Assembly (NCBI RefSeq): GCF_900108955.1
Contig: NZ_FNYA01000001.1
Location: forward strand, 620,001-684,000
DNA from: Flavobacterium terrigena
GTDB lineage: Bacteria; Bacteroidota; Bacteroidia; Flavobacteriales; Flavobacteriaceae
DNA: 64,000 nucleotides
Direction: 5' to 3'
Part shown: piece after piece, positions 1 to 64,000 of the stretch
Numbering within the stretch: position 1 is the stretch's first letter
How the letters are laid out: each line of letters opens with the position of its first letter
Program-made: the position numbers and the translations under genes
Notes under the pieces: generated by a model
What the model saw: the letters and a program-made list of their open reading frames with translations, nothing else
Databases searched by the model: none
What the model was told of the DNA's origin: nothing

Positions 1-346
1 TTCCAGCCTTTTCAGAAGCATAAATTCCGTACAAACAAGTATCGTCACCAGAAAGTGAATTGGTTAACGTAATGGCTCCTGCAGTTCCTTGACTAATTCC
101 TGTTGGATCTGGAATGGCCTTTAAAATCGAAGCTAAACTTGTGGTGATTTTTCCGTTTTCGTCAATTAATAAAATTCGGAAAACAAATTCGGAAGTTCCT
201 TCTGGTAAATCATCAATTTTAACTAAAGTTCGGTTACCCGATGACAATTTAATTTCTTTTGTAAAAGCACGTTCTTTATCCCAAAATCCGTCTTTTTGAG
301 CGAAGGAAAATTGGGTAATAAGTAATAATAGGAATATTTTTTTCAT
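1..346 (-). CDS. Exported protein of unknown function, C-terminal part cut by window edge
   Basis: Reading leftward from an ATG at 346, the frame stays open to the window edge, giving about 115 residues. The first 16 residues (MKKIFLLLLITQFSFA) form a clear signal peptide ending in FA-Q, so the protein is exported. The mature part begins QKDGFWDKER and contains a stretch rich in Thr/Ser/Gly, with no catalytic motif that I recognise. It follows the metal-dependent hydrolase gene on the same strand but is separated from it by 178 bp holding a hairpin repeat, so it is probably its own unit. Function unknown; the rest of the gene lies outside the window. Confidence 0.75.
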   Translation of the reverse strand, partial: MKKIFLLLLITQFSFAQKDGFWDKERAFTKEIKLSSGNRTLVKIDDLPEGTSEFVFRILLIDENGKITTSLASILKAIPDPTGISQGTAGAITLTNSLSGDDTCLYGIYASEKAG

Positions 347-364
347 TTAATTTATTTATTTTTT

Positions 365-497
365 AAACACATAGGCACATAGAATTTTCTGTTTTAGATT
401 GAGTCGCTTCGCTCTAAATAGATAACATAGAGAAATTAATTTTCTATTGTTTTCTTTTCCAAACAAAGTTAAAAAAAGCTATGTGTCTATGTGTTTC
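365..497. repeat. Inverted pair of 8-base tandem words (hairpin repeat)
   Basis: The left arm has CACATAG at 68-74 and 76-82 of the 300s (period 8). The right arm has CTATGTGT twice in tandem at 479-494. The arms are reverse complements over about 18 bases with one mismatch and enclose roughly 95 bases, which include a GC-richer GAGTCGCTTCGCTC segment. It lies between two minus-strand genes. It looks like a non-coding repeat element rather than a simple terminator because the loop is long. Confidence 0.6.
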
Positions 498-524
498 AAC
501 ATCTAGCAATTTTGATACCAAAGT

Positions 525-1202
525 TTACAAATCGATACTTTGACCAATTTCTAAAAGCATTAAATCTTTTCCGTTTTCGAAGAATTTACGTTTAGCTTCT
601 TCATGATTGATTTCGATATAACCGAAAGTGTCGTAATGATAACCTAAAACTTTATCGCAATCCAGAAAATCAGATGCAATAATTGCGTCACCAACATCCA
701 TAGTAAAATTACTTCCGATTGGTAAAACGGCTAAATCTAAATTAGTTCTCATTGGAATTAACTTCATATCCATTGATAAAGCGGTATCACCAGCAATGTA
801 AATATTTTTATGTTCGCCTTCAATTACAAATCCGCCAGGTTGCCCGCCATAACTTCCATCTGGAAAAGAAGAAGTATGAATAGCGTTGACATATTTTACA
901 TTTCCGAATTCGAAATCCCAACTTCCACCATGATTCATGGGATGAAATTGAAATCCTTTATTTCCGTAATGTGTCGCAATTTCATGATTCGAAACAATAA
1001 CAGCATCGGTTCTTTTTGCGATAGTTTCCACATCTAAAATATGATCTTGATGTGCATGTGTTAACAAAATATAATCGGCTTCAATTTCATCAATATTAAT
1101 ATGTGAAGCTTTTGCATTAGCAGAAATAAATGGATCAACCAAAATATGAATGTCGTTGATTTGAATTCCCAAACAAGCGTGTCCGTAAAATGTAATTTTC
1201 AT
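525..1202 (-). CDS. UPF0173-type metal-dependent hydrolase (metallo-beta-lactamase fold)
   Basis: The 225-residue product starts MKITFYGHACLGI and has the zinc-binding signature THAHQDH at residues 48-54, a later HxSSFPDG segment and GDTA near residue 138, the usual order for the UPF0173 (YtkL-like) branch of the metallo-beta-lactamase fold. No signal peptide is seen, so it is cytoplasmic. The physiological substrate of the family is not established. The gene begins 7 bases after menA ends and is probably cotranscribed with it. The family call is firm, the substrate unknown. Confidence 0.9.
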   Translation of the reverse strand: MKITFYGHACLGIQINDIHILVDPFISANAKASHINIDEIEADYILLTHAHQDHILDVETIAKRTDAVIVSNHEIATHYGNKGFQFHPMNHGGSWDFEFGNVKYVNAIHTSSFPDGSYGGQPGGFVIEGEHKNIYIAGDTALSMDMKLIPMRTNLDLAVLPIGSNFTMDVGDAIIASDFLDCDKVLGYHYDTFGYIEINHEEAKRKFFENGKDLMLLEIGQSIDL

Positions 1203-1209
1203 AATATTA

Positions 1210-2109
1210 TTATTTTAAATTATAAAGAAAGCTAATCCAAATTAGGATACTTAATGCAAAAGTTCCTAAGGCAACTTTTTTCAATTCGGGATCAAAATCT
1301 TCGTGCTTTTCAGATTTTCTAACTTTTTCTAAATGTTTCAAAAAGATAATAAAAACAATAAAACTCAAAAATATTCTAGTATCAACTCCGATCGAAAAAA
1401 TAAACAAACAAAAAAACGGAGCAAGAATTAAAAAATGATGGTAATTTTTCGCCCATTTTAATCCGTTTTTCACCACAACAGTATTTTTTCCAGCAACCTT
1501 ATCATTTTCAATATCGCGCATGTTGTTCAAATTTAGAACCGCTGTGCTCAACATTCCAATAGCAATTGCAGGTAAAAACAACTTAATATCAATAGTCTTC
1601 GAATACAAAAAATTACTTCCAATAACGGCTACTAATCCAAAAAAGATAAAAACGAAAACATCTCCGAATCCACTATAGCCGTAGGCATTATTTCCAACTG
1701 TATATTTAATAGCAGCAGCAATTGAGGCAATTCCTAATACTAAAAAGATTAGAGAATAGAGAAAGTTTTCTTGTCCGAATGCGAAATAAATTAAAGCAAC
1801 AGCCAAAACAAAAGCAATAACTCCATTGATGATAATAGCTTGTTTCATTTGCCCTGAAGTAATTTCTCCAGAAGCTACTAAACGTTTTTCACCAATTCTG
1901 TTGGCGTCTGTTCCTTTAATTCCATCACCATAATCGTTAGCAAAATTGGATAATATTTGAAAGGATAATGTGGTTAATAAAGCTAAAATGAAAATAATCC
2001 ATTCGAATTTATGTTGATAGTAGGCATAAGCGCTTCCCACCAAAATTCCAGAAATAGAGAGTGGTAAGGTTCTTAATCGTGCGGCTTGAATCCAAGATTT
2101 TATGTTCAT
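1210..2109 (-). CDS. menA: 1,4-dihydroxy-2-naphthoate polyprenyltransferase
   Basis: This UbiA-family integral membrane prenyltransferase attaches the polyprenyl tail to 1,4-dihydroxy-2-naphthoate, giving demethylmenaquinone. Both Asp-rich motifs that bind Mg-diphosphate are visible: NDYGDGIKGTD (residues 58-68) and NNMRDIENDKVAGKNT (195-210). About eight hydrophobic segments and 299 residues fit the family. The start ATG overlaps the stop of the upstream small membrane gene (ATGA), implying translational coupling. Together with menB just upstream it shows that menaquinone is made here. Confidence 0.95.
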   Translation of the reverse strand: MNIKSWIQAARLRTLPLSISGILVGSAYAYYQHKFEWIIFILALLTTLSFQILSNFANDYGDGIKGTDANRIGEKRLVASGEITSGQMKQAIIINGVIAFVLAVALIYFAFGQENFLYSLIFLVLGIASIAAAIKYTVGNNAYGYSGFGDVFVFIFFGLVAVIGSNFLYSKTIDIKLFLPAIAIGMLSTAVLNLNNMRDIENDKVAGKNTVVVKNGLKWAKNYHHFLILAPFFCLFIFSIGVDTRIFLSFIVFIIFLKHLEKVRKSEKHEDFDPELKKVALGTFALSILIWISFLYNLK

Positions 2110-2486
2110 ATAATTCCGTAAATAATCAACGTTCCAAATACTATTGAAATGGGTGCTAATAGTTTTAAATAAATAGGTTTTAAATAATCCGAAGCTTTTT
2201 TAGAAAACTGATTGTGTTTTTTAATTGGTAAAATCATTAGCAATAAAGCAGAAATAACAAGAAAATAACCAAAACAATCGTAAACTGTTTCAAATTTAGT
2301 TTCTACAAAAACGAAAGCTAATCCAACTATAAGTCTTATTCCTAATTCTGAATAATTTATGGTAAAAGTACTTCCAGCTTTACTAATTATTTGTTTCGCT
2401 TTTTCGGGATAAAAAAACATGATAAATCCACAGAAAATTAGAAAAACTCCAAAGAGAACAATAATAGCTAAAGTAATTTCTTTCAT
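2106..2486 (-). CDS. Small integral membrane protein between menB and menA
   Basis: The 126-residue product has four hydrophobic stretches (about residues 4-26, 48-62, 73-87 and 106-126) and short charged loops, and no conserved motif I can name. It starts 9 bases after menB and its stop overlaps the menA start by four bases, so it is translated within the menaquinone operon. Whether it works in quinone synthesis or is a passenger cannot be told from sequence. Confidence 0.75.
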   Translation of the reverse strand: MKEITLAIIVLFGVFLIFCGFIMFFYPEKAKQIISKAGSTFTINYSELGIRLIVGLAFVFVETKFETVYDCFGYFLVISALLLMILPIKKHNQFSKKASDYLKPIYLKLLAPISIVFGTLIIYGII

Positions 2487-2495
2487 AAATTGTTA

Positions 2496-3335
2496 TTATG
2501 GTAAATATTTCTTTTCAAAATTAGGCTTACGTTTCTCTAAGAAAGCATCTCTACCTTCTTTCGCTTCGTCAGTCATGTATGCTAAACGAGTGGCTTCACC
2601 AGCAAAAACTTGTTGTCCCACCATTCCATCATCAGTTAAATTCATTGCGAATTTTAGCATTTTAATAGAAGTTGGCGATTTTCCTAAAATTTCTTGTGCC
2701 CATTCGTACGCAGTATCTTCCAATTCAGCATGTGGAATTACGGCATTTACCATTCCCATTTCATAAGCGTCTTGAGCAGAATAATTTCTTCCTAAAAAGA
2801 AAATTTCTCTAGCTTTTTTCTGACCTACCATTTTCGCCAAATAAGCAGAGCCATAACCACCATCAAAGCTAGTTACATCCGCATCAGTTTGTTTAAAAAT
2901 GGCGTGTTCTTTACTTGCCAAAGTCAAATCGCAAACCACGTGTAAACTATGTCCGCCACCAACAGCCCAACCTGGAACTACACAAATAACAGCTTTTGGC
3001 ATAAAACGAATCATACGTTGTACTTCTAAAATATTTAGTCTATGGTATCCGTCTTCTCCAACATAACCTTGATGTCCGCGCGCTTTTTGATCGCCACCGC
3101 TACAAAAACTCCAAATTCCGTCTTTAGAACTTGGTCCTTCAGCCGAAAGTAAAACTACTCCAATTGAAGTATCTTCTTGCGCATCATAAAAAGCATCAAT
3201 TAATTCTTTTGTGGTTTTTGGACGGAATGCATTTCGAACATCTGGTCTGTTAAATGCAATTCTGGCAACACCATTACATTTTTTATACGTTATATCTTCG
3301 TATTCTTTTACAATTTTCCAGTTGATATTTGACAT
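2496..3335 (-). CDS. menB: 1,4-dihydroxy-2-naphthoyl-CoA synthase
   Basis: MenB closes the naphthoquinol ring from o-succinylbenzoyl-CoA. The 279-residue product has crotonase-fold features: FCSGGDQKARG near residues 77-87, VPGWAVGGGHSLH (oxyanion-hole glycines) and FDGGYGSAYLA, all typical of MenB rather than generic enoyl-CoA hydratases. The C-terminus KRKPNFEKK is also the usual MenB ending. It is the first gene of a minus-strand set menB / membrane protein / menA / hydrolase. Confidence 0.95.
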   Translation of the reverse strand: MSNINWKIVKEYEDITYKKCNGVARIAFNRPDVRNAFRPKTTKELIDAFYDAQEDTSIGVVLLSAEGPSSKDGIWSFCSGGDQKARGHQGYVGEDGYHRLNILEVQRMIRFMPKAVICVVPGWAVGGGHSLHVVCDLTLASKEHAIFKQTDADVTSFDGGYGSAYLAKMVGQKKAREIFFLGRNYSAQDAYEMGMVNAVIPHAELEDTAYEWAQEILGKSPTSIKMLKFAMNLTDDGMVGQQVFAGEATRLAYMTDEAKEGRDAFLEKRKPNFEKKYLP

Positions 3336-3353
3336 AATTTTATATTGAAATTG

Positions 3354-3369
3354 TCTCGAAATTTCGAGA
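3354..3369. repeat. Perfect 16-bp palindrome between divergent genes
   Basis: TCTCGAAATTTCGAGA is an exact palindrome in the divergent spacer between menB and the PH-like gene. It is flanked by ATTGAAATT on both sides (around 3344 and 3376). It could be an operator for a dimeric regulator or a small repeat; no regulator is identifiable nearby. Confidence 0.4.
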
Positions 3370-3466
3370 TTATTATTGAAATTATATTTTATAATATTTT
3401 CAGTAAAAATAATCCTTTTTTAATTTATATTGCAATCCAATATTACATAAAATTAAATTTTCATTA

Positions 3467-3898
3467 ATGCATTATAAATCAAGCGTTTCAAAAATATATT
3501 ACATCATATTTCCTTTGTTTATGGCTGGAATATTTTTGATGAATTATTTCCTTCCTTCAGAAAAGGAAAAAATTATAACTTTTGCGCCATTATTTGTTTT
3601 GTTTGGCGGGTTAATCCTTTTTATTATTGCGATTAAAAACACCAAATATTACATCGAAGGGAATGTTTTAATAAGTCAGGTTTTATTTTATAAATACAAA
3701 GTCAATATTGAAACCATTAGAAAAATTGAATACAACCATACTATTTTTGTAGGCACAACAACAAAATTAGGCTGGGACACGAAAGGATTAATTGTTCACT
3801 ATAACAAGTTTGATGATTATTTTATTTCACCAGCAAACAAAGAACAATTTATTGCCCATTTATTACAACTCAATCCAAATATAGAAATTAAAAAATAA
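3467..3898 (+). CDS. Membrane-anchored bacterial PH-like protein (first copy)
   Basis: The 143-residue product has two hydrophobic segments (about 9-28 and 39-55) followed by a soluble beta-rich domain. That domain (YYIEGNVLI... KGLIVHYNKFDDYFISP...F) resembles the DUF1200/bPH_4 type of bacterial PH-like domain. It is a clear paralogue of the gene at 5011: same layout, shared YYxI...V, HKG/TKG-I, Y-K-DDxFISP and QFIA-L-NPNIEI patterns. It leads a tightly packed four-gene set, 6 bases before the C1 peptidase. The role is unknown; PH-like domains of this group are usually taken as membrane-associated modules. Confidence 0.8.
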   Translation: MHYKSSVSKIYYIIFPLFMAGIFLMNYFLPSEKEKIITFAPLFVLFGGLILFIIAIKNTKYYIEGNVLISQVLFYKYKVNIETIRKIEYNHTIFVGTTTKLGWDTKGLIVHYNKFDDYFISPANKEQFIAHLLQLNPNIEIKK

Positions 3899-3904
3899 TT
3901 AAAA

Positions 3905-5011
3905 ATGAAAAAATCTATTATACTTTCTGCATTTTTGCTAGGAACTTTCGCTATACAAGCACAGAATTATGATTTTAAGGAAACTAAAAACTTAGAACAT
4001 AATCCGGTAATCTCACAAGGGCAAACTGGAACATGTTGGAGTTTTTCAACTACTTCGTTTTTGGAGTCGGAAATTACTCGAATTACAGGTAAAAAAATTG
4101 ATATTTCTGAAATGTATCAAGCTCGAACAACTTATCCTTTAAAAGCAGAAAATTATGTGATGCGACAAGGAAAAGCCAATTTTAGCGAAGGTGCGTTAGC
4201 TCATGATGTAATTAATAGTGCCAACAAATACGGAATTGTGCCAAACAGTGCTTATACTGGTTTAGAAAACGAAGAAACCAAACACAATCATGCAGAAATG
4301 GTTGCGGTTTTGGAAGCTATGGTAAAAACATATGTAGCAAATCCGGCTGGAAAATTATCGAAAAATTGGAAAAATGCTATAAATAGTGTTTTAGATACAT
4401 ATTTAGGAAAAGTGCCAAATGATTTTACATTTGAAGGTAAAAAATACACGCCAAAATCATTTATGGAAATGACGAAAATTAATCCGTCAAATTATATTAC
4501 CTTAACATCTTTTACTCACGAACCTTTTTACAAACCATTTATCTTAAACATTCCAGATAATTTTTCAAACGGAAGTTTATATAATATCACTTTAGATGAA
4601 TTAGTTGCTGCAACAGACAAAGCGTTAGATAATGGCTATACATTATCAATTGATGCCGATGTTTCTGAAAAATATTTCACAAAAGATGGAATTGCTTTTG
4701 TTCCAGAAAACGAGAGCGATTTAGAAAAAGGTAAAACAGAAATTGTTGCGGAGAAAACAATCACTCCAGAATTTCGTCAACAAGAATTTGAAAACTTCGC
4801 TACAACTGATGATCATTTAATGCATATTATTGGAAAAGCAAAAGATGTAAAAGGTAACGAATATTACCTTATTAAAAACTCTTGGGGAAACAAAGCTGGA
4901 AAAGACGGATATTTTTATATGAGTAAACCTTATTTTAAACTAAAAGCTATCTCAGTAATGTTACATAAAGACGGAATTGAAAAAGATTTAAAAAAGAAAC
5001 TAAGTTTATAA
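3905..5011 (+). CDS. Secreted C1-family cysteine peptidase (bleomycin-hydrolase-like)
   Basis: A signal peptide (MKKSIILSAFLLGTFAIQA) precedes a papain-like domain of 368 residues. The active-site segment is QGQTGTCWSFS with the nucleophile at Cys44; the His lies in DDHLMHIIG and the Asn in IKNSWGNKAGKDGYF. The order and the long insert between Cys and His match the C1B (bleomycin hydrolase/aminopeptidase C) group. It is probably periplasmic. It sits between two paralogous PH-like membrane proteins; its stop overlaps the next start as TAATG, so the genes are translationally coupled. Confidence 0.9.
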   Translation: MKKSIILSAFLLGTFAIQAQNYDFKETKNLEHNPVISQGQTGTCWSFSTTSFLESEITRITGKKIDISEMYQARTTYPLKAENYVMRQGKANFSEGALAHDVINSANKYGIVPNSAYTGLENEETKHNHAEMVAVLEAMVKTYVANPAGKLSKNWKNAINSVLDTYLGKVPNDFTFEGKKYTPKSFMEMTKINPSNYITLTSFTHEPFYKPFILNIPDNFSNGSLYNITLDELVAATDKALDNGYTLSIDADVSEKYFTKDGIAFVPENESDLEKGKTEIVAEKTITPEFRQQEFENFATTDDHLMHIIGKAKDVKGNEYYLIKNSWGNKAGKDGYFYMSKPYFKLKAISVMLHKDGIEKDLKKKLSL

Positions 5012-5439
5012 TGCAATTCAAATCTGGTTTTAGTAAAATCAATTTTACAATACCTTTAATACCTGTATTTATAATACTTATTATCAGTATTTTTACAGAA
5101 AAGGATATTAACTTAATTATTTTTCCAGCTTTAGGAATTTATGTTTTTATAATATTGCTTTTCACAATTTTGTTTTACACAACCTATTATGAAATTCGAG
5201 AAGACTTTTTAATTGTTTCATTGTTTTTTTACAAAACTAAAATTAAAACTTCTGAAATAAGAAGCATTAAATATTCTAATTCAATTATAAAAACAAATTT
5301 ATATAAGCCAGGTTTTGATCACAAAGGAATAGAAATTAGGTATCACAAATACGATGATATTTTTATCTCACCAAAAAACAGAGACCAATTTATTGCTCAA
5401 TTACAAAAAATCAATCCCAACATTGAAATAATAAAATAA
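5011..5439 (+). CDS. Membrane-anchored bacterial PH-like protein (second copy)
   Basis: The 142-residue paralogue of the 3467 gene has two hydrophobic segments (about 13-28 and 33-56) then a PH-like domain ending in YDDIFISPKNRDQFIAQL and NPNIEI. Start and stop are both shared as TAATG with the neighbours, so peptidase, this protein and the serine hydrolase are made together. Having two diverged copies either side of a peptidase suggests tandem duplication with an intervening gene. Function unknown. Confidence 0.8.
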   Translation: MQFKSGFSKINFTIPLIPVFIILIISIFTEKDINLIIFPALGIYVFIILLFTILFYTTYYEIREDFLIVSLFFYKTKIKTSEIRSIKYSNSIIKTNLYKPGFDHKGIEIRYHKYDDIFISPKNRDQFIAQLQKINPNIEIIK

Positions 5440-6623
5440 TGAAATTTTTACGCTTACTACTACTATCGGCTATACTAATTGCTTGTAAAGACAAGGCAAA
5501 AGATTTTTCTAAAAAAAATGGTACTCAAAAAGATCAAGGAGATTTTTTTGTAGCCTTTAATGAGTTAGACAAATCGTATTGCGATAAACAAAAAGAAGAA
5601 ATCAGTTATCTATACAATAAATTAATCAACAAAAATGATTTTTATGGTCAGTTTTTAGTCGCCAAAAACGGAAAAATTTTGTTTGAAGACTATGAAGGAT
5701 TTGCCTATAAAGAAAAAGACGATAAAAACAGAAAAGACAAACCTTTACATATAGCATCAGTTAGTAAAGTATTGACAGCTGCTGTTATTTTACGAATGGT
5801 TGATGAAGGAAAAATTGGTTTAGATGATAAAGTTTCGAAGTATTTAAAAGGGTTTTATCACGATGAAATTACGGTAAGAATGTTGTTAAATCACCGAAGT
5901 GGTTTACGTCATTATGGCTATTTTATTGAGCGTGATGTTAAATGGGACAAATCGAAACGTATTACTAATCAGGATATTTTAGATTTGATAAATTCTGGAA
6001 AAATTCATTTAGAAAGTACGCCAGGAACTCGTTTTGCATATTGTAATACGAATTATTCAATATTAGCTTTAATCATTGAAAAAGTTTCAGGAATGCGTTA
6101 TCATGAAGCCATGGACAAGTTACTTTTCAAACCTTTAGGAATGAAAAATACTTTTGTTTTTGATTATGAAAAACACCACGACACAGTAAGTCAAACTTAT
6201 AAAGCAAGTAGATTACGACTGGCTTTTGACCATTTAGATTTAGTTTATGGTGACAAAAATATTTATTCAACCGCACGCGATTTATTAAAATTTGATTTAG
6301 CAACGTATTCTGATAAATTTTTCAGTGATAAACTTAGAAAAGAAATTTTTAAAGGCTACAGTTACGAATCTAAAGGTGAAAAAAACTACGGATTAGGTAT
6401 TCGTTTACGTGAATGGAAAGAAGCACCAACATTAACTTATCATAACGGTTGGTGGCACGGAAATACTTCATCATACATTACTCAAAAAAATGATACGGTT
6501 ACTATAATTGCACTTTCGAATAAAATGACACACAACACCTATCAAACTAAAAAGTTTATTAAGTTATTTAATCCTAAATATCCAATAAAATTAGACAGTG
6601 ATGCTGGTGGTGCGAATGAATAG
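5439..6623 (+). CDS. Serine hydrolase lipoprotein, class C beta-lactamase/PBP fold
   Basis: The N-terminus MKFLRLLLLSAILIAC gives a lipoprotein leader with Cys16 as likely anchor. The 394-residue product has the three motifs of the beta-lactamase-like serine hydrolases: SVSK (residues 107-110), YCN (201-203) and a late HNGWWHG segment. Members include peptidases, esterases and D-aminoacyl enzymes, so the substrate cannot be assigned. It is the last gene of the coupled set starting at 3467. The first motif and the length (394) suggest an active enzyme rather than a receptor. Confidence 0.88.
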   Translation: MKFLRLLLLSAILIACKDKAKDFSKKNGTQKDQGDFFVAFNELDKSYCDKQKEEISYLYNKLINKNDFYGQFLVAKNGKILFEDYEGFAYKEKDDKNRKDKPLHIASVSKVLTAAVILRMVDEGKIGLDDKVSKYLKGFYHDEITVRMLLNHRSGLRHYGYFIERDVKWDKSKRITNQDILDLINSGKIHLESTPGTRFAYCNTNYSILALIIEKVSGMRYHEAMDKLLFKPLGMKNTFVFDYEKHHDTVSQTYKASRLRLAFDHLDLVYGDKNIYSTARDLLKFDLATYSDKFFSDKLRKEIFKGYSYESKGEKNYGLGIRLREWKEAPTLTYHNGWWHGNTSSYITQKNDTVTIIALSNKMTHNTYQTKKFIKLFNPKYPIKLDSDAGGANE

Positions 6624-6637
6624 TTAGAAATTATTAT

Positions 6638-6701
6638 ATTTTGTGGGTTTTTAAATACTAACCAATCATATTTTGCGTTTTTATTAAAAACCTCACAAAA
6701 T
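6638..6701 (+). promoter_or_regulatory. Inverted repeat whose right arm runs into the start codon of the next gene
   Basis: Left arm 6638-6654 and right arm 6684-6701 are reverse complements over 17 bases with a single-base bulge, around a 29-base loop. The right arm covers the first two bases of the ATG at 6700. If present in the mRNA the hairpin would bury the start region. It has no U-tract after it, which argues against a terminator for the serine hydrolase gene. Role is inferred only. Confidence 0.4.
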
Positions 6702-7383
6702 GTTACTAAAATTCACTTTTACTATAGTTTCAATTCTATTTGTTAGTTACGCTTCCATAAAAAACGATATTAACACAAGTAGAAAGCAATTATCACAATC
6801 CTATAAAATTTCAACAAATAAGTCCGGCTCGAGCAATAGCGAACTGGCGAAGCAAACCTTAAATCAGATTAGACATAAATTCACCAATCATTTAGTGAGA
6901 GATATTATTCCCCAATGGTATGGTACGAAATGGTCTTTTGATGGCTATTCTGAAACTCCGAAATCTGGTAGCATTGCTTGTGGCTATTTTGTTTCTACCA
7001 CTTTACGTGATATGGGAATGAACATCAATCGTTACAAACTCGCACAAAAAGCACCTTATCATGAAGCGAAAGTAATTGCTTGTGGCACAGTTATTGAGAC
7101 ACTTCAAAACAAAACAAAAGAAGAATTAAAAGCGTATTTCATTCACAATAAAAAAGACGGATTGTACTTTATTGGGTTAGATTTTCATGTCGGATTTATT
7201 TTAAAAGAAGGCCAAAACATCTATTTCATTCACTCCAATTACCACAACAATTCTGGACCAACAAAAGAAAAAATTGAAGATTCTAAAGTCATGAAAAGTA
7301 GTGTTTATCATTTTTGTAATATTACACATAACGATGTTTTACTTAAAAAATGGTTAAATAATGAAGTTATAAATACAAATTAG
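6700..7383 (+). CDS. Exported Cys/His protein, possible papain-like or NlpC/P60-like hydrolase
   Basis: The 227-residue product opens with a signal peptide (MLLKFTFTIVSILFVSYA). The mature part has a Cys in SIACGYFVSTTL (Cys94) at the start of a helix, and later DFHVGFIL (His163) followed by YFIHSNYH, an arrangement seen in papain-fold amidases and peptidases. I cannot name a family with confidence. It follows the C1 peptidase set but is 76 bases away, with a hairpin across its start, so it may be separately controlled. Confidence 0.7.
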   Translation: MLLKFTFTIVSILFVSYASIKNDINTSRKQLSQSYKISTNKSGSSNSELAKQTLNQIRHKFTNHLVRDIIPQWYGTKWSFDGYSETPKSGSIACGYFVSTTLRDMGMNINRYKLAQKAPYHEAKVIACGTVIETLQNKTKEELKAYFIHNKKDGLYFIGLDFHVGFILKEGQNIYFIHSNYHNNSGPTKEKIEDSKVMKSSVYHFCNITHNDVLLKKWLNNEVINTN

Positions 7384-7416
7384 GCTTTTAAACTCTAACA
7401 ATAGAAGAAAATTTAC

Positions 7417-7424
7417 TAATTTTG
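7417..7424 (+). promoter_or_regulatory. Probable -7 element ahead of def
   Basis: TAATTTTG fits the Bacteroidota -7 consensus TAnnTTTG and lies 15 bases before the def ATG. I see no good TTTG upstream at the expected distance, so this is a partial match. Confidence 0.4.
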
Positions 7425-7439
7425 CAAAAAATTTAAACC

Positions 7440-8027
7440 ATGATTTTACCAATTTACGGATACGGCGAAGCTGTTTTAAGAAAAGTTTGCGAAGATATCC
7501 CACAAGATTATCCAAACTTAACAGAAACTTTAAGTAACATGTATGAAACCATGTATAATGCTTCAGGTGTTGGTTTGGCTGCCCCTCAAGTTGGTTTAGC
7601 AATAAGATTATTCATCATTGATACTACTCCATTTGCTGATAGCGATGAAGTTTCAAAAGAAGAAGCAGAAGAATTAAAAGGTTTCAAACAAACTTTTATT
7701 AATGCAAAAATTGTAAAAGAAGAAGGTGAACTTTGGGGTTTTAACGAAGGTTGTTTGAGTATTCCAGATGTTCGTGAAGACGTTTTTCGTCATGATACCA
7801 TTACAATTGAATATGTTGATGAAAATTTCGCTAAAAAAACAGAAGTATATAACGGATTGATTGCGAGAGTAATCCAACACGAGTACGATCATATTGAAGG
7901 AATTTTATTTACAGATCACCTTTCCATGTTAAAGAAAAAATTAGTCGGTAAAAAATTGCAAAACATTATGGAAGGCAAAGCCAGACCAGATTACCGTATG
8001 AAATTTGCCAATTTAAAAATTAAGTAA
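7440..8027 (+). CDS. def: Peptide deformylase
   Basis: Removes the formyl group from the N-terminal Met of new proteins. All three family motifs are present in the 195-residue product: GVGLAAPQVG (43-52), EGCLS (103-107, metal-binding Cys105) and QHEYDH (146-151, metal-binding His147 and His151 with catalytic Glu148). The insert between motifs 1 and 2 (residues 64-88) is acidic. It has its own candidate promoter and lies directly before the DUF5606 gene. Confidence 0.97.
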   Translation: MILPIYGYGEAVLRKVCEDIPQDYPNLTETLSNMYETMYNASGVGLAAPQVGLAIRLFIIDTTPFADSDEVSKEEAEELKGFKQTFINAKIVKEEGELWGFNEGCLSIPDVREDVFRHDTITIEYVDENFAKKTEVYNGLIARVIQHEYDHIEGILFTDHLSMLKKKLVGKKLQNIMEGKARPDYRMKFANLKIK

Positions 8028-8044
8028 AAATTAAGTATTTCAAG

Positions 8045-8075
8045 TTTGTTTTTGAAATTTTAAAATATATATTTG
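8045..8075 (+). promoter_or_regulatory. Bacteroidota-type promoter ahead of the DUF5606 gene
   Basis: TTTG at 8045-8048, a 19-base spacer, then TATATTTG at 8068-8075. This is a full match to the TTTG / TAnnTTTG pattern of the Bacteroidota housekeeping sigma factor, 25 bases before the ATG. Confidence 0.65.
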
Positions 8076-8100
8076 CCATCTTATAAAAACTAAACACACT

Positions 8101-8538
8101 ATGAGTTTTCAAAAAATATTAGCCATTTCTGGTAAGCCAGGATTATATGAATTAAAAGTACAAACCCGTTCTGGTTTTGTGGCTGAAGCTTTATTAGACG
8201 GTAAAAAAATTACTGTTGGATTAAGAAGTAATGTAAGTTTATTATCTGAAATTGCCGTTTACACGTATAACGAAGAAGTAAAATTAATCGAAATTTTCAA
8301 AACTATTTCTGCTAAAGAAAATGGAGAACCAACTATTTCTCATAAAGAAAGTGACGATAAATTGAAAAGCTATTTCAGAGAAATTTTACCTGAATTTGAC
8401 GAAGACAGAGTTTATACTTCAGACATTAAAAAAATCTTTAATTGGTATAACATTTTACAACCAAAAGGTTATGTATCAGTAGAAGCTTTAAACACAGAAG
8501 TTAAAGAAGAAGAAAAAGAAGAAACCGCAGCTGAGTAA
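8101..8538 (+). CDS. DUF5606 domain protein
   Basis: A 145-residue cytoplasmic protein, widely found in Flavobacteriia and located next to def. The N-terminal half (SFQKILAISGKPGLYELKVQ) is a compact beta-rich domain; the middle (YFREILPEFDEDRVY) is helical; the last 15 residues are a Glu/Lys-rich tail. The role of DUF5606 is not known. A full promoter match precedes it and a strong terminator follows, so it is probably a single-gene transcript. Confidence 0.85.
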   Translation: MSFQKILAISGKPGLYELKVQTRSGFVAEALLDGKKITVGLRSNVSLLSEIAVYTYNEEVKLIEIFKTISAKENGEPTISHKESDDKLKSYFREILPEFDEDRVYTSDIKKIFNWYNILQPKGYVSVEALNTEVKEEEKEETAAE

Positions 8539-8566
8539 TTTATTACTTGTTCAAAAATTATACTCG

Positions 8567-8585
8567 CCCTGAGCATGTCGAAGGG
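8567..8585. repeat. Short hairpin repeat CCCT-GAGCATGTCGA-AGGG
   Basis: The outer CCCT and AGGG pair with each other around GAGCATGTCGA. A related copy at 63176-63194 has GACT and AGTC as outer arms, so the stem changes in a compensatory way while the core stays. It sits just ahead of the DUF5606 terminator. Confidence 0.55.
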
Positions 8586-8587
8586 TC

Positions 8588-8621
8588 AAATCCCATTCTT
8601 ATTTAGAGTGGGATTTTTTTT
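8588..8621 (+). terminator. Rho-independent terminator after the DUF5606 gene
   Basis: AAATCCCATTCT and AGAGTGGGATTT form a 12-bp stem (one G-U in the plus-strand RNA) with a 5-base loop, followed by a run of T. The orientation fits the DUF5606 gene. Confidence 0.8.
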
Positions 8622-8650
8622 GTAGCACATAAATTTCTTTTCAAAACACT

Positions 8651-8734
8651 TTTAGTCGTGTCTTCCACTAAATCTTTTATTAATTGTAAAAGAAATTAAT
8701 AAAAGGATACCGCTTCAACCACGGCTAGACTAAA
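8651..8734. repeat. Two-level hairpin element in the DUF5606-mazG spacer
   Basis: Outer arms TTTAGTC...GTG (8651-8660) and CAC...GACTAAA (8720-8734) enclose an inner stem CTTTTATTAATT (8674-8685) / AATTAATAAAAG (8694-8705) with an 8-base loop. Between the stems are similar pyrimidine-rich words TCTTCCAC and GCTTCAAC. It does not code. It resembles hairpin repeats that I associate with Flavobacterium intergenic DNA, from memory only. The rest of the 283-bp spacer (8539-8821) holds the terminator, the short repeat and a heptad array. Confidence 0.5.
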
Positions 8735-8783
8735 CAACTATTTTTTCAAATCATAATTTATCCGTATTTTTATCAAAACAAAC

Positions 8784-8811
8784 CTGAAACTTGAAACTTG
8801 AAACCTGAAAC
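8784..8811 (+). repeat. Four tandem heptads of (C/T)TGAAAC just ahead of mazG
   Basis: TGAAAC begins at 8785, 8792, 8799 and 8806, exactly seven bases apart. The array ends 10 bases before the mazG ATG. A TTG inside it (8798) is in frame with mazG but is part of the array and unlikely to be the start. Confidence 0.65.
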
Positions 8812-8821
8812 AAACTTAAAA

Positions 8822-9595
8822 ATGAACACACGTCAACAACAATTACAAGCCTTTGAAAGATTACTGGATATTATGGACGATTTACGTGAAAAATGTCCAT
8901 GGGATAAAAAACAAACCTTAGAAAGTTTACGTCATTTAACTATTGAAGAAACTTACGAATTAGGTGACGCCATTTTAGATAACGATTTACCAGAAATTAA
9001 AAAGGAATTGGGCGATTTGTTGTTACACATTGTGTTTTATGCTAAAATTGGTTCTGAAACCAACGATTTTGACATTGCTGATGTAGCGAATAGCATTTCT
9101 GATAAGTTAATTGATCGTCATCCTCATATTTATGGCGATGTTGTGGTGGAAAATGAAGAACAAGTAAAACAAAATTGGGAAAAACTGAAACTAAAAGAAG
9201 GAAGAAAATCGGTTTTAGAAGGTGTTCCGAAAAGTTTACCAGCGTTAGTAAAAGCAAGCAGAATTCAAGATAAAGTAAAAGGTGTCGGATTTGATTGGGA
9301 AGAATCGCATCAAGTTTGGGAAAAAGTACAAGAAGAAATTGCCGAATTGCAAGTGGAAATCGCATCCAACAATCAAGATAAAATTGAAGCCGAATTTGGT
9401 GATGTTTTATTTTCAATGATAAATTATGCTCGATTTTTAAACGTAAATCCAGAAGACGCTTTAGAACGCACCAATAAAAAATTCATCAAACGTTTTATGT
9501 ATTTGGAAAGTAAAGCTTCTGAATTAGGAAAACAATTATCAGATATGTCTTTAGCCGAAATGGATGTTTTTTGGGAAGAAGCTAAAAAAATGTAA
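8822..9595 (+). CDS. mazG: Nucleoside triphosphate pyrophosphohydrolase
   Basis: Hydrolyses NTPs and dNTPs to the monophosphate and pyrophosphate. The 257-residue product has the two tandem MazG domains: DLREKCPWDKKQTLESL, EETYELGDAI and KKELGDLLLH in the first half, then EEIAELQ and FGDVLFSMINYAR in the second (EExxE and ExxD metal ligands). I take ATG 8822 (MNTRQQQ) as the start because the upstream in-frame TTG lies inside a tandem repeat. Cytoplasmic house-cleaning enzyme. Confidence 0.93.
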   Translation: MNTRQQQLQAFERLLDIMDDLREKCPWDKKQTLESLRHLTIEETYELGDAILDNDLPEIKKELGDLLLHIVFYAKIGSETNDFDIADVANSISDKLIDRHPHIYGDVVVENEEQVKQNWEKLKLKEGRKSVLEGVPKSLPALVKASRIQDKVKGVGFDWEESHQVWEKVQEEIAELQVEIASNNQDKIEAEFGDVLFSMINYARFLNVNPEDALERTNKKFIKRFMYLESKASELGKQLSDMSLAEMDVFWEEAKKM

Positions 9596-9649
9596 TATTC
9601 AATTAAACCTTTTTCGTCATTATAAGTCTAATTATTAAATCCGAAAACC

Positions 9650-10720
9650 ATGAGATTAAAATATCTTCTACTAATTAGCTTATTATCCATTTTCATTTCT
9701 TGTAGTAATGATACTGAATCTAATCCTTCTCCAACTGAAGAAGCGATGTATTTTCCACCAATAACTGGTACAACTTGGGAAACCAAAACACCCCAAAGTT
9801 TAGGATGGAATACTACAAACATTCAGCCTTTATACGATTATCTTAATCTAAAACATTCTAAAAGTTTTATTGTTTTGCACAATGGAAAAATTGTGATGGA
9901 ACAATATTTCAATGGTCATACCTCAACTTCACCTTGGTATTGGGCAAGTGCAGGAAAAACATTAACCTCAACTGTAACTGGAATTGCCGAACAAGAAGGA
10001 TTTTTAAACATCAATAATAAAGTCTCTGATTATTTAGGAACGGGTTGGACAAGCGCTACTTTAGCAAAAGAAAATTTAATTACTTGTAAGAATTTATTAA
10101 GTATGAATTCAGGTTTAGATGATGTTTTAGGCGATGATGTTTCACCTGCCAACTTACAATATGTTGCCGATGCTGGAACACGTTGGGCTTATCATAATGT
10201 GTATGTAAAATTACAAGATGTAGTTGCTGAAGCTACCAATCAAACCTGGGATAATTACTTTAACACCAAACTCCGTGATAAAATTGGAATGACTGGAACA
10301 TGGGTTCCTAATGGCGATTTAAGTGTATATTGGAGTAATACCAGAAGTATGGCGCGTTTCGGATTATTAGCTTTAGCCAAAGGAAAATGGAATGGCACAC
10401 AAATTATCAATTCAACCTATTTAAACAATGCTACAAATACCTCGCAATCTATTAATTTAGCTTATGGCTATTTATGGTGGTTAAATGGAAAAACTAGCTA
10501 TCACATGCCACAAAGTCAAATACAAATTCCTGGAACTTTAATTCCAACTGCACCATCAGATATGTATTGTGCTTTAGGGAAAGATGATCAAAAAATATAT
10601 GTTATACCAAGTAAAAAATTAGTAATTATCAGAATGGGTGACGCTGCAGATGGCTCTAATTTTGCTTTATCCGATTTTGATGAAACACTTTGGGAAAAAA
10701 TTAGTGCAGTTATAAATTAA
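9650..10720 (+). CDS. Serine hydrolase lipoprotein, beta-lactamase fold (second in window)
   Basis: Leader MRLKYLLLISLLSIFISC marks a lipoprotein with Cys18. The 356-residue product carries SAGK (100-103) and YHN (181-183), the first two active-site motifs of class C beta-lactamase-like hydrolases, and a late LWWLNGK segment. It is only distantly similar to the gene at 5439. Substrate unknown. A symmetrical terminator abuts its stop codon. Confidence 0.88.
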   Translation: MRLKYLLLISLLSIFISCSNDTESNPSPTEEAMYFPPITGTTWETKTPQSLGWNTTNIQPLYDYLNLKHSKSFIVLHNGKIVMEQYFNGHTSTSPWYWASAGKTLTSTVTGIAEQEGFLNINNKVSDYLGTGWTSATLAKENLITCKNLLSMNSGLDDVLGDDVSPANLQYVADAGTRWAYHNVYVKLQDVVAEATNQTWDNYFNTKLRDKIGMTGTWVPNGDLSVYWSNTRSMARFGLLALAKGKWNGTQIINSTYLNNATNTSQSINLAYGYLWWLNGKTSYHMPQSQIQIPGTLIPTAPSDMYCALGKDDQKIYVIPSKKLVIIRMGDAADGSNFALSDFDETLWEKISAVIN

Positions 10721-10766
10721 AAAAGCAAATCCCAATTTGAAATGTCAAATTGGGATTTGCTTTTTT
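10718..10766. terminator. Bidirectional terminator between convergent genes
   Basis: GCAAATCCCAATTTGA and TCAAATTGGGATTTGC form a perfect 16-bp stem with a 4-base loop, flanked by A-run and T-run on either side. It overlaps the stop codons of both convergent genes (10720 and 10765), so it can end transcription from either direction. Confidence 0.9.
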
Positions 10767-11319
10767 ATGCTCTTTCTTGAAGAAGCGCTTCATCAAATTC
10801 CATGGAATCTATAATTTCTTCTTTAATTTCGGGTTTAGACAATCTTAATAGATTGAATTTTTCAAACTGTTCTAAATTCTCTTCTTTACCATTAAAATAA
10901 GGAAAAACATCCATAATTGGCGATTCTGAAATTACAGGAATTGTATATTCTCCCATAGTTCCATTCATAACTGTTACAGTATTATCAAAAGCCTCTTTAA
11001 TATCATTAGCTTGTAACAAGATATTGATATTCGATTTTCTTTCTTTTCCACTTTCTTCATCATAAGCCAACAAGGAAACTTTCGATTTAAACCAACGATC
11101 TGAATTCTCAAAAGGGTGAATTTCAGCATAGTTAGCGACTTTAATATTTGTGATTTTAAATTCTTCACTAATGTAAGCAGACATTTCTTCATTAATTCTA
11201 GTTTCCGCTTCAGTATAAGATAAAGCATCCACCAAATAAGGTTCAGTGACAACTTTCTGAACTCCAGTATCGTCCATTTTTCTATATTTCACTCTACATT
11301 CAAACCAAATTGCACTCAT
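10765..11319 (-). CDS. DUF4494 domain protein
   Basis: The 184-residue protein opens IWFECRVKYRK and continues VTEPYLVDALSYTEAETRI, then DRWFKSKVSLLAYDEESGKE and a terminal IMDVFPYF; these are hallmarks of DUF4494, a family confined largely to Bacteroidota. No signal peptide or membrane segment. Function not known. A -7 element match (11347-11354) lies about 30 bases upstream and the shared terminator follows, so it is probably transcribed alone. Confidence 0.85.
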   Translation of the reverse strand: MSAIWFECRVKYRKMDDTGVQKVVTEPYLVDALSYTEAETRINEEMSAYISEEFKITNIKVANYAEIHPFENSDRWFKSKVSLLAYDEESGKERKSNINILLQANDIKEAFDNTVTVMNGTMGEYTIPVISESPIMDVFPYFNGKEENLEQFEKFNLLRLSKPEIKEEIIDSMEFDEALLQERA

Positions 11320-11346
11320 ATTTTATTTTATTTTTTATTTAAAAAC

Positions 11347-11354
11347 CAAAGGTA
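11347..11354 (-). promoter_or_regulatory. -7 element match ahead of the DUF4494 gene
   Basis: On the minus strand TACCTTTG fits TAnnTTTG, 28 bases before the ATG. No TTTG is seen at the expected upstream distance. Confidence 0.4.
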
Positions 11355-11426
11355 AGATTAACAAAAAAATTAATGAAGTGTTTCACAAATTAGATATCCA
11401 CAATTTATTAATTTCTAAAAAATCAT

Positions 11427-11462
11427 AAAAAAAACCGCTACAAATTCTTGCAACGGTTTTTT
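11427..11462 (-). terminator. Terminator of the large lipoprotein gene
   Basis: On the minus strand the stem AAAACCGTTGCAAG / TTGTAGCGGTTTT (with G-U pairs) is followed by a T-run. It lies just after the stop of the gene at 11483 and is almost the same as the terminator at 13327. Confidence 0.8.
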
Positions 11463-11482
11463 AAAATCTAATAATTTAAGAA

Positions 11483-13261
11483 TTAATTATCTCTAAAAAC
11501 ATGAATTGTTGCAGAAAGAGTATGAGTTCCGGTTGAATTTGTATAAGTTCCGTTAATTGTCATATCAATATAACCTCCAATTGGACCAATTTGACTAACA
11601 ACAAACTGAAGATCATTTGTTACATTATAATCTACAGTAGTAGTGGTAGTTGTTCCAGGTGTGGTTGAAAAATTCAGTGAAATTTGAGGTGCATTACCAA
11701 TCGTGTAAGTACCTACTGAAGTCATTAAATCACCATTTAAAGCAAAATAAGGTACATTTTGCTGAGTATTTATGAATATTCCAGGCGCTACTGGTGTAAA
11801 AAGATTGGCATACACATTTGACACAACATAATTCACTGGATTATTATCTACTTGATAGGTAATAAATTCATTAACTGCATTACAAGCGTTAATAATTCCA
11901 ATATTTGTTGTTGGTGCAGTTGCAGTAAACGTAATTGCATCGGTGCTTTGTAAATTAGTAAAATCTTCGCCTACAATTTCAAATTGCTGTGAAGTTCCAC
12001 AAACATTAGTTGTAAAAGAAAAATCACCATTTGTTACCGTTTGTATTACTTGTCCGTAGTAATTAGAAACATTCAAGTTTTTTAACTTTACAATTCCATT
12101 TGTGACATTGGCATTGGCACACGTTTTTAAAATTCCAGTAATATTAATCGTTGTAATTGCAGTTGCTGTCAAATTTATGACTGGTAAAGTATTTGAACTT
12201 CCTGTAGCGAATGGCCCAACTGAAGCAGTATAAATTACATTTCCACAAAAATCTGAAACATTTAAGGTCAACGTTTCATTTGCTGGAATAATTCCAGTTA
12301 CTTGTCCAGTACTATTTGTTAATCCGTTAGTACCATAAGCCTGACTTGGTCTAATTAATGTTACCGTTAAATTAGAAATAGGCAAATTATTATTATTTTG
12401 AACTGTTACAGTTAAATTACACTGATCAAAAGGTGCATCGCAATTCCACCAAGAAAAATGAGAAACATTACCCACATATTTATTTCCAACTTTAGTTGCA
12501 GCACCTTCTTGTTTCCATATTCCTGCTACTTCATCAAATGACCAAAGTGGAATTGTTGAAGGAGAAGAACTCAATTGACTTGCATCAATATCTAAAGAAA
12601 TTTCAGCTGTATGACCGTTGGCAATATTTAATTTTTGTCCGCCACTTCCAGTTAATTCAACATGAAGCATTCCGAAAGTTTCCAACACTTTTGCATCACC
12701 ATTAGAATTACTTGCTAATAAAGAACCTGGCATGGTTTCGCTTAAATACGTATCAGATGGTTTCAAGTGATATAACCCAACTTGAACGCTACCAGTATAA
12801 GCATTTCCATTTGCATCTTTAAATGCACCATCAAATTTTACTTTGGTTCCGTTTGCCAAATTCACTTCGCTATTAATCCCTGAAGTAACAGTTGCAGTTG
12901 GTGTATTAGGAATAAGCATGATATTAATACGATTATCACCAGATGTTGGCACCAAAACTCTTGAACCATCAATAAAACCAGGTTTCACAACTTTTACATG
13001 GGCAAATTTTTCTTTTACTGAAGCATTACTAATTGAAAATAAACCGTTAGAATTCGTTTGTACTGAAGTTGACCCAATTGTAACCGTAGCATTAGAAACT
13101 GGATTTCCATTAGTTTCCAAAATTAAGCCATGAAAATTTCTGCTTACATCATTACCTTGATCGTAATTAATAACCTGATGGTTGTCTTCAATTGCATCAT
13201 TATCTTCGTTACAACTTAAAAACAAAGCAGAAAGAAATAATATTAAATAGTATTTTTTCAT
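11483..13261 (-). CDS. Large carboxypeptidase-regulatory-like lipoprotein
   Basis: Lipoprotein leader MKKYYLILFLSALFLSC (Cys17) followed by an acidic segment EDNDAIEDN that resembles the export signal for surface lipoproteins in Bacteroidota. Residues about 42-115 are a carboxypeptidase regulatory-like beta-sandwich (NFHGLILETNGNPVSNATV). The rest is beta-rich with repeated Thr/Asn-rich segments, and SHFSWWNCDAPFDQC near residue 270 is typical of such Flavobacterial proteins. Total 592 residues. Probably a cell-surface binding or adhesion protein; no enzyme motif is seen. Confidence 0.82.
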   Translation of the reverse strand: MKKYYLILFLSALFLSCNEDNDAIEDNHQVINYDQGNDVSRNFHGLILETNGNPVSNATVTIGSTSVQTNSNGLFSISNASVKEKFAHVKVVKPGFIDGSRVLVPTSGDNRINIMLIPNTPTATVTSGINSEVNLANGTKVKFDGAFKDANGNAYTGSVQVGLYHLKPSDTYLSETMPGSLLASNSNGDAKVLETFGMLHVELTGSGGQKLNIANGHTAEISLDIDASQLSSSPSTIPLWSFDEVAGIWKQEGAATKVGNKYVGNVSHFSWWNCDAPFDQCNLTVTVQNNNNLPISNLTVTLIRPSQAYGTNGLTNSTGQVTGIIPANETLTLNVSDFCGNVIYTASVGPFATGSSNTLPVINLTATAITTINITGILKTCANANVTNGIVKLKNLNVSNYYGQVIQTVTNGDFSFTTNVCGTSQQFEIVGEDFTNLQSTDAITFTATAPTTNIGIINACNAVNEFITYQVDNNPVNYVVSNVYANLFTPVAPGIFINTQQNVPYFALNGDLMTSVGTYTIGNAPQISLNFSTTPGTTTTTTVDYNVTNDLQFVVSQIGPIGGYIDMTINGTYTNSTGTHTLSATIHVFRDN

Positions 13262-13326
13262 AATAGTAGTGTTTAGTTTTTTATAGTTAATCTTATAAAA
13301 GTAGTAAATATTTTCTTACCTAATAC

Positions 13327-13362
13327 AAAAAAAACCGCTACAACATTTTGTAACGGTTTTGT
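13327..13362 (-). terminator. Terminator of the small acidic protein gene, near copy of the one at 11427
   Basis: Minus-strand stem CCGTTACAA / TTGTAGCGG with a 4-base loop inside an A-run/T-run frame. The sequence closely matches the terminator of the next gene downstream, suggesting that the terminators, not only the genes, were copied or share origin. Confidence 0.8.
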
Positions 13363-13369
13363 TATTTTT

Positions 13370-13600
13370 CTATGCTTGTTCGTAGCGTTCCATTTCTCGG
13401 TCATAAAATTCGCCAGCTAGCGTAATTAAATGTTCCATTTCAGCTTCTAATTCGGTTTGATCTTCTTCTTCAATATCTTCTAAAAATTCTACTGAATCAT
13501 CTTTTAAATTGATGAAAAATCTCGGATATTCTAAATGAATAACAAAAATATCATCCGGAAAATCAGTATTATCGCCTGTTACAAATTTTGGTATTTCCAT
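13370..13600 (-). CDS. Small acidic protein of unknown function
   Basis: 76 residues with about 22 Asp/Glu. It begins MEIPKFVTGDNTDFPDDIFVI and the second half (FLEDIEEEDQTELEAEMEHL) is predicted helical and strongly acidic. No membrane segment or known motif. It has its own terminator and clear spacing. The codon use is like that of its neighbours. Function unknown. Confidence 0.75.
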   Translation of the reverse strand: MEIPKFVTGDNTDFPDDIFVIHLEYPRFFINLKDDSVEFLEDIEEEDQTELEAEMEHLITLAGEFYDREMERYEQA

Positions 13601-13676
13601 GTTTTAAATTGTATAATGTTTTATTGTAAATTCTAAATTCTTTTGTAAATGTACAAATTCTATTAGTTTATTAAAA

Positions 13677-15035
13677 TTATCTGTGATGTTTCAGCAAAAA
13701 TCTGAATCGTAAATACAGCATAATGGCTGCTGCAGTTAATCCGGCTAATAAGCCAATCCAAACACCTTCTGCTTTTAATTCTGTATATCTTCCCAAATAA
13801 ATTGAAATCGGAAAACCAATCATCCAATACGCAACAAAAGTCAAATACATAGGCACTTTTACATCTTGCAAACCACGTAATGCTCCTAAAACCACGACTT
13901 GAATTCCATCAGAAATTTGGAAAAATGCTGCTACGATTAATAATTTAGAAGAAATAGAAAGCACTTCTTTGATTTCAACTGCATTTAATTGTGTTTCTGA
14001 ATTCACAAAGAACGAAGGAAAAAATTGACAACCCAGCATAAAAATAACCGCGAAAACAATTTCAACAATTATGGCCATTAAGAAAATAGAATGGGCAACT
14101 GTATTTAATTTTTTATAATCGTCTAAACCTTTGTGATTGGCCACACGAATCATGGCTGTTACGCTTAATCCCATGGCAAACATAAATGTTAGTGAAGCCA
14201 AACTCAATGCAATTTGATTCGCGGCTTGACTCGTAGTCCCAATCATTCCGCACAACCAGATTGCTCCAGTGAACAACGCCACTTCAAAAAACATTTGCAT
14301 AGAAGATGGAATTCCCAACTTAATGATTTTATCCGACATACTTTTCTGAAAAGATTGCCATCCGAAATTTTGGAAAAACGATTTGAATTTTTTGTTTTTA
14401 GATAAGATATAATGCATATAAATTACCATAAAAATACGAGCAATTAACGTTCCGATAGCAGAACCTACAATTCCCATTTTAGGAAACATAAACAGTCCGA
14501 AAACCAATAAAGCATTAATTACAACGTTAATAATATTTCCGTAAATTGTAGCATACATCGAATATTTCGTTTCACTCATTCCGTCAGCAAATTGCTTATA
14601 AGCTTGAAAAATCACAAGCGGAACCAATGAAAAACCAACAATATCTAAGAAAGGTTTAGCTAATTTCACTACTTCAACCGGCTGGTTCATGTAGGACAAA
14701 ATCGGTTTGGCAAAAAACAACAAAAAGAACAATCCGAAACCTAAAATGGTACATAAGATTAATCCGTTTTGAAAAGCACTTCTTCCGCCTTCTCTGTCTT
14801 TTTGACTATCAAACTCTGCTATAATTGGCGTTATTGCAGTTGAAAATCCTATTCCGATTGACATCCCAATAAATACAAAACTATTACCTAAAGAAACTGC
14901 CGCTAATTCTGTAGAACCTAATTGTCCCACAAAAATATTATCTACCACTCCAACCAAAGTATGTCCAACCATACCTAAAATCACAGGTAAAGCCAAGTTG
15001 AAATTGTATTTGAATTCTTGGAAGTATTTTTTCAT
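13677..15035 (-). CDS. MATE-family multidrug exporter
   Basis: A 452-residue inner-membrane protein with about 12 hydrophobic segments in two similar halves, starting FNLALPVILGMVGHTLVGVVDNIFVGQLG, the classical MATE opening. VGSAIGTLIARIFMV and GALRGLQDVKVPM are other family landmarks. It is expected to expel cationic compounds in exchange for Na+ or H+. Substrate unknown. Standalone on the minus strand. Confidence 0.92.
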   Translation of the reverse strand: MKKYFQEFKYNFNLALPVILGMVGHTLVGVVDNIFVGQLGSTELAAVSLGNSFVFIGMSIGIGFSTAITPIIAEFDSQKDREGGRSAFQNGLILCTILGFGLFFLLFFAKPILSYMNQPVEVVKLAKPFLDIVGFSLVPLVIFQAYKQFADGMSETKYSMYATIYGNIINVVINALLVFGLFMFPKMGIVGSAIGTLIARIFMVIYMHYILSKNKKFKSFFQNFGWQSFQKSMSDKIIKLGIPSSMQMFFEVALFTGAIWLCGMIGTTSQAANQIALSLASLTFMFAMGLSVTAMIRVANHKGLDDYKKLNTVAHSIFLMAIIVEIVFAVIFMLGCQFFPSFFVNSETQLNAVEIKEVLSISSKLLIVAAFFQISDGIQVVVLGALRGLQDVKVPMYLTFVAYWMIGFPISIYLGRYTELKAEGVWIGLLAGLTAAAIMLYLRFRFLLKHHR

Positions 15036-15066
15036 TTTATATTATTTATTATCTTGCCTAAAAAAA

Positions 15067-15483
15067 ATGTTTGAGACAATCCTTATTATAACTGTAATTT
15101 TAACTAATGTAACAATCTACTTTTTCTTAAATGATAAAGAAAGATATAAACCAATTTACTTAAAAACCTCTATTGCATTAATAACAGTTTCTTTGATATA
15201 TTATTTAGCGTTTAAACCTGAAACTTTTAGTTTAAACTTTTTATCAATTCTGTTTTTCTTTAGTATTGGATTAATTATTATGCATTATATGCAAATACCT
15301 ATTGATAATAGAATGGATCAATTTGTTCAGCAAAATAAAAATAATACAGGCTTACAAAAAATGAGAGAATTTCAAAAAACGATTATTTCATCAACAAAAT
15401 TTTTATTTTTTCCTGGGATAACCATTGTACAAATTATTATGATTCTATCATTAGAAATGAGACTTGATATGATTCACAAATAA
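15067..15483 (+). CDS. Small integral membrane protein of unknown function
   Basis: 138 residues from the ATG at 15067 (MFETILIITVILT). Earlier in-frame starts overlap the 5' end of the divergent MATE gene and would add a poor N-terminus, so I reject them. Four hydrophobic stretches are visible (about 4-20, 32-46, 58-74 and 116-130). No motif recognised. Convergent with hisS with a 15-bp gap. Confidence 0.65.
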   Translation: MFETILIITVILTNVTIYFFLNDKERYKPIYLKTSIALITVSLIYYLAFKPETFSLNFLSILFFFSIGLIIMHYMQIPIDNRMDQFVQQNKNNTGLQKMREFQKTIISSTKFLFFPGITIVQIIMILSLEMRLDMIHK

Positions 15484-15498
15484 AATTTGTCTAATAAA

Positions 15499-16869
15499 CT
15501 ATTTCAATTTTTCTACTAATTCGTTTAACGAAACAGTAACTTGTTCACCAGAAACTAAATCTTTGACTTTAAATTGATTTTGTTTCATTTCTTCTTCACC
15601 AACCAAAACCGCAAACTGAATTCCTTTTTTCTCTGCAAACTTAAATTGTTTATCCAATTTCGATTTATCAGGATACATTTCAACTTTAATTCCGCTTTGT
15701 CTTAAGTGCGAAATCGCTTTTAATGAAAATAACGTTTCTGCTTCTCCGAAATTAATGAATAATGCTTTTGAAGTTGTAGCTACCGTTTCTGGAAACAATC
15801 CTAATTCTTCCAAAACCAAATAAATTCTATCTAATCCGAAAGAAATTCCAACACCACTCATATTTTTCAAACCGAAAATACCAGTTAAATCGTCATAACG
15901 ACCACCGCCACCAATTGAACCCATTGCAACACCTTCCGGCGCTCCGACTTCATAAATAGCTCCAGTATAATAATTTAAACCACGAGCTAAAGTCACATCT
16001 AAATCTAAACTTGCCGATTGTAAACCTAATTCGTTAATTGCATTGCAAATGAATTTCAATTCTTCTACACCTTTTGTTCCTTCTGCTGAAGCAGCTAAAA
16101 GCGTCGCTAATTTTTCAATTTTTTCGTTAATAGTTCCAGTGAAGTTGAAAAGCGGTTGTACTTTTTCAATAGCCGATTCAGAAATTCCTTTTTCAAGCAT
16201 TTCTTTCTTCACACCATCTTCACCAATCTTATCTAATTTATCTAATGCAACTGTAAAATCAATTAATTTATCAGAAGCACCAATCACTTCAGCAATTCCA
16301 GATAATATTTTACGGTTGTTAATTTTAATATTTACGCCTTTTAAACCTAAAGCGGTAAAAATCGTATCGTACAATTGTACAAATTCTACTTCTTGCCAAA
16401 GCGAATTACTTCCCACCACATCTGCATCGCATTGAAAAAACTCTCTAAAACGTCCTTTTTGTGGTCTATCTGCTCTCCAAACGGGTTGAATTTGATAACG
16501 TTTGAACGGAAATTCTAATTCGTTTTGGTGTTGCACAACATAACGCGCAAATGGCACGGTTAAGTCGTATCGCAAAGCTTTTTCTGAGATTGAAGACGTT
16601 ATTTTTTTACTATTTTTAGCACTTAAATCTTCATCAGAGACTTTTTCCAAATAATCTCCAGAATTCAATATTTTAAAAATCAATCTGTCACCTTCTTCAC
16701 CATATTTCCCCATTAAAGTATCCGAATTTTCAAAAGAGGGTGTTTCAATTGGTTGAAAGCCAAACTTTTCAAAATTAGATTTTATGATAGAAAATATGTA
16801 GTTTCTTTTTGCTACTTCTGTAGATGAAAAATCGCGAGTTCCTTTAGGAATACTTGGTTTTTGAGCCAT
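15499..16869 (-). CDS. hisS: Histidyl-tRNA synthetase
   Basis: Class II synthetase charging tRNA-His. The 456-residue product has motif 2 ([15 protein letters not shown]), the HisRS signatures [15 protein letters not shown] and GGGGRYDDL, motif 3 ([11 protein letters not shown]), and a C-terminal anticodon-binding domain from about residue 360. The start [16 protein letters not shown] is typical. The divergent spacer to the ABC permease (16870-17063) carries two heptad-phased repeats. Confidence 0.97.
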
Positions 16870-16882
16870 AATAGTAATACGT

Positions 16883-16912
16883 CAATGCGGCAATTTGCCA
16901 ATTATCAATTAT
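16883..16912. repeat. Tandem CAAT words with period 8-8-7-7
   Basis: CAAT begins at 16883, 16891, 16899 and 16906. The last two heptads are CAATTAT. It lies 13 bases upstream of the hisS start and is one of several short-period arrays in spacers of this window. Confidence 0.5.
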
Positions 16913-16951
16913 TGTGGTGCAAATATCTTACTTTTAAATGACAATAGGAAA

Positions 16952-17013
16952 AAGAGCTAAGGAAAAAGTATGAAGAGCCAAGAAAAACTTTTGCCTTTTT
17001 ACTTTGCCTTGGC
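16952..17013. repeat. Inverted pair of heptad-phased arrays (AAG / CTT)
   Basis: AAG starts at 16952, 16959, 16966, 16973 and 16980, exactly seven apart. Then CTT starts at 16988, 16995 and 17002, also seven apart. AGCCAAG (16977) and CTTGGCT (17008) pair to close a hairpin. It lies between the divergent hisS and ABC permease genes. Confidence 0.55.
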
Positions 17014-17063
17014 TGTTTTTTAAAAAAGGTGTAACAAAAACATAAAATCAACTACAAATAGGC

Positions 17064-18305
17064 ATGGTTGGATTATTCAAAGAAAATACAAGAATTGCTA
17101 TTGACTCTATTAGAAGTCAGGCTTTACGTACGTTTTTAACAGTATTTATTATTGTTATCGGAATTACTTTTTTAGTAGGAATTTTAACTTTAACGAAAGC
17201 GTTAGAAAATAATTTATTTGGAAATTTTGCTTCTATGGGAGCGAATACCTTTTCTATTAGTCAGTACGATTTCTCAGAACAAATTAACCAAAATGATGGT
17301 GAACAAAAGATAAATCCATTTATTAGTTATCCACAAGCCAAGAGTTTCAAAGAAAAATTTCAATTTCCTTTTTCAGCCACTTCTCTTTCATTTACTGCTT
17401 CCGCAACTGCTGAAGTAAAATTTGACAATAAAAAAACAGATCCAGAAATTACCATTTTAGGTTCCGATGAAAATTTTATCCCGAACAATGGTTTCGAACT
17501 ATCAGCAGGTAGAAATTTCAATTCTTTTGATGTGGATAACAACAATTATGTTTGTGTTGTAGGTGCTAATTTTAAAGACGGTTTATTTGAAGGCGTTAAC
17601 CCAATTGACAAAACGATTTCGGTTCGTGGCGCAAAATTTAAAGTGATTGGTTTATTAAAAGAAAAAGGTGCTACGTTTGGTAACAATCAAGATTTACGAG
17701 TAATTATTCCGATACAAATTGCACGTTCTATCTTTTCTCAAGCAAATATTAATTACGATATTGATGTAAAAATTAGTAACAAACAATTATTAGACGAAGG
17801 TGTTGACAATGCAATTTTGACAATGCGTCGTGTTAGAAAATTAAATCCTGTTGAAAAAGATAATTTCGGAATTAAACGTAGTGATGATTTAATTCAGAAA
17901 TTAGGAGAAAATATCGCTGTAATTAACATTGCAGCTATTGCTATTGGCGCGATTACCATATTTGGTTCTACAATTGCTTTAATGAATATTATGTTAGTTT
18001 CCGTTTCAGAAAGAACACGTGAAATTGGTATCAGAAAAGCACTTGGTGCAAAAAGAATTACAATTGCTTGGCAATTTTTTACGGAAACATTTATCATCAG
18101 CCAAATTGGTGGAATTATAGGAATTATTTTAGGATTATTACTCGGTTCTTTAATTGCTTCTTTAGCTGGTTTCGAATTCGTAACACCTTGGGTTGCAATT
18201 TTGATTGCTTTTATGACGACTTTTATTGTAACTATTATTTCAGGGTTGTATCCAGCAGTAAAAGCATCGAAATTAGATCCTGTTGAGGCATTACGTTATG
18301 AATAA
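17064..18305 (+). CDS. ABC transporter permease, MacB/FtsX type
   Basis: The 413-residue protein has one N-terminal membrane helix (about 21-43), a large periplasmic domain (MacB_PCD, residues 45-265) and three C-terminal helices with the FtsX-type segment SVSERTREIGIRKALGAKR. It would work with an ATPase of the MacB/LolD group in mechanotransmission or export. No ATPase gene is adjacent, so the partner lies elsewhere. Substrate unknown. Confidence 0.92.
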   Translation: MVGLFKENTRIAIDSIRSQALRTFLTVFIIVIGITFLVGILTLTKALENNLFGNFASMGANTFSISQYDFSEQINQNDGEQKINPFISYPQAKSFKEKFQFPFSATSLSFTASATAEVKFDNKKTDPEITILGSDENFIPNNGFELSAGRNFNSFDVDNNNYVCVVGANFKDGLFEGVNPIDKTISVRGAKFKVIGLLKEKGATFGNNQDLRVIIPIQIARSIFSQANINYDIDVKISNKQLLDEGVDNAILTMRRVRKLNPVEKDNFGIKRSDDLIQKLGENIAVINIAAIAIGAITIFGSTIALMNIMLVSVSERTREIGIRKALGAKRITIAWQFFTETFIISQIGGIIGIILGLLLGSLIASLAGFEFVTPWVAILIAFMTTFIVTIISGLYPAVKASKLDPVEALRYE

Positions 18306-18312
18306 AAGTTTT

Positions 18313-18356
18313 CAGTCGCAGTTTTCAGTATTTCACTGTGACTGAAAACTGCGACT
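18313..18356. repeat. Inverted repeat with 6-7 base phasing between convergent genes
   Basis: AGTCGCAGTTTTCAGT (18314-18329) and ACTGAAAACTGCGACT (18341-18356) are perfect 16-base inverted arms around 11 bases. CAGT recurs at 18313, 18319 and 18326, ACT at 18335, 18341, 18348 and 18354. It abuts the stop of prmC and lies 8 bases after the ABC permease stop, so it may end transcription both ways, but T-runs are weak. Confidence 0.6.
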
Positions 18357-19209
18357 AAATAGAACAACAAATCATTCTGTCATTACCCACAAAATCTTTT
18401 CGTAATTCAATATTTTTGAAACCTAAATTTTCTAATAATTCAACGGTTTCTTTTCCTAAATATTGATTGATTTCAAAAAACAATTTCCCTTTTGGAGCTA
18501 AACTTGTCAATGCTAATTGTGCAATTTTTCTATAAAACAACAACGCATCGGAATCTTCTACAAACAAAGCCAAATGCGGTTCATAGTCTAAAACATTCTT
18601 TTTTATTTCTTGCTTTTCTAAATTTCGAACATAAGGCGGATTTGAAACAATGATGTTATATTTTTCATCAAGTGAATCCGTTTCTAAAATGTTTTTCAGC
18701 ATAAAATTAACTTCCACTTCATTATCTGAAGCATTTTTCTGAGCCATTTCCAACGCTTTTTCCGAAACATCAATTGCAGAAACTATTGCATTTGGAATTT
18801 CTTTTTTTAGTGAAATCGGAATACAACCCGAACCTGTTCCAATATCTAGAATATTCAACTTCGCGCTACCAACTTCCAGCTTAGTACTTTCAATAATCCA
18901 TTCTACTAATTCTTCTGTTTCTGGTCGAGGAATTAAGGTGTTTTCATTGACTTCAAATCGCAACCCATAAAACCAAGCTTCACCAGTGATATATTGAATT
19001 GGCTTTTCGGTTTTTAGTTCTGAAATGATAATTTTCCATTTTTCTAAATCTGCTTCAGAAACATCAAAATCTGGATTTAGAGAAACATCAATTCGTTTTA
19101 AATTGTGTAAATATTCGGTCAAAATAAAAAAGAAACTTTCTATTTCTGAATCTTCCTGAATTGTTTGTAATTCAGAAAAAAAATGAGTTTTTAGATTTTT
19201 AATTTGCAT
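18355..19209 (-). CDS. prmC: Peptide chain release factor N5-glutamine methyltransferase
   Basis: Methylates the Gln of the GGQ motif in release factors using SAM. The 284-residue product has IPRPETE (93-99), the SAM motif DIGTGSG (122-128) and the substrate-binding NPPY (190-193). The N-terminal helical domain is present. It follows the GNAT gene by 6 bases on the same strand. Confidence 0.95.
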   Translation of the reverse strand: MQIKNLKTHFFSELQTIQEDSEIESFFFILTEYLHNLKRIDVSLNPDFDVSEADLEKWKIIISELKTEKPIQYITGEAWFYGLRFEVNENTLIPRPETEELVEWIIESTKLEVGSAKLNILDIGTGSGCIPISLKKEIPNAIVSAIDVSEKALEMAQKNASDNEVEVNFMLKNILETDSLDEKYNIIVSNPPYVRNLEKQEIKKNVLDYEPHLALFVEDSDALLFYRKIAQLALTSLAPKGKLFFEINQYLGKETVELLENLGFKNIELRKDFVGNDRMICCSI

Positions 19210-19215
19210 CGATAT

Positions 19216-19701
19216 TTATTCTAATTTTTTAATCATAAAAACGTGGCAACTACTATGACCTGTACAACCTAAAGGTGCATCAATATAATCAAAATCAAAT
19301 TTTCTGTATAATTTTTGAGCCGCTTCCATGTAAGGTAACGTTTCTAAATAGCATTTATTGTAGCCTGCTTGCTTGGCAAATTCTAAACAGTTGCTCATCA
19401 ATTCCTGTGCAATTCCAAAACCACGAATTTCTGGTGCAAAATACATTTTTTGCAATTCACAAATTCCAGAAGTATCATTGGATAACGGAGCAATTCCTGC
19501 GCCACCTTTTATTTTGCCATTTACTTCCACCACAAAATATGCTTCATTTTCAGACAAATACACATCTGACAAACTATCCAAATGCGGATCGGCATAAGCT
19601 GTCCCTTCTTTTGGTGCATTTAATTCTTCAAAAATATTTCGGATAATTTCAGCTATAGCGGCATTATCTTTCGACTCAATTTTTCGTATTGTGTAATTCA
19701 T
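19216..19701 (-). CDS. GNAT-family N-acetyltransferase
   Basis: 161 residues from ATG 19701 (MNYTIRKIES); a TTG six bases upstream is a less likely start. GNAT elements are visible: the acetyl-CoA loop MYFAPEIRGFGIAQEL and YNKCYLETL with a C-terminal FDYIDAPLG. Substrate unknown. The divergent ribD gene starts 37 bases away; -7 matches face both ways (19705-19712 minus, 19727-19734 plus), hinting at near-leaderless transcripts. Confidence 0.88.
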   Translation of the reverse strand: MNYTIRKIESKDNAAIAEIIRNIFEELNAPKEGTAYADPHLDSLSDVYLSENEAYFVVEVNGKIKGGAGIAPLSNDTSGICELQKMYFAPEIRGFGIAQELMSNCLEFAKQAGYNKCYLETLPYMEAAQKLYRKFDFDYIDAPLGCTGHSSCHVFMIKKLE

Positions 19702-19738
19702 GTGCAAATATAAAATGTAAAAGTACTAAATTTGTAAG

Positions 19739-20782
19739 ATGATTGAGCATGAAATTTACATGAAACGTTGTTTACAATTGGCTAAAAATGGTTTAGGAAC
19801 CACATATCCTAATCCGTTAGTAGGAAGTGTAATTGTACATAATGGAAAAATAATTGGTGAAGGTTGGCACAAAAAAGCAGGCGAACCTCATGCAGAAGTG
19901 AACGCTATAAATTCGGTTAAAAACAAAGAATTATTAGCCGAAAGCACTATTTATGTGAATTTAGAACCGTGTAGCCATTTTGGAAAAACGCCTCCGTGTG
20001 CGAATTTAATTATCGAACATAAAATTCCGAAAGTGGTGATTGGTTGTATCGATAGTTATTCGGAAGTTGCTGGAAAAGGCATTGAAAAATTAACCAATGC
20101 TGGTTGTAAGGTAACTTTAAATGTTTTAGAAAAGGAATGTTTAGAAATCAACAAGCGCTTTTTTACTTTTCACAATAAAAAAAGACCATATATTATTTTA
20201 AAATGGGCAGAAACGGCTGATGGTTTTATTGCTCCGTTACAAAATGAAACCAAGACTTCGATTACTATTTCTAATCAATATTCACGACAATTAGTCCATA
20301 AATATCGTACAGAAGAACAAGCTATTTTAGTTGGTACGAATACGGTTTTAAACGACAATCCGAATTTAGATGCCAGAGATTGGTTTGGGCAGCATCCTAC
20401 TCGAATCGTTTTAGATCGAACGAATAAAATCCCAGTGGATTTCCATGTGAAAAACAAAAAAAATCCTACAATAATTTTTACAGAAGAAGAAAATTATGTA
20501 AATTCGGAAAATTGTATTTATGAATTTAGTATATTTGATACCCTTTTTATTTCGAATATTTTAAAGAATTTATACGAAAAAAATATTCAATCTATTATCA
20601 TAGAAGGTGGCTCTATAACATTGCAACAATTTATTGACAGTAATTTATGGGATGAAGCCCGAGTTTTTATTTCTGAAAATAATAGTATTGAAGGCGTAAA
20701 AAAACCAGTTTTTAATTTCGACACCAATCAAACCGTGAAAATTAAAAATAACCAATTAAAAATATACACAAATTATGATTGA
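19739..20782 (+). CDS. ribD: Bifunctional riboflavin deaminase/reductase
   Basis: Catalyses two steps of riboflavin synthesis: deamination of the pyrimidine and reduction of the ribosyl group. The deaminase half shows HAE (51-53) and PCSHFGKTPPC (77-87), the zinc ligands. The reductase half (about 145-347) has WAETADGFIAP and the NADPH-side IIEGGSITLQQF. Its stop overlaps the HAD hydrolase start by 8 bases. A HAD-type phosphatase beside ribD is notable because an unassigned phosphatase is needed in this pathway. Confidence 0.95.
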   Translation: MIEHEIYMKRCLQLAKNGLGTTYPNPLVGSVIVHNGKIIGEGWHKKAGEPHAEVNAINSVKNKELLAESTIYVNLEPCSHFGKTPPCANLIIEHKIPKVVIGCIDSYSEVAGKGIEKLTNAGCKVTLNVLEKECLEINKRFFTFHNKKRPYIILKWAETADGFIAPLQNETKTSITISNQYSRQLVHKYRTEEQAILVGTNTVLNDNPNLDARDWFGQHPTRIVLDRTNKIPVDFHVKNKKNPTIIFTEEENYVNSENCIYEFSIFDTLFISNILKNLYEKNIQSIIIEGGSITLQQFIDSNLWDEARVFISENNSIEGVKKPVFNFDTNQTVKIKNNQLKIYTNYD

Positions 20783-21377
20783 AGCTATTATTTTTGATTT
20801 AGGAGATGTATTTTTAAACTTGAATCACCAAGCAAGTGTTGATGCGTTTAAAAAATTAGGGTTAAACGACTGGAACGACGACTTAAAAGCAAAAACTATT
20901 TCATTTGAAACCGGGAAAATAGATGAACTTCAGTTTATGAAAGCGCTTCAAAAATATATTCCAAATCATGAATTATCTGAAATTAGAGACGCTTGGAATG
21001 CTATAATTGTAGATTTCCCTTTAGAAAGATTAGAGTTTTTAGAAAAACTAAAAAACAAATACAAATTATACTTATTAAGTAATACCAATCAAACACATAT
21101 AGATAAATTTGAGCATAGAGTTGGCTTAACATTTGCCAGAGAATTTTATGCCCATTTTGATAAAATCTATTTTTCGTACGAAATGAAAGTAAGAAAACCT
21201 GATACCGCTGTTTATAATTTAATTATTCAGCAAAACAATTTAAAACCAGCGAAAACGCTTTATGTTGACGACACTTTAGAACACATTGAAGCCGCGAAAG
21301 CATTAGGTATAAATACTTGGCAGATAATAGTTGGACAAGAAGATGTTACCAATTTATTTGATAAAAAAATATTATAA
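20775..21377 (+). CDS. HAD-superfamily hydrolase (YihX-like subgroup)
   Basis: The 200-residue product starts IEAIIFDLGDVFLNLN, with the nucleophile Asp8 and Gly in place of the second Asp, as in YihX relatives. Motif II is LSNTNQ, motif III the Lys in MKVRKPD, and motif IV YVDDTLEHIEAA. Likely a phosphatase. It overlaps ribD by 8 bases; a role in dephosphorylating the pyrimidine intermediate of riboflavin synthesis is possible but only inferred from position. Confidence 0.85.
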   Translation: MIEAIIFDLGDVFLNLNHQASVDAFKKLGLNDWNDDLKAKTISFETGKIDELQFMKALQKYIPNHELSEIRDAWNAIIVDFPLERLEFLEKLKNKYKLYLLSNTNQTHIDKFEHRVGLTFAREFYAHFDKIYFSYEMKVRKPDTAVYNLIIQQNNLKPAKTLYVDDTLEHIEAAKALGINTWQIIVGQEDVTNLFDKKIL

Positions 21378-21380
21378 AAA

Positions 21381-22004
21381 TTGCAAGATTCCGAAATTAA
21401 AGACACCTACAACACCATTGACTACGCTGTTGAAAACATTTTATTCAAAGAAAAAAACAGTAAATTTATAGGTTACGCTTATCCGATTACTTCTGAAAAC
21501 GAAGTCAAAACTCATATAGAAAATTTAAAAAGAGACCATTTTTCCGCACGCCATTGGTGTTATGCGTATCAAATTGGCACGGAAACCATTAAGTTTAGAG
21601 CAAATGATGATGGAGAACCTAGTAATTCAGCTGGAATGCCAATTTATGGCCAAATTCAGTCGTTTGATATTACGAATGTATTAATTGTGGTTGTTCGCTA
21701 TTTTGGTGGTGTAAAACTAGGCGTTGGTGGCTTAATTTCTGCATACAAAACTACAGCGCAACTTACTTTAGAAGAGGCGAATATTGTTGAAAAAACAATT
21801 GACAAACATTTCAAAATTACTTTCGATTATAAAAACATGAATAAAGTCATGCGAATTATAAAAGAGAAAAATATTGATATTGTGAATCAGAAAATGGAAT
21901 TGAATTGTGAAATTGAAATCGCCACACGAAAAAAAAATGCCAAACAAATATTTGACATTTTTTCTACTTTGTTTGAAATTGAGATTAAAGAAATTGAAGA
22001 GTAA
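21381..22004 (+). CDS. YigZ/IMPACT family protein, TTG start
   Basis: 207 residues with the IMPACT-family core: SARHWCYAYQIG, FRANDDGEPSNSAGMPI and VVVRYFGGVKLGVGGL. A C-terminal ferredoxin-like domain follows. The start must be the TTG at 21381: an in-frame stop lies two codons upstream and the next ATG would remove the conserved domain. The HAD gene stop is 3 bases before. The family has been linked to translation control, but its bacterial role is unsettled. Confidence 0.88.
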   Translation: MQDSEIKDTYNTIDYAVENILFKEKNSKFIGYAYPITSENEVKTHIENLKRDHFSARHWCYAYQIGTETIKFRANDDGEPSNSAGMPIYGQIQSFDITNVLIVVVRYFGGVKLGVGGLISAYKTTAQLTLEEANIVEKTIDKHFKITFDYKNMNKVMRIIKEKNIDIVNQKMELNCEIEIATRKKNAKQIFDIFSTLFEIEIKEIEE

Positions 22005-22008
22005 ATTT

Positions 22009-22764
22009 TTACTTCTTACAAATACAATAACACGACAATCCATATATCTTAATTCCGATTTTTTGTAATAACTGTGTAAAACCAAAATCGAGTTTTAAGA
22101 CTGAAGTAATTAACTTGGATTTGAAATCACCTCCATTCCAATTATCAATCGAAGCTTTTTTATTTTTATTGAAAATACCTTCCAACCATCTTACCAATAA
22201 CAACGACGTAAAATAATAGCCTTTATTTTGAATTTGAAAATCGTATTGTTTCAAAACGCTTTCTAATTGCTTTAAATTATATCTTCTGTAATGTCCAAGT
22301 AAAACATCGTGATTAGAAAAAACCGATTGAAAGGCAGGAACTGCAAACAAGAAATAATTATTTTTTTCAGTCAGATGATTTAAAATTACGCCTTCATTTT
22401 CTAAATGTTCCAAAACATCCATACATAAAAACAATGTATTTTCTTGAGAATGGAAATGAGTTAAATAATCCGTTAAATTTTGCACATAATGAATTGGGTT
22501 TTCTCCGTAATTCATTTTCAGTTGCGCAATAATTTCTGGAGAATAAGCCGTATCAATGGTAAAATATTCTTCGGCAAGATTTTGTTTATAAATTTCATTA
22601 ATAATAAAAGCATCTCCACCTCCAATATCAACAATTCGTTTTACAGGAAACTTAATTTCAGAAGATTTTAACAATTGAAACATCACATCTCTTCGAGAAA
22701 TTTCCCAGGGATGTCTTTTATAATTTTCTTTATCAAATAAACGATCAAATTCGGTTAAATCCAT
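22009..22764 (-). CDS. Class I SAM-dependent methyltransferase
   Basis: The 251-residue product has RIVDIGGGDAFIINEIY (SAM motif I, about residues 43-58), YFTIDTAYS (motif II) and LFLCMDVLEHLENEG, as in the UbiE/Methyltransf_11 group. The C-terminus has a hydrophobic YYFTSLLLVRWLEG region that may sit at the membrane. Substrate unknown. It lies 1 base after the thioesterase gene and is probably cotranscribed with it. Confidence 0.8.
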   Translation of the reverse strand: MDLTEFDRLFDKENYKRHPWEISRRDVMFQLLKSSEIKFPVKRIVDIGGGDAFIINEIYKQNLAEEYFTIDTAYSPEIIAQLKMNYGENPIHYVQNLTDYLTHFHSQENTLFLCMDVLEHLENEGVILNHLTEKNNYFLFAVPAFQSVFSNHDVLLGHYRRYNLKQLESVLKQYDFQIQNKGYYFTSLLLVRWLEGIFNKNKKASIDNWNGGDFKSKLITSVLKLDFGFTQLLQKIGIKIYGLSCYCICKK

Positions 22765-22765
22765 C

Positions 22766-23170
22766 CTATAATAATTGGTTTATTTTTTCAGTAATATACG
22801 ATGGTGGAACTATCGGTCTTCCCGTTTTCATATCCACAAAAACTAACATCGAGTAACCAGTTGTTAACAAGTGATTTTCCTCATTATAAATCTCATAATC
22901 AAATTCTATCTTAACAGAAGTCTGACTTTTTAAGATAGTTTTTACGCGTAATAAATCGTCATAACGAGCAGGTTTTTTATAGTTCATTTCCAAAGAAACA
23001 ACAGGAAGCATTACACCATTTTCTTCCATCCATTTATAAGAAACCCCAAGATTTCTAAGCCATTCTACTCTACCCATTTCAAAGTATTGTGCGTAATTAC
23101 CGTGGTATACCACGCCCATTTGATCTGTTTCTGCATACCTAACTCGTACGCTAAATTCGTAATCTTTCAT
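22766..23170 (-). CDS. YbgC-type acyl-CoA thioesterase (hotdog fold)
   Basis: 134 residues beginning YEFSVRVRYAETDQMGVVYHGNY, the 4HBT signature with the catalytic Asp in ETDQMG, followed by YFEMGRVEWLRNLGVSY. Members hydrolyse short or aromatic acyl-CoA thioesters. Divergent from dnaA, with a 228-bp spacer. The exact substrate is unknown. Confidence 0.9.
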   Translation of the reverse strand: MKDYEFSVRVRYAETDQMGVVYHGNYAQYFEMGRVEWLRNLGVSYKWMEENGVMLPVVSLEMNYKKPARYDDLLRVKTILKSQTSVKIEFDYEIYNEENHLLTTGYSMLVFVDMKTGRPIVPPSYITEKINQLL

Positions 23171-23292
23171 TTTATTTTTTTATATTTAAATTCTTAAAAA
23201 TTTTATGTTAAGAAATTATTAAATAAGTCTTAATTCTGTTTACAACAATATTTTTTAATTTACAATAGCAATTGATTTTTTTTTACAGAAAA

Positions 23293-23335
23293 TTGTTCAC
23301 ATATTTGCCTTCCTAATATGAAACACTTATCAACA
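23293..23335. promoter_or_regulatory. Candidate DnaA boxes upstream of dnaA
   Basis: TTATCAACA (23327-23335) differs by one base from the classical DnaA box, and TTGTTCACA (23293-23301) is a weaker match. They lie 64 and 98 bases before the dnaA ATG and could serve autoregulation. Too few boxes are visible to call an origin here. A CATATTTG at 23300-23307 may be the -7 element. Confidence 0.4.
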
Positions 23336-23398
23336 TAAAAATTGATTCGTTTTTATTCTGAATTAGACTACAAAAAACTATAAAAAAAATTATAAACT

Positions 23399-24829
23399 AT
23401 GACTAAAGCAGCAAAATCTGTTTGGAATAATTGTCTGTCTTTTATAAAGGACAACATTCAGGAACAAGCCTACAAAACTTGGTTTGAACCTATTGTGGCA
23501 ATTAGCCTATCAGAAGACAATGCTTTACACATTCAAGTACCTAGTAAATTTTTCTACGAGTGGCTTGAAGAGCACTATGTTATAATTTTAAAAACAGCTT
23601 TAACTAAAGAACTTGGAAACCAAGCAAAGCTAGTGTATAAAATTAAAATGGAAAACACTTATGGTAATAAACTTCCATTTACAGAGCAAATTCCTAGCAC
23701 ACACCGTAGTTCAGTTAAAACTCAAGAAATTGACGTACCAGTTGTTAACAAAAATCCGGAATTAAAAAATCCGTTTATTATTCCTGGTATTAGAAATGTA
23801 AAAATTGAATCTCAATTAAATGCCAATTATAGCTTTGATAACTTTTTAGAAGGTGATTCTAACAGATTATCAAGAAGTGCTGGTATGGCTGTTGCAAATA
23901 AGCCAGGCGGAACATCATTTAACCCATTATTAATTTTTGGTGGTGTTGGATTAGGTAAAACACATTTAGCGCACGCCATTGGTGTTGAGATTAAAGATAA
24001 ATTTCCTGAAAAAACAGTTTTATATATTTCTGCTGAAATTTTCACGCAACAATATATCGAATCAGTTAAGAAAAATACTAGAAATGATTTTATTCACTTC
24101 TACCAATTAATTGATGTGTTAATTATTGACGATGTGCAATTTTTATCTGGTAAAGCCGGAACACAAGATGTATTTTTCCACATTTTTAATTACTTACACC
24201 AAAACGGAAAGCAGGTTATCTTAACTTCAGATAAAGCGCCTGTTGACATGCAAGATATTGAACAACGTTTATTATCTCGTTTCAAATGGGGATTATCGGC
24301 AGAATTACACCAACCAGATTATGAAACAAGAATTTCTATCTTAAGAAATATTTTGTACAGAGATGGTGTAGAAATGCCAGAAGAAATTTTAGAATACGTT
24401 GCTAAACATATCAAATCGAATGTTAGAGAATTAGAAGGAGCTATTATCTCATTAATTGCACAATCTTCTTTCAACAAACGTGAAGTAAATTTAGAATTGG
24501 CGAAACAAGTTGTTGAAAAATTTGTAAAAAATATCAAACGCGAAATTTCTATCGACTATATTCAAAAAGTGGTTTCAGATTATTTCCAATTAGATACGGA
24601 AACTTTAAAATCTAAAACTAGAAAACGTCATATCGTACAAGCGCGTCAATTAGCGATGTATTTCTCTAAAAAATTCACTAAAGCTTCTTTAGCTAATATT
24701 GGTGCACAAATTGGAGATAGAGATCACGCTACGGTTTTACACGCTGTAAAAACGGTTGATAACTTGGTATCTACAGACAAACAATTTAAAAAGTTCGTAG
24801 AAGACATTAACAAAAAGCTAAGTATCTAA
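23399..24829 (+). CDS. dnaA: Chromosomal replication initiator DnaA
   Basis: Opens the replication origin and binds DnaA boxes. The 476-residue protein has domain I (1-85), a linker with many Pro/Asn, the AAA+ core with Walker A GGVGLGKTH (181-189) and Walker B VLIIDDVQF (240-248), and the C-terminal DNA-binding signature IGDRDHATVLHAVKTV (about 438-453). The gene is followed in 2 bases by the phosphatase gene. Confidence 0.98.
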   Translation: MTKAAKSVWNNCLSFIKDNIQEQAYKTWFEPIVAISLSEDNALHIQVPSKFFYEWLEEHYVIILKTALTKELGNQAKLVYKIKMENTYGNKLPFTEQIPSTHRSSVKTQEIDVPVVNKNPELKNPFIIPGIRNVKIESQLNANYSFDNFLEGDSNRLSRSAGMAVANKPGGTSFNPLLIFGGVGLGKTHLAHAIGVEIKDKFPEKTVLYISAEIFTQQYIESVKKNTRNDFIHFYQLIDVLIIDDVQFLSGKAGTQDVFFHIFNYLHQNGKQVILTSDKAPVDMQDIEQRLLSRFKWGLSAELHQPDYETRISILRNILYRDGVEMPEEILEYVAKHIKSNVRELEGAIISLIAQSSFNKREVNLELAKQVVEKFVKNIKREISIDYIQKVVSDYFQLDTETLKSKTRKRHIVQARQLAMYFSKKFTKASLANIGAQIGDRDHATVLHAVKTVDNLVSTDKQFKKFVEDINKKLSI

Positions 24830-24831
24830 AC

Positions 24832-25287
24832 ATGTCTGTTAAAGTTTTAATGGTTTGCTTGGGCAATATTTGTCGCTCGCCATTAGCTGAAGGCATTTTA
24901 CAAGCTAAACTTCCAAACAATTACATTGTTGATAGTGCAGGAACTGCAAATTATCATGTTGGTACAGCTCCAGACAAACGTTCTGTCGTAACAGCACGAA
25001 AATTTGGCGTGGATATTAGTCAACAAAAATGCCGTCAAATTACAAAATCCGATTTTGAAAATTTTGATCATATTTATGTAATGGACACTTCTAATTACAA
25101 AAATGTATTGGCAATTGCTCCAAATGAAGCAGCTAAACAAAAAGTAAAAGTAATTTTAAACGAATTACATCCCGATAAAAATTTAGAAGTTCCCGATCCT
25201 TATTATGGCGACATGCAAGGCTTTGAACACGTTTACAAATTGTTAGACGAAGTTTGCGAAGTGATTGCAGCTAAAATAAAATCATAA
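24832..25287 (+). CDS. Low-molecular-weight protein-tyrosine phosphatase
   Basis: 151 residues with the P-loop CLGNICRS (nucleophile Cys9, Arg15) and the general-acid Asp in VPDPYYGD. In Flavobacteriia this gene commonly follows dnaA. Possible targets include polysaccharide-related tyrosine kinases, but none is encoded in this window. Starts 2 bases after dnaA. Confidence 0.93.
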   Translation: MSVKVLMVCLGNICRSPLAEGILQAKLPNNYIVDSAGTANYHVGTAPDKRSVVTARKFGVDISQQKCRQITKSDFENFDHIYVMDTSNYKNVLAIAPNEAAKQKVKVILNELHPDKNLEVPDPYYGDMQGFEHVYKLLDEVCEVIAAKIKS

Positions 25288-25305
25288 TATTTATAAAATT
25301 CAACA

Positions 25306-26043
25306 ATGAGCACAACTGCAAAACTTGGTAAATTATATTTAATTCCTTGTACTTTATCAAATCCAGGTGAAGTTTCTGTAAATCCAGAAGATGTTTTACC
25401 ACAAACCATCAAAAGATGTGTAGAATTGATTGACCATTATATTGTTGAAAACGAAAAAACCGCTCGTAAATCTATCAAAGCGATTTTACCTGAAAAATCT
25501 CAGCCTAGTTTACAACTTTCTTTATTAAATAAACATACCGAAGTTAGCGAACATTACGAAATGATTAAACCTCTATTAAATGGAATTAATGTTGGTTTAA
25601 TGAGTGAAGCGGGTTGTCCTGGAATTGCAGATCCAGGTGCGGTGATTGTAAAATTAGCACATGAAAAAGGAATTCAAGTGGTGCCTTTGGTCGGACCAAG
25701 TTCTATTTTACTAGCTTTAATGGCAAGTGGAATGAACGGACAAAGTTTCGCGTTTACAGGCTATTTACCAATAGATAAGAACGAAAAGAAAAGTGCATTG
25801 CGTAATTTAGAAAAATGGTCGCAGGAGAAAAATCAAGCTCAAATTTTCATGGAAACTCCATATAGAAACAATAAATTTTTAGAAGATATTTTAGGAACAC
25901 TGCATCCACAAACGAATTTATGCGTGGCTTGTGATATTACGTTGCCTACAGAATTCATTAAAACAAAAACCGTAAACGACTGGAAAAAACAAAAGGTCGA
26001 TTTACACAATCGACCTTGTATTTTTGTTATCCAAAAAAATTAA
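25306..26043 (+). CDS. RsmI-like SAM-dependent methyltransferase (tetrapyrrole methylase fold)
   Basis: The 245-residue product has LGKLYLIPCTLSNPGE, GLMSEAGCPGIADPG and VPLVGPSSILLALMASG, the landmarks of the tetrapyrrole methylase fold found in RsmI (16S rRNA C1402 ribose methylase). The C-terminal helical tail of canonical RsmI is missing and the GTxGTP-like start is replaced, so it may be a Bacteroidota side branch with another substrate. It ends by overlapping the convergent muramidase-like gene by 4 bases. Confidence 0.85.
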   Translation: MSTTAKLGKLYLIPCTLSNPGEVSVNPEDVLPQTIKRCVELIDHYIVENEKTARKSIKAILPEKSQPSLQLSLLNKHTEVSEHYEMIKPLLNGINVGLMSEAGCPGIADPGAVIVKLAHEKGIQVVPLVGPSSILLALMASGMNGQSFAFTGYLPIDKNEKKSALRNLEKWSQEKNQAQIFMETPYRNNKFLEDILGTLHPQTNLCVACDITLPTEFIKTKTVNDWKKQKVDLHNRPCIFVIQKN

Positions 26044-26678
26044 AGTATTACTTTCGCAAATCTATTAGGATTAATGTTTGAAGTATCGTAACCATTAAAC
26101 TTTTTAATGTAAGATTTTAAAGAAGTTCCAAAACCGTCTTTAAATCCATTTTTACCATTACTTCTTAGATACGTTTTTACAGAACTTGCACCAGCTAAAT
26201 GTGCTGCTGCTAATAAACCTGATTCTGTAATTTTGATTCCGTTTATTACTCTACCAGAGTAATTTCTAATTTCTTTTCTTAATTCCCATTTATTAATGCT
26301 TAATAAAGCTTCAATTGCTTCTTCTTGTAAAGCTGGGTTATTAAGGAAGTTTTTAAAATCGTAAACACCAACATTTCTCAATGTACTTCTTCCGAATTGG
26401 TATTTACCCATGTAGCCGTAAGCATTAACTAAATCATACAATCCTGCAGATTCTTTTACTGCCAATGCTTGTTTGAATCCTGTGAAAGTCTTTCCTGTGA
26501 AAGGAATATTGTAATTCGACTTTAACGATTCGTCTTTTGAAGGAACTCGATAATCATAAACTTCTGTGTCTTCAATATGAAACCCGTCTACCGATTCATC
26601 TTTAAATGCTTTAAAACCTGAACTAATTATGGCAATAAATGCAATTGCAACTCCAAAATAAATAATGTCTTTTCTCAT
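26040..26678 (-). CDS. Exported muramidase-like (lysozyme-fold) protein
   Basis: One N-terminal membrane helix or signal anchor (about 5-22) precedes a domain with KESAGLYDLVN (likely catalytic Glu76) and YGYMGKYQFG (87-96), a pattern seen in phage-lysozyme-like and lytic transglycosylase proteins. GLLAAAHLAGASSVKTYL fits the later helix of that fold. The 212-residue product is probably periplasmic and acts on peptidoglycan. The activity is inferred. Confidence 0.72.
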   Translation of the reverse strand: MRKDIIYFGVAIAFIAIISSGFKAFKDESVDGFHIEDTEVYDYRVPSKDESLKSNYNIPFTGKTFTGFKQALAVKESAGLYDLVNAYGYMGKYQFGRSTLRNVGVYDFKNFLNNPALQEEAIEALLSINKWELRKEIRNYSGRVINGIKITESGLLAAAHLAGASSVKTYLRSNGKNGFKDGFGTSLKSYIKKFNGYDTSNINPNRFAKVIL

Positions 26679-26769
26679 GTAAATTTATTTCTCAATTGGG
26701 CAAAAAACAAGTTTTTAACGAAGTGTTTGATTGACATAAATCAGACAACACCAATTGAATTAACTGAGG

Positions 26770-26777
26770 CAAAGATA
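26770..26777 (-). promoter_or_regulatory. -7 element match ahead of the muramidase-like gene
   Basis: On the minus strand TATCTTTG fits TAnnTTTG, 91 bases before the ATG at 26678. No convincing upstream TTTG at 19 bases. Confidence 0.4.
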
Positions 26778-26842
26778 CGAATTTTTTTATTATTTTTCTG
26801 AAAATCAACTTGTTAACATTTTTTTAAGAACTCAAAAACACC

Positions 26843-26879
26843 AAAAAACCCTTATAAGCATATTGACTTACAAGGGTTT
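26843..26879 (-). terminator. Terminator of the polysaccharide locus
   Basis: On the minus strand AAACCCTTGTAAG pairs with CTTATAAGGGTTT (13-bp stem with one G-U, 8-base loop), followed by a T-run. It lies 97 bases after the last gene of the locus and points the right way. The remainder of the 297-bp spacer 26679-26975 shows only the muramidase promoter match. Confidence 0.82.
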
Positions 26880-26975
26880 ATAATTTTTAAATTGTTGATA
26901 ATTTTTTCCCTTTTTTAGATAAAAAGCATCAAAAAATCGTCTAAAATTGAGATGAAAAATGCGAAAAACACAAAG

Positions 26976-28358
26976 TTATTGCCCTTTCATGTATAAAATC
27001 GTTCCGAAGGTTTTTACGGCAATATTAATATCTAAAAAAATATTTCTGTGTTTGATGTAATATAAATCGTATTCCAATTTCATCAAACTATCTTCTAAAG
27101 TTTCACCATACGGATAATTGATTTGTGCCCAACCCGTTAATCCTGGTTTTACAATATGTCTGGTGTGATATAATGGAATTTCATTTGCAATTTGATCCAC
27201 AAAAACTTTTCGTTCTGGTCTAGGACCAATAATTGACATTTCGCCCTTTAAAACATTAATAAATTGTGGGAATTCATCAATTCTAGTTTTACGCAATAAT
27301 TTTCCAAAAGGAGTAATTCTACTATCATTTACAGTTGCGAAAACCGCACCGTTTTTTTCGGCATTAATAATCATGGTTCGCAATTTATAAATTTGGAAAG
27401 GTTTTTCTTTCTTACCAATTCGTTCTTGATGAAACAACAATGGTCCTTTATTCCAAATTAAATTGAAAAGCAAAATTAAAGGCGTAATTACAAATAAAAC
27501 CGTAAGTCCAATTATTGAAACCAAAACATCAATAACACGAACTACCATAAGATATAAAGTGTTTTTCTTTTTCGAAAACGGGAAAAATTTATATAACGAT
27601 TTGTCTTTTAAATGTAATGGAATTCTACTTGTAAGCTCCTCATAAACATCTTCGTATTGAGTAACAGGTATTCCATTTTCTGAAACTTCTAATAATTTAT
27701 TATAAATTTCAATAGAAGTGTTCTTAGAATAATTAGCCACAACAATTTCAGAAATAAAATTAGCATGCAAAAAATTATCAATATTACCTAAATTTAACTG
27801 AGATTCTGAAAGTACACAAGTTTGACTATCATAATCAACATCAATAAATTTTACAATTCTTACATGTGGATCATTAATAATTAAACCTTTAGATAATTTA
27901 TTAAAATCTTTACTTCTACAAACTAACACAATAGGCTTATAGAAACGTTTTGAAGCTAACAAATAGATATAAATCAACCTCCAAATAGTTAATGAAACGA
28001 GTACAACTAGAAAAAGTAAAAACAGCTCTACTCTTTTTTTAGGAAAAGATGGCGTCACTAAAGGTGTGAAAATAAAAAATAGAGTTGTAAAAAAGGAAGT
28101 TAACAACAAGCCTTTAGTAATTTTATTAGCAAAACTAACAATTACCAGATTATACATTTCAAAAACAGTACCTAACAAAGTTAAATAGATACCTAAAACT
28201 GCAATCCAATAATAGTTTTCACATAATTCTGCAAAATATCTTAAATCGGTAAAAGCATGTATTAAAAACAAAAAAGCTACGACAAAAAACACATCAAAAA
28301 AGCGCAAAAGAATTTTACGTTCAGATATTTCGAAATGTTTTTTATAGGGTTTTGTCAT
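26976..28358 (-). CDS. Polyprenyl phosphoglycosyl transferase (initiating sugar transferase)
   Basis: Starts polysaccharide assembly by moving a sugar-1-phosphate onto undecaprenyl phosphate at the inner membrane. The 460-residue product has about five N-terminal membrane helices, a middle nucleotide-binding-like domain (about 125-230), another helix at about 270-290, then the catalytic domain: HQERIGKKEKPFQIYKLRTM, the Asp-Glu dyad in RKTRIDEFPQFINVL, IIGPRPE and KPGLTGWAQI. Last gene of the locus before its terminator. The donor sugar is not readable. Confidence 0.93.
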   Translation of the reverse strand: MTKPYKKHFEISERKILLRFFDVFFVVAFLFLIHAFTDLRYFAELCENYYWIAVLGIYLTLLGTVFEMYNLVIVSFANKITKGLLLTSFFTTLFFIFTPLVTPSFPKKRVELFLLFLVVLVSLTIWRLIYIYLLASKRFYKPIVLVCRSKDFNKLSKGLIINDPHVRIVKFIDVDYDSQTCVLSESQLNLGNIDNFLHANFISEIVVANYSKNTSIEIYNKLLEVSENGIPVTQYEDVYEELTSRIPLHLKDKSLYKFFPFSKKKNTLYLMVVRVIDVLVSIIGLTVLFVITPLILLFNLIWNKGPLLFHQERIGKKEKPFQIYKLRTMIINAEKNGAVFATVNDSRITPFGKLLRKTRIDEFPQFINVLKGEMSIIGPRPERKVFVDQIANEIPLYHTRHIVKPGLTGWAQINYPYGETLEDSLMKLEYDLYYIKHRNIFLDINIAVKTFGTILYMKGQ

Positions 28359-28386
28359 TATTCAATTTTGAAAACGAAATATACTC

Positions 28387-28413
28387 AAAAATGCTTAAAA
28401 AGCAAACATTTTT
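28387..28413 (-). other. Weak hairpin ahead of the sugar transferase gene
   Basis: In the 61-base gap AAAAATG and CATTTTT flank CTT...AAG, giving an imperfect A/T-rich stem. It could weaken or partly end transcription before the last gene. Low confidence. Confidence 0.25.
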
Positions 28414-28419
28414 ACGGTA

Positions 28420-29433
28420 TTATCGCAATAAATTAGTCCATTGGTTATCAACCACTTTCCAATCCATTTTTGAAATCATACTTTTAGCATTACCAATAAT
28501 TTCATTTGTTTGAGATGGAAAATTGATAATTTGTTCTATTTGTTCAACCATTTCAGAGGCATCATTATCATTTACTAAATAGCCATTTTTTTGATGAGAA
28601 ATTAAAAATGGTAAGCCACCAACGTTTGTTGAAATAACTGGCAAACCTAATGCCATTGCTTCTAAAACACTAACTGGTGTGTTATCAAAATGAGTCGTGT
28701 TAATAAAAATATCGTGATTTTGAGCTAAATCTGTCCATTCTTCTTTAGATAGTTTTCCAGTGAAATTAACATTCAAGTTGAATTGATTGGCATATTTTTT
28801 TGTAATATCTAAACTTCCGTCTTTATCTGGCCCAACCATAGTTAAAGTAGCTGAAGGATATTTTTTTTGAAGAATATTCAATACATCAATAGCCATTTTT
28901 GGATTATAAATTTCGGCAAAAGCACGAACCCAAATTAAATTTGGAGCAAAACTTTGTCTTTCTTTAAAAGAATATTCAGATACATTTATAGAATTTGGAA
29001 TACACACTACATTTGAAATTCCGAATTTTTCAAAATGATATTTTAAGTATTCAGATGGAGAAACATTTACAAATGCCTTATTGAATAACATCTTACACAA
29101 CTTTGGATTAGAAATTAATCTGTTTGGTAAGTTTCCACCATGTAAAATGGGAATGTATTTGATATGTAACATTCTAGCTAATTGACTTCCAAAAAAAGCA
29201 AACCAAAAAGCAGAAGTACTATAGGTGTCGATTAAAATATATTTAGCATCTTTATGTTTAAGAATTCCGAAAAGCATGTCTAAAATTCTTAATATGCTGT
29301 TTTTTTTGGAAGAATAGGAAACAACATTAAAACCAGATTGAGATAATTTTTCACCCAAAGTTTCAACCGTAGTTTTATTTATTCCGTGTTTAGAAAGCTT
29401 ATTGCCTAGATACAGAATCTTCATCTTCTTCAT
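28420..29433 (-). CDS. Family 4 glycosyltransferase
   Basis: GT-B retaining glycosyltransferase of about 335 residues. It has LSKHGINKTTVETL near the N-terminus, the acceptor-side ILHGGN, NLIWVRAFAEIYNP at the domain boundary, and the donor-binding EX7E-like segment TPVSVLEAMALGLPVISTNVGG. It overlaps the upstream O-antigen ligase gene by about 26-35 bases depending on which of two nearby ATGs is used. Sugar donor unknown. Confidence 0.9.
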   Translation of the reverse strand: MKKMKILYLGNKLSKHGINKTTVETLGEKLSQSGFNVVSYSSKKNSILRILDMLFGILKHKDAKYILIDTYSTSAFWFAFFGSQLARMLHIKYIPILHGGNLPNRLISNPKLCKMLFNKAFVNVSPSEYLKYHFEKFGISNVVCIPNSINVSEYSFKERQSFAPNLIWVRAFAEIYNPKMAIDVLNILQKKYPSATLTMVGPDKDGSLDITKKYANQFNLNVNFTGKLSKEEWTDLAQNHDIFINTTHFDNTPVSVLEAMALGLPVISTNVGGLPFLISHQKNGYLVNDNDASEMVEQIEQIINFPSQTNEIIGNAKSMISKMDWKVVDNQWTNLLR

Positions 29434-30760
29434 TTTTTATATAAACATTAAGTAATGTTAAAGCATATAAAATTCCTGGTGCGGCAATACGCGTAGCGGC
29501 ATGATTTATCGTTAATCCCCAAAATATCAAGAAAGGAAAAAAATAAATATGATGATATTGTCTAAATCTAAAATACTTTAAAATGGGTACAAAAATCAAT
29601 AGCAGTAAAATTATCAAACCTAAAGAACCATGTTCCGCTAAAAGTCTTGTTGGTTCACTATGTGCTTGAACACCTTGCAAACCATCATCTCCACGCATCA
29701 TTCCACCAATACCTGGCCCAACTCCAAAAACTGGATTTTCATAAAAATAATTCAAATCCGTTTCCATAATATCTTCTCTACCAGACATTTTAGATTCTTT
29801 AACTCTTCCTGCAGCATCCTGATTATTATACCTTTTATCAATCATTCCACCAGTTTGATAAGAACTATAAAACCAGGCGGAAATTCCTAAAATTACCAAT
29901 AAGGAGAAAACACCTAAAAATTTTGATTTTGCTTTTTTATTGAGCAGTTTATATACTGTATAACAAAAAACTAAAACCATAGCTAAAGCCGTTAACATTC
30001 CACCTCTAGAAAATGTTATTAATCCTCTATAAACGAAAACAAAAACCAAGAATAAACAGAGATAAGAAAAGATTTTTTCTTTAGTATTAAAAAAAAACTG
30101 AATGAAAAAAATAAATATACCCAATCCTAAAATTACTGACATTTGGTTAGGTCCAAAACCACCAGATGTTGCAAAATTTGATTTAGTACTTTCAAACACC
30201 TCTGCATTATTAGATGGTGTAAAAACAATAATTAGGGTAAGAATACTAATCAATGGCCCACAAGCAGCAAACAAACATTCATTAAATTTATTTAATGATA
30301 TCGATTTATTATAAGCATATAAGGAAGCAAAAACCAAACTTATTGGTCCTAATAGGTTAAACATAATTTTTTTTCGAACATCAATTTCAAAAAAGAAAGT
30401 ATTTACGGTTAATACAATTCCTGGAATAAACAGAAGTAATATTAAAAAATAAGGCCAAGCTTTTAAATTAATTCGGATAAATCCAAAACTTAAAACACAG
30501 AAATAAATAATAGAATACTTCCCTAAATCATACAAAGCTCCATCAGATCGCATCCTAAATAAAACTTCCAAACCAACTACATATAGCATTAAAGTTAGCG
30601 TTTGGAAATCTCTATCATTACTTTTAACAATCCAATATGTTCCAGCAGCTAAAAAAACGGCATAATAAATAAACACGAATGAACCGAAAAAATGAACAAT
30701 CAAGCCTAACAAGACATGAAAGGCCAAATAAGCAATTTTATTTGATTTGAAAAGATTCAA
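29399..30760 (-). CDS. O-antigen ligase family membrane protein (WaaL/Wzy type)
   Basis: A 453-residue inner-membrane protein with about 11-12 hydrophobic segments and a large periplasmic loop between about residues 290 and 385, where VQAHSEPTRLLAEHGSLG carries the His typical of the Wzy_C/O-antigen ligase domain. It may join finished glycan to lipid A-core or polymerise units. Because the locus has an ABC exporter and no Wzx, the ligase role seems more likely. Confidence 0.85.
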   Translation of the reverse strand: MNLFKSNKIAYLAFHVLLGLIVHFFGSFVFIYYAVFLAAGTYWIVKSNDRDFQTLTLMLYVVGLEVLFRMRSDGALYDLGKYSIIYFCVLSFGFIRINLKAWPYFLILLLFIPGIVLTVNTFFFEIDVRKKIMFNLLGPISLVFASLYAYNKSISLNKFNECLFAACGPLISILTLIIVFTPSNNAEVFESTKSNFATSGGFGPNQMSVILGLGIFIFFIQFFFNTKEKIFSYLCLFLVFVFVYRGLITFSRGGMLTALAMVLVFCYTVYKLLNKKAKSKFLGVFSLLVILGISAWFYSSYQTGGMIDKRYNNQDAAGRVKESKMSGREDIMETDLNYFYENPVFGVGPGIGGMMRGDDGLQGVQAHSEPTRLLAEHGSLGLIILLLLIFVPILKYFRFRQYHHIYFFPFLIFWGLTINHAATRIAAPGILYALTLLNVYIKNEEDEDSVSRQ

Positions 30761-31818
30761 TTAATTAGATTTAAGTATTTATGTATTATGGCTTCTTTAG
30801 AATAATTTAATTCTATATCCTTTTGAAATTGTGTTGCAAAATTAGCACAAATTTCAGGATTATTCATTAGATACAACAAATGGTTTGATAAATTATCCGA
30901 ATCCAAAGGATCGAATAATAATCCGTTTGAATTATGATTTATCAAAAACTTACAATATCCTACATTTGTAGAAACTACAGTTAATTTTGCTTGAGCATAT
31001 TCTAATAAGGTAACTGGAAAACCCTCATAAGTTGAAGATAAAACTCCAATTTCGGACTGACTTAAAATAAACTGGATATCCTGACAAGCATTATAAATAA
31101 ATATGGAATTTTCCAATTCATTTTCTTTAATGATGGCTTTCAAATTATTAGAATAGGCATCATTAAAATCTTTTCCAATTAAATGTAAGGTCCAATTTTC
31201 TTTATAAATTCCACTAGCAATAAATGCATTAATCAATGTTAAATGATTTTTCGGATTTTTTAAATTAGCCAAACAAACAATTCGTTTCTTGTTTTCTCCT
31301 TTTAGAATGGTTTTTTCTTCTGATTTTTTTAAATCAGAAAAATTAGGAATAAAAAAAACATATTTACAATTCAAATTTTTTAAAGACCAAACTCTAAGTT
31401 CATCGTTAACAGTTAGTATTTTAGAAAAAAAGAAAGAACAAATTTTAAGAACATTTTTTTGTTTATTATCTTCAGCTCTATTCCCATAATGGTCGTGCCA
31501 AATTAATTTAATTTTCGGGTTAAAAAGTTTAACAAGTACGCCAAAAAAGTAAGAACTACTATGTGCGTGAACAATTTCAACTTTATTCGTTTTAATATAT
31601 TTGGAAGCCAAAAAAATAGCATTAATATCAAATTTATTTTTTCTTCCAAGAAAAGTATAAGTATTAATATGTTTTATTTCTTGTTTTAAAACACCTTCTT
31701 TACGTGTAGCTAAAATACCTGAAAAAGCAATTTTTTCAGATAAAGCATTGGCAAAATTTACCGCCATTCGTTCTGCTCCACCTGCTTCTAAACTATCTAT
31801 TAATTGTACGATTCTCAT
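30757..31818 (-). CDS. Family 4 glycosyltransferase
   Basis: 353 residues opening MRIVQLIDSLEAGGAERMAVNFANAL, a classical GT4 start, with HAHSSSYFFGVL, KNPKNHLTLINAF and the donor-site YEGFPVTLLEYAQAKL. GT-B fold, cytoplasmic face. Overlaps both neighbours by 4 bases (ATGA), so translation is coupled. Linkage unknown. Confidence 0.92.
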   Translation of the reverse strand: MRIVQLIDSLEAGGAERMAVNFANALSEKIAFSGILATRKEGVLKQEIKHINTYTFLGRKNKFDINAIFLASKYIKTNKVEIVHAHSSSYFFGVLVKLFNPKIKLIWHDHYGNRAEDNKQKNVLKICSFFFSKILTVNDELRVWSLKNLNCKYVFFIPNFSDLKKSEEKTILKGENKKRIVCLANLKNPKNHLTLINAFIASGIYKENWTLHLIGKDFNDAYSNNLKAIIKENELENSIFIYNACQDIQFILSQSEIGVLSSTYEGFPVTLLEYAQAKLTVVSTNVGYCKFLINHNSNGLLFDPLDSDNLSNHLLYLMNNPEICANFATQFQKDIELNYSKEAIIHKYLNLIN

Positions 31819-32936
31819 GAGACAGCTAAAAGTTTTATAATTTCATTTTCGAAATATTCAGTAGTAAAATGCTGCGACCAATCTCTAGCATCAATACACA
31901 TTTTTGAATAATGTTCTTCATTTTGAATCAAATCATAAACTAATTGAGTATCCTCTTCAAGATTTAAGCTCAATAATTTACCTCTGTTTTCATTATCAAT
32001 CATATAATTCACACAAGAAACATTAGTCGTTAATGGTAAACTTCCCCAAAACATAGCTTCAGCTACCACTTTTGGCCAACCTTCAGATTTTGAGGCTAAA
32101 ATTAAAAAATGACTTTCTTTATAGGCTTGTTCAATAACTTCTTTACTCTGATTTCCTTTTAAAAAGATAAAAGCTGCCAATTTATTTGATTCAATGTATT
32201 TTTCCAATTCATTTCTTAAAACGCCATCGCCAAATAAATTTAAATGAACATCTAATCCCAAATTTTTCAATTTTTCTATCAATTGAATAGCATACAAAGG
32301 TTTTTTTCCAATTGATAAAGTCCCAACAAAAACAAAATTGATTTTTTGATTTAAACTTCTCGGAAGAATCTGTTCTTTTTTAGTTTCAGAATAAGTCGCG
32401 GTAAAAAATGGTTTTATATTTTTAGAACTTCCCTCCCACTTACCATACACTAAAACTTGCATGTTTTTGGTTAGAAAGGTGTTATTTAATATCCATTTCT
32501 GAATTTTATAAGTCGATGGTTGTTTTGCTTTTGGATCCCAATTTCCAGCATATTTAGCTGTTTTTGGAGTGTTTGGAAATAAAATTTGAACCAAACAACC
32601 TAATAAGCCCATATTTCCTGGACAACGTAAATGGATGTGATCTGCTTTTTTCATGGCCAAAAAAATGGTCCACAAAATAGAAGGTAATTTTAAAAGTGTT
32701 CGTAATGAATTTAAAAAACTAGTTGTATTAAAGTTTTGAACTTCTTTAAATTTAAGGTTTTTATGCTGATAGGCTAAATGAATATTGTCCAACTTTGACT
32801 TTTCAATTGGCGCCACAACTGTAACTTTCTTTACATATTTTAACCAAATATTCATTTCTCTAACATACGGCGCATACCCATAATAATTGGAGTTTTCTTT
32901 AATATGCTGCACATGTGTGATGATAACGAAATTCAT
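31815..32936 (-). CDS. Family 4-like glycosyltransferase
   Basis: 373 residues with GT-B features: an N-terminal domain containing HIHLRCPGNMGLLG, FVFVGTLSIGKKPLYAIQL at the start of the donor domain and SEGWPKVVAEAMFWGSLPLTT near the end. The Glu in KVVAEAM matches the usual donor-binding glutamate. Its stop overlaps the next gene by 4 bases. Substrates unknown. Confidence 0.88.
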   Translation of the reverse strand: MNFVIITHVQHIKENSNYYGYAPYVREMNIWLKYVKKVTVVAPIEKSKLDNIHLAYQHKNLKFKEVQNFNTTSFLNSLRTLLKLPSILWTIFLAMKKADHIHLRCPGNMGLLGCLVQILFPNTPKTAKYAGNWDPKAKQPSTYKIQKWILNNTFLTKNMQVLVYGKWEGSSKNIKPFFTATYSETKKEQILPRSLNQKINFVFVGTLSIGKKPLYAIQLIEKLKNLGLDVHLNLFGDGVLRNELEKYIESNKLAAFIFLKGNQSKEVIEQAYKESHFLILASKSEGWPKVVAEAMFWGSLPLTTNVSCVNYMIDNENRGKLLSLNLEEDTQLVYDLIQNEEHYSKMCIDARDWSQHFTTEYFENEIIKLLAVS

Positions 32937-32985
32937 TCTGAAATTTTAAAATATAAAAATAGGATATAAAGCCAATGTAATCAAA

Positions 32986-33987
32986 TTAATTGATAATTTT
33001 TGGTTTATTGAAAACGATTGAAAACCATCCAACTGTTCTTCCTAAACTTTCAGTAAAGGCTTCTTTGCGTTTTTTTGTAGTCAGAATATTAGCGATTCTA
33101 ATAAATGTGAGTAAAATAGTAATCGTGTGCCATTTCACACAATGAATCATTTTAGGATTTGGATTTTTTGTTCGCCAAACATACCAACCATTTCTCACCA
33201 CCATTTTCCCATAATGATATTGATTTGGCCGGCCAGAAGCATCATGATGGTGTTCTAGTTTCGCATTGGTATTATAATATAATTGTCCAAGTTTTGAAAT
33301 TCGTATGGTAAATTCTGCATCTTCATACAAACCATAACCATCAAAATAAGTGGAAAATTTATGAGTATCTAAAACATCTTTTCTGAAAGAAGAAACACCA
33401 CCCATTAATTGTTCAACTTTGTAAGTTTTTCCAGAAAAAGGCAAATAACTCACACTTCTTCCATGAGAAAATAGTGGTGAAAAACCAGGTAAAACATCAG
33501 AATCTAAACCTAACATTTTTCTTAAAATAAATCTTTTATCTTCAATTCTATGAAATCCATCAAAAGTAAAACAGCAATCATTCTCTTTATAATCAACAGC
33601 ATTTTCTTTCCACTGAACTTCATTAGTGATACAACCACCAACTCCAAAAGCATCAGGGAATTTTTTATATGTATTTACAATTTCAGAAAAATAATTTTCA
33701 TCTAAAATGGTATCATCATCTAAAAAACAAATGATTTCAGAAGTAGGATTCACTTTTGAAATTCCAAAATTTCGTTGTTTAGTTAAACCTCTATGAGTAG
33801 CATCAACCAAAAAATAATCTACATTTTTGAAATTAGTAACTTCAAAATAAGTCTTTGTATCCTGATTTAAGGAACCATCAACAATAACAATTTGATTAGG
33901 ATACAACGATTGAGTAACTATAGAATTCATAAGAGTTTCTATAGCATTTCTTCTATTATAGGTACAAATTATTAAACTAAAATTCAT
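32986..33987 (-). CDS. Family 2 glycosyltransferase
   Basis: GT-A fold enzyme of 333 residues. I choose the start at 33987 (MNFSLIICTYNRR) because its ATG shares a base with the upstream stop (TAATG) and the N-terminus then begins with the first beta-strand. FLDDDTILDENYF has the DxD-like metal site and GLYEDAEFTIR a likely catalytic acid. An extra 15 codons upstream would not be conserved. Confidence 0.9.
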   Translation of the reverse strand: MNFSLIICTYNRRNAIETLMNSIVTQSLYPNQIVIVDGSLNQDTKTYFEVTNFKNVDYFLVDATHRGLTKQRNFGISKVNPTSEIICFLDDDTILDENYFSEIVNTYKKFPDAFGVGGCITNEVQWKENAVDYKENDCCFTFDGFHRIEDKRFILRKMLGLDSDVLPGFSPLFSHGRSVSYLPFSGKTYKVEQLMGGVSSFRKDVLDTHKFSTYFDGYGLYEDAEFTIRISKLGQLYYNTNAKLEHHHDASGRPNQYHYGKMVVRNGWYVWRTKNPNPKMIHCVKWHTITILLTFIRIANILTTKKRKEAFTESLGRTVGWFSIVFNKPKIIN

Positions 33988-35528
33988 TAATTGGATATTA
34001 ATTTTTGAGCCCAATACATACTTCGATTCCATTTAGAAATCATGGCTTTGTGATTTTTTATTGGGTTTTTTAAATTTTTAAAATTATAATTTTTAAAAAA
34101 ATACATGAATTTGTAAGCGAACAATTGTTCTTCCGAATCGTAAGTTAACTTAAATACCATAACCGTTGGTGAGGGTTTGGGTTCAATTAAGTCATTGTCC
34201 CATTTTCTATTTACCTTAGTTCTGAAACCACCCATTGGGGCTTTTAAATGTATAATTTCTGGTGTTGGAAAATATATAATATCGTTACCATTATTTCTAA
34301 TTTGCATTCCAAAATCGGCATCTTCTCCAAAACCAAATTCATATTTCGAATCAAATTTTAAGTTTTTGATGGCATTTGCATTTACAAAACTTGCGCCCGA
34401 GCCAAAACTTACCCATTGAAAGCAATTATTGAAATGTTTCTTCTCATTTCTTAATAAGCAAGATAGTGAAAAAACTTGTTGGTTATAATTTTTAGCATTT
34501 TCTAGGCATTTTTCTAAAAAATCACTTTTAATTTCAATGTCGTCATCTGCGAAGAAAACCCAATCTGAAGTAATTTCTTTTAGCGCCAAATTTCTTGCAT
34601 TACAAGCGCCTAATTGGTAAATTAATTGGTGTTTAACTTGAAAAGGCCAATTTTCATTTACTAAATAATCTAATTCACTAACCGCATTTTCTATTGGATT
34701 TTGCTCAATAATAATAACGCTTTTTGGCAAAATAGTTTGTTCTGATAAATTCTTTAAAAAATTAAACAAAGGCTCTTTTCTACCGATAGTAGGAATTAGA
34801 ACATCAATATTGTTAGAATATTTAAAGTCATTAGTTGATAATAAGTTGAATTTACTAATTTTTATCTTATCAACAGCAATTTTTGAGTAAAAAAATGATT
34901 TTAAAAAAGCTAGTAATGGAAATTTTCCTTTTTTATAAATCAAACAAATGAACAAAACTAGTAACCAAACTTTTTTATAATGTTGGCTAACAAATTTGAA
35001 TAAACTACTAAAGCTAATTTTATGATTAAAAGATATTTCTGTATTACTTTCTATTAAAAGATTCGGATTTGAATAACAAAAAACACCTAATGGCATGGCT
35101 ATTTTTGCAATTGAATTTAAAAAGTAATCAAAATCTTTAACTGGTTGAATTATTGTTTTTAAATCTGAAAAAATAGTAGCGTGAGCAATTCCAATAGCAC
35201 TACTCATTTGCCATGTGGCAATTTTTACTTTTTTCGAAAAATTTATAAATATAGATTGCTCTACAAAACCAATATTTTTTGAAAGGTAATTTTCATTTGA
35301 AATATTATAGGAAATAATTTCATTATTAGAATTACAGATAGAATTTATTTGCTCATAATTTATAAATGGTCCCAATTCTGTGTGACACCATAAAATTAAT
35401 TCAGAAGGAAACAATTCCGTTAATTTATAAATGGTTTCAGATATATTCAAATTATCAAAAACTTCTAAAGGCTGATTGTCTTTAGAGATTTTTAAAACAG
35501 TATTAGAATTATGAAAAACTTGAATCAT
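33987..35528 (-). CDS. Two-part protein with C-terminal family 2 glycosyltransferase domain
   Basis: 513 residues. The C-terminal 290 form a GT2 domain: IDVLIPTIGRKEPLF, ACNARNLALKEITSDWVFFADDDIEIK and FGFGEDADFGMQIR. The first 220 residues form a separate region (SELILWCHTELGPFI... FLNSIAKIAMPLGVFCYSN) that I cannot assign, followed by a hydrophobic helix near 190-205. Possibly a second transferase-like domain. A -7 match lies 68 bases upstream, so a new transcript may begin here. Confidence 0.82.
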   Translation of the reverse strand: MIQVFHNSNTVLKISKDNQPLEVFDNLNISETIYKLTELFPSELILWCHTELGPFINYEQINSICNSNNEIISYNISNENYLSKNIGFVEQSIFINFSKKVKIATWQMSSAIGIAHATIFSDLKTIIQPVKDFDYFLNSIAKIAMPLGVFCYSNPNLLIESNTEISFNHKISFSSLFKFVSQHYKKVWLLVLFICLIYKKGKFPLLAFLKSFFYSKIAVDKIKISKFNLLSTNDFKYSNNIDVLIPTIGRKEPLFNFLKNLSEQTILPKSVIIIEQNPIENAVSELDYLVNENWPFQVKHQLIYQLGACNARNLALKEITSDWVFFADDDIEIKSDFLEKCLENAKNYNQQVFSLSCLLRNEKKHFNNCFQWVSFGSGASFVNANAIKNLKFDSKYEFGFGEDADFGMQIRNNGNDIIYFPTPEIIHLKAPMGGFRTKVNRKWDNDLIEPKPSPTVMVFKLTYDSEEQLFAYKFMYFFKNYNFKNLKNPIKNHKAMISKWNRSMYWAQKLISN

Positions 35529-35595
35529 TTATAATTTTAAAAATAGCGCCAATTATTTATTTTAAAAGCTTAAAATAACACTAAAATTGAAAGTC

Positions 35596-35603
35596 CAAAT
35601 ATA
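35596..35603 (-). promoter_or_regulatory. Possible internal promoter in the polysaccharide locus
   Basis: On the minus strand TATATTTG is a perfect TAnnTTTG in the 128-bp gap, the widest gap of the locus outside the exporter. No TTTG at the expected distance upstream. It would start a transcript for the genes from 35528 down to 26976. Confidence 0.35.
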
Positions 35604-35656
35604 GCATTATCTGTATAAATACTGTTGTATAATTTTTATTTATTTAGCCCAAAAAA

Positions 35657-36820
35657 TTAGAGTGCTTTTTGCTTTTCGATTATTTTTTTATAAAAATTAA
35701 GGTTCTGATTAGCAATTAGATTGATCTCAAAATGCGATGAAATTCTTGCTTTGGCATTCTGTTCCATTTTCTCTCTTAAAGAATTATCAGCTAACAATTG
35801 TAAAATTCTATCTGCATATTCTTGATGATTGAACGGATGTGCAACGAATCCGGAAATACCATTTTCAACAATTTCATTTCCCCAACCAATATTTGAAGCA
35901 ACAATAGCTTTTTCCATTGCCATGGCTTCTAACCAAGAAACAGGCAACGCTTCTGCGTAAGTGGGGAAAACACAAACCGTGGCTTTCTCAATTTGTTTTT
36001 TGACTTCCGAATAGGCAACTGGACCAAAATAAGTTACTTTTTCTAAGGCATTTGGAGTAAATAATTCTTGCATCATTTTCCAAGTAGAACTATTCCCAGA
36101 AATAATATCTGAAGCATCTTTACCAACCAAAACTAATTGTGCATTTGGATTTTTCTCGTGAATGATATTAAAAGCATGAGGCAATTCTAACAAACCTTTT
36201 TTACGAATTAATGTTCCAAAATATAAAATGATGTTATTATTTTCTGTTATAATTGTATCATTATTTTGGAACAAACTCATATCAATTCCATTATGAATGA
36301 TAGTGAAATTATTATTCTGATTAAAAACTTGGTTCGTCATTTTAGCCGTGTAATCACTTACCGAAACATGACCATCTGCATTTTGCAATGCTCGTTTTTC
36401 ATGAAACTTATTCAACCATTTTACAGGACGATTATCTAAATGACAAAAATAGGTATCACTTCCGTTTAACTTAATAACAATTGGACATTTTTTAGGTTTA
36501 ATAAATGATGTAATTCCTGTCCAATCGGTAGCTTCAACGATTTCTATTTTATTCGTATCGTACAAAGTATTAATTATTTTTTCAATTTTCTTTCTAGTAA
36601 AATACCAAGAAAGCCCTTTGATTTTTATGTTTTTTATTTGATGAACTTCAACTGCTTTATCTAAAAAAACAGCATCTAGTTTTTGTCCGTAAACCAGTAT
36701 AACAACTTCATGCCCCAATGCTGTTAGTGCATGAGCTAAGTTTTTAATACTCGTACCTAAACCACCTGAATTACCTGTTTTTTCGTGTGGATATTCTGGT
36801 GTAAGAAAGCCAATTTTCAT
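35657..36820 (-). CDS. Family 4 glycosyltransferase
   Basis: 387 residues starting MKIGFLTPEYPHEKTGNSGGLGTSIKNLA, the glycogen-synthase-like GT4 opening. ILYFGTLIRKKGLLELPHA begins the donor domain and EALPVSWLEAMAMEKAIVAS gives the EX7E motif. IIHNGIDMSLF is the usual hinge. Substrates unknown. Six bases before the hexapeptide transferase gene. Confidence 0.93.
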   Translation of the reverse strand: MKIGFLTPEYPHEKTGNSGGLGTSIKNLAHALTALGHEVVILVYGQKLDAVFLDKAVEVHQIKNIKIKGLSWYFTRKKIEKIINTLYDTNKIEIVEATDWTGITSFIKPKKCPIVIKLNGSDTYFCHLDNRPVKWLNKFHEKRALQNADGHVSVSDYTAKMTNQVFNQNNNFTIIHNGIDMSLFQNNDTIITENNNIILYFGTLIRKKGLLELPHAFNIIHEKNPNAQLVLVGKDASDIISGNSSTWKMMQELFTPNALEKVTYFGPVAYSEVKKQIEKATVCVFPTYAEALPVSWLEAMAMEKAIVASNIGWGNEIVENGISGFVAHPFNHQEYADRILQLLADNSLREKMEQNAKARISSHFEINLIANQNLNFYKKIIEKQKAL

Positions 36821-36826
36821 ATAAAT

Positions 36827-37381
36827 TTAGTATCTGTTATGAATGTAATTTTCAGACAAATCTTTATCTAAAATTGTTATTGCAGAAGCTACTACAGTAG
36901 AATGTGAAGGTATTGATTTTGTTACGACTGAATTCGCACTTATTGTCACATTATTTTCTATTTCAACATTTCCAAACACACAAGCATTCGGACCAATAAA
37001 AACATTATCTCTAATAATTGGTGTGCCAATATTTCCAGAATTTGAAACACCTAAAGTAACACCTTGAGAAATATTACAATTGTTTCCAATAATGACATCT
37101 CCATGAATAACAATTCCTCCAAAATGTCCAATATAGAAACCTGCACCAATTGTTGTTCTGTAAGAAATGTCCATTCCATATTTAAATTTCAAACGACGAA
37201 GCCACAAAAAATAAAAGTAAAATAACAACTTATTTCTTTTTCTATATTTCTGACAAAGTCTGAAAATTGTCATGAATTTTAATCCTGGATTTGGGAAAAA
37301 CCAAAAAACAGAAAGCACTTTAGAAAAAGTAACTTTATCTATTCCATGTCTTTTAAAATCAGATTCAATTAATTTATTCAT
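36827..37381 (-). CDS. Left-handed beta-helix acyltransferase (serine-acetyltransferase-like)
   Basis: 184 residues from the ATG at 37381 (MNKLIESDFKRHG), which lies 8 bases inside the upstream gene; longer starts extend far into that gene and are unlikely. The C-terminal half has hexapeptide repeats: IGAGFYIGHFGGIVIHGDVIIG, NCNISQGVTLG, NVFIGPNACVFGNVEI. It resembles CysE/colanic-acid acetyltransferases. It probably O-acetylates a sugar or amino-sugar in this locus. Confidence 0.88.
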   Translation of the reverse strand: MNKLIESDFKRHGIDKVTFSKVLSVFWFFPNPGLKFMTIFRLCQKYRKRNKLLFYFYFLWLRRLKFKYGMDISYRTTIGAGFYIGHFGGIVIHGDVIIGNNCNISQGVTLGVSNSGNIGTPIIRDNVFIGPNACVFGNVEIENNVTISANSVVTKSIPSHSTVVASAITILDKDLSENYIHNRY

Positions 37382-38768
37382 TTTTAAGAATTTTGTTAAT
37401 CTCATTCCAAATTCTATACGAAGCCTTATCTGCTGGTTGAATATTAATTCTTTCAAACCATTTCTTAGCACCTGCAATAGAAGAATTATTTTCTAGAGCT
37501 AGCTGTATTTTTTGTTCAATTTCAGATTGATTATTTATCCAAATTACATCATTTTTAGAATACATTGATCTAAAATGAACATATTTATAAATTTTATCTA
37601 CAGACCAATCCTTTTGTTTTTTATTCGTAACATCATAATTGATATACAAACAAGGTTTTTCAAACACGGTGAAATCAAAAACCATTGATGAACCTAAGTT
37701 TATAACTATTTCAGAATGTCTAATTGTATTCACCAAAACTGCATTGTCTTCTTTAAGTGGCAAAACGGTATTCCAACCATCACCAATTTTAGCCCATTTC
37801 GGATCAATAGGAACAATAATATCTTTAAATTTTTCTAAAACTTCATGGTATCTGTTTGAAAAATCAACAGGACTTTTCCTAAGAATAATCCCTAAATTAT
37901 TTCCTTTTGAATTCAAATTAGAAACCGCATTTACAACAGCTTCTAAATATCTTTCGTCGTCAGGACAAGTAGTAATATCATCACCCGAATAACAAATGTA
38001 TTTTTTGTTTGTATCTAAGTTATACTTTGCAAAAAAAGCATCACGAGTTACATAATTCTCCTCATCAAAATGAGTTTCAAATTGTGGTGTACCAGTTATT
38101 TTTACTTGTTCGTTTTTTATATTCGGATAATATTTTAGTAATTCATTTTTCATAAAATCACTCCAAACAAAATAAAAATCTGTTTCAACAACCATTGTTG
38201 CTTTTGGTAAATTATCCCAAGAAAAAATAAAAGTTGCTGTTGGTATATTTAATTCTTTAGCGGCTAATAAAGGTGCTAAAGCACTTAAATGTCTTTGATT
38301 CGTACAAAAAACAAAGTCAGGTTTTTGTAAAATCAATTGCTCTCTACACGTTTTATAATAAGCTGTGGTTTGTTCCAGTTTGTTTAAATAATTTCTTAAA
38401 AAAGAGATTCCTTTTCTATTCGTGCAAACTTTAATTAAACCATCAACTAGAAAATTTTTAAGCTTGTTTTTTATGCCTTTTGTATTCGGTTTAAATCGAT
38501 AAGAATCATAAACGTTATCGTTATCATTTTTCTTATTTAATAATAAAGTCGATTGAATTATAGCATTCTTTAAAACATCTGATGCTAAATGTACTTTAGC
38601 GTTTGTTATTTTAACTTCAGAAAAATCAAATTCCGTTAAGTTAAAAGGCGTATTATTCCAAAATGTAATATCGAAATTCTCTTTCCCAATTTTATGAAAA
38701 TTTGAAAAGGCAAAATTTCGGAGACCAATTCCATCAGGTAATAAGATAAAAATCTTTTTATTATTCAT
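37374..38768 (-). CDS. Probable GT-B-fold transferase of unassigned family
   Basis: 464 residues, no membrane helices. Features include RHLSALAPLLAAKELNIPTATFIFSWDNLPKA, ICYSGDDITTCPDDERYL and RHSEIVINLGSSMVFDFTVFEKPCLYINYD. The last segment resembles the donor site of CDP-glycerol/UDP-sugar transferases with a GT-B fold, where glycines and a Phe/Glu bind the nucleotide sugar. The specific family is not clear to me. Ends with the ATG of the next gene inside it. Confidence 0.65.
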   Translation of the reverse strand: MNNKKIFILLPDGIGLRNFAFSNFHKIGKENFDITFWNNTPFNLTEFDFSEVKITNAKVHLASDVLKNAIIQSTLLLNKKNDNDNVYDSYRFKPNTKGIKNKLKNFLVDGLIKVCTNRKGISFLRNYLNKLEQTTAYYKTCREQLILQKPDFVFCTNQRHLSALAPLLAAKELNIPTATFIFSWDNLPKATMVVETDFYFVWSDFMKNELLKYYPNIKNEQVKITGTPQFETHFDEENYVTRDAFFAKYNLDTNKKYICYSGDDITTCPDDERYLEAVVNAVSNLNSKGNNLGIILRKSPVDFSNRYHEVLEKFKDIIVPIDPKWAKIGDGWNTVLPLKEDNAVLVNTIRHSEIVINLGSSMVFDFTVFEKPCLYINYDVTNKKQKDWSVDKIYKYVHFRSMYSKNDVIWINNQSEIEQKIQLALENNSSIAGAKKWFERINIQPADKASYRIWNEINKILKNE

Positions 38769-38789
38769 TAAAATTTTTGATTTATAACG

Positions 38790-40001
38790 TTATAGAATTT
38801 GATTTTTAAGTTTTAACGACAAGGTAATAATTGCGTAAACATTAATACTGAAAATTAGAAAAATATTTAAGTAATTAAATTTTGAAAACCATTTTGAATC
38901 CATTTTTAATTCTGAATAATACAAAATCAATGGTATAAACACCCCAATTAACCATCTTATTTCAATATTTAAAATAAGAATAAAGCAAAGTACAAAAAGC
39001 GTAATTATGGTTGAAATCGGAATAAAAACATCTTTAATTTTAATCTTATTAAGATATAAAACCAAAATAAAAGGAATAAAAAATATTAATCCTAATTGTC
39101 TGAAACCGTCTTTTGATGCGTAAAATAAATTCTTAAAAAACTCCGTAAAAGTCAATTTTAAATCAAAAAAAGCACTTTCTAAAGTCGTTTTAGGTAAAGA
39201 GTTCATTCCGTTTTTAACAAGATAAGCATCTGTTTCTTCCCATGAAACATGATGCCCATTTGATAATTTCCCATCATTAATTGCCAGTTGTGACAAATAA
39301 TTTCTTTGTGTCCAATTCGATTTAACACTTGCTTCAGGAACTTTCTGATCATAAGAGAAACTCTTTTTGACAAGCAATGAAGGCATATTAATTGCAACAA
39401 AAACCAAAAACAGAAATGCTGGTATTTTATAATTAATAGTCTTTAATGCACTATTTTTATAAATCACATAAAAGCCTAATAAAATTGCAGGAAAATAAAC
39501 CCAAAATAACTGTCTCGTGAAAAACGCAATTATTAATGCCGAAATTGCTAAACTTGAATTCCATTTATTGTTTTTATTTAAAAAATAAACTTCACATAAA
39601 AAGACAATTATTCCTAAAAAGAAGATGGTATCATTCGTCCCTGAGAAAAAGACTTTAGAAGTACTTATAAAAAATAAAAAACAAAAATAGAACAAGAAAT
39701 TCACCTTTCTTTTATAAAAGTAAAACACTAATAACAAGAAAAGTGCTGAGTTAATTATTCTAAAAAATTGCAGATTAGTAAACAGAAAAGAAAACAGATA
39801 ACTTAATAGCATGTAGGGAATTGAAATTCCTTTTTCAATAGAATGAATCCATCCTTTTTCTTGAATTAGCTTTAAATCTTCTAAAAATAAAATTTCATCT
39901 CCTCCACCAATCCTTAAGTTAAAACAATAAATAATTGTTATAACTAAATTTACAATAACCGTAAATAAAAGTATTGATTTGGTTAATTTATTTAATTTCA
40001 T
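38790..40001 (-). CDS. Polytopic membrane protein (polymerase- or GT39-like)
   Basis: 403 residues, about 10 hydrophobic segments, with a long hydrophilic loop (about 222-285) holding PEASVKSNWTQRNYLSQL and GHHVSWEETDAYLVKNG. The N-terminal RIGGGDEILFLEDLKL just after the first helix has acidic residues in the position used by GT-C transferases. It could be a GT-C glycosyltransferase or a glycan polymerase. Neither can be proven here. Confidence 0.65.
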   Translation of the reverse strand: MKLNKLTKSILLFTVIVNLVITIIYCFNLRIGGGDEILFLEDLKLIQEKGWIHSIEKGISIPYMLLSYLFSFLFTNLQFFRIINSALFLLLVFYFYKRKVNFLFYFCFLFFISTSKVFFSGTNDTIFFLGIIVFLCEVYFLNKNNKWNSSLAISALIIAFFTRQLFWVYFPAILLGFYVIYKNSALKTINYKIPAFLFLVFVAINMPSLLVKKSFSYDQKVPEASVKSNWTQRNYLSQLAINDGKLSNGHHVSWEETDAYLVKNGMNSLPKTTLESAFFDLKLTFTEFFKNLFYASKDGFRQLGLIFFIPFILVLYLNKIKIKDVFIPISTIITLFVLCFILILNIEIRWLIGVFIPLILYYSELKMDSKWFSKFNYLNIFLIFSINVYAIITLSLKLKNQIL

Positions 40002-40005
40002 AAAA

Positions 40006-40881
40006 TTAGTTATAAAAGAAATTCATAATGTAATTAGTATATATTTTCGCTCCTTCATCATTTAAATGCCCACAAGATGCAAAATATTTATCGTCAGTAA
40101 TTACGTTTTCAAAATTATGGATTTCTGGATAGAGTTGATGAACTTTATCAAAATAATCCAATCCTTTAGTATTCTGACACATCGGTGTCATTACTACAGT
40201 CAATTTGATATTGTTTTGTTTACAAATTTGTTTTATTTCTTCGTAATATTTATTTCTAATCACTTTCAATGAAGAAATATCATTCTTCATATTTCCTTTT
40301 TTATGGGAAATTAACGGGTAATATCCTTTATTAAATAAGGTATTCGTTGGCTTTTTCGCAGCTACATCATATACTTCTCTAAAACCTATTTTATTATCAA
40401 ATTTAATATATCTGTAAAAGGGCAAATAATAAATTTGGTAAAAATCGGCTTCATTTTTATAATGGTTTTTAATAATTTCATTTCGATGAATATAAGGCAT
40501 AAAACGAGCAGTTGTTCCTTCATCTCTTTTCTCATTGCAAATACTCAAATCGGCTTCTAAAATTAAATTTTTGATTTCATATTTATTAGCAACCATTAAT
40601 TTTAATAATAATGACGTTTCAAATAAATGCGAACCACTAATTCCATAGTTAAAAGCTTTAAAACCTTTATCTTCAAACACTTTAGTCACAAAATGATTGT
40701 TAGCACGAGAAGTTCCCATAAAAACAACATCATATTTTTTATTTGAGGTATGAATGACATTTTCTATTTTATTTCTCTCTGCCGAATGAGATATAATTGC
40801 AGTATAGATAACATCTAACAACAAAGAAGCTACAAAAAGTATAACTAGAAATAATATTATTTTTTTAAAAAAACGTTTCAT
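40006..40881 (-). CDS. SGNH-like membrane-anchored protein lacking the canonical Asp
   Basis: 291 residues with one N-terminal membrane helix (about 7-30) and an extracytoplasmic domain. GTSR (56-59, nucleophile Ser58) is the SGNH block I. Block V reads YFASCGHLNDEGA: His is kept, but the Asp three residues before it, seen in the paralogue next door as YFYDKLHVNHDGA, is Ser. Together with the MBOAT gene it should act in sugar O-acetylation. The Asp loss may mean a non-catalytic or altered partner. Confidence 0.75.
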   Translation of the reverse strand: MKRFFKKIILFLVILFVASLLLDVIYTAIISHSAERNKIENVIHTSNKKYDVVFMGTSRANNHFVTKVFEDKGFKAFNYGISGSHLFETSLLLKLMVANKYEIKNLILEADLSICNEKRDEGTTARFMPYIHRNEIIKNHYKNEADFYQIYYLPFYRYIKFDNKIGFREVYDVAAKKPTNTLFNKGYYPLISHKKGNMKNDISSLKVIRNKYYEEIKQICKQNNIKLTVVMTPMCQNTKGLDYFDKVHQLYPEIHNFENVITDDKYFASCGHLNDEGAKIYTNYIMNFFYN

Positions 40882-41766
40882 CTATAATTTTAGTTTTTCT
40901 ATTAAAACATTCGTAAAAGCTAATGCTCCATCATGGTTTACATGCAATTTATCATAGAAGTATTTATCTTCAGAAATTACATTATGAAAATTATGAAGTT
41001 GTGGCACATTTTGTTTCAATTCATCAAAATAATTTAAATTCTCCGATTTTAAAGATATTGGGGCGCTAAAATAGATAAACTTTAAATTTTCGGATGTAGC
41101 AAAAGTATTTATTTCGCTAAAGTATTTATTTTTTTTATTAGCACTATTTGGAATTTTTTCAAGTTTTCTAGAAGAAGATCCATACAACGGTTCATAACCT
41201 TTATTCGAGTTAAAAATAGAGGGTTTGTTTTTTAATGAAGAAAATACTTTCCTAAAACCAATTAACTGATCAGAACCAGTATATTTTAAGAATGGAATAT
41301 ATTTATAAAATAAATAATTCTCCTTAGTGTTCTTTAAATAATCATTTATTATCATATTAGAAGAACTACAAAATGGCAATAACTCAAAACTGAAAAATTT
41401 AGATGATTCTTCCTCATGATTAAATGAATAATCAATTTGAATGAACAATTTTTCATAGGATACATTATAGTCTTTTAAAAGTTTAATGATATAACTCATA
41501 TCTTTCAACTTTAATCCTTTTATCCCTAAATTTATTGTTTTTTTATTTGTCTTTTTTTCTATTTCTTCTGCTATTACAGAATTTTCAACACGAGAAGAAC
41601 CAATGAAAATATAATCGAATTTTTGATTTTTTAAACTATTGATATATTGAACTTTGTTTTGTGGTGTTGCATTTTCATACACATACGTAAAACCAAAATC
41701 TAACGCATAAGCACATACAATAAGCACAAGTACTATTTTCAGAATATGTTTTACAAATGTTTGCAT
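40882..41766 (-). CDS. SGNH-like membrane-anchored acetyltransferase partner
   Basis: 294 residues, N-terminal membrane helix (about 8-27), GSSR at 56-59 and the block V DKLH near the C-terminus, giving a full Ser-Asp-His set. Layout is that of AlgJ/AlgX/PatB-type proteins that take acetyl groups from an MBOAT partner and place them on sugars in the periplasm. It follows the MBOAT gene with TAATG overlap and is followed with no gap by its paralogue. Confidence 0.78.
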   Translation of the reverse strand: MQTFVKHILKIVLVLIVCAYALDFGFTYVYENATPQNKVQYINSLKNQKFDYIFIGSSRVENSVIAEEIEKKTNKKTINLGIKGLKLKDMSYIIKLLKDYNVSYEKLFIQIDYSFNHEEESSKFFSFELLPFCSSSNMIINDYLKNTKENYLFYKYIPFLKYTGSDQLIGFRKVFSSLKNKPSIFNSNKGYEPLYGSSSRKLEKIPNSANKKNKYFSEINTFATSENLKFIYFSAPISLKSENLNYFDELKQNVPQLHNFHNVISEDKYFYDKLHVNHDGALAFTNVLIEKLKL

Positions 41767-43199
41767 TAAAACTGAAAATAAATAAATTCTTTATAATCAG
41801 AAAAAACACCTAAAGCTAAAATTGCCATGATACAAAACAATAGTTTTACATTTTCATATTTACCAGAAATAGGTTCTGTTTTGTATTTATGAAACCATTC
41901 AAATACAATAAAAACACCAACTAACGGCAATAATTCAAATGAGTAACGCTCATTTCCTAAATATTGAACATCAAAATTTAAGTTGGTAAACATGTTTTTA
42001 ATGTACAACAACGCATCTGAAATAGATTTTGCTCTAAAAAAGATCCAAGCAAATGTTGTGATTGAAAAAGTAAGCACAATATGTAGAATCGTTTGCAAAC
42101 CTTCTCTATTCCATCTAAAATTGATATCTTCTAAGTTACTCCTGTTTTTATTTAGCAACAATAAAGGCAAGAAATAAATAGCATTGATTAATCCCCACGC
42201 GATAAATGTCCAATTGGCTCCATGCCAAAATCCGCTCACTAAAAAGATGATAAACGTATTGCGAACTTGCATCCATTTTCCGCCTTTACTTCCGCCTAAC
42301 GGAATGTATAAATAATCTCTAAACCATGATGATAATGAAATGTGCCAACGGCGCCAAAACTCTGCAATATCTCTTGAAAAATAAGGGAAATTGAAGTTTT
42401 TCAACAAGTCGATTCCAAAAAGTTTTGATGTTCCTAAAGCGATATCTGAATACCCTGAAAAATCACCATAAATTTGAAAAGCAAAATAAATAGCTCCTAA
42501 AACTAGTGATAACGAATTCATATCTTCTTGATGATTAAATACTTCATTAGCATACATGGCACAAGAATCGGCAATGACAACTTTTTTGACTAATCCCCAA
42601 ATAATTTGGTGTACACCTTCTTTAGCTTTTTCAAAGCTAAACTCACGTTTTACTTTTACTTGCGGTAATAAATGTGTGGCACGTTCAATCGGACCAGCAA
42701 CTAACAAAGGAAAGTAACTCACGAAAAGTGAGTAATCTATAAAATTATATTCGGCTTTAATTCGTTTGTAATAAATATCAATTACATAAGATAAACCGTG
42801 AAAAGTATAGAAAGAAATACCAACTGGTAAAATTACTTTAATCAATAATGGGTTAACTTGAAATCCAAAACCATTGATTAATTCGGTAAAGGATGTGGCG
42901 AAGAAATTATAATATTTAAAAACTCCTAGAAATCCAAGATTAACAATAATACTTAGCCAAAACCAAAATCTTCTTTTAGAAATGGTTTCGTTTTTTTCAA
43001 TCATTATTCCCGTAAAATAATCTAAAAGGGTTGAAAATACTAATAAAAAAAGGAAACGCCAATCCCAACAAGCATAAAAATAATAACTTGCTATAATTAA
43101 TAAACTATTTTGCCACGATTTATTTTTATTGAAAACAAACCAATATAATAGAAAGACTATTGGTAAAAAAGCCGCGAAGTGAAGTGAGTTAAAAAACAT
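41766..43199 (-). CDS. MBOAT family O-acyltransferase (AlgI-like)
   Basis: A 477-residue polytopic membrane protein that moves acetyl groups across the membrane. It begins MFFNSLHFAAFLPIVFLLYWF, has FAFQIYGDFSGYSDIALG, FWRRWHISLSSWFRDYLYIPLGGS and the catalytic His in SGFWHGANWTFIAWGL. These match AlgI/PatA-type enzymes. Next to two SGNH partners it defines an O-acetylation module for the surface glycan. Confidence 0.95.
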   Translation of the reverse strand: MFFNSLHFAAFLPIVFLLYWFVFNKNKSWQNSLLIIASYYFYACWDWRFLFLLVFSTLLDYFTGIMIEKNETISKRRFWFWLSIIVNLGFLGVFKYYNFFATSFTELINGFGFQVNPLLIKVILPVGISFYTFHGLSYVIDIYYKRIKAEYNFIDYSLFVSYFPLLVAGPIERATHLLPQVKVKREFSFEKAKEGVHQIIWGLVKKVVIADSCAMYANEVFNHQEDMNSLSLVLGAIYFAFQIYGDFSGYSDIALGTSKLFGIDLLKNFNFPYFSRDIAEFWRRWHISLSSWFRDYLYIPLGGSKGGKWMQVRNTFIIFLVSGFWHGANWTFIAWGLINAIYFLPLLLLNKNRSNLEDINFRWNREGLQTILHIVLTFSITTFAWIFFRAKSISDALLYIKNMFTNLNFDVQYLGNERYSFELLPLVGVFIVFEWFHKYKTEPISGKYENVKLLFCIMAILALGVFSDYKEFIYFQF

Positions 43200-43201
43200 T
43201 A

Positions 43202-44335
43202 TTAGTGGATATCTTTAAATTGCTTTTGATGATTGAGCTGCCAAATATCGGTATTTAATAATGAATTTAAAAACAATTGTGCGCTATTACCTGTTCCATA
43301 ATCATTTTTCGATGGTAAAATTTCATGTGTATCGATAGATTGTAAAGCTTCTGTAATGATTTCTTTCGTATAATCTACATTAATAATATCAGCATGAAGG
43401 GAACGGTTTTGTTGTCGGGTTCCAATATTAATAATTGGCAAACCGTAATAAGGTGCTTCACGAATTCCGGCGCTACTATTTCCTATTATGAATTGAGATT
43501 TTTTCAATAAGGTTAGAAAATATTCAAATCGTAAAGAAGGAAATATTCTGAAACGAGAATTATTTTTTAATTTCTCGTATGCTTTGATAATGGCATTACT
43601 ACCTAAATCGTTATTCGGAAAAACAACTACATAATTGTGAGTATCATTTAACAGAACCTCAACAAAATCATTTGCGTATTGTTCCATATATTTAGCTTCC
43701 GTTGTTACTGGATGAAACATCACAATTGCATATTTATCAAAGATAATTTCGTAATATTTTTTGGCTTGTTCTAAATCTGGTAAACTGTCAGAAAACATAA
43801 TATCTACATCTGGAGAACCAATAGTAAAAATAGATTCGTCCAATTCGCCCATTTGAATTAAGCGTTTTTTGGCTTGTTTGTTAGATACAAAATGAATGTG
43901 ACTCATTTTACTGGTGGAATGTCTGATTAACTCATCAATAGTTCCTGAAACCTCACCACCTTCAATATGCGAAACTAAAATATTATTTAACGAACCCACA
44001 ATCGCACCTGCTAAAGCTTCTACTCTATCACCGTGAATGACAATCATATTGGGTTCGCAATCTTTCACATAAGACGATAATCCTTCAATAGTTTTAGCCA
44101 AAGTTAAATCCATTGTGGTTTCGTGAGTATGATTTTGAAAGGTATGAATATTTGCAAATCCGCATCGTTCTACTTCTAAAAGTGTGTAACCATATTCTTC
44201 TTGAAGATGCATACCAGTTACAAAAATATAAGGTTCGAAATTTGGATGTGCTTCCAAAATTTGAATAAGCGATTTTATTTTACCAAAATCGGCACGAGTT
44301 CCTGTTAGAAATAGAATTTTTTTCAACATGGTCAT
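43202..44335 (-). CDS. neuC: UDP-N-acetylglucosamine 2-epimerase (hydrolysing), NeuC/LegG type
   Basis: First enzyme of CMP-nonulosonic acid synthesis, turning a UDP-HexNAc into a free 2-epimer (ManNAc for sialic acid). The 377-residue product shows FLTGTRADFGKIKSLI, VIHGDRVEALAGA, HIEGGEVSGTIDELIRH and GNSSAGIREAPYYGLP, all typical of this GT-B-like epimerase. Either of two ATGs six bases apart could be the start. No LegB/LegC or PseB/PseC homologues are in the window, so the simplest product is ManNAc. Confidence 0.9.
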   Translation of the reverse strand: MTMLKKILFLTGTRADFGKIKSLIQILEAHPNFEPYIFVTGMHLQEEYGYTLLEVERCGFANIHTFQNHTHETTMDLTLAKTIEGLSSYVKDCEPNMIVIHGDRVEALAGAIVGSLNNILVSHIEGGEVSGTIDELIRHSTSKMSHIHFVSNKQAKKRLIQMGELDESIFTIGSPDVDIMFSDSLPDLEQAKKYYEIIFDKYAIVMFHPVTTEAKYMEQYANDFVEVLLNDTHNYVVVFPNNDLGSNAIIKAYEKLKNNSRFRIFPSLRFEYFLTLLKKSQFIIGNSSAGIREAPYYGLPIINIGTRQQNRSLHADIINVDYTKEIITEALQSIDTHEILPSKNDYGTGNSAQLFLNSLLNTDIWQLNHQKQFKDIH

Positions 44336-44340
44336 TACTT

Positions 44341-45456
44341 TTAATTAATTCTATTTGGATAATATTTATCTCTAATTTTTAAAAAATATTTTTCTAGATA
44401 ATAAGTTATAAACATCCCAGCTAAAACACTTGTTATTATATTGATGGCAAATAATAATATATAATTTATTTCAATTTTTAATATATAATTACAAAAAATT
44501 GAAATAACAATTCCAACGAATCCATGAATCAAATAAATGGAATACGATGAAAAACCAATTTTACTAATTACATTGACAATCCTATTAGAAAAAATAAAGT
44601 TAATTTTTTTATTAATGTCTTTCTCTAAAAGAAAATAAATTAACAACAATCCAAAAGCTACATAAAGCATTGTAAATCCGATTGTTCTCACAAAAAACGA
44701 ATGATCATAATCTACAAATGGCGTAAATGATAGTAACGCAACAATTATAAAAAACAACCCTTTTTTATAACGATTGAAATAATTAATAAGCCAATTTTGC
44801 TTAAAGTAATACAAATAACTAATAAATACACCTGCTAAAAGTGAATCAATTCTTAAATGTGTCATCGTTATGTTTTTCTCATTATATTCTGGATGATATA
44901 AATTATTATAAACTCTTAAAAGTAAACAAATTAGAAAAATAAAAACCAATGCCGTTTGAAAATAATTTACTTTTTTATTCAAAAAATTGAAAGAAGTATG
45001 TAACCATTTTTTAGTAAAAGCCAGATATAAAAAAACTACTAAGCTGAAATAAAAATGTTCTTCCACAGCTAAAGACCAAGAAGCTACATAGCCCCAGCCC
45101 CAGCCCCAAACATAATTTTGAACAAAAAACATATCTGCTAAAAATCCTTTAATTTCAAACTGATTTTTAACAATTTTTGGTATTAGATAAAGTACATAAA
45201 CTAAATAATAAATAGGATAAATTTTGAATCCACGTCTTATTAAAAACAAACCTGGTTTAATATTTCCAAATTTAAGATACTCTTTAAACAAAAGTCCTGA
45301 CACCAAAAAACCACTTAAAACAAAAAACAAATCAACACCAATCCAACCCATTTCTGTTGTAAATTGAAATAAATGTTGATGTCTTAGTAATACTAAAATA
45401 ATGGCAATTCCTCTTAAAAAATCTAATTCTCTTAACCTGTTAACTTTTTGAATCAT
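44341..45456 (-). CDS. Acyltransferase family 3 membrane protein
   Basis: 371 residues, about 10 hydrophobic segments. RELDFLRGIAIILVLLRH near the N-terminus carries the family Arg and His, followed by GVDLFFVLSGFLVSG. It belongs to the OafA-type acyltransferases that acylate surface sugars. It lies between neuC and neuB, so it might acylate the nonulosonic acid, an inference from position. Confidence 0.9.
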   Translation of the reverse strand: MIQKVNRLRELDFLRGIAIILVLLRHQHLFQFTTEMGWIGVDLFFVLSGFLVSGLLFKEYLKFGNIKPGLFLIRRGFKIYPIYYLVYVLYLIPKIVKNQFEIKGFLADMFFVQNYVWGWGWGYVASWSLAVEEHFYFSLVVFLYLAFTKKWLHTSFNFLNKKVNYFQTALVFIFLICLLLRVYNNLYHPEYNEKNITMTHLRIDSLLAGVFISYLYYFKQNWLINYFNRYKKGLFFIIVALLSFTPFVDYDHSFFVRTIGFTMLYVAFGLLLIYFLLEKDINKKINFIFSNRIVNVISKIGFSSYSIYLIHGFVGIVISIFCNYILKIEINYILLFAINIITSVLAGMFITYYLEKYFLKIRDKYYPNRIN

Positions 45457-45515
45457 TAAACTGTTTTTGTTTTATCAAAATGGACACGAATATCATTTTG
45501 ATATAATATTTTTAT

Positions 45516-46556
45516 TTAATTAATTTCATCCCAAGTTAACTGTTCATCATTTTCAATATCTCTAGTAGCAACTTTTCCTAAAATTGATTCGAAATGCTCT
45601 GCCAATATTTTTCCAGTTCCAGGGCGTTTTACCCAAATATTATCTTTAGAGAAAACTTCCCCTTTTTGGATTGGTTTTATGGTACAAACGGTTGCAAAAG
45701 CAAAATCAATAGTGACTTGTTCTTCATCTGCAGGTTTTTTTGTTCCACCGCGCATTAAAGCCATTTCTGCAGAATTTACAATTAATTCGGCACAAGCTTT
45801 TTCATCCATACTACAAACGATATCCGGACCAGTGCGTTGCATGTGATCTGTAAAATGTCTTTCTAAAATACTTCCGCCTAAGGCAACAGCTCCTAAACAA
45901 GCATTATTATTTAAAGTATGATCTGATAATCCGAAAACTTTATTTGGAAAAGCTTCATGCATTTCCATCATCGCACCAAAACGAACCAAATGAATTGGTG
46001 TTGGATATAAATTTGTAGTGTGTAATAAAGCAACTGGAATATTATGCTTATCAAAAATCGCCACCGCTTTTTCAATACTTTCAATTGTATTCATTCCCGT
46101 ACTTAAAATTACAGGTTTTCCGAAAGAAGCAATATGTTCTAATAAGGGATAATTGTTACATTCTCCAGAACCAATTTTATAAGCTGGAATATCAAATTTT
46201 TTCAATCTTTCTGCAGCAGCACGAGAAAAAGGAGTAGAAATAAAAATCATGCCTAAACTTTCAACATAATTTTTCAATTCCAATTCGTCCGCTTCATTTA
46301 AAGCACAACGTTCCATAATTTCATAAATGGAAACTGTTGCATTTCCAGGAATTACTTTTTTTGCAGCACCACTCATTTCATCAGCGACAATATGCGTTTG
46401 ATGCTTTACCACCTCAACACCAGCGCGGTGAGCAGCATCAACCATTTCTTTGGCTACTTGTAGTGAACCTTCATGATTAATACCAATTTCGGCGATAACT
46501 AATGGTGGAAAATCGGCTCCAATTTTTCTTCCTGCAATTTCTATATATGGATTCAT
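45516..46556 (-). CDS. neuB: N-acetylneuraminate synthase family protein
   Basis: Condenses phosphoenolpyruvate with ManNAc or a related hexosamine to give a 9-carbon nonulosonic acid. The 346-residue product has the TIM-barrel segment [33 protein letters not shown] and the SAF (antifreeze-like) domain at about 280-346 with [23 protein letters not shown] is standard. The substrate, sialic versus legionaminic type, is not settled by the sequence. Confidence 0.94.
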
Positions 46557-46563
46557 GTTTTAG

Positions 46564-47241
46564 TTATGAATTATGATTTATAATTTTATTGTAAAGATAT
46601 TCGGCGTAATCAAAGTCTTCTTGCGTGTCGATATCAACTTTTGCAAAAATATGATTTACTTCTAAAGGGAATGCATTATCGGAAATAATAACATCATTTT
46701 TGATAAGATTGGCTTTAGAGATATAAAGCAAACCATTTTCGAAAAATAAAGGTTCTAAATCTTGACTACGTTGTCCGATAGTATAATTAAACGGTTCAAA
46801 TTTATCATTGATAATTTTTCCTAATTTATCATGATTTCTTGAAACCGTAAATAAACTATCAGAATTAGATTTTGAAAATAGTTGAAAAGCTTCTTCTAAT
46901 AGATTTTCTGGTCGTAATGGATTGGTCGGTTGTAATAAAACTACATTTTCAACCTCATCAGAAATAGATTCTAAAACGTGTTTTAAAGCGGAAACTGTTG
47001 GTTCAAAATCGCCCGAAATTTCGGTTGGTCTATCAATAACTTTTGCTCCAAATTGTAAGGCTACATTTTTAACCTCTAAATTATCTGTAGTTACATAAAT
47101 GTCATCAATAAATGAAAATTTTTGTGCATATTTTATACTATGTACAAGCAATGGAATTCCTCCAAGAAACTTTGTGTTTTTTCCTGGTAATCTTTTAGAG
47201 TTGCCTCTAGCTGGAATTATAGCAATGGTTTTACTTTTCAT
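46564..47241 (-). CDS. neuA: CMP-nonulosonate (acylneuraminate) cytidylyltransferase
   Basis: Activates the nonulosonic acid with CTP. The 225-residue product starts AIIPARGNSKRLPGKN, the nucleotide-binding motif of the family, with LLQPTNPLR and HIFAKVDIDTQEDFDYAEYL later. It overlaps the next gene, a GT2, by 11 bases. Its length suits the single-domain enzyme. Confidence 0.94.
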   Translation of the reverse strand: MKSKTIAIIPARGNSKRLPGKNTKFLGGIPLLVHSIKYAQKFSFIDDIYVTTDNLEVKNVALQFGAKVIDRPTEISGDFEPTVSALKHVLESISDEVENVVLLQPTNPLRPENLLEEAFQLFSKSNSDSLFTVSRNHDKLGKIINDKFEPFNYTIGQRSQDLEPLFFENGLLYISKANLIKNDVIISDNAFPLEVNHIFAKVDIDTQEDFDYAEYLYNKIINHNS

Positions 47242-48136
47242 TTGGATTCCAATATATTTTTGCTTTAGCTAAATTACAATATTCTTTATATTCTTTATGG
47301 GTTAATCTGTTACTGGTTTTAAAAATATTCACACTGTTTAAAAGCAAATCTAAAATGGCTTGAAACATGGCAAAAGTAGCTTTACTATTTCCTTTAAAAG
47401 TATGATTCTTTAATTGTTGCCAAATGGTATAAAGCATTTTTTTAGGAACTATTGAAATCGGGTAAAACATAAAATAATTATACCAACCGGCTCTTAATGA
47501 ACGTCTTCTACGAATTTGATAATCTTTGTCTTTTTTTCTGGCAGAAACATTTACGCGATGATGTACTAAAATTTCAGGTACATAATGAATTTCTAAACCT
47601 TTCTTTACTAATTGAAGGCTAGCAAAATCTTCTTCACCATAAAACTCAAACCATTCTGGATAATTAGGGATTTTTTTCCAAGCATCCATATTCCAAATGT
47701 GTCCGCAACCAACAAAACCACTTACTTTTTGAGCAACTTCATTAGTATGAATTGCAAAAGGTTCTTCTTTACTCCAAAAAATTCTACAAGCAATTACGCC
47801 GCAATTTTCATTTGTTTCAAAATGATTTTCAATAATTTCTAAACAATTTTCAGTTATAAAATTAGAATCATCATCCAACGAAATGGCATATTTACCTTTA
47901 CAATTATTTAATAAATAGTTTCTATTATAGATATAACCCTTACTTTTTTGGTTTGTAAGCAATTGAATATTTGTGTGATTCTCTTTTAAAAACTCAGAAG
48001 TTTTATCTGTGGATCCATCATCATAAATAATGCACTCTACATCTTCTCTTTGTAATAAATGAGAAATCTTTTGAAGTGTTAGTTGCAAATCTTCAAGGCG
48101 ATTTTTAGTCGAAATTAAAATGGAGAATTTAATCAT
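47231..48136 (-). CDS. Family 2 glycosyltransferase
   Basis: 301 residues; KFSILISTKNRLEDLQLTL, the donor site ISLDDDSNF and GEEDFASLQLVKKG are standard GT2 features. The C-terminal YYxWxxNxFMFYPISIVPKKM-like region is amphipathic and may touch the membrane. It overlaps neuA and is directly abutted by the next GT gene. Confidence 0.92.
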   Translation of the reverse strand: MIKFSILISTKNRLEDLQLTLQKISHLLQREDVECIIYDDGSTDKTSEFLKENHTNIQLLTNQKSKGYIYNRNYLLNNCKGKYAISLDDDSNFITENCLEIIENHFETNENCGVIACRIFWSKEEPFAIHTNEVAQKVSGFVGCGHIWNMDAWKKIPNYPEWFEFYGEEDFASLQLVKKGLEIHYVPEILVHHRVNVSARKKDKDYQIRRRRSLRAGWYNYFMFYPISIVPKKMLYTIWQQLKNHTFKGNSKATFAMFQAILDLLLNSVNIFKTSNRLTHKEYKEYCNLAKAKIYWNPNEK

Positions 48137-49153
48137 TTAATAGTTGTTTCTCATTTGTTTAGGCAATCCGAAATTTTTATAAAACAGTTTTTTGAAAAAT
48201 CGTTTTGAAAAACACAAGCGATTAAATAATTTATTTTTAATAAAAAATTCAATATTTGAGACGTTTTTTATTTTTCCTTTTTCTGCATATAAACCAAAAT
48301 TAAAGTTGGTAGCAGTAGTAGATTTTATTTCACTCATCCAATCTTCAAAAACATTTCCCATATGAAATGCGAAATTCTTTGCAGTAGTTAAGCGCCATAA
48401 TCCATATTTTAATGGAATTTTATCTAAAAAAGCTTCGGAAGTTCCACCCATTTTGAAACCAATAAATGTTGGCATTTCAGTGAAAATCACTTTTTTATAA
48501 GTAGCCACATAATGTCCAGAGCCAATTAAAGCTTTACAATTTGAATTTTCAATGGAAAGTGTATATTTCAAGTAATCCTGATTATATTCTTTTCCCCAAC
48601 CGATACTTTCATAAAATTTTTCTAATTCGACAGGTTGTTCCACTTGTGTGAATTTAAGTTGTTTTGAAAAATAATTTTCGAATAAAACATTCCCACAATA
48701 GGTTTCATAGGTTTTAAATTGCGGAGTAATTCCAACAACACCAACCTTTTTAAAGCTATGAAACACATTCATAGTTTCTTCTTGCCAGTTGGAACAAAAT
48801 AAAACATCGGAATCGGAAATGGTAACATAGGGAATATTATTTCCAGAAATTCCTTTTAAGATAGCATTTAGTTTTCCGATATTTTCGGTATGAATAACTT
48901 CATGAATTTTATTATTTTCATACAAATTATCCAAATAATTTCGAATTTCTAAACAGCTACCATTATTGATAATTGTAACAAACGTTTTATCATGTATAGT
49001 TTCTAAAAGTGAATTGACACACAACTGTAGAATTTGAAAACTATCTTTAAAATAAGCTTCTAAATTCGGAATATAAACAGGTATAACAATCTGATGCAAA
49101 TAATTTGCATGTGTAGTTTCTTTATCTTTATGAGGATTGTTACCTACTCTCAT
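48137..49153 (-). CDS. Family 2-like glycosyltransferase
   Basis: 338 residues with QIVIPVYIPNLEAYF, TIINNGSCLEIRNYL, NIGKLNAILKGI and the metal site ISDSDVLF. It is longer and more diverged than the other GT2 products here. The segment SIGWGKEYNQDYLKY is unusual. No gap to the preceding gene. Acceptor unknown. Confidence 0.82.
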   Translation of the reverse strand: MRVGNNPHKDKETTHANYLHQIVIPVYIPNLEAYFKDSFQILQLCVNSLLETIHDKTFVTIINNGSCLEIRNYLDNLYENNKIHEVIHTENIGKLNAILKGISGNNIPYVTISDSDVLFCSNWQEETMNVFHSFKKVGVVGITPQFKTYETYCGNVLFENYFSKQLKFTQVEQPVELEKFYESIGWGKEYNQDYLKYTLSIENSNCKALIGSGHYVATYKKVIFTEMPTFIGFKMGGTSEAFLDKIPLKYGLWRLTTAKNFAFHMGNVFEDWMSEIKSTTATNFNFGLYAEKGKIKNVSNIEFFIKNKLFNRLCFSKRFFKKLFYKNFGLPKQMRNNY

Positions 49154-49154
49154 G

Positions 49155-49844
49155 TTATAATCTGTTATCTATAAATAATAAATTACCTAAATCGCCATTC
49201 ATAACTGTTTTCCCAACTAATCTGTAATCTACAGATTCTAAATAAGTGGTAATTTCAGAAACAACGTCTTCTTTTATTGAAATATCAGTTTCAGTAACCA
49301 CAACTTTTGGTCTATATTTTTCCCAATCATTAGATTGTAAAACCTCCAAATCAAATCCTTCAACATCTACATCAAAAAAATCTAATCTATCGTTAACCGA
49401 AATATTTTTATCTAAAATTTCTTTCAAACTGAAAGTAGGAATTGTTATTGTTTTTTTTATGTCTTTTTCTAAATCATGTTTTTTTAAAAAATCAAGATTT
49501 AAAGTATTCATAGAACTATTACTGTCACTTAACATATAATAGTTCAAATTCGCATCCATTTCTCCAACAGCACAATTCACAAAAACATCATTTGGTCGGA
49601 ATTTTTTATATAATTTTTCCAATTCAGGATTTGGGTCAATGCAAATTCCTTTCCAATTTCTTAACGAGAAAAAAAAGCTATTTGATGCTTTTACTGGATG
49701 CCAACAGCCAATATCAACATAAGTTCCTGGGGTAGATTGATTGATTAGCTTCATTAGTTGAAGATCATCTCCAGATTTAGAAAAACTTATATTATATCTC
49801 TGATAAATTTTTCTCTTTATGGCGTATTTAATATTTTCTAACAT
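49155..49844 (-). CDS. FkbM family methyltransferase
   Basis: 229 residues with YVDIGCWHPVKASNSFFF, GICIDPNPELEKLYKK, FVNCAVGE and FFDVDVEGFDLEVLQS, all landmarks of FkbM. Members methylate sugar hydroxyl groups using SAM, so this one probably O-methylates a residue in the glycan. It follows the 49891 gene after 46 bases. Confidence 0.92.
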   Translation of the reverse strand: MLENIKYAIKRKIYQRYNISFSKSGDDLQLMKLINQSTPGTYVDIGCWHPVKASNSFFFSLRNWKGICIDPNPELEKLYKKFRPNDVFVNCAVGEMDANLNYYMLSDSNSSMNTLNLDFLKKHDLEKDIKKTITIPTFSLKEILDKNISVNDRLDFFDVDVEGFDLEVLQSNDWEKYRPKVVVTETDISIKEDVVSEITTYLESVDYRLVGKTVMNGDLGNLLFIDNRL

Positions 49845-49890
49845 TATATATCTTTAAATTGGTGATGATTATACTAATTCAATATTTTCT

Positions 49891-51084
49891 TTATGCAAAA
49901 ATTTGGTCCAATGATTTTTTAAAACTTTCATCAGAAAACAATTCTTTTGCGGCTGTATTGTGTAAATCTTCTGAAGTTAAAACGTCATATAATTTTGACT
50001 TCGTATCTTCTAAATTGTTCATATCGCATAGAAAAGGATAATTTGGCAAATATCTTCTTAGCTCACTTCTGTCTGGCGATGAAATAAAGACTTTTTTATC
50101 TAAAGCGAATAAAAAAGGAACTTTTCCACCTAAAATATTTGAATAAAAAGGTCCGTTTTCTAAAATAATATTGATATCACTTTCGTGAATTTGTTCATTA
50201 GAAGAATTTGAAAAATTAAGTGTATCTAAAACTAAAATATTAGCAGAATCTTTGACCATTTCTTTTAATTTATTAACGCCATCACCTTTAACTCGTAATA
50301 CAAATTCAACTTCCTCTTTAATCCATTCGTGTTTTTCCATCAATTGTTTGAAAGCATCTACAATTGTAAACACATTTCTTCCAAACATTAAAGCACCATG
50401 ATACGAAATTTGAATTTTTTTACCCTTTTTTCGTACATTGTCTTTATCAGACAAATCAAAACCTTCAAATGTGAACTGATGTGGCAAGGTATAAAAATAT
50501 TTATCCGAAGCATATAGATATTGTAAATCTTTAGCCATATAATAAGCTGAAGCACAACAAGCTTTTGCATCAGAAACAATTTGAATAATTTTTTGAAGTC
50601 TTTTTAATTCGCTATTATTAATTTTTGAAGCCAAACCTTTATACCAAGAGTATGGATATGGATCGTGAAAATTAACAACCGTATGTTTTAAAATAGGTAA
50701 ATTATGCATGGCAAGTAATGTCTCATGTTCTAAACCAGCGCTTCTAACCATAATATGGTCATACAAAGTATAATCTACTTTTTTTATTTCATTTGCGAAT
50801 TGATTATGTATGTAATTTTCAGCATACATAACATTGAAAAGTCTCGTTGAAATTCTATTTATCCACTTCACGTGAAAAGGAATTTCACGATTAATTACTT
50901 TTTTTACGATTGAATTTACTGGTAAAATATCTAAGTTATCATCATGATTATGAGTACATAAATAAAGTACATCAATTATAGCTTCTGGATGAATTTTTCG
51001 AAGTTTTGACAAAAAAGAACGCTCAATAATACCTTGACTTGTTCCTGAAACACGTAAATCTTGTGTAATTATTAATAACCTCAT
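49891..51084 (-). CDS. Glycosyltransferase-like protein (GT-B)
   Basis: 397 residues opening MRLLIITQDLRVSGTSQGIIERSFLSKL. Segments HTVVNFHDPYPYSW, KIQISYHGALMFGRN and LENGPFYSNILGGKVPFLFAL align with the two Rossmann-like halves of a GT-B protein. The EX7E motif is weak, so the family is uncertain. It overlaps the next gene by four bases. Confidence 0.75.
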   Translation of the reverse strand: MRLLIITQDLRVSGTSQGIIERSFLSKLRKIHPEAIIDVLYLCTHNHDDNLDILPVNSIVKKVINREIPFHVKWINRISTRLFNVMYAENYIHNQFANEIKKVDYTLYDHIMVRSAGLEHETLLAMHNLPILKHTVVNFHDPYPYSWYKGLASKINNSELKRLQKIIQIVSDAKACCASAYYMAKDLQYLYASDKYFYTLPHQFTFEGFDLSDKDNVRKKGKKIQISYHGALMFGRNVFTIVDAFKQLMEKHEWIKEEVEFVLRVKGDGVNKLKEMVKDSANILVLDTLNFSNSSNEQIHESDINIILENGPFYSNILGGKVPFLFALDKKVFISSPDRSELRRYLPNYPFLCDMNNLEDTKSKLYDVLTSEDLHNTAAKELFSDESFKKSLDQIFA

Positions 51085-51986
51085 AAAATCCTTTTAATTG
51101 CTTTAAAAACTAGAGTAACAAACTGTAAAAATCTACCTTTTGTTGCGTACAAATTTAGGGTTTTTATCCAAAAGTTTAAGTTCTTCTTATTATCTAAAAT
51201 AGTTTTCTCTAATTTATCTATTAAAACAGCATTTTGCTCTTTATTAAAATGGCTTTTCTTGTCGGTTAATAAATAATAATAAAACTGAAAAGTAGCTTCG
51301 TTTTTTAAAACATGATCATCCGTTTTTGAAGTAATATTAATACCACTCAATCTAAATTTTAATAACGCTTCATTAATCGTATAAATATTTCCAAAATGTG
51401 AAAATTCTAAAACGCCTAATAAGTCGGAATACCAAGCCAAAGGCAGATTTTTGAATCCTATAGAAAGAAGTGCTTTTCTTTTAAAAATGTATTCACTTAA
51501 TGTGCTTCTTGTTCCTCCTTTTAGTTTTCTAAATAAAAAATCAACCGCATTTTCCATTTTAGGATGATTGATTACTACAGATAAAGAATCATTATTTTCA
51601 TCAATTACTTGCGAAGCGTATCTAACAACTTCAACTTTAGAACTACTAATTTCATTTATATTATTATGAAATGCTTCAATGTAATTTGTCGTAATTGTAT
51701 CGTCATCACATAATATCATTAACCATTCTTCTTCTTTGGCTAAATCAATACATCTGTGCCATTGATTTACGAGTGATTTACTTCCTAAGTTTTCTTGAAA
51801 CTCGAAATATTCGAAATCAAAATCGTTTTCATATTTAGATAAAAGTTCCGATGCATTGTTTGGACTAGCATCATTTCCAATATAAACTTTAAAATTTTTG
51901 TTGGTTTGATTGGCTAAAGAATCTAGCGTTTCTTTAAAAAAATCGATTTTATAATATGGAATAACTATTGCTAAATTACTTTTCAT
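51081..51986 (-). CDS. Family 2 glycosyltransferase, paralogue of the 55210 gene
   Basis: 301 residues: LAIVIPYYKIDFFKETLDSL, YIGNDASPNN, NLGSKSLVNQWHRC and the metal site LCDDDTI. The layout and wording are close to the product of the gene at 55210, showing a duplication inside the locus. Overlaps the upstream GT2 by 11 bases. Linkage unknown. Confidence 0.92.
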   Translation of the reverse strand: MKSNLAIVIPYYKIDFFKETLDSLANQTNKNFKVYIGNDASPNNASELLSKYENDFDFEYFEFQENLGSKSLVNQWHRCIDLAKEEEWLMILCDDDTITTNYIEAFHNNINEISSSKVEVVRYASQVIDENNDSLSVVINHPKMENAVDFLFRKLKGGTRSTLSEYIFKRKALLSIGFKNLPLAWYSDLLGVLEFSHFGNIYTINEALLKFRLSGINITSKTDDHVLKNEATFQFYYYLLTDKKSHFNKEQNAVLIDKLEKTILDNKKNLNFWIKTLNLYATKGRFLQFVTLVFKAIKRIL

Positions 51987-52878
51987 CTTTAAAAAACTTA
52001 GCGCTCAAAAGCTTAATTATACCTAACAACTTAAGTTTCGCCAACATCTTTTTCACAAATATGGCTGCTCTATACGTTTTACTTTTTCTAATCGCATCTA
52101 ATTTAAATGCATTATCATAAGACTTTAAATAATATCTTTCAATTTGATGAATAAGTAATTTTTCATGATTTTCAGATCCAATATATTTTTCAAATAGTTC
52201 CAACGCTTTAAAGTGATCTTCTTTTAAAGAAACGGTTTGTGTTCTGCTAGAGTTGTGCTTTCTATAAAAACTTAAAGTTTTATCTAAAACCAATACTTTT
52301 GGATTTTTTTGAAATAATCGCAACCAAACTAACCAATCTTCTTGAGCAGTTAAGTCGGTATTGAATTCAATTCCATCAAGTAAAGACTTTTTAATAATCG
52401 CACTATGAATTGGAATGATTATTTTTTCACCCCAGTATAATAGTAAGTCATTGAAGTTTAATAGTTCAGCATCGATTTTGATATCGTATAATTTATTTTC
52501 CATTACATCTTGAAAATAACTTGTAGTATTGAACACAATGCTTAAATCTGCGTTTTTCTGAAAATTGGAAATGGCTTGAGATATTTTTTCTGGATGAATT
52601 AAATCGTCGCCATCTAAAAACAAAATACAATCACCCTTTGCTTGTTGTAAAGCTAAATTCCTGGCATTACTTACTCCTTTATTTTCAGAATTTATGAAAT
52701 GAAAACGATTATCTTGAGCTACATGTTCATTTATAATCTCAACAGAATTATCCATACTTCCATCATTAACCAAAATACATTCCCAATTAGAATAGGCTTG
52801 ATTAATAACTGATTGTAATGTTTCTTTTAAGTATTTTTCCTGATTATATACCGGAATAATTATGGAAACTAAGTTCAT
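51976..52878 (-). CDS. Family 2 glycosyltransferase
   Basis: 300 residues, a textbook GT2: VSIIIPVYNQEKYLKETLQS, CILVNDGSMDNS, GVSNARNLALQQAKGD and FLDGDDLIHPEKI. The late TAQEDWLVWLRLF carries the probable catalytic Asp/Glu. Acceptor unknown. Its stop lies within the next gene. Confidence 0.94.
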   Translation of the reverse strand: MNLVSIIIPVYNQEKYLKETLQSVINQAYSNWECILVNDGSMDNSVEIINEHVAQDNRFHFINSENKGVSNARNLALQQAKGDCILFLDGDDLIHPEKISQAISNFQKNADLSIVFNTTSYFQDVMENKLYDIKIDAELLNFNDLLLYWGEKIIIPIHSAIIKKSLLDGIEFNTDLTAQEDWLVWLRLFQKNPKVLVLDKTLSFYRKHNSSRTQTVSLKEDHFKALELFEKYIGSENHEKLLIHQIERYYLKSYDNAFKLDAIRKSKTYRAAIFVKKMLAKLKLLGIIKLLSAKFFKDEK

Positions 52879-52890
52879 ATTTTCTCGATA

Positions 52891-54147
52891 TTATAAATTA
52901 GAATAAATGCTTGACCATTTCTCATTGATAACTTTTTGACTATAATTTTCTTCAACAAATTTAAAACAATTATTACTCATTTCTTGAATAACAGCTCTGT
53001 TTTCATTTAGAAACAATAGCTTTTCCACAACTTTATCAATTTCAAATTCGTTAAATAAAAATCCGGTTTCGTTTTCTTTTATAGTGTATTTAACTCCACC
53101 AGAATCGTAGGCAATTACGGGAAGGCCGCAAGCTTGCGCTTCAAGTGTGGCTAAACCTTGTGTTTCTCTTCTTCCATCAGGTAAAGGAACGGCTGCAAAA
53201 ACGTATAAATCAGAATTTAAATACATTTCTTTAATTTCCGATTGTGTTTTTTTACCAACAAGTTTGATGTTTTCAGATAAATTATATTCTTGAATTAATT
53301 GTTCTAAATTGCTTCTTTCATCACCATCGCCAATAATATCCAAATGAATACCAACGCCTTTTTTTATAATTTGGTTTACTATTTCAATAAGATATTTATG
53401 TCCTTTCACTGGATCAAATCTGCCAACATTAATCAATTTTAAAGTTGTATTTGTATTTTTTATTCGATTTAATGAATTAAAAAAATTCGTATCTACTCCA
53501 ACAGGAACAATTTTCAATTTCTCTGTCGGACAATCTAATTGTTCAATTTTATCTGCTAAATATTTTGTGTTAGCTGTGATTACATTGGCGCTTTCAAACA
53601 ACAAATCGTAATATCCATCATTAGGAATAAAACCGTGCATTGGAAAAAAAGCATCGTGACCATGAAAAGTAGTGATTACTTTAGCTTTATAATTGCATTT
53701 CGCTTTTAAAACATCAATTGGGAATTTATTATTACCATATTGAATATGGAAAATAGTGTTTGAATTATTGAATTGCTTGTAAAAATTCCAATAGAAAATC
53801 CAGCTAAAGCTTTTCTCTTTTTGAAATTTGTAGAAATTAAAAATGCTCTTTAATCTGCCTAAATTCAAGATAAATAAACTGAAAATTTTTAAAAATCGAA
53901 TGGGTTTATTTTTAGGAATTGTAGCTTCTTCAATAATAATTAAATCCTTTAATTTATGTTTTAAAAGTAGTTCTTCGTGTAAACTCTGCTTAAAATCTAA
54001 GACTTTATTCACCAAAATTACCACATCATAATTGAGTTGGATTGCAGTAATTATTTGAGCAATAATAAAAGTTTCAGATACATGAGGAAACTCACTAATC
54101 TTAAAAACAATTTTCTTTTTATTTTTTCTATTTTTTTTAATCTCCAT
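52891..54147 (-). CDS. Family 4 glycosyltransferase
   Basis: About 418 residues from the ATG at 54147 (MEIKKNRKNKKK), 8 bases after the upstream stop; an earlier start would overlap that gene. KISEFPHVSETFI at the N-terminus, HGHDAFFPMHGF, INVGRFDPVKGHKYLIEI and ETQGLATLEAQACGLPVIAYDSGG mark it as GT4 of the WcaK/KanE-like group. Substrates unknown. Confidence 0.92.
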   Translation of the reverse strand: MEIKKNRKNKKKIVFKISEFPHVSETFIIAQIITAIQLNYDVVILVNKVLDFKQSLHEELLLKHKLKDLIIIEEATIPKNKPIRFLKIFSLFILNLGRLKSIFNFYKFQKEKSFSWIFYWNFYKQFNNSNTIFHIQYGNNKFPIDVLKAKCNYKAKVITTFHGHDAFFPMHGFIPNDGYYDLLFESANVITANTKYLADKIEQLDCPTEKLKIVPVGVDTNFFNSLNRIKNTNTTLKLINVGRFDPVKGHKYLIEIVNQIIKKGVGIHLDIIGDGDERSNLEQLIQEYNLSENIKLVGKKTQSEIKEMYLNSDLYVFAAVPLPDGRRETQGLATLEAQACGLPVIAYDSGGVKYTIKENETGFLFNEFEIDKVVEKLLFLNENRAVIQEMSNNCFKFVEENYSQKVINEKWSSIYSNL

Positions 54148-54155
54148 TTTATGAT

Positions 54156-55172
54156 TTAAGCAATTAGATGCCCAAATTTTATTTTTTTTATGATGAAAAT
54201 TACAATAAAACTCAATGAAAAACAAGCTAAAGAAATTATTAAAATACCAAGTATTGGATTTATAAAAAAGGCACTCATACCAAGTATTGCAAAAATAGTA
54301 AGTACAAACGGATGAATTAGAAAAATTCCGAAACTACACGCGTCTAATCTTGCAATAATAGGTTTTGCTTTTTCATTTATGTTTTCGATTTTAGAAAAAA
54401 GAAGAAAAACTCCAACTGAAACCAAAAGTGTATTGATACTTATATAATCATAAAAATGATCAAAGAATTTATTGTTTTTGAAACTAAAATAATATGTTCC
54501 GAAAATGGTTATAAATACTCCAATTAAAATTAATGATAAGGAAATGATTTTATTACTTTTTACATAATTTTTCAAATAATAACCTAAAATAAAATAACCT
54601 AAGAAACCTGAAAAATAGGATAAATTAATTTTCGGAAAATAAATATTCACACCTGGAATAGCTAGTAATAGAGTAAATACCCAAACAATTAAAAAATACG
54701 AAACATCTTCTTTTTTAGAAAATGCAATCCATTTTTGAAAGATGGGTGTTATTAAATATATTCCAATTAAAGAATAAACGAACCACAAATGATATTCGCT
54801 TCCATAGAAAACATCTTTTACTATTTTAGTAATATCAAATGCTTCGTTTGTAAAAACAAATCTATTTGTTAAGCTATAAAACAAGGACCAAAACAAAAAT
54901 GGCGGAATTATTTTTCCTAACCTATTTTTTAAAAAATCTTTAATTTCACTTTGTCTGCCTAATAATAAAGAACCGCTGATCATAAAAAAAACAGGAACAG
55001 CATATCTACTTATACTGTCATAAAAGTTGGCTGCATGCCAATCAGAATTTGATATTTTCCCGATTTCAACAACAAGAGGTCCAGACACATGAATCATTAT
55101 AACTGATAATGTGGCTAAAATTCTTAAAATTGAAATCCCGAAATTTGTTTGAGTTGTTTTACTTTTATCCAT
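54156..55172 (-). CDS. Acyltransferase family 3 membrane protein
   Basis: 338 residues with about 10 hydrophobic segments. GISILRILATLSVIMIHVSG holds the family Arg and His, then YAVPVFFMISGSLLLG. It lies between GT genes and is one of three OafA-type acyltransferases in the locus, so the glycan is likely modified at several positions. The acyl group is unknown. Confidence 0.9.
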   Translation of the reverse strand: MDKSKTTQTNFGISILRILATLSVIMIHVSGPLVVEIGKISNSDWHAANFYDSISRYAVPVFFMISGSLLLGRQSEIKDFLKNRLGKIIPPFLFWSLFYSLTNRFVFTNEAFDITKIVKDVFYGSEYHLWFVYSLIGIYLITPIFQKWIAFSKKEDVSYFLIVWVFTLLLAIPGVNIYFPKINLSYFSGFLGYFILGYYLKNYVKSNKIISLSLILIGVFITIFGTYYFSFKNNKFFDHFYDYISINTLLVSVGVFLLFSKIENINEKAKPIIARLDACSFGIFLIHPFVLTIFAILGMSAFFINPILGILIISLACFSLSFIVIFIIKKIKFGHLIA

Positions 55173-55209
55173 TAAAAAGAATGTACTTACAATTTACTTT
55201 TATTATTAA

Positions 55210-56127
55210 TTAGTCAACCGAACGACCTAATACCATTTTAATATACTTTTTATTTATTTTTAGAAAAAAATTAAAATCCCAAAGTAAAATACTCTTGAAG
55301 TATAAAATTACAAATAGCGATAATTGCTTTTCTTTATTGTGTATGGCATGATTTAATACCTTTTCAATGATAATTTTTCTAGTAAATTTATCTAAAAAGT
55401 TGAGTTTGTTTTTGATTAAATATTGATAAAACTGAAATCTGGCTAAAAATAATTTATCATTCACTTTTTCCGTTTGACCAGATAAACTTTCAGAAGAAAT
55501 TCTAACAAAAACAATTGCTTCATTTATACTGAAGATATTTTTTTTTGCTGATAAATCTAAAACAATCTTATCATCACTATAAAATGCGGAAGGATAATTT
55601 GTGAATTTATATTTTAAAAATTCCTTTTTATTGAAAACAAATTCTGATAAGGAACCTCGTGTTTTTCCATTGATTTTTCTTGAAATATATTCAATTCCCA
55701 ATTCAAATAACGGATTTGTATATACTTCTGACAGAACATTATCAATCTGATTAATTACTTTAGTTGCATATCTAACTACATAACTCTTTTCATTAATTTC
55801 AGGATAATTTTCATAAAATTCGGCAACTACATTTTCACTTAAATAGTCGTCATCGCCCAATATCATAAACCATTTTTCATCTTCATCTAACAACTCAATA
55901 CAACGTTCCCATTGTTGAGATAAACTTGTTCCACCCACATTAGTTTCGAAACGATGGTATTTAAAATCGAAATGTCCTTCAAATTGTTTCAATACTGTGC
56001 TACAATCTTCTGGACTTGCATCATCACCAATATAAACTCTAAATCGCTTATCGGTTTGGTTAGCCAATGATTGCAATGCAGCTTCAAAAAAAGCAAGTTT
56101 ATAATATGGAATAATTATGGCTAACAT
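55210..56127 (-). CDS. Family 2 glycosyltransferase, paralogue of the 51081 gene
   Basis: 305 residues: LAIIIPYYKLAFFEAALQSL, YIGDDASPED, NVGGTSLSQQWERC and LGDDDYL. These blocks match the 51081 product one for one. Both also share a C-terminal set of basic residues. The two enzymes may add the same kind of sugar at different points. Confidence 0.92.
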   Translation of the reverse strand: MLAIIIPYYKLAFFEAALQSLANQTDKRFRVYIGDDASPEDCSTVLKQFEGHFDFKYHRFETNVGGTSLSQQWERCIELLDEDEKWFMILGDDDYLSENVVAEFYENYPEINEKSYVVRYATKVINQIDNVLSEVYTNPLFELGIEYISRKINGKTRGSLSEFVFNKKEFLKYKFTNYPSAFYSDDKIVLDLSAKKNIFSINEAIVFVRISSESLSGQTEKVNDKLFLARFQFYQYLIKNKLNFLDKFTRKIIIEKVLNHAIHNKEKQLSLFVILYFKSILLWDFNFFLKINKKYIKMVLGRSVD

Positions 56128-56134
56128 GAGAAAT

Positions 56135-56743
56135 TTATTCTATTACTTTAATTATTTTGGCAGGAATTCCTCCAACAACTGTATTTGCTGGAACGTCTTT
56201 TGTGACAACAGCGTTTGTAGCAATAATTGCGTTTTCACCAATTGTTACTCCAGATAAAATAGCAACGCCATCACCTATCCAAACATTATTTTTTATTACA
56301 ACTGGTCCTTTTGAAAATAACTTTCTTTTTTCTGGTGGCAATTGAAGTGCTTCTAAAGAAGTGTCGCCATGATCATGATCGGTTATATAAATTCTGCTAG
56401 CAAGCAAGCAATTATTTCCTATTTCAACTTTATCAATACAGCCAATATGCACATCTGTACCAAAACTAACATTATTTCCAATACTTATGGAAGGAGAAAA
56501 TTTTTGATTTTCATATGATTCAATTGCTTCAATTCTTAATCGGTGAGAAGCCCAAAAGTTTTTACCAAACTGCATGAATTGCGGATTTAATATACTATAA
56601 TCCTTTCCCAAACCAAAACCAACACCAAAGCTTTTGAATTGTTTTTTAAAACTTTCAAGTTGTTGCTGTTCCTTTTTGCGTTGCAAATCTTGTAGTTGCA
56701 AAAAGAGATAGTTTAAGATTTTATTTTTGAGTTTTCTAATCAT
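56135..56743 (-). CDS. Hexapeptide-repeat O-acetyltransferase (maltose/galactoside type)
   Basis: 202 residues. After a basic, coiled-coil-prone N-terminus (QDLQRKKEQQQLESFKKQ), beta-helix repeats appear: SIGNNVSFGTDVHIG, IGNNCLLASRIYITDHDHG, WIGDGVAILSGVTIGENA. The DHDHG site carries the catalytic His of this family. Probably transfers acetyl to a sugar of the glycan or its precursor. Confidence 0.9.
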   Translation of the reverse strand: MIRKLKNKILNYLFLQLQDLQRKKEQQQLESFKKQFKSFGVGFGLGKDYSILNPQFMQFGKNFWASHRLRIEAIESYENQKFSPSISIGNNVSFGTDVHIGCIDKVEIGNNCLLASRIYITDHDHGDTSLEALQLPPEKRKLFSKGPVVIKNNVWIGDGVAILSGVTIGENAIIATNAVVTKDVPANTVVGGIPAKIIKVIE

Positions 56744-56754
56744 TGTTTTTACTG

Positions 56755-57891
56755 TTATTTTGCTTCATCACCGCTAATAATCTTGGTGAAGATATTCTTC
56801 TTTTTAATAAAATAACTTTCAAAATAGGTATACGAAATACTTGAAATAATTATTGTGGTTGCTACGGCTACAAACATTTGAATAAATATATTTGAAATAT
56901 TATAGTTGTATAAAATCTTTAATGTTAACATTATCGCAATTGGATGAAACATATATATACCATAGGATATTTTACCTAAATAATGAAACACCTTATTTTC
57001 TAAATTTACGATTGTATTTTCATTTGCAGCTAAATTTATAATTATTATACCAAATAACACTGCATAAAACTCAAAATTCACAAATGGAACTTCTATTCCT
57101 TTAAGAATGAAAACCGCCAGAATTAAAAAGGTTGCTATTTGAAAATACTTAGAAAAAAGTAATTCTAATATTTTGTTTTTTTCGAACAAAAAAATGGCAA
57201 ATAAACCACCAATGGCCATACAATCTATACTAAAACTATTAAAAATCTCTTTTGTTTTTTCTAAAGAATCATTCCAAAACACATAATTTTCTAAAAGATT
57301 GAAAACGAATATTTTAATGATTAAATAGCCAACAATTATTGAAATTAATAATCTTTTTTTGTTTTTGACATTTTTGATTAAGATTGGCCAAATCAGGTAA
57401 AATTGTTCTTCAACTCCAACTGACCAACTTTGACTTGCGTATGGAATTGGAGGGAAAATTATTAAGGCAATATTGGGCAAAAACATGATAAAGAATAATA
57501 ATTTAAACGGTAAATCATTAAAAATCATCCCAGACCATTCACCCAAATTGAAAAATGATATTTTTGGCAAAACAAAAAAGCTTAACAAAATAATCAAATA
57601 ATACAAAGGCCATATTCTTAAAATACGGCGCATATAAAATGATTTTATAGAAATTGTTTTGGTAAGTTTTTCTTCAACTAATAAAAGATAAGTGATTAAA
57701 AAACCACTTAAAACAAAAAACAAAACCACACCTAAAGGTCCAATTTGTTGAACTGTTGGATTCTCCCAATGGTTTTTAAAACCAAGTATCTTTTTAAACT
57801 GTTCTAAATGATGAATAATTACAAGAAATGCAGCTATAAATCGGATCCCATTTAGATTAGGAAAATATATTTTATTTGAATTTTCAATCAT
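56755..57891 (-). CDS. Acyltransferase family 3 membrane protein
   Basis: 378 residues with about 10 hydrophobic segments. NLNGIRFIAAFLVIIHHLEQF (Arg and His-His pair), GVVLFFVLSGFLITYLLL and SQSWSVGVEEQFYLIWP are textbook OafA-like segments. Third such gene in the locus. Acyl group and target unknown. Confidence 0.93.
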   Translation of the reverse strand: MIENSNKIYFPNLNGIRFIAAFLVIIHHLEQFKKILGFKNHWENPTVQQIGPLGVVLFFVLSGFLITYLLLVEEKLTKTISIKSFYMRRILRIWPLYYLIILLSFFVLPKISFFNLGEWSGMIFNDLPFKLLFFIMFLPNIALIIFPPIPYASQSWSVGVEEQFYLIWPILIKNVKNKKRLLISIIVGYLIIKIFVFNLLENYVFWNDSLEKTKEIFNSFSIDCMAIGGLFAIFLFEKNKILELLFSKYFQIATFLILAVFILKGIEVPFVNFEFYAVLFGIIIINLAANENTIVNLENKVFHYLGKISYGIYMFHPIAIMLTLKILYNYNISNIFIQMFVAVATTIIISSISYTYFESYFIKKKNIFTKIISGDEAK

Positions 57892-57908
57892 TATTTTTTT
57901 CCTAAATG

Positions 57909-59222
57909 CTAATTCAACATTTCGTTTTTCAAAATTTCACCTACAGCTTTCATTGAAGAAAACTGTTCCACTTGTTTTACTGCATTTTCAGAATATTGTT
58001 TGTATTCTTCTGTAGTTAATTCTAAAATTGTTTGTATCCCTTTTGCTAAATCAACGCTGTCTTTTAGCATCGCTTTGTAGCCATTAAAACCCGTAATTAC
58101 CATATTATTCACTACACCCATATCAAATCCAACTACTGGTGTTCCACAAGCTAAGGCTTCCGAAACCATAAGCGGACCAGAATCTTCTATTGAAGAATTT
58201 ACAAAAACATTAACTGACTGATATAGTAAAGCGAGTAATCTATAATCTTTAATAAAATCGATATGTTTTTTTGAAAAAGGGATTTCATCAAATGATTCCG
58301 AAACATCTCTTGAAACAATAATTACCTCAACCCTATTTTTTTCATCGGCACTCAAATTCTTTTCTAAAATTTTTAAAGATTCAACCAAATATTCAAATCC
58401 TTTTCTTTTAGCTTTGGCATTTTGACATCCCATTAATATGTAAAACTTATGGTCTTCTAATTCAAAAATTCTTTTGGCAATGTCTCTATTTTTATTATTA
58501 AATAGTTTTACATCAATCAGACTATTAACATTAAGTATTACATCCTGATTTTTATATATTTTAGATTCTTTTGCCTGATTTAGTGTCCAACCAGAACCAG
58601 CAAGTATTTTAAATTTTCCTGCCTCAGCATTTTTAAGTTTAATGTCAAAATTTATTTTTGCCAAATCTTTTCCAAATTCGCTTAAAATGGCAGGGCAAGT
58701 ATTACATCCATTAATATAACCTTTACAATCCCAAGCAAAATGGCATCCTCCAGTAAAGTGGTTCATATCAACGGTGATAGTATAAACCTGTGCTTTTGTT
58801 ACTTTTTGTAAATTAAGTAAATCTGTTGAATTCATAAAATTATCAGTCATTCCAGAATAGATAAAATCAGGTGTAAAACCTATTAAATCAACAATTCTTT
58901 CCGCTGAAACATTTACAGAAGTTTCATCAACACTAATAAAATCATAATTTAAATCGAATTTTATCTTTGGTGTAGGTTCTTGTTTTTTTAGCTTCTGTTT
59001 TATTTTTAACAAGAGAAGTTCAAGAATATTTTTTCTTTTAAAGGGTTTAGGAACATCAGTATAAGCAACAATAAAATCATCAGATTTTGTTTTATTTTTA
59101 ACCAACATTTTCACTTGGAAACCATCAGAAACAAAATGTTTTGCTAGTCTGTAAACGGCTTCATAGGCTCCGTTAACATCTCCCGATGAAAGTAATAGTA
59201 TTTTTTTCTTTACTTGCTCCAT
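57909..59222 (-). CDS. Family 4 glycosyltransferase with Cys cluster
   Basis: 437 residues. KILLLSSGDVNGAYEAVYRL at the start, the Cys-rich segment GGCHFAWDCKGYINGCNTCP (about 170-189, typical of a WcaC-like GT4 subgroup) and EDSGPLMVSEALACGTPVVGFD as donor site. The Cys residues may bind a metal. It overlaps the Wzt gene by 13 bases and is the first transferase after the exporter. Confidence 0.92.
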   Translation of the reverse strand: MEQVKKKILLLSSGDVNGAYEAVYRLAKHFVSDGFQVKMLVKNKTKSDDFIVAYTDVPKPFKRKNILELLLLKIKQKLKKQEPTPKIKFDLNYDFISVDETSVNVSAERIVDLIGFTPDFIYSGMTDNFMNSTDLLNLQKVTKAQVYTITVDMNHFTGGCHFAWDCKGYINGCNTCPAILSEFGKDLAKINFDIKLKNAEAGKFKILAGSGWTLNQAKESKIYKNQDVILNVNSLIDVKLFNNKNRDIAKRIFELEDHKFYILMGCQNAKAKRKGFEYLVESLKILEKNLSADEKNRVEVIIVSRDVSESFDEIPFSKKHIDFIKDYRLLALLYQSVNVFVNSSIEDSGPLMVSEALACGTPVVGFDMGVVNNMVITGFNGYKAMLKDSVDLAKGIQTILELTTEEYKQYSENAVKQVEQFSSMKAVGEILKNEMLN

Positions 59223-60460
59223 TGAATTGGCATTTTAAAAATTCCGTTTTCACTATCACCATACTTAAATTCATCTTGAGCAATATTGACAATACTTAAA
59301 TTGGTTTTTTCCATAGGAAAATCTAAAACTCTTACTTTTGGAATATCTAAGGCCAAGCCAATTTTGTAGAAATTTGCTATTAAAGTATCACCCGGTAATT
59401 GAACAACCCATTCCGTAGTTCCAGTAAAATCTAAATCTTTTCTATTGATAAAAACTACATTTTCAAATTTATCCAAGATAGAAAAATTCAATCTTGCTCC
59501 TTTATTTAATAACGTGTTTCTTAAAGTAATATGAATACAAATTTCTTGATCCGAAAAATATTCTATAACATCTTTTCCATCTTTATCTTTTAAAACAACT
59601 TTTAAAATTTGAGCTTCTTTATTTTCATCTAAATCATAGCTAATTCCAGATTGTTGCTCGTTAGAAGAATAGTTTAAAAGATAAGAATCTAAAGTTGAAT
59701 CAATATTTCCATCATGAATTAATTGACCGTGATGTAACAACAATCCTTTGTTACACAATTTTTTTACAGCATCTAAGTTATGACTCACGAACAAAACCGT
59801 TCTTCCTTCGCCTTTACTTACATCGTTCATTTTACCTAAACATTTCTTTTGGAAATCGGCATCACCAACGGCTAAAACTTCATCTACAATTAAAATTTCA
59901 GATTCTAAATGTGCGGCAACAGCAAAAGCTAATCGCACATACATTCCAGATGAATAACGTTTCACAGGTGTGTCAATGTAACGTTCAACTCCAGAAAAAG
60001 CAATAATTTCGTCTAATTTTCTTGCAATTTCGTGCTTACGCATTCCTAAAATAGCTCCATTCAAAAAGATGTTTTCTCTACCCGTTAGTTCTGGATGAAA
60101 TCCTGTACCCACTTCTAACAAAGAAGCAATTCTTCCTTTTGTATAAATTTTACCTGTCGTAGGTTGTGTAACTTGACTTAATATTTTTAATAAAGTTGAT
60201 TTACCAGCTCCGTTTCTTCCAATAATTCCAATGGAATCACCTTGGTTAATTTCGAAATTAATATCTTGTAAAGACCAAACATAATCGCTTTCGCCTTTAC
60301 TACTTCTATCATTCGCTTCGCCAATTTTTAAAAACGGATCTTCCGCACCACGCATTTTATACCACCATCTTTTCATATCATCTTTTATGGTACCTGTTCC
60401 TACAAGTCCCAAACGATATTGCTTAGATATATTTTCCGCTTTTATAACTACTTTACTCAT
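59210..60460 (-). CDS. Polysaccharide ABC exporter ATPase with C-terminal glycan-binding domain (Wzt-like)
   Basis: Powers export of lipid-linked glycan. The 416-residue product has Walker A GRNGAGKST (81-89), signature YSSGM (169-173) and Walker B ILIVDE (189-194) with an N-terminal extension. Residues about 270-416 form an extra beta-rich domain like the Wzt C-terminal domain, which in known systems recognises the modified chain end. The gene is separated from the permease gene by a four-helix-bundle gene. Confidence 0.93.
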   Translation of the reverse strand: MSKVVIKAENISKQYRLGLVGTGTIKDDMKRWWYKMRGAEDPFLKIGEANDRSSKGESDYVWSLQDINFEINQGDSIGIIGRNGAGKSTLLKILSQVTQPTTGKIYTKGRIASLLEVGTGFHPELTGRENIFLNGAILGMRKHEIARKLDEIIAFSGVERYIDTPVKRYSSGMYVRLAFAVAAHLESEILIVDEVLAVGDADFQKKCLGKMNDVSKGEGRTVLFVSHNLDAVKKLCNKGLLLHHGQLIHDGNIDSTLDSYLLNYSSNEQQSGISYDLDENKEAQILKVVLKDKDGKDVIEYFSDQEICIHITLRNTLLNKGARLNFSILDKFENVVFINRKDLDFTGTTEWVVQLPGDTLIANFYKIGLALDIPKVRVLDFPMEKTNLSIVNIAQDEFKYGDSENGIFKMPIQWSK

Positions 60461-60469
60461 TTCTTTTTA

Positions 60470-60497
60470 GTGAGTTGTGAATAGTGAATAGTGAATA
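60470..60497 (+). repeat. Four tandem GTGA-type heptads downstream of the four-helix-bundle gene
   Basis: GTGAGTT then GTGAATA three times, each seven bases long, starting at 60470, 60477, 60484 and 60491. It begins 10 bases from the Wzt start and lies 34 bases from the stop of the four-helix-bundle gene. It is the inverted partner of the array at 60912. Confidence 0.7.
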
Positions 60498-60531
60498 GTT
60501 GGCTTTCCATACTAATCACTATACATATCCA

Positions 60532-60879
60532 CTATTTTTTTAATAAATAATTTTTAAAACCAATTAACAATTTATTAAGTACTATTAATTCGTTTTCTAT
60601 AATTTCATTCCTAACAACATATTTCAATCTAAGTGAAATCAAATATTGTGTTTCAACTTCCGCCAAAGAACCAATCGCAATATGTATAAACTGAATCAGC
60701 TCTTTATCACTCTTTCGCCCAGATCCTTCCGCAATATTTGATGGAATTGAAACCACAGCTCTTCTTATTTGATTTGTCAATCCGAATTTTTCTGAATCTG
60801 GAAAATCATTTGTCATTTGATAAATTGACTCCACCAAATCCATACTCTTTTTCCAAACCTCTAAATCCTTATGATTCAC
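60532..60879 (-). CDS. Four-helix-bundle protein (S23/23S-rRNA-IVS family), GTG start
   Basis: 115 residues, MNHKDLEVWKKSMDLVE... then SIPSNIAEGSGRKSDKEL and SLAEVETQYLISLRL, the signature of the S23 family whose best-known relatives are rRNA intervening-sequence proteins and the Avd accessory protein of diversity-generating retroelements. The start is GTG, inside a GTGAATC word like those in the flanking arrays. No rRNA or reverse transcriptase is nearby. It splits the exporter genes and seems an inserted cassette; function unknown. Confidence 0.9.
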   Translation of the reverse strand: MNHKDLEVWKKSMDLVESIYQMTNDFPDSEKFGLTNQIRRAVVSIPSNIAEGSGRKSDKELIQFIHIAIGSLAEVETQYLISLRLKYVVRNEIIENELIVLNKLLIGFKNYLLKK

Positions 60880-60911
60880 AATCTATATTTCTTTTCACTT
60901 TTCAAAACCCC

Positions 60912-60939
60912 ATTCACAATTCACTAATCACAATTCACT
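60912..60939 (-). repeat. Four tandem heptads upstream of the four-helix-bundle gene, inverted relative to 60470
   Basis: Plus strand: ATTCACA, ATTCACT, AATCACA, ATTCACT from 60912 (seven bases each). Read on the minus strand it is AGTGAAT, TGTGATT, AGTGAAT, TGTGAAT. The permease stop lies 2 bases away. With the 60470 array it brackets the four-helix-bundle gene as an inverted pair. Confidence 0.7.
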
Positions 60940-60940
60940 T

Positions 60941-61798
60941 CTAAACCGTATCCATAAAGGTTTTTTGCGTTTTATTAAAAACTAAAATCCCTAGAAATAA
61001 AATTACTATTGAAAATATGGATGGATATACTAAAGAATACGCATCAAATGAACCAATACCAATATAAGCATATCGCATATATTCGAATAAACCAACAAGC
61101 GGATTCCAATCTAAAACCCATTTGAAATTTTCAGGCACTGCTGAACTTGGATAAATAACTGGTGTTGCATACATAAATAGTTGTATTCCAAATCCGATTA
61201 ATTGATTTAAATCTTTGTACTTTGTAGTCATTGAAGATAAAATAAGTCCAATTCCCATAGAGATCAATGCCATTAATAAAATGACAAATGGAGTTAACAA
61301 TATCCAGATATTAGGAGTGATTTTATTGATTAAAGTATAATAAACGATAAAACACACAAACAATAAAAATTGCACTCCAAATTTCATTAAATTAGAAATC
61401 ACAATGGTTAAAGGCATTATTAATCTTGGAAAATAAACCTTTCCAAATATTCCTGCATTCGCATTAAAGACTCCAGAAACTGAAGTTAAACAATTTGAAA
61501 AATAATTCCACAAAGTAATACCAGCCATATAAAAAATTATTTTTGGTGAATCTTCAGTAGACAACTGAGCAATATTACCAAAAATTACAGTAAAAGTAAT
61601 TGTGGTTAATAAGGGCTGAATAAAAAACCATAAAGGTCCTAAAATAGTTTGTTTATAAACCGTAACGAAATCTCTCTTTACAAACAAAACCAATAAATCT
61701 CTATAATGCCATAATTCCTTAAAATTAATATCAAAAAGAGAATGTTCAGATTCTATTACAGTATCCCATTCATTAGTATTCGTTTGCTTTTTTTTCAT
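60941..61798 (-). CDS. Polysaccharide ABC exporter permease (Wzm-like)
   Basis: Inner-membrane part of the glycan exporter. The 285-residue product has six hydrophobic helices, KQTILGPLWFFIQPLLTTITF and YATPVIYPSSAVPENFKWVLDWNPLVG, typical of ABC-2 permeases for O-antigen and capsule export. First gene of the locus, about 118 bases after the best promoter match. Its ATPase partner lies two genes on. Confidence 0.94.
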   Translation of the reverse strand: MKKKQTNTNEWDTVIESEHSLFDINFKELWHYRDLLVLFVKRDFVTVYKQTILGPLWFFIQPLLTTITFTVIFGNIAQLSTEDSPKIIFYMAGITLWNYFSNCLTSVSGVFNANAGIFGKVYFPRLIMPLTIVISNLMKFGVQFLLFVCFIVYYTLINKITPNIWILLTPFVILLMALISMGIGLILSSMTTKYKDLNQLIGFGIQLFMYATPVIYPSSAVPENFKWVLDWNPLVGLFEYMRYAYIGIGSFDAYSLVYPSIFSIVILFLGILVFNKTQKTFMDTV

Positions 61799-61915
61799 TT
61801 ATTTTTATTTATCTTCTATTCAAAATGCCATTTACATTTTAAAAATCATTTCACATCGTATAAGTGTTGTAATATATGCTATTTCTTCATAAAATCAAAC
61901 ACTTAAACCAAGCTC

Positions 61916-61946
61916 CAAAATTAGTCTATTTTAAAGAAGTACCAAA
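61916..61946 (-). promoter_or_regulatory. Main promoter of the polysaccharide locus
   Basis: On the minus strand TTTG (61943-61946), a 19-base spacer and TAATTTTG (61916-61923). This is a full match to the TTTG / TAnnTTTG pattern with the same spacer as the DUF5606 promoter. It gives a 5' leader of about 110 bases before the Wzm-like gene. Confidence 0.65.
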
Positions 61947-62180
61947 TAATTTTTTTAAAAGAAATAGCACCAACAATCTTATCAAATAGCAACTAAATGA
62001 ATCGCTTTTTATAGCAATTTTTAACTAATTATTTTTGTTATTTAATTTTCAAAACGAGAAAAAAAATAACAGCTTTTGTTATTTAAGAAATCAGAACAAT
62101 TCATCACTGACAATATTCTAAATTCGTAAATCCAAAGCACTTCTTAATCTACATTAAGTACTTCTGCTAATTTGATTCTG

Positions 62181-62188
62181 TAACTTTG
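62181..62188 (+). promoter_or_regulatory. -7 element match ahead of the first pirin gene
   Basis: TAACTTTG fits TAnnTTTG 25 bases before the ATG. No clear TTTG at 19 bases upstream. Confidence 0.45.
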
Positions 62189-62213
62189 TGTAACAATTTA
62201 AAAACAAAATAGT

Positions 62214-63092
62214 ATGTCAACAAAAAATATAGAATTAATAGCCGAACCAAAAGCACCACATTTTGTTGGTGATGGTTTTAGAGTACATAATTTTATTCCA
62301 AGTGGATATCGTTTGGATATGGAACGTATGAGTCCGTTTATTATGTTAGATTACAATTCGAAATATCATTTTTCACCTTCTGAAATTCCGAGAGGAGTTG
62401 GTGTTCATCCGCACAGAGGTTTTGAAACTGTTACTATTGCTTATAAAGGAAAAGTCGCACATCATGACAGTTCGGGTGGCGGAGGAATTATTAGCGAAGG
62501 AGATGTACAATGGATGACAGCAGCTTCAGGAGTTTTACATAAAGAATATCACGAAGAAAACTTCAGTAAAACGGGTGGTGAATTTCAAATGGTGCAACTT
62601 TGGGTGAATTTACCTGCAAAAGACAAAATGTCAACTCCAAAATATCAAGCGATTTCAAATGATGAAATGAAACGTTATGAACTTGCAGATAATGCTGGGT
62701 TTATTGAAGTAATTGCAGGAAATTATAAAGACATAAAAGGTCCAGCTTCTACATTCACACCAGTAAATATGCAGAATGCAAAATTGATCAAAGGTGGAAA
62801 AGCAGATTTTTCATTTCCTGCAAATTACAACACGGCATTATTAGTAATTGAAGGAAGCATTAAAGTAAACAACAAGGAAATAATTCCAACGGATCATTTC
62901 GGTTTATTTGAAAATGATGGTGAAGATTTTACGATTGAAGCATTAGAAAACGCAATTGTTTTAGTCTTAAGTGGAGAACCAATTAACGAACCAATATTCC
63001 CACATGGTCCATTCGTAATGAATACTAGAGAAGAAATTGTTCAAGCAATTGAAGATTTTAACAATGGAAAATTCGGACATCTTGAAGATTAA
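62214..63092 (+). CDS. Pirin family protein (first copy)
   Basis: 292 residues, bicupin fold. GVGVHPHRGFETVTIAYKG holds the metal-binding His pair, followed by HHDSSGGGGIISEGDVQWM and ASGVLHKEYHEE with the other ligands. The C-terminal cupin ends PHGPFVMNTREEI, typical of pirins. Some pirins oxidise quercetin, others modulate transcription; the role is not fixed. A second pirin begins 490 bases downstream. Confidence 0.93.
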   Translation: MSTKNIELIAEPKAPHFVGDGFRVHNFIPSGYRLDMERMSPFIMLDYNSKYHFSPSEIPRGVGVHPHRGFETVTIAYKGKVAHHDSSGGGGIISEGDVQWMTAASGVLHKEYHEENFSKTGGEFQMVQLWVNLPAKDKMSTPKYQAISNDEMKRYELADNAGFIEVIAGNYKDIKGPASTFTPVNMQNAKLIKGGKADFSFPANYNTALLVIEGSIKVNNKEIIPTDHFGLFENDGEDFTIEALENAIVLVLSGEPINEPIFPHGPFVMNTREEIVQAIEDFNNGKFGHLED

Positions 63093-63111
63093 TCTCAAGT
63101 TTTTAATCTCA

Positions 63112-63195
63112 CACTAAGTCTGTCGAAGTATCTAAGTTCTTATAAAAACCAAAACACAATTCCACTCAACTGTCAGACTGAGCTTGTCGAAGTCC
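63112..63195. repeat. Two copies of the TGTCGAA hairpin repeat
   Basis: CACTAAGTCTGTCGAAGTA (63112-63130) and GACTGAGCTTGTCGAAGTC (63176-63194). In the second the outer GACT pairs with AGTC. Both match the element at 8567 in the core but differ in the stem. They lie between the first pirin and the GNAT-like gene. Confidence 0.5.
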
Positions 63196-63209
63196 TTATG
63201 AAAATAAAA

Positions 63210-63237
63210 TCGTAAATCCAAAATCGTAAATCGTAAA
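63210..63237 (+). repeat. Tandem TCGTAAA heptads ahead of the GNAT-like gene
   Basis: TCGTAAA at 63210, TCCAAAA at 63217, TCGTAAA at 63224 and 63231, exactly seven bases apart, ending 5 bases before the ATG. A two-unit copy of the same word lies at 62124-62137 before the first pirin gene. Confidence 0.6.
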
Positions 63238-63242
63238 TAAAT

Positions 63243-63557
63243 ATGAAACCCGAATTCGAAAATATCTCACTTATAAAAAACGAAGAAAAGCATCGTTTTG
63301 AAATCACTTTTAAAAATCACAAAGCATTTATCGACTACAAAGAAAGACCTGGTAAAATTTCACTAATTCACACCGAAGTGGAACCAGAATTAGAAGGTAA
63401 AGGTGCCGCAACAGCTGTGATTGAAAAAACGCTAGAATACATCGAACAAAACAATTTCAAACTCGTTCCACTTTGTCCGTTGGTGTTTGCCTACATAAAA
63501 AGACATCCAGAATGGAAACGAATTGTAGATGAAAATTTTAAAGGTTTTGAAGAATAA
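63243..63557 (+). CDS. Small GNAT-like acetyltransferase (YjdJ/GTLF3B type)
   Basis: 104 residues. KISLIHTEVEPELEGKGAATAVIEKTL has the acetyl-CoA-binding Gln/Gly loop region of the short GNAT group, and LVPLCPLVFAYIKRHPEW is the characteristic C-terminal block. Substrate unknown. It lies between two pirin genes and is probably cotranscribed with the second, 25 bases on. Confidence 0.88.
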   Translation: MKPEFENISLIKNEEKHRFEITFKNHKAFIDYKERPGKISLIHTEVEPELEGKGAATAVIEKTLEYIEQNNFKLVPLCPLVFAYIKRHPEWKRIVDENFKGFEE

Positions 63558-63582
63558 ATCGTAAATTTCAGAAAAAAATAAT

Positions 63583-64000
63583 ATGTCGAATATACAATTA
63601 ATAATAGAAGAACGTTCCGCCGATATTGGTAACTTTATGGTTGGAAGACTGCTCCCATTCCGAGAAAAAAGAACTGTTGGACCTTTTGCCTTTATTGATC
63701 ATATGGGACCAACTTATCTTAAAGACTATCAAAATTTAGACGTTGGACCTCATCCTCATATTGGACTTTCTACTTTAACTTATTTGTTTGAAGGCAGTAT
63801 CATGCACAAAGACAGTTTGGGTACTGAAATTGAAATTCAAGCTGGTGCAGTAAACTGGATGACTGCTGGAAAAGGAATTGTTCATTCTGAAAGAACGCCA
63901 CAATATCTTAGAACTTCAGATAAAATGCTACATGGTTTACAAATTTGGGTAGCGCTTCCGAGAGAATTAGAAGAAATGGAACCTAACTTTACTCATATTG
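63583..64000 (+). CDS. Pirin family protein (second copy), cut by window edge
   Basis: ATG at 63583 begins MSNIQLIIEERSADIGNFMV and the frame is open to the edge (139 residues). VGPHPHIGLSTLTYLFEG and HKDSLGTEIEIQAGAVNWM, then GKGIVHSERT, are the pirin metal-site blocks. It belongs to a different pirin subgroup from the first copy: the N-terminus and the block wording differ. The C-terminal cupin is outside the window. Confidence 0.9.
   Translation, partial: MSNIQLIIEERSADIGNFMVGRLLPFREKRTVGPFAFIDHMGPTYLKDYQNLDVGPHPHIGLSTLTYLFEGSIMHKDSLGTEIEIQAGAVNWMTAGKGIVHSERTPQYLRTSDKMLHGLQIWVALPRELEEMEPNFTHI

Follow-up and report, generated by a model that had tools for sequence, protein, structure and literature searches.

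Inverted arrays of about five AG dinucleotides, spaced at 7 or 8 nucleotides (nt), surround S23 genes as a general rule, and this is the main finding of our analysis. The repeat word, which measures 7 or 8 nt, is specific to each element and is common to both of its ends. In the 64,000-nt stretch of Flavobacterium terrigena DNA analyzed here (the window), one such cassette, made up of a 5' array, an S23 gene, and a 3' array, occupies the junction between the wzm-like and wzt-like genes of an ABC exporter. By a slight balance of probability, we hold this cassette to be a member of a widespread transposase-less class in which an S23 pentamer would read the AG-spaced arrays at its own ends.

The S23 cassette between wzm and wzt

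The first-pass annotation of this DNA had described an S23-type gene with a GTG start that splits the Wzm and Wzt genes, and profile searches bore this out. The encoded protein matched PF05635 (1.4e-36, 125.3 bits with a cut-off of 33.8) and TIGR02436 (1.2e-34, 118.8 bits with a cut-off of 24), and it is clear from these scores and from the fold that it belongs to the S23 / 23S_rRNA_IVP family. At L186, L187, and L205, the orthologous gene begins with ATG where the window gene has its GTG. An AlphaFold2 model of the protein consisted of four helices (mean pLDDT of 97), and its top Foldseek matches were 2gsc and 2rld (TM to 2gsc of 0.83-0.91), two solved S23 structures that each contain five chains per entry. 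Chains of Avd (4dwl and 8ub7) came lower in the list, with TM values of about 0.7-0.8 and E values of 0.17 or more. The Avd proteins of diversity-generating retroelements work as pentamers with RNA, and the titles of the structure entries place Avd in the retroelement ribonucleoprotein. On the basis of the Foldseek comparison the window protein probably has the same four-helix fold as Avd; unlike Avd, it is encoded between wzm and wzt, and membership in the Avd families was rejected from its scores (26.3 of 80 bits for NF033474 and 20.7 of 40 bits for PF22296).

Features of the window cassette and of S23 loci on cyanobacterial plasmids
Feature	Position	Strand	Remarks
Whole cassette (5' array, S23 gene, 3' array)	60469..60939	(-)	wzm stop codon to wzt start codon
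S23 / four-helix-bundle gene	60532..60879	(-)	GTG start, 115 aa, intact
5' array	60908..60939	(-)	S23-strand reading AGTGAAT TGTGATT AGTGAAT TGTGAAT GGGG; four heptads + GG
3' array	60469..60502	(+)	Other-strand reading AGTGAGT TGTGAAT AGTGAAT AGTGAAT AGTTGG; four GTGAnTx heptads + fifth AG
wzm-like ABC-2 permease gene, upstream of cassette	60941..61798	(-)	PF01061 3.8e-21
wzt-like ATP-binding subunit gene, downstream of cassette	59210..60460	(-)	PF00005 1.5e-21
Cyanobacterial L310			S23 between two ribonucleotide reductase genes
Cyanobacterial L309, L312			S23 between cas6 and cas4
Cyanobacterial L314			S23 between AAA-family ATPase gene and ParB-family gene

The four inverted GTGAATA-type heptads that had been noted on each side of the gene were recovered at the positions in the table, and Tandem Repeats Finder detected both arrays with a period of 7. 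The 5' array sets in one base past the wzm stop codon, and the 3' array, inverted relative to it, closes the cassette directly ahead of the wzt start. Each array holds five NG cores at 7-nt spacing, which read AG, TG, AG, TG, GG in the 5' array and AG, TG, AG, AG, AG in the 3' array, so that TG or GG replaces AG in three of five cores on one side and in one of five on the other. The GTGAATA word was not enriched in the window (11 occurrences seen vs 11.8 expected), and the signal thus resides in the tandem spacing and inverted pairing and not in the word itself. When the upstream flank was aligned to the reverse-complemented downstream flank, the resulting arm score was 41, compared to a median of 18 for control genes. 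A predicted RNA fold pairs the two arrays (MFE of -124.7 kcal/mol, z of -6.45 relative to shuffles), with the complementary ends as a stem and the S23 frame within its loop. Arms are identical between L054 (genome G049) and L236 (Flavobacterium sp. SH_e).

The proposed small cassette, bounded by inverted ends and lacking its own transposase, agreed with our inspection of the interval: no transposase was found, and S23 is the sole ORF of 60 aa or longer that fits entirely between the two arrays; such a cassette may be mobile. A 68-aa frame on the opposite strand overlaps the S23 gene and one array. A search of the window at Rfam gathering scores identified no rRNA, and the cassette does not lie inside a 16S or 23S rRNA gene. 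The promoter scan of the junction returned five promoter-like sites compared to 4.8 in shuffles, and the terminator scan of the wzm-wzt junction found none. The Wzm relatives at L068, L069, and L070, which have no S23 gene at the junction, are about 77-78% identical to the window Wzm.

AG-spaced inverted ends at S23 loci within and beyond the genus

Five S23 genes are present in the F. terrigena genome, each with inverted short-period repeats on both sides by eye and with words that all differ; the arm scores were 41, 30, 62, and 34, with only 17 for L003. The first-pass annotation had suggested a search of the genome for other S23 genes flanked by GTGAATA arrays; the four others have inverted repeats, seen at all four by eye and at three by score, but with different words. 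Its view of the ends as GTGAATA-specific gives way to one in which the 7- or 8-nt word changes from element to element and the shared factor is AG at a fixed spacing, repeated about five times.

A family search located S23 genes in 60 of 61 genomes of the genus, with 1 to 16 copies each. For the genus set we used the 30 and the next 40 best-scoring matches listed plus the five own-genome genes, which is not a random draw; of the 80 S23 ORFs obtained, 78 were distinct and two of these were dropped for short flanks, leaving 76. Arm scores of at least 28 were reached by 49 of these 76 genes, compared to 2% of control genes (150 randomly drawn from 227), 1% of mispaired arms, and 0% of shuffled flanks. 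The median scores were 31 for the genus S23 genes, 18 for the 150 control genes, and 17 for both the mispaired arms and the dinucleotide shuffles. A clear period was found in 53 of the 152 genus S23 flanks and was 7 or 8 nt in 48 of these; among control flanks, 33 of 454 had a clear period, 20 of them of 7 nt, and heptad arrays thus occur near control genes as well.

A wide set was composed of the best 80 of 585 relatives, picked by one conserved peptide, with L298 dropped for a short flank. Scores of at least 28 were obtained for 46 of these 79 named loci from across the phyla and for none of 79 mispaired controls. Outside Bacteroidota (with Ignavibacteriales counted there) the proportion was 13 of 18. 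The groups represented were several deltaproteobacterial groups, Lambdaproteobacteria, Nitrospirae, Acidobacteriales, Anaerolineae, KSB1, SAR324, Ignavibacteriales, and one Oscillospiraceae locus; these non-Bacteroidota loci are mostly from metagenome bins, so single taxon assignments may be wrong. The Oscillospiraceae locus (L271), one of the 13, is a simple palindrome with no array. The remaining 27 of the 76 genus loci and 33 of the 79 wide loci scored below 28. Ten plasmid loci, nine cyanobacterial and one from Riemerella, were hand-picked for variety among 33 matches, and five of the nine cyanobacterial loci scored at least 28. At L309, long heptad arrays are present on both sides yet are not complementary (score of 11).

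Arms with a period of 7, 8, 14, or 16 made up 76 of 98 in the genus and 63 of 74 outside Flavobacterium; other periods were seen in five genus arms and one arm outside Flavobacterium, and the remainder had no clear period. The strand of the 5' arm carries more G than C in 41 of 49 elements and in 44 of 46. At conserved sites, similarity was higher between the two arms of an element than between its arms and those at the same site in other species (30.5 vs 22.5 for 58 elements and 222 pairs), an excess that was absent at 2 of 10 multi-species sites.

The AG dinucleotides are regular in both spacing and number. Runs of at least five AG at an exact spacing of 7 or 8 nt were present in 119 of 310 S23 flanks vs 4 of 454 control flanks, and the spacings of 5, 6, and 9 to 12 nt gave three runs of that length in total. 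Runs of three to eight AG were found in 44, 35, 93, 18, 2, and 4 S23 flanks, respectively, so that runs of exactly five account for 93 of the 310; the runner-up dinucleotide, GT, gave 33 flanks. Exactly five AG occurred in 42 of 132 flanks outside Flavobacterium, where 57 had at least five, and in 12 of 36 flanks outside Bacteroidota. Arrays lacking an S23 gene behave similarly: among 36 gene-less CTAAG arrays of one genome, 3, 7, 23, 2, and 1 contained 3, 4, 5, 6, and 7 AG, respectively. In 84 kb of non-coding DNA (from 848 kb, with S23 flanks excluded), the 7-nt spacing yielded 8, 13, 5, and 1 runs of 4, 5, 6, and 20 AG, the 8-nt spacing yielded 4 runs of four AG and 2 of five, and the remaining spacings between 5 and 12 nt together gave 6. 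The S23 lineage of the window is looser, with AG runs that range from 0 to 18. The mode at five AG equals the number of chains in 2gsc and 2rld; in the window lineage itself the number varies.

Coupling of the repeat word to the protein, and placement of the cassettes

The repeat word follows the S23 protein. For unrelated sites whose S23 proteins had a similarity of at least 0.7 (16 pairs), the mean 4-mer cosine of the arms was 0.63, compared to 0.15 after permutation (0 of 2000 permutations as high); at a similarity of at least 0.6 (103 pairs) the mean was 0.35. Between phyla, the mean arm-word cosine climbed from 0.09 to 0.31. These comparisons used 101 elements with arm scores of at least 26, with wide loci of shifted coordinates excluded. 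Over all pairs, the rank correlation of S23 similarity with arm similarity was weak (rho of 0.04, with 66 of 500 permutations as high); the coupling emerges only once similarity exceeds about 55%, and the test with thresholds was designed after the weak rank correlation had been seen.

Arrays are also dispersed without an S23 gene, and the first-pass annotation had named wide occurrence with no link to S23 as one of the observations that would count against it. Such arrays are indeed widespread without S23, but their word tracks the S23 lineage of the genome. The median density of CTAAG octads was 40 per Mb among the 17 genomes that carry one S23 lineage and 0 among the other 44 (p of 4e-8, or 0.001 when size-matched). 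Of 28 genomes found at 1e-30, the 17 with E values no worse than 5.1e-40 were taken as carriers, a line at E 1e-39 that was set after the list had been seen. The arm variant (CTAAG or CAAAG, assigned by eye in 15 of the 17 carriers) matched the preferred word of the genome in these 15 carriers, with p of 0.014. Gene-less arrays of the window's own word are present in its own genome, and GTGA arrays were found in 20 of 21 carriers of the window lineage vs 129 of 377 other genomes. At least 14 GTGA matches were present in 13 of 21 carriers vs 24 of 377 others, the latter figure having been counted by hand. Since the carriers are related and the cassette's own arms contribute to the counts, these word counts are non-independent, a dependence that size matching corrects only in part, and they establish association, not cause. 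G041, the only genome of the 61 with no S23 match, had 1, 3, and 0 matches to the three words tested. Among the first 20 exact-match CTAAG sites listed for genome G006, a convergent partner lay within 250 nt at 8 and a divergent partner at none. Gene-less arrays exhibited no preference of orientation, with 15 in the same direction, 13 opposite, and 4 between divergent genes.

S23 genes themselves are mainly in sense. They lie in sense between co-directional genes at 71 of 72 resolved genus loci (24 of 25 resolved sites) and at 68 of 74 resolved wide loci, for a combined 139 of 146; antisense placement between co-directional genes was found at none of the 146. The corresponding values for small control genes were 95 of 174 in sense and 13 of 174 antisense. 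On cyanobacterial plasmids, six of the nine loci are in sense, and the other three (L306, L310, and L313) lie antisense to the co-directional gene pair that flanks them. A rule of S23 being always in sense was dropped for these three loci, and expression by read-through is therefore not general.

The cassette of the window is also not the local curiosity at one junction for which it had been taken. S23 occupied the junction only in the window's own genome and in G017 among the first 30 Wzt loci examined; among the 20 closest other S23 homologues in 398 genus genomes, however, 19 are beside Wzt, 18 of them also with Wzm, and 17 of the 20 have arm scores of at least 24. The window lineage is thus a recurrent resident of the wzm-wzt junction, and a one-off insertion was rejected because the nearest homologues occupy the same junction. 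The earlier idea of a cassette is partly supported, being right in kind and too local.

Gain and loss of the gene are apparent at several sites. A Wzm tree was built from 51 rows, with the S23-bearing entries drawn from the 398 genomes and the S23-free entries from smaller samples; explaining the distribution of S23 on it takes no fewer than 11 gains or losses, and well-supported branches demand 7 of these. The suggested comparison with close relatives revealed junctions that lack both the gene and the arrays. In the clean empty/filled pair of G012 and G187, with flanks 87% and 91% identical, one genome has 7 nt from the wzm stop to the first wzt ATG and the other has a complete cassette with arrays. 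The pair of G007 and G010 is less clean, as G007 is without S23 and has its own array at the site. Genome G040 carries one S23 gene twice, at two sites of a single operon (MarR, fadB, and fadA by eye), with the same arm word; the gene and 3' arm of the two copies align at 86%, and their 5' arms share the word. The MarR-fadB site is filled in L250 and is empty, of arrays too, in L135, L129, and L115 (30, 77, and 165 nt from the end of the MarR match, respectively). The duplicate and the empty sites are consistent with mobility, local duplication being the alternative for the former. No target-site duplication was evident in the empty and filled junctions compared.

A proposed pentameric reader of the arrays and its alternatives

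Several known systems share parts of this anatomy. TRAP is a ring protein that recognizes eleven repeats at about 5 nt with AG in the core, the number of repeats equaling the number of subunits. By analogy, the arrays resemble TRAP targets in their AG core and, at the mode, in a repeat number that would match the subunits of S23, to which they would bind; unlike TRAP targets they have five repeats at 7-8 nt. In REP/RAYT systems (REPINs), a resident gene is accompanied by inverted short repeats, gene-less convergent pairs are dispersed, and the word follows the gene lineage. The cassettes have the same inverted flanking repeats, gene-less convergent pairs (as in G006), and tracking of word and gene lineage; they differ in encoding a four-helix S23 protein and no HUH/Y1 transposase and in ending with arrays of roughly five repeats where those systems have a palindrome. 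In Coxiella, the accessible part of one account (PMC4990558) describes an rRNA intervening sequence whose terminal 28-bp stem, cut by RNase III, encloses an S23 ORF in its loop; like the cassettes, this element of a few hundred bases has complementary arms around S23, and that part of the account reports no transposase. Unlike 23S rRNA intervening sequences, cassettes of the window type lie in protein-coding operons of many kinds, and their arms are arrays with an element-specific word, dispersed gene-less copies, and an AG spacing that the rRNA elements may share. No rRNA was found at the 20 of 80 named S23 loci that were checked. Dispersed intergenic heptad arrays like those described here are known, according to the portions of the two reports available to us, as the TAACTGA family of Beggiatoaceae, Cyanobacteria, and some Bacteroidetes (PMC4679880) and the GGGAATC family of Xanthomonas and Nostoc, with Xanthomonas arrays mostly of four units and many convergent pairs (PMC4692102); GGGAATC differs from the cassette arrays in having no AG core. 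A word search of both texts returned neither S23 nor four helix, and our literature search, judged by titles and the openings of abstracts and with subscription journals mostly outside its reach, found no paper tying S23 to such arrays.

The simplest model to account for the spacing, the peak at five repeats, the AG cores, and the five-chain crystals is a ring protein. The ends of a cassette have the general form AG-N5/6-AG-N5/6-AG-N5/6-AG-N5/6-AG, inverted on either side of S23. The protein is most likely a homopentamer that, in the manner of TRAP, would bind one AG-centered repeat per protomer, and its target would be a single strand, either RNA or single-stranded DNA. The remainder of each repeat word may confer element-specific recognition. 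S23 would read its own two ends and the dispersed gene-less copies and thereby act on the element, which may have spread as a gene with both arrays while borrowing catalysis in trans. S23 genes in Bacteroidota are almost always in sense inside operons, which points to host transcripts as the source of the protein there, probably by read-through. It is possible that S23 acts on the exporter transcript, and an effect on wzt may exist. Recognition of DNA ends or of both strands is also possible, given the gene-less arrays without orientation bias, the antisense cyanobacterial loci, and the absence of a wobble excess.

The arrays might alternatively pair as the stem of an mRNA intervening sequence that RNase III excises, separating or tuning the flanking messages, with S23 being incidental or an RNA chaperone. 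The anatomy known from the accessible part of the Coxiella report (PMC4990558), the mainly sense position of S23 inside operons, and the window fold, in which the element with its arrays paired scores far better than shuffles, all agree with such an element. A stem alone, however, accounts for neither the 7/8-nt period nor the mode at five, single gene-less arrays are common (12 of 20 sites have no convergent partner within 250 nt), and one-third of the nine cyanobacterial loci are antisense to their neighbors. Mismatches between arms also include no excess of G-U over A-C, as the wobble type was not enriched (39 vs 57 and 37 vs 52), and this test gave no support to the idea that RNA pairing maintains the similarity of the arms. 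We regard excision from mRNA as unlikely, though with an appreciable chance of being correct.

It is less probable still that the arrays are independent dispersed repeats, made by another machine and serving as landing or recombination sites, with S23 as a passenger. Arrays are common without S23 and occur at some S23-free wzm-wzt junctions, such as L225, as this explanation predicts; it fits poorly with one word occupying both arms of an element, with array numbers that follow the S23 lineage, and with a word that follows the protein at unrelated sites and between phyla. The three antisense cyanobacterial loci take weight from both the pentameric reader and the mRNA element and add it to the passenger. 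Replication slippage in AT-rich intergenic DNA, which would yield chance repeats with no S23 link, was already disfavored and is very improbable. In the part of the literature available, an excess of heptameric repeats is described for several groups of bacteria, and slippage of the polymerase is among the causes put forward (PMC4692102), but slippage predicts a falling length distribution in place of the observed mode at five, it would not be expected to create inverted, element-specific complementarity, and inverted arms are absent from the flanks of control genes. Chance and slippage were rejected on the basis of the control flanks, shuffles, mispaired arms, and mode at five.

Under the pentameric-reader model, the observations can be joined more broadly. 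We suggest tentatively, and as somewhat less than probable, that S23 proteins are pan-bacterial pentameric readers of a five-fold AG code, with the repeat number set by the protomers, and that operon cassettes belong with rRNA intervening sequences, with the unnamed heptad repeats seen in many phyla, and more distantly with Avd in one unrecognized selfish or regulatory class that moves and acts via a ring protein without a catalytic enzyme of its own. S23 proteins occur in many phyla and two have been crystallized, and a repeat code that agrees with their apparent oligomeric state offers a binding hypothesis that is cheap to test. If true, it would provide an origin for many unexplained 7- and 8-nt intergenic arrays and tie them to rRNA intervening sequences, and it would add a class of element that travels without its own transposase.

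Heptad arrays without an S23 gene in the source genome

Besides the cassettes, in which an S23 gene carries an inverted heptad array at each end, heptad arrays also occur without the gene. One of these, of the GAAACTT type, lies within the window, separated by 48 nt from a Flavo-1 RNA. For the gene-less GTGAATA arrays at loci L009, L011, L013, L014, and L034 of the source genome, inspection by eye indicated that the array is often followed closely downstream by an apparent Bacteroidota promoter box, its C-rich strand then pointing to the gene behind that box.

Positions of the Flavo-1 RNA and the gene-less array in the window
Feature	Position	Strand	Basis
Flavo-1 RNA (Rfam RF01705)	8650-8730	-	Rfam match
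Gene-less heptad array, GAAACTT type	8779-8813		

Variation and decay of the cassettes

Within the lineage of the window cassette, the arrays of some members (L199 and L205) have grown to 14-18 units. The sole close homologue of the window S23 gene that was not found next to wzt (L188, genome G062) is preceded by eight consecutive GTGA heptads but has none on its downstream side. Part of the S23 elements seem to be in decay, because stop codons interrupt the S23 match in L237 and L242.

Positions of S23 genes and contents of the wzm-wzt junction

In three cyanobacterial plasmid loci (L306, L310, and L313) the S23 gene lies antisense between two co-directional genes, whereas none of the 146 resolved loci of the genus and wide sets showed this placement. 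In two cyanobacterial plasmids (L309 and L312) the gene is flanked by cas6 and cas4. A further operon-splitting position is provided by Flavobacterium columnare, for which a published gene table places a four helix bundle protein between the gene for guanylate kinase and that for nicotinate mononucleotide adenylyltransferase (PMC5524665).

The wzm-wzt junction also takes in other small genes, since in another species (G056, L090 402-1492) two small genes, one of them nucleotidyltransferase-like, occupy it beside a GTTATCG heptad array; judged by eye, they resemble an MNT/HEPN pair. On the basis of the junctions of L071, L076, L068, and L092, which contain an acyltransferase-like gene, a methyltransferase-like gene (both named by eye), or long non-coding repeats, this site looks like a general hot spot.
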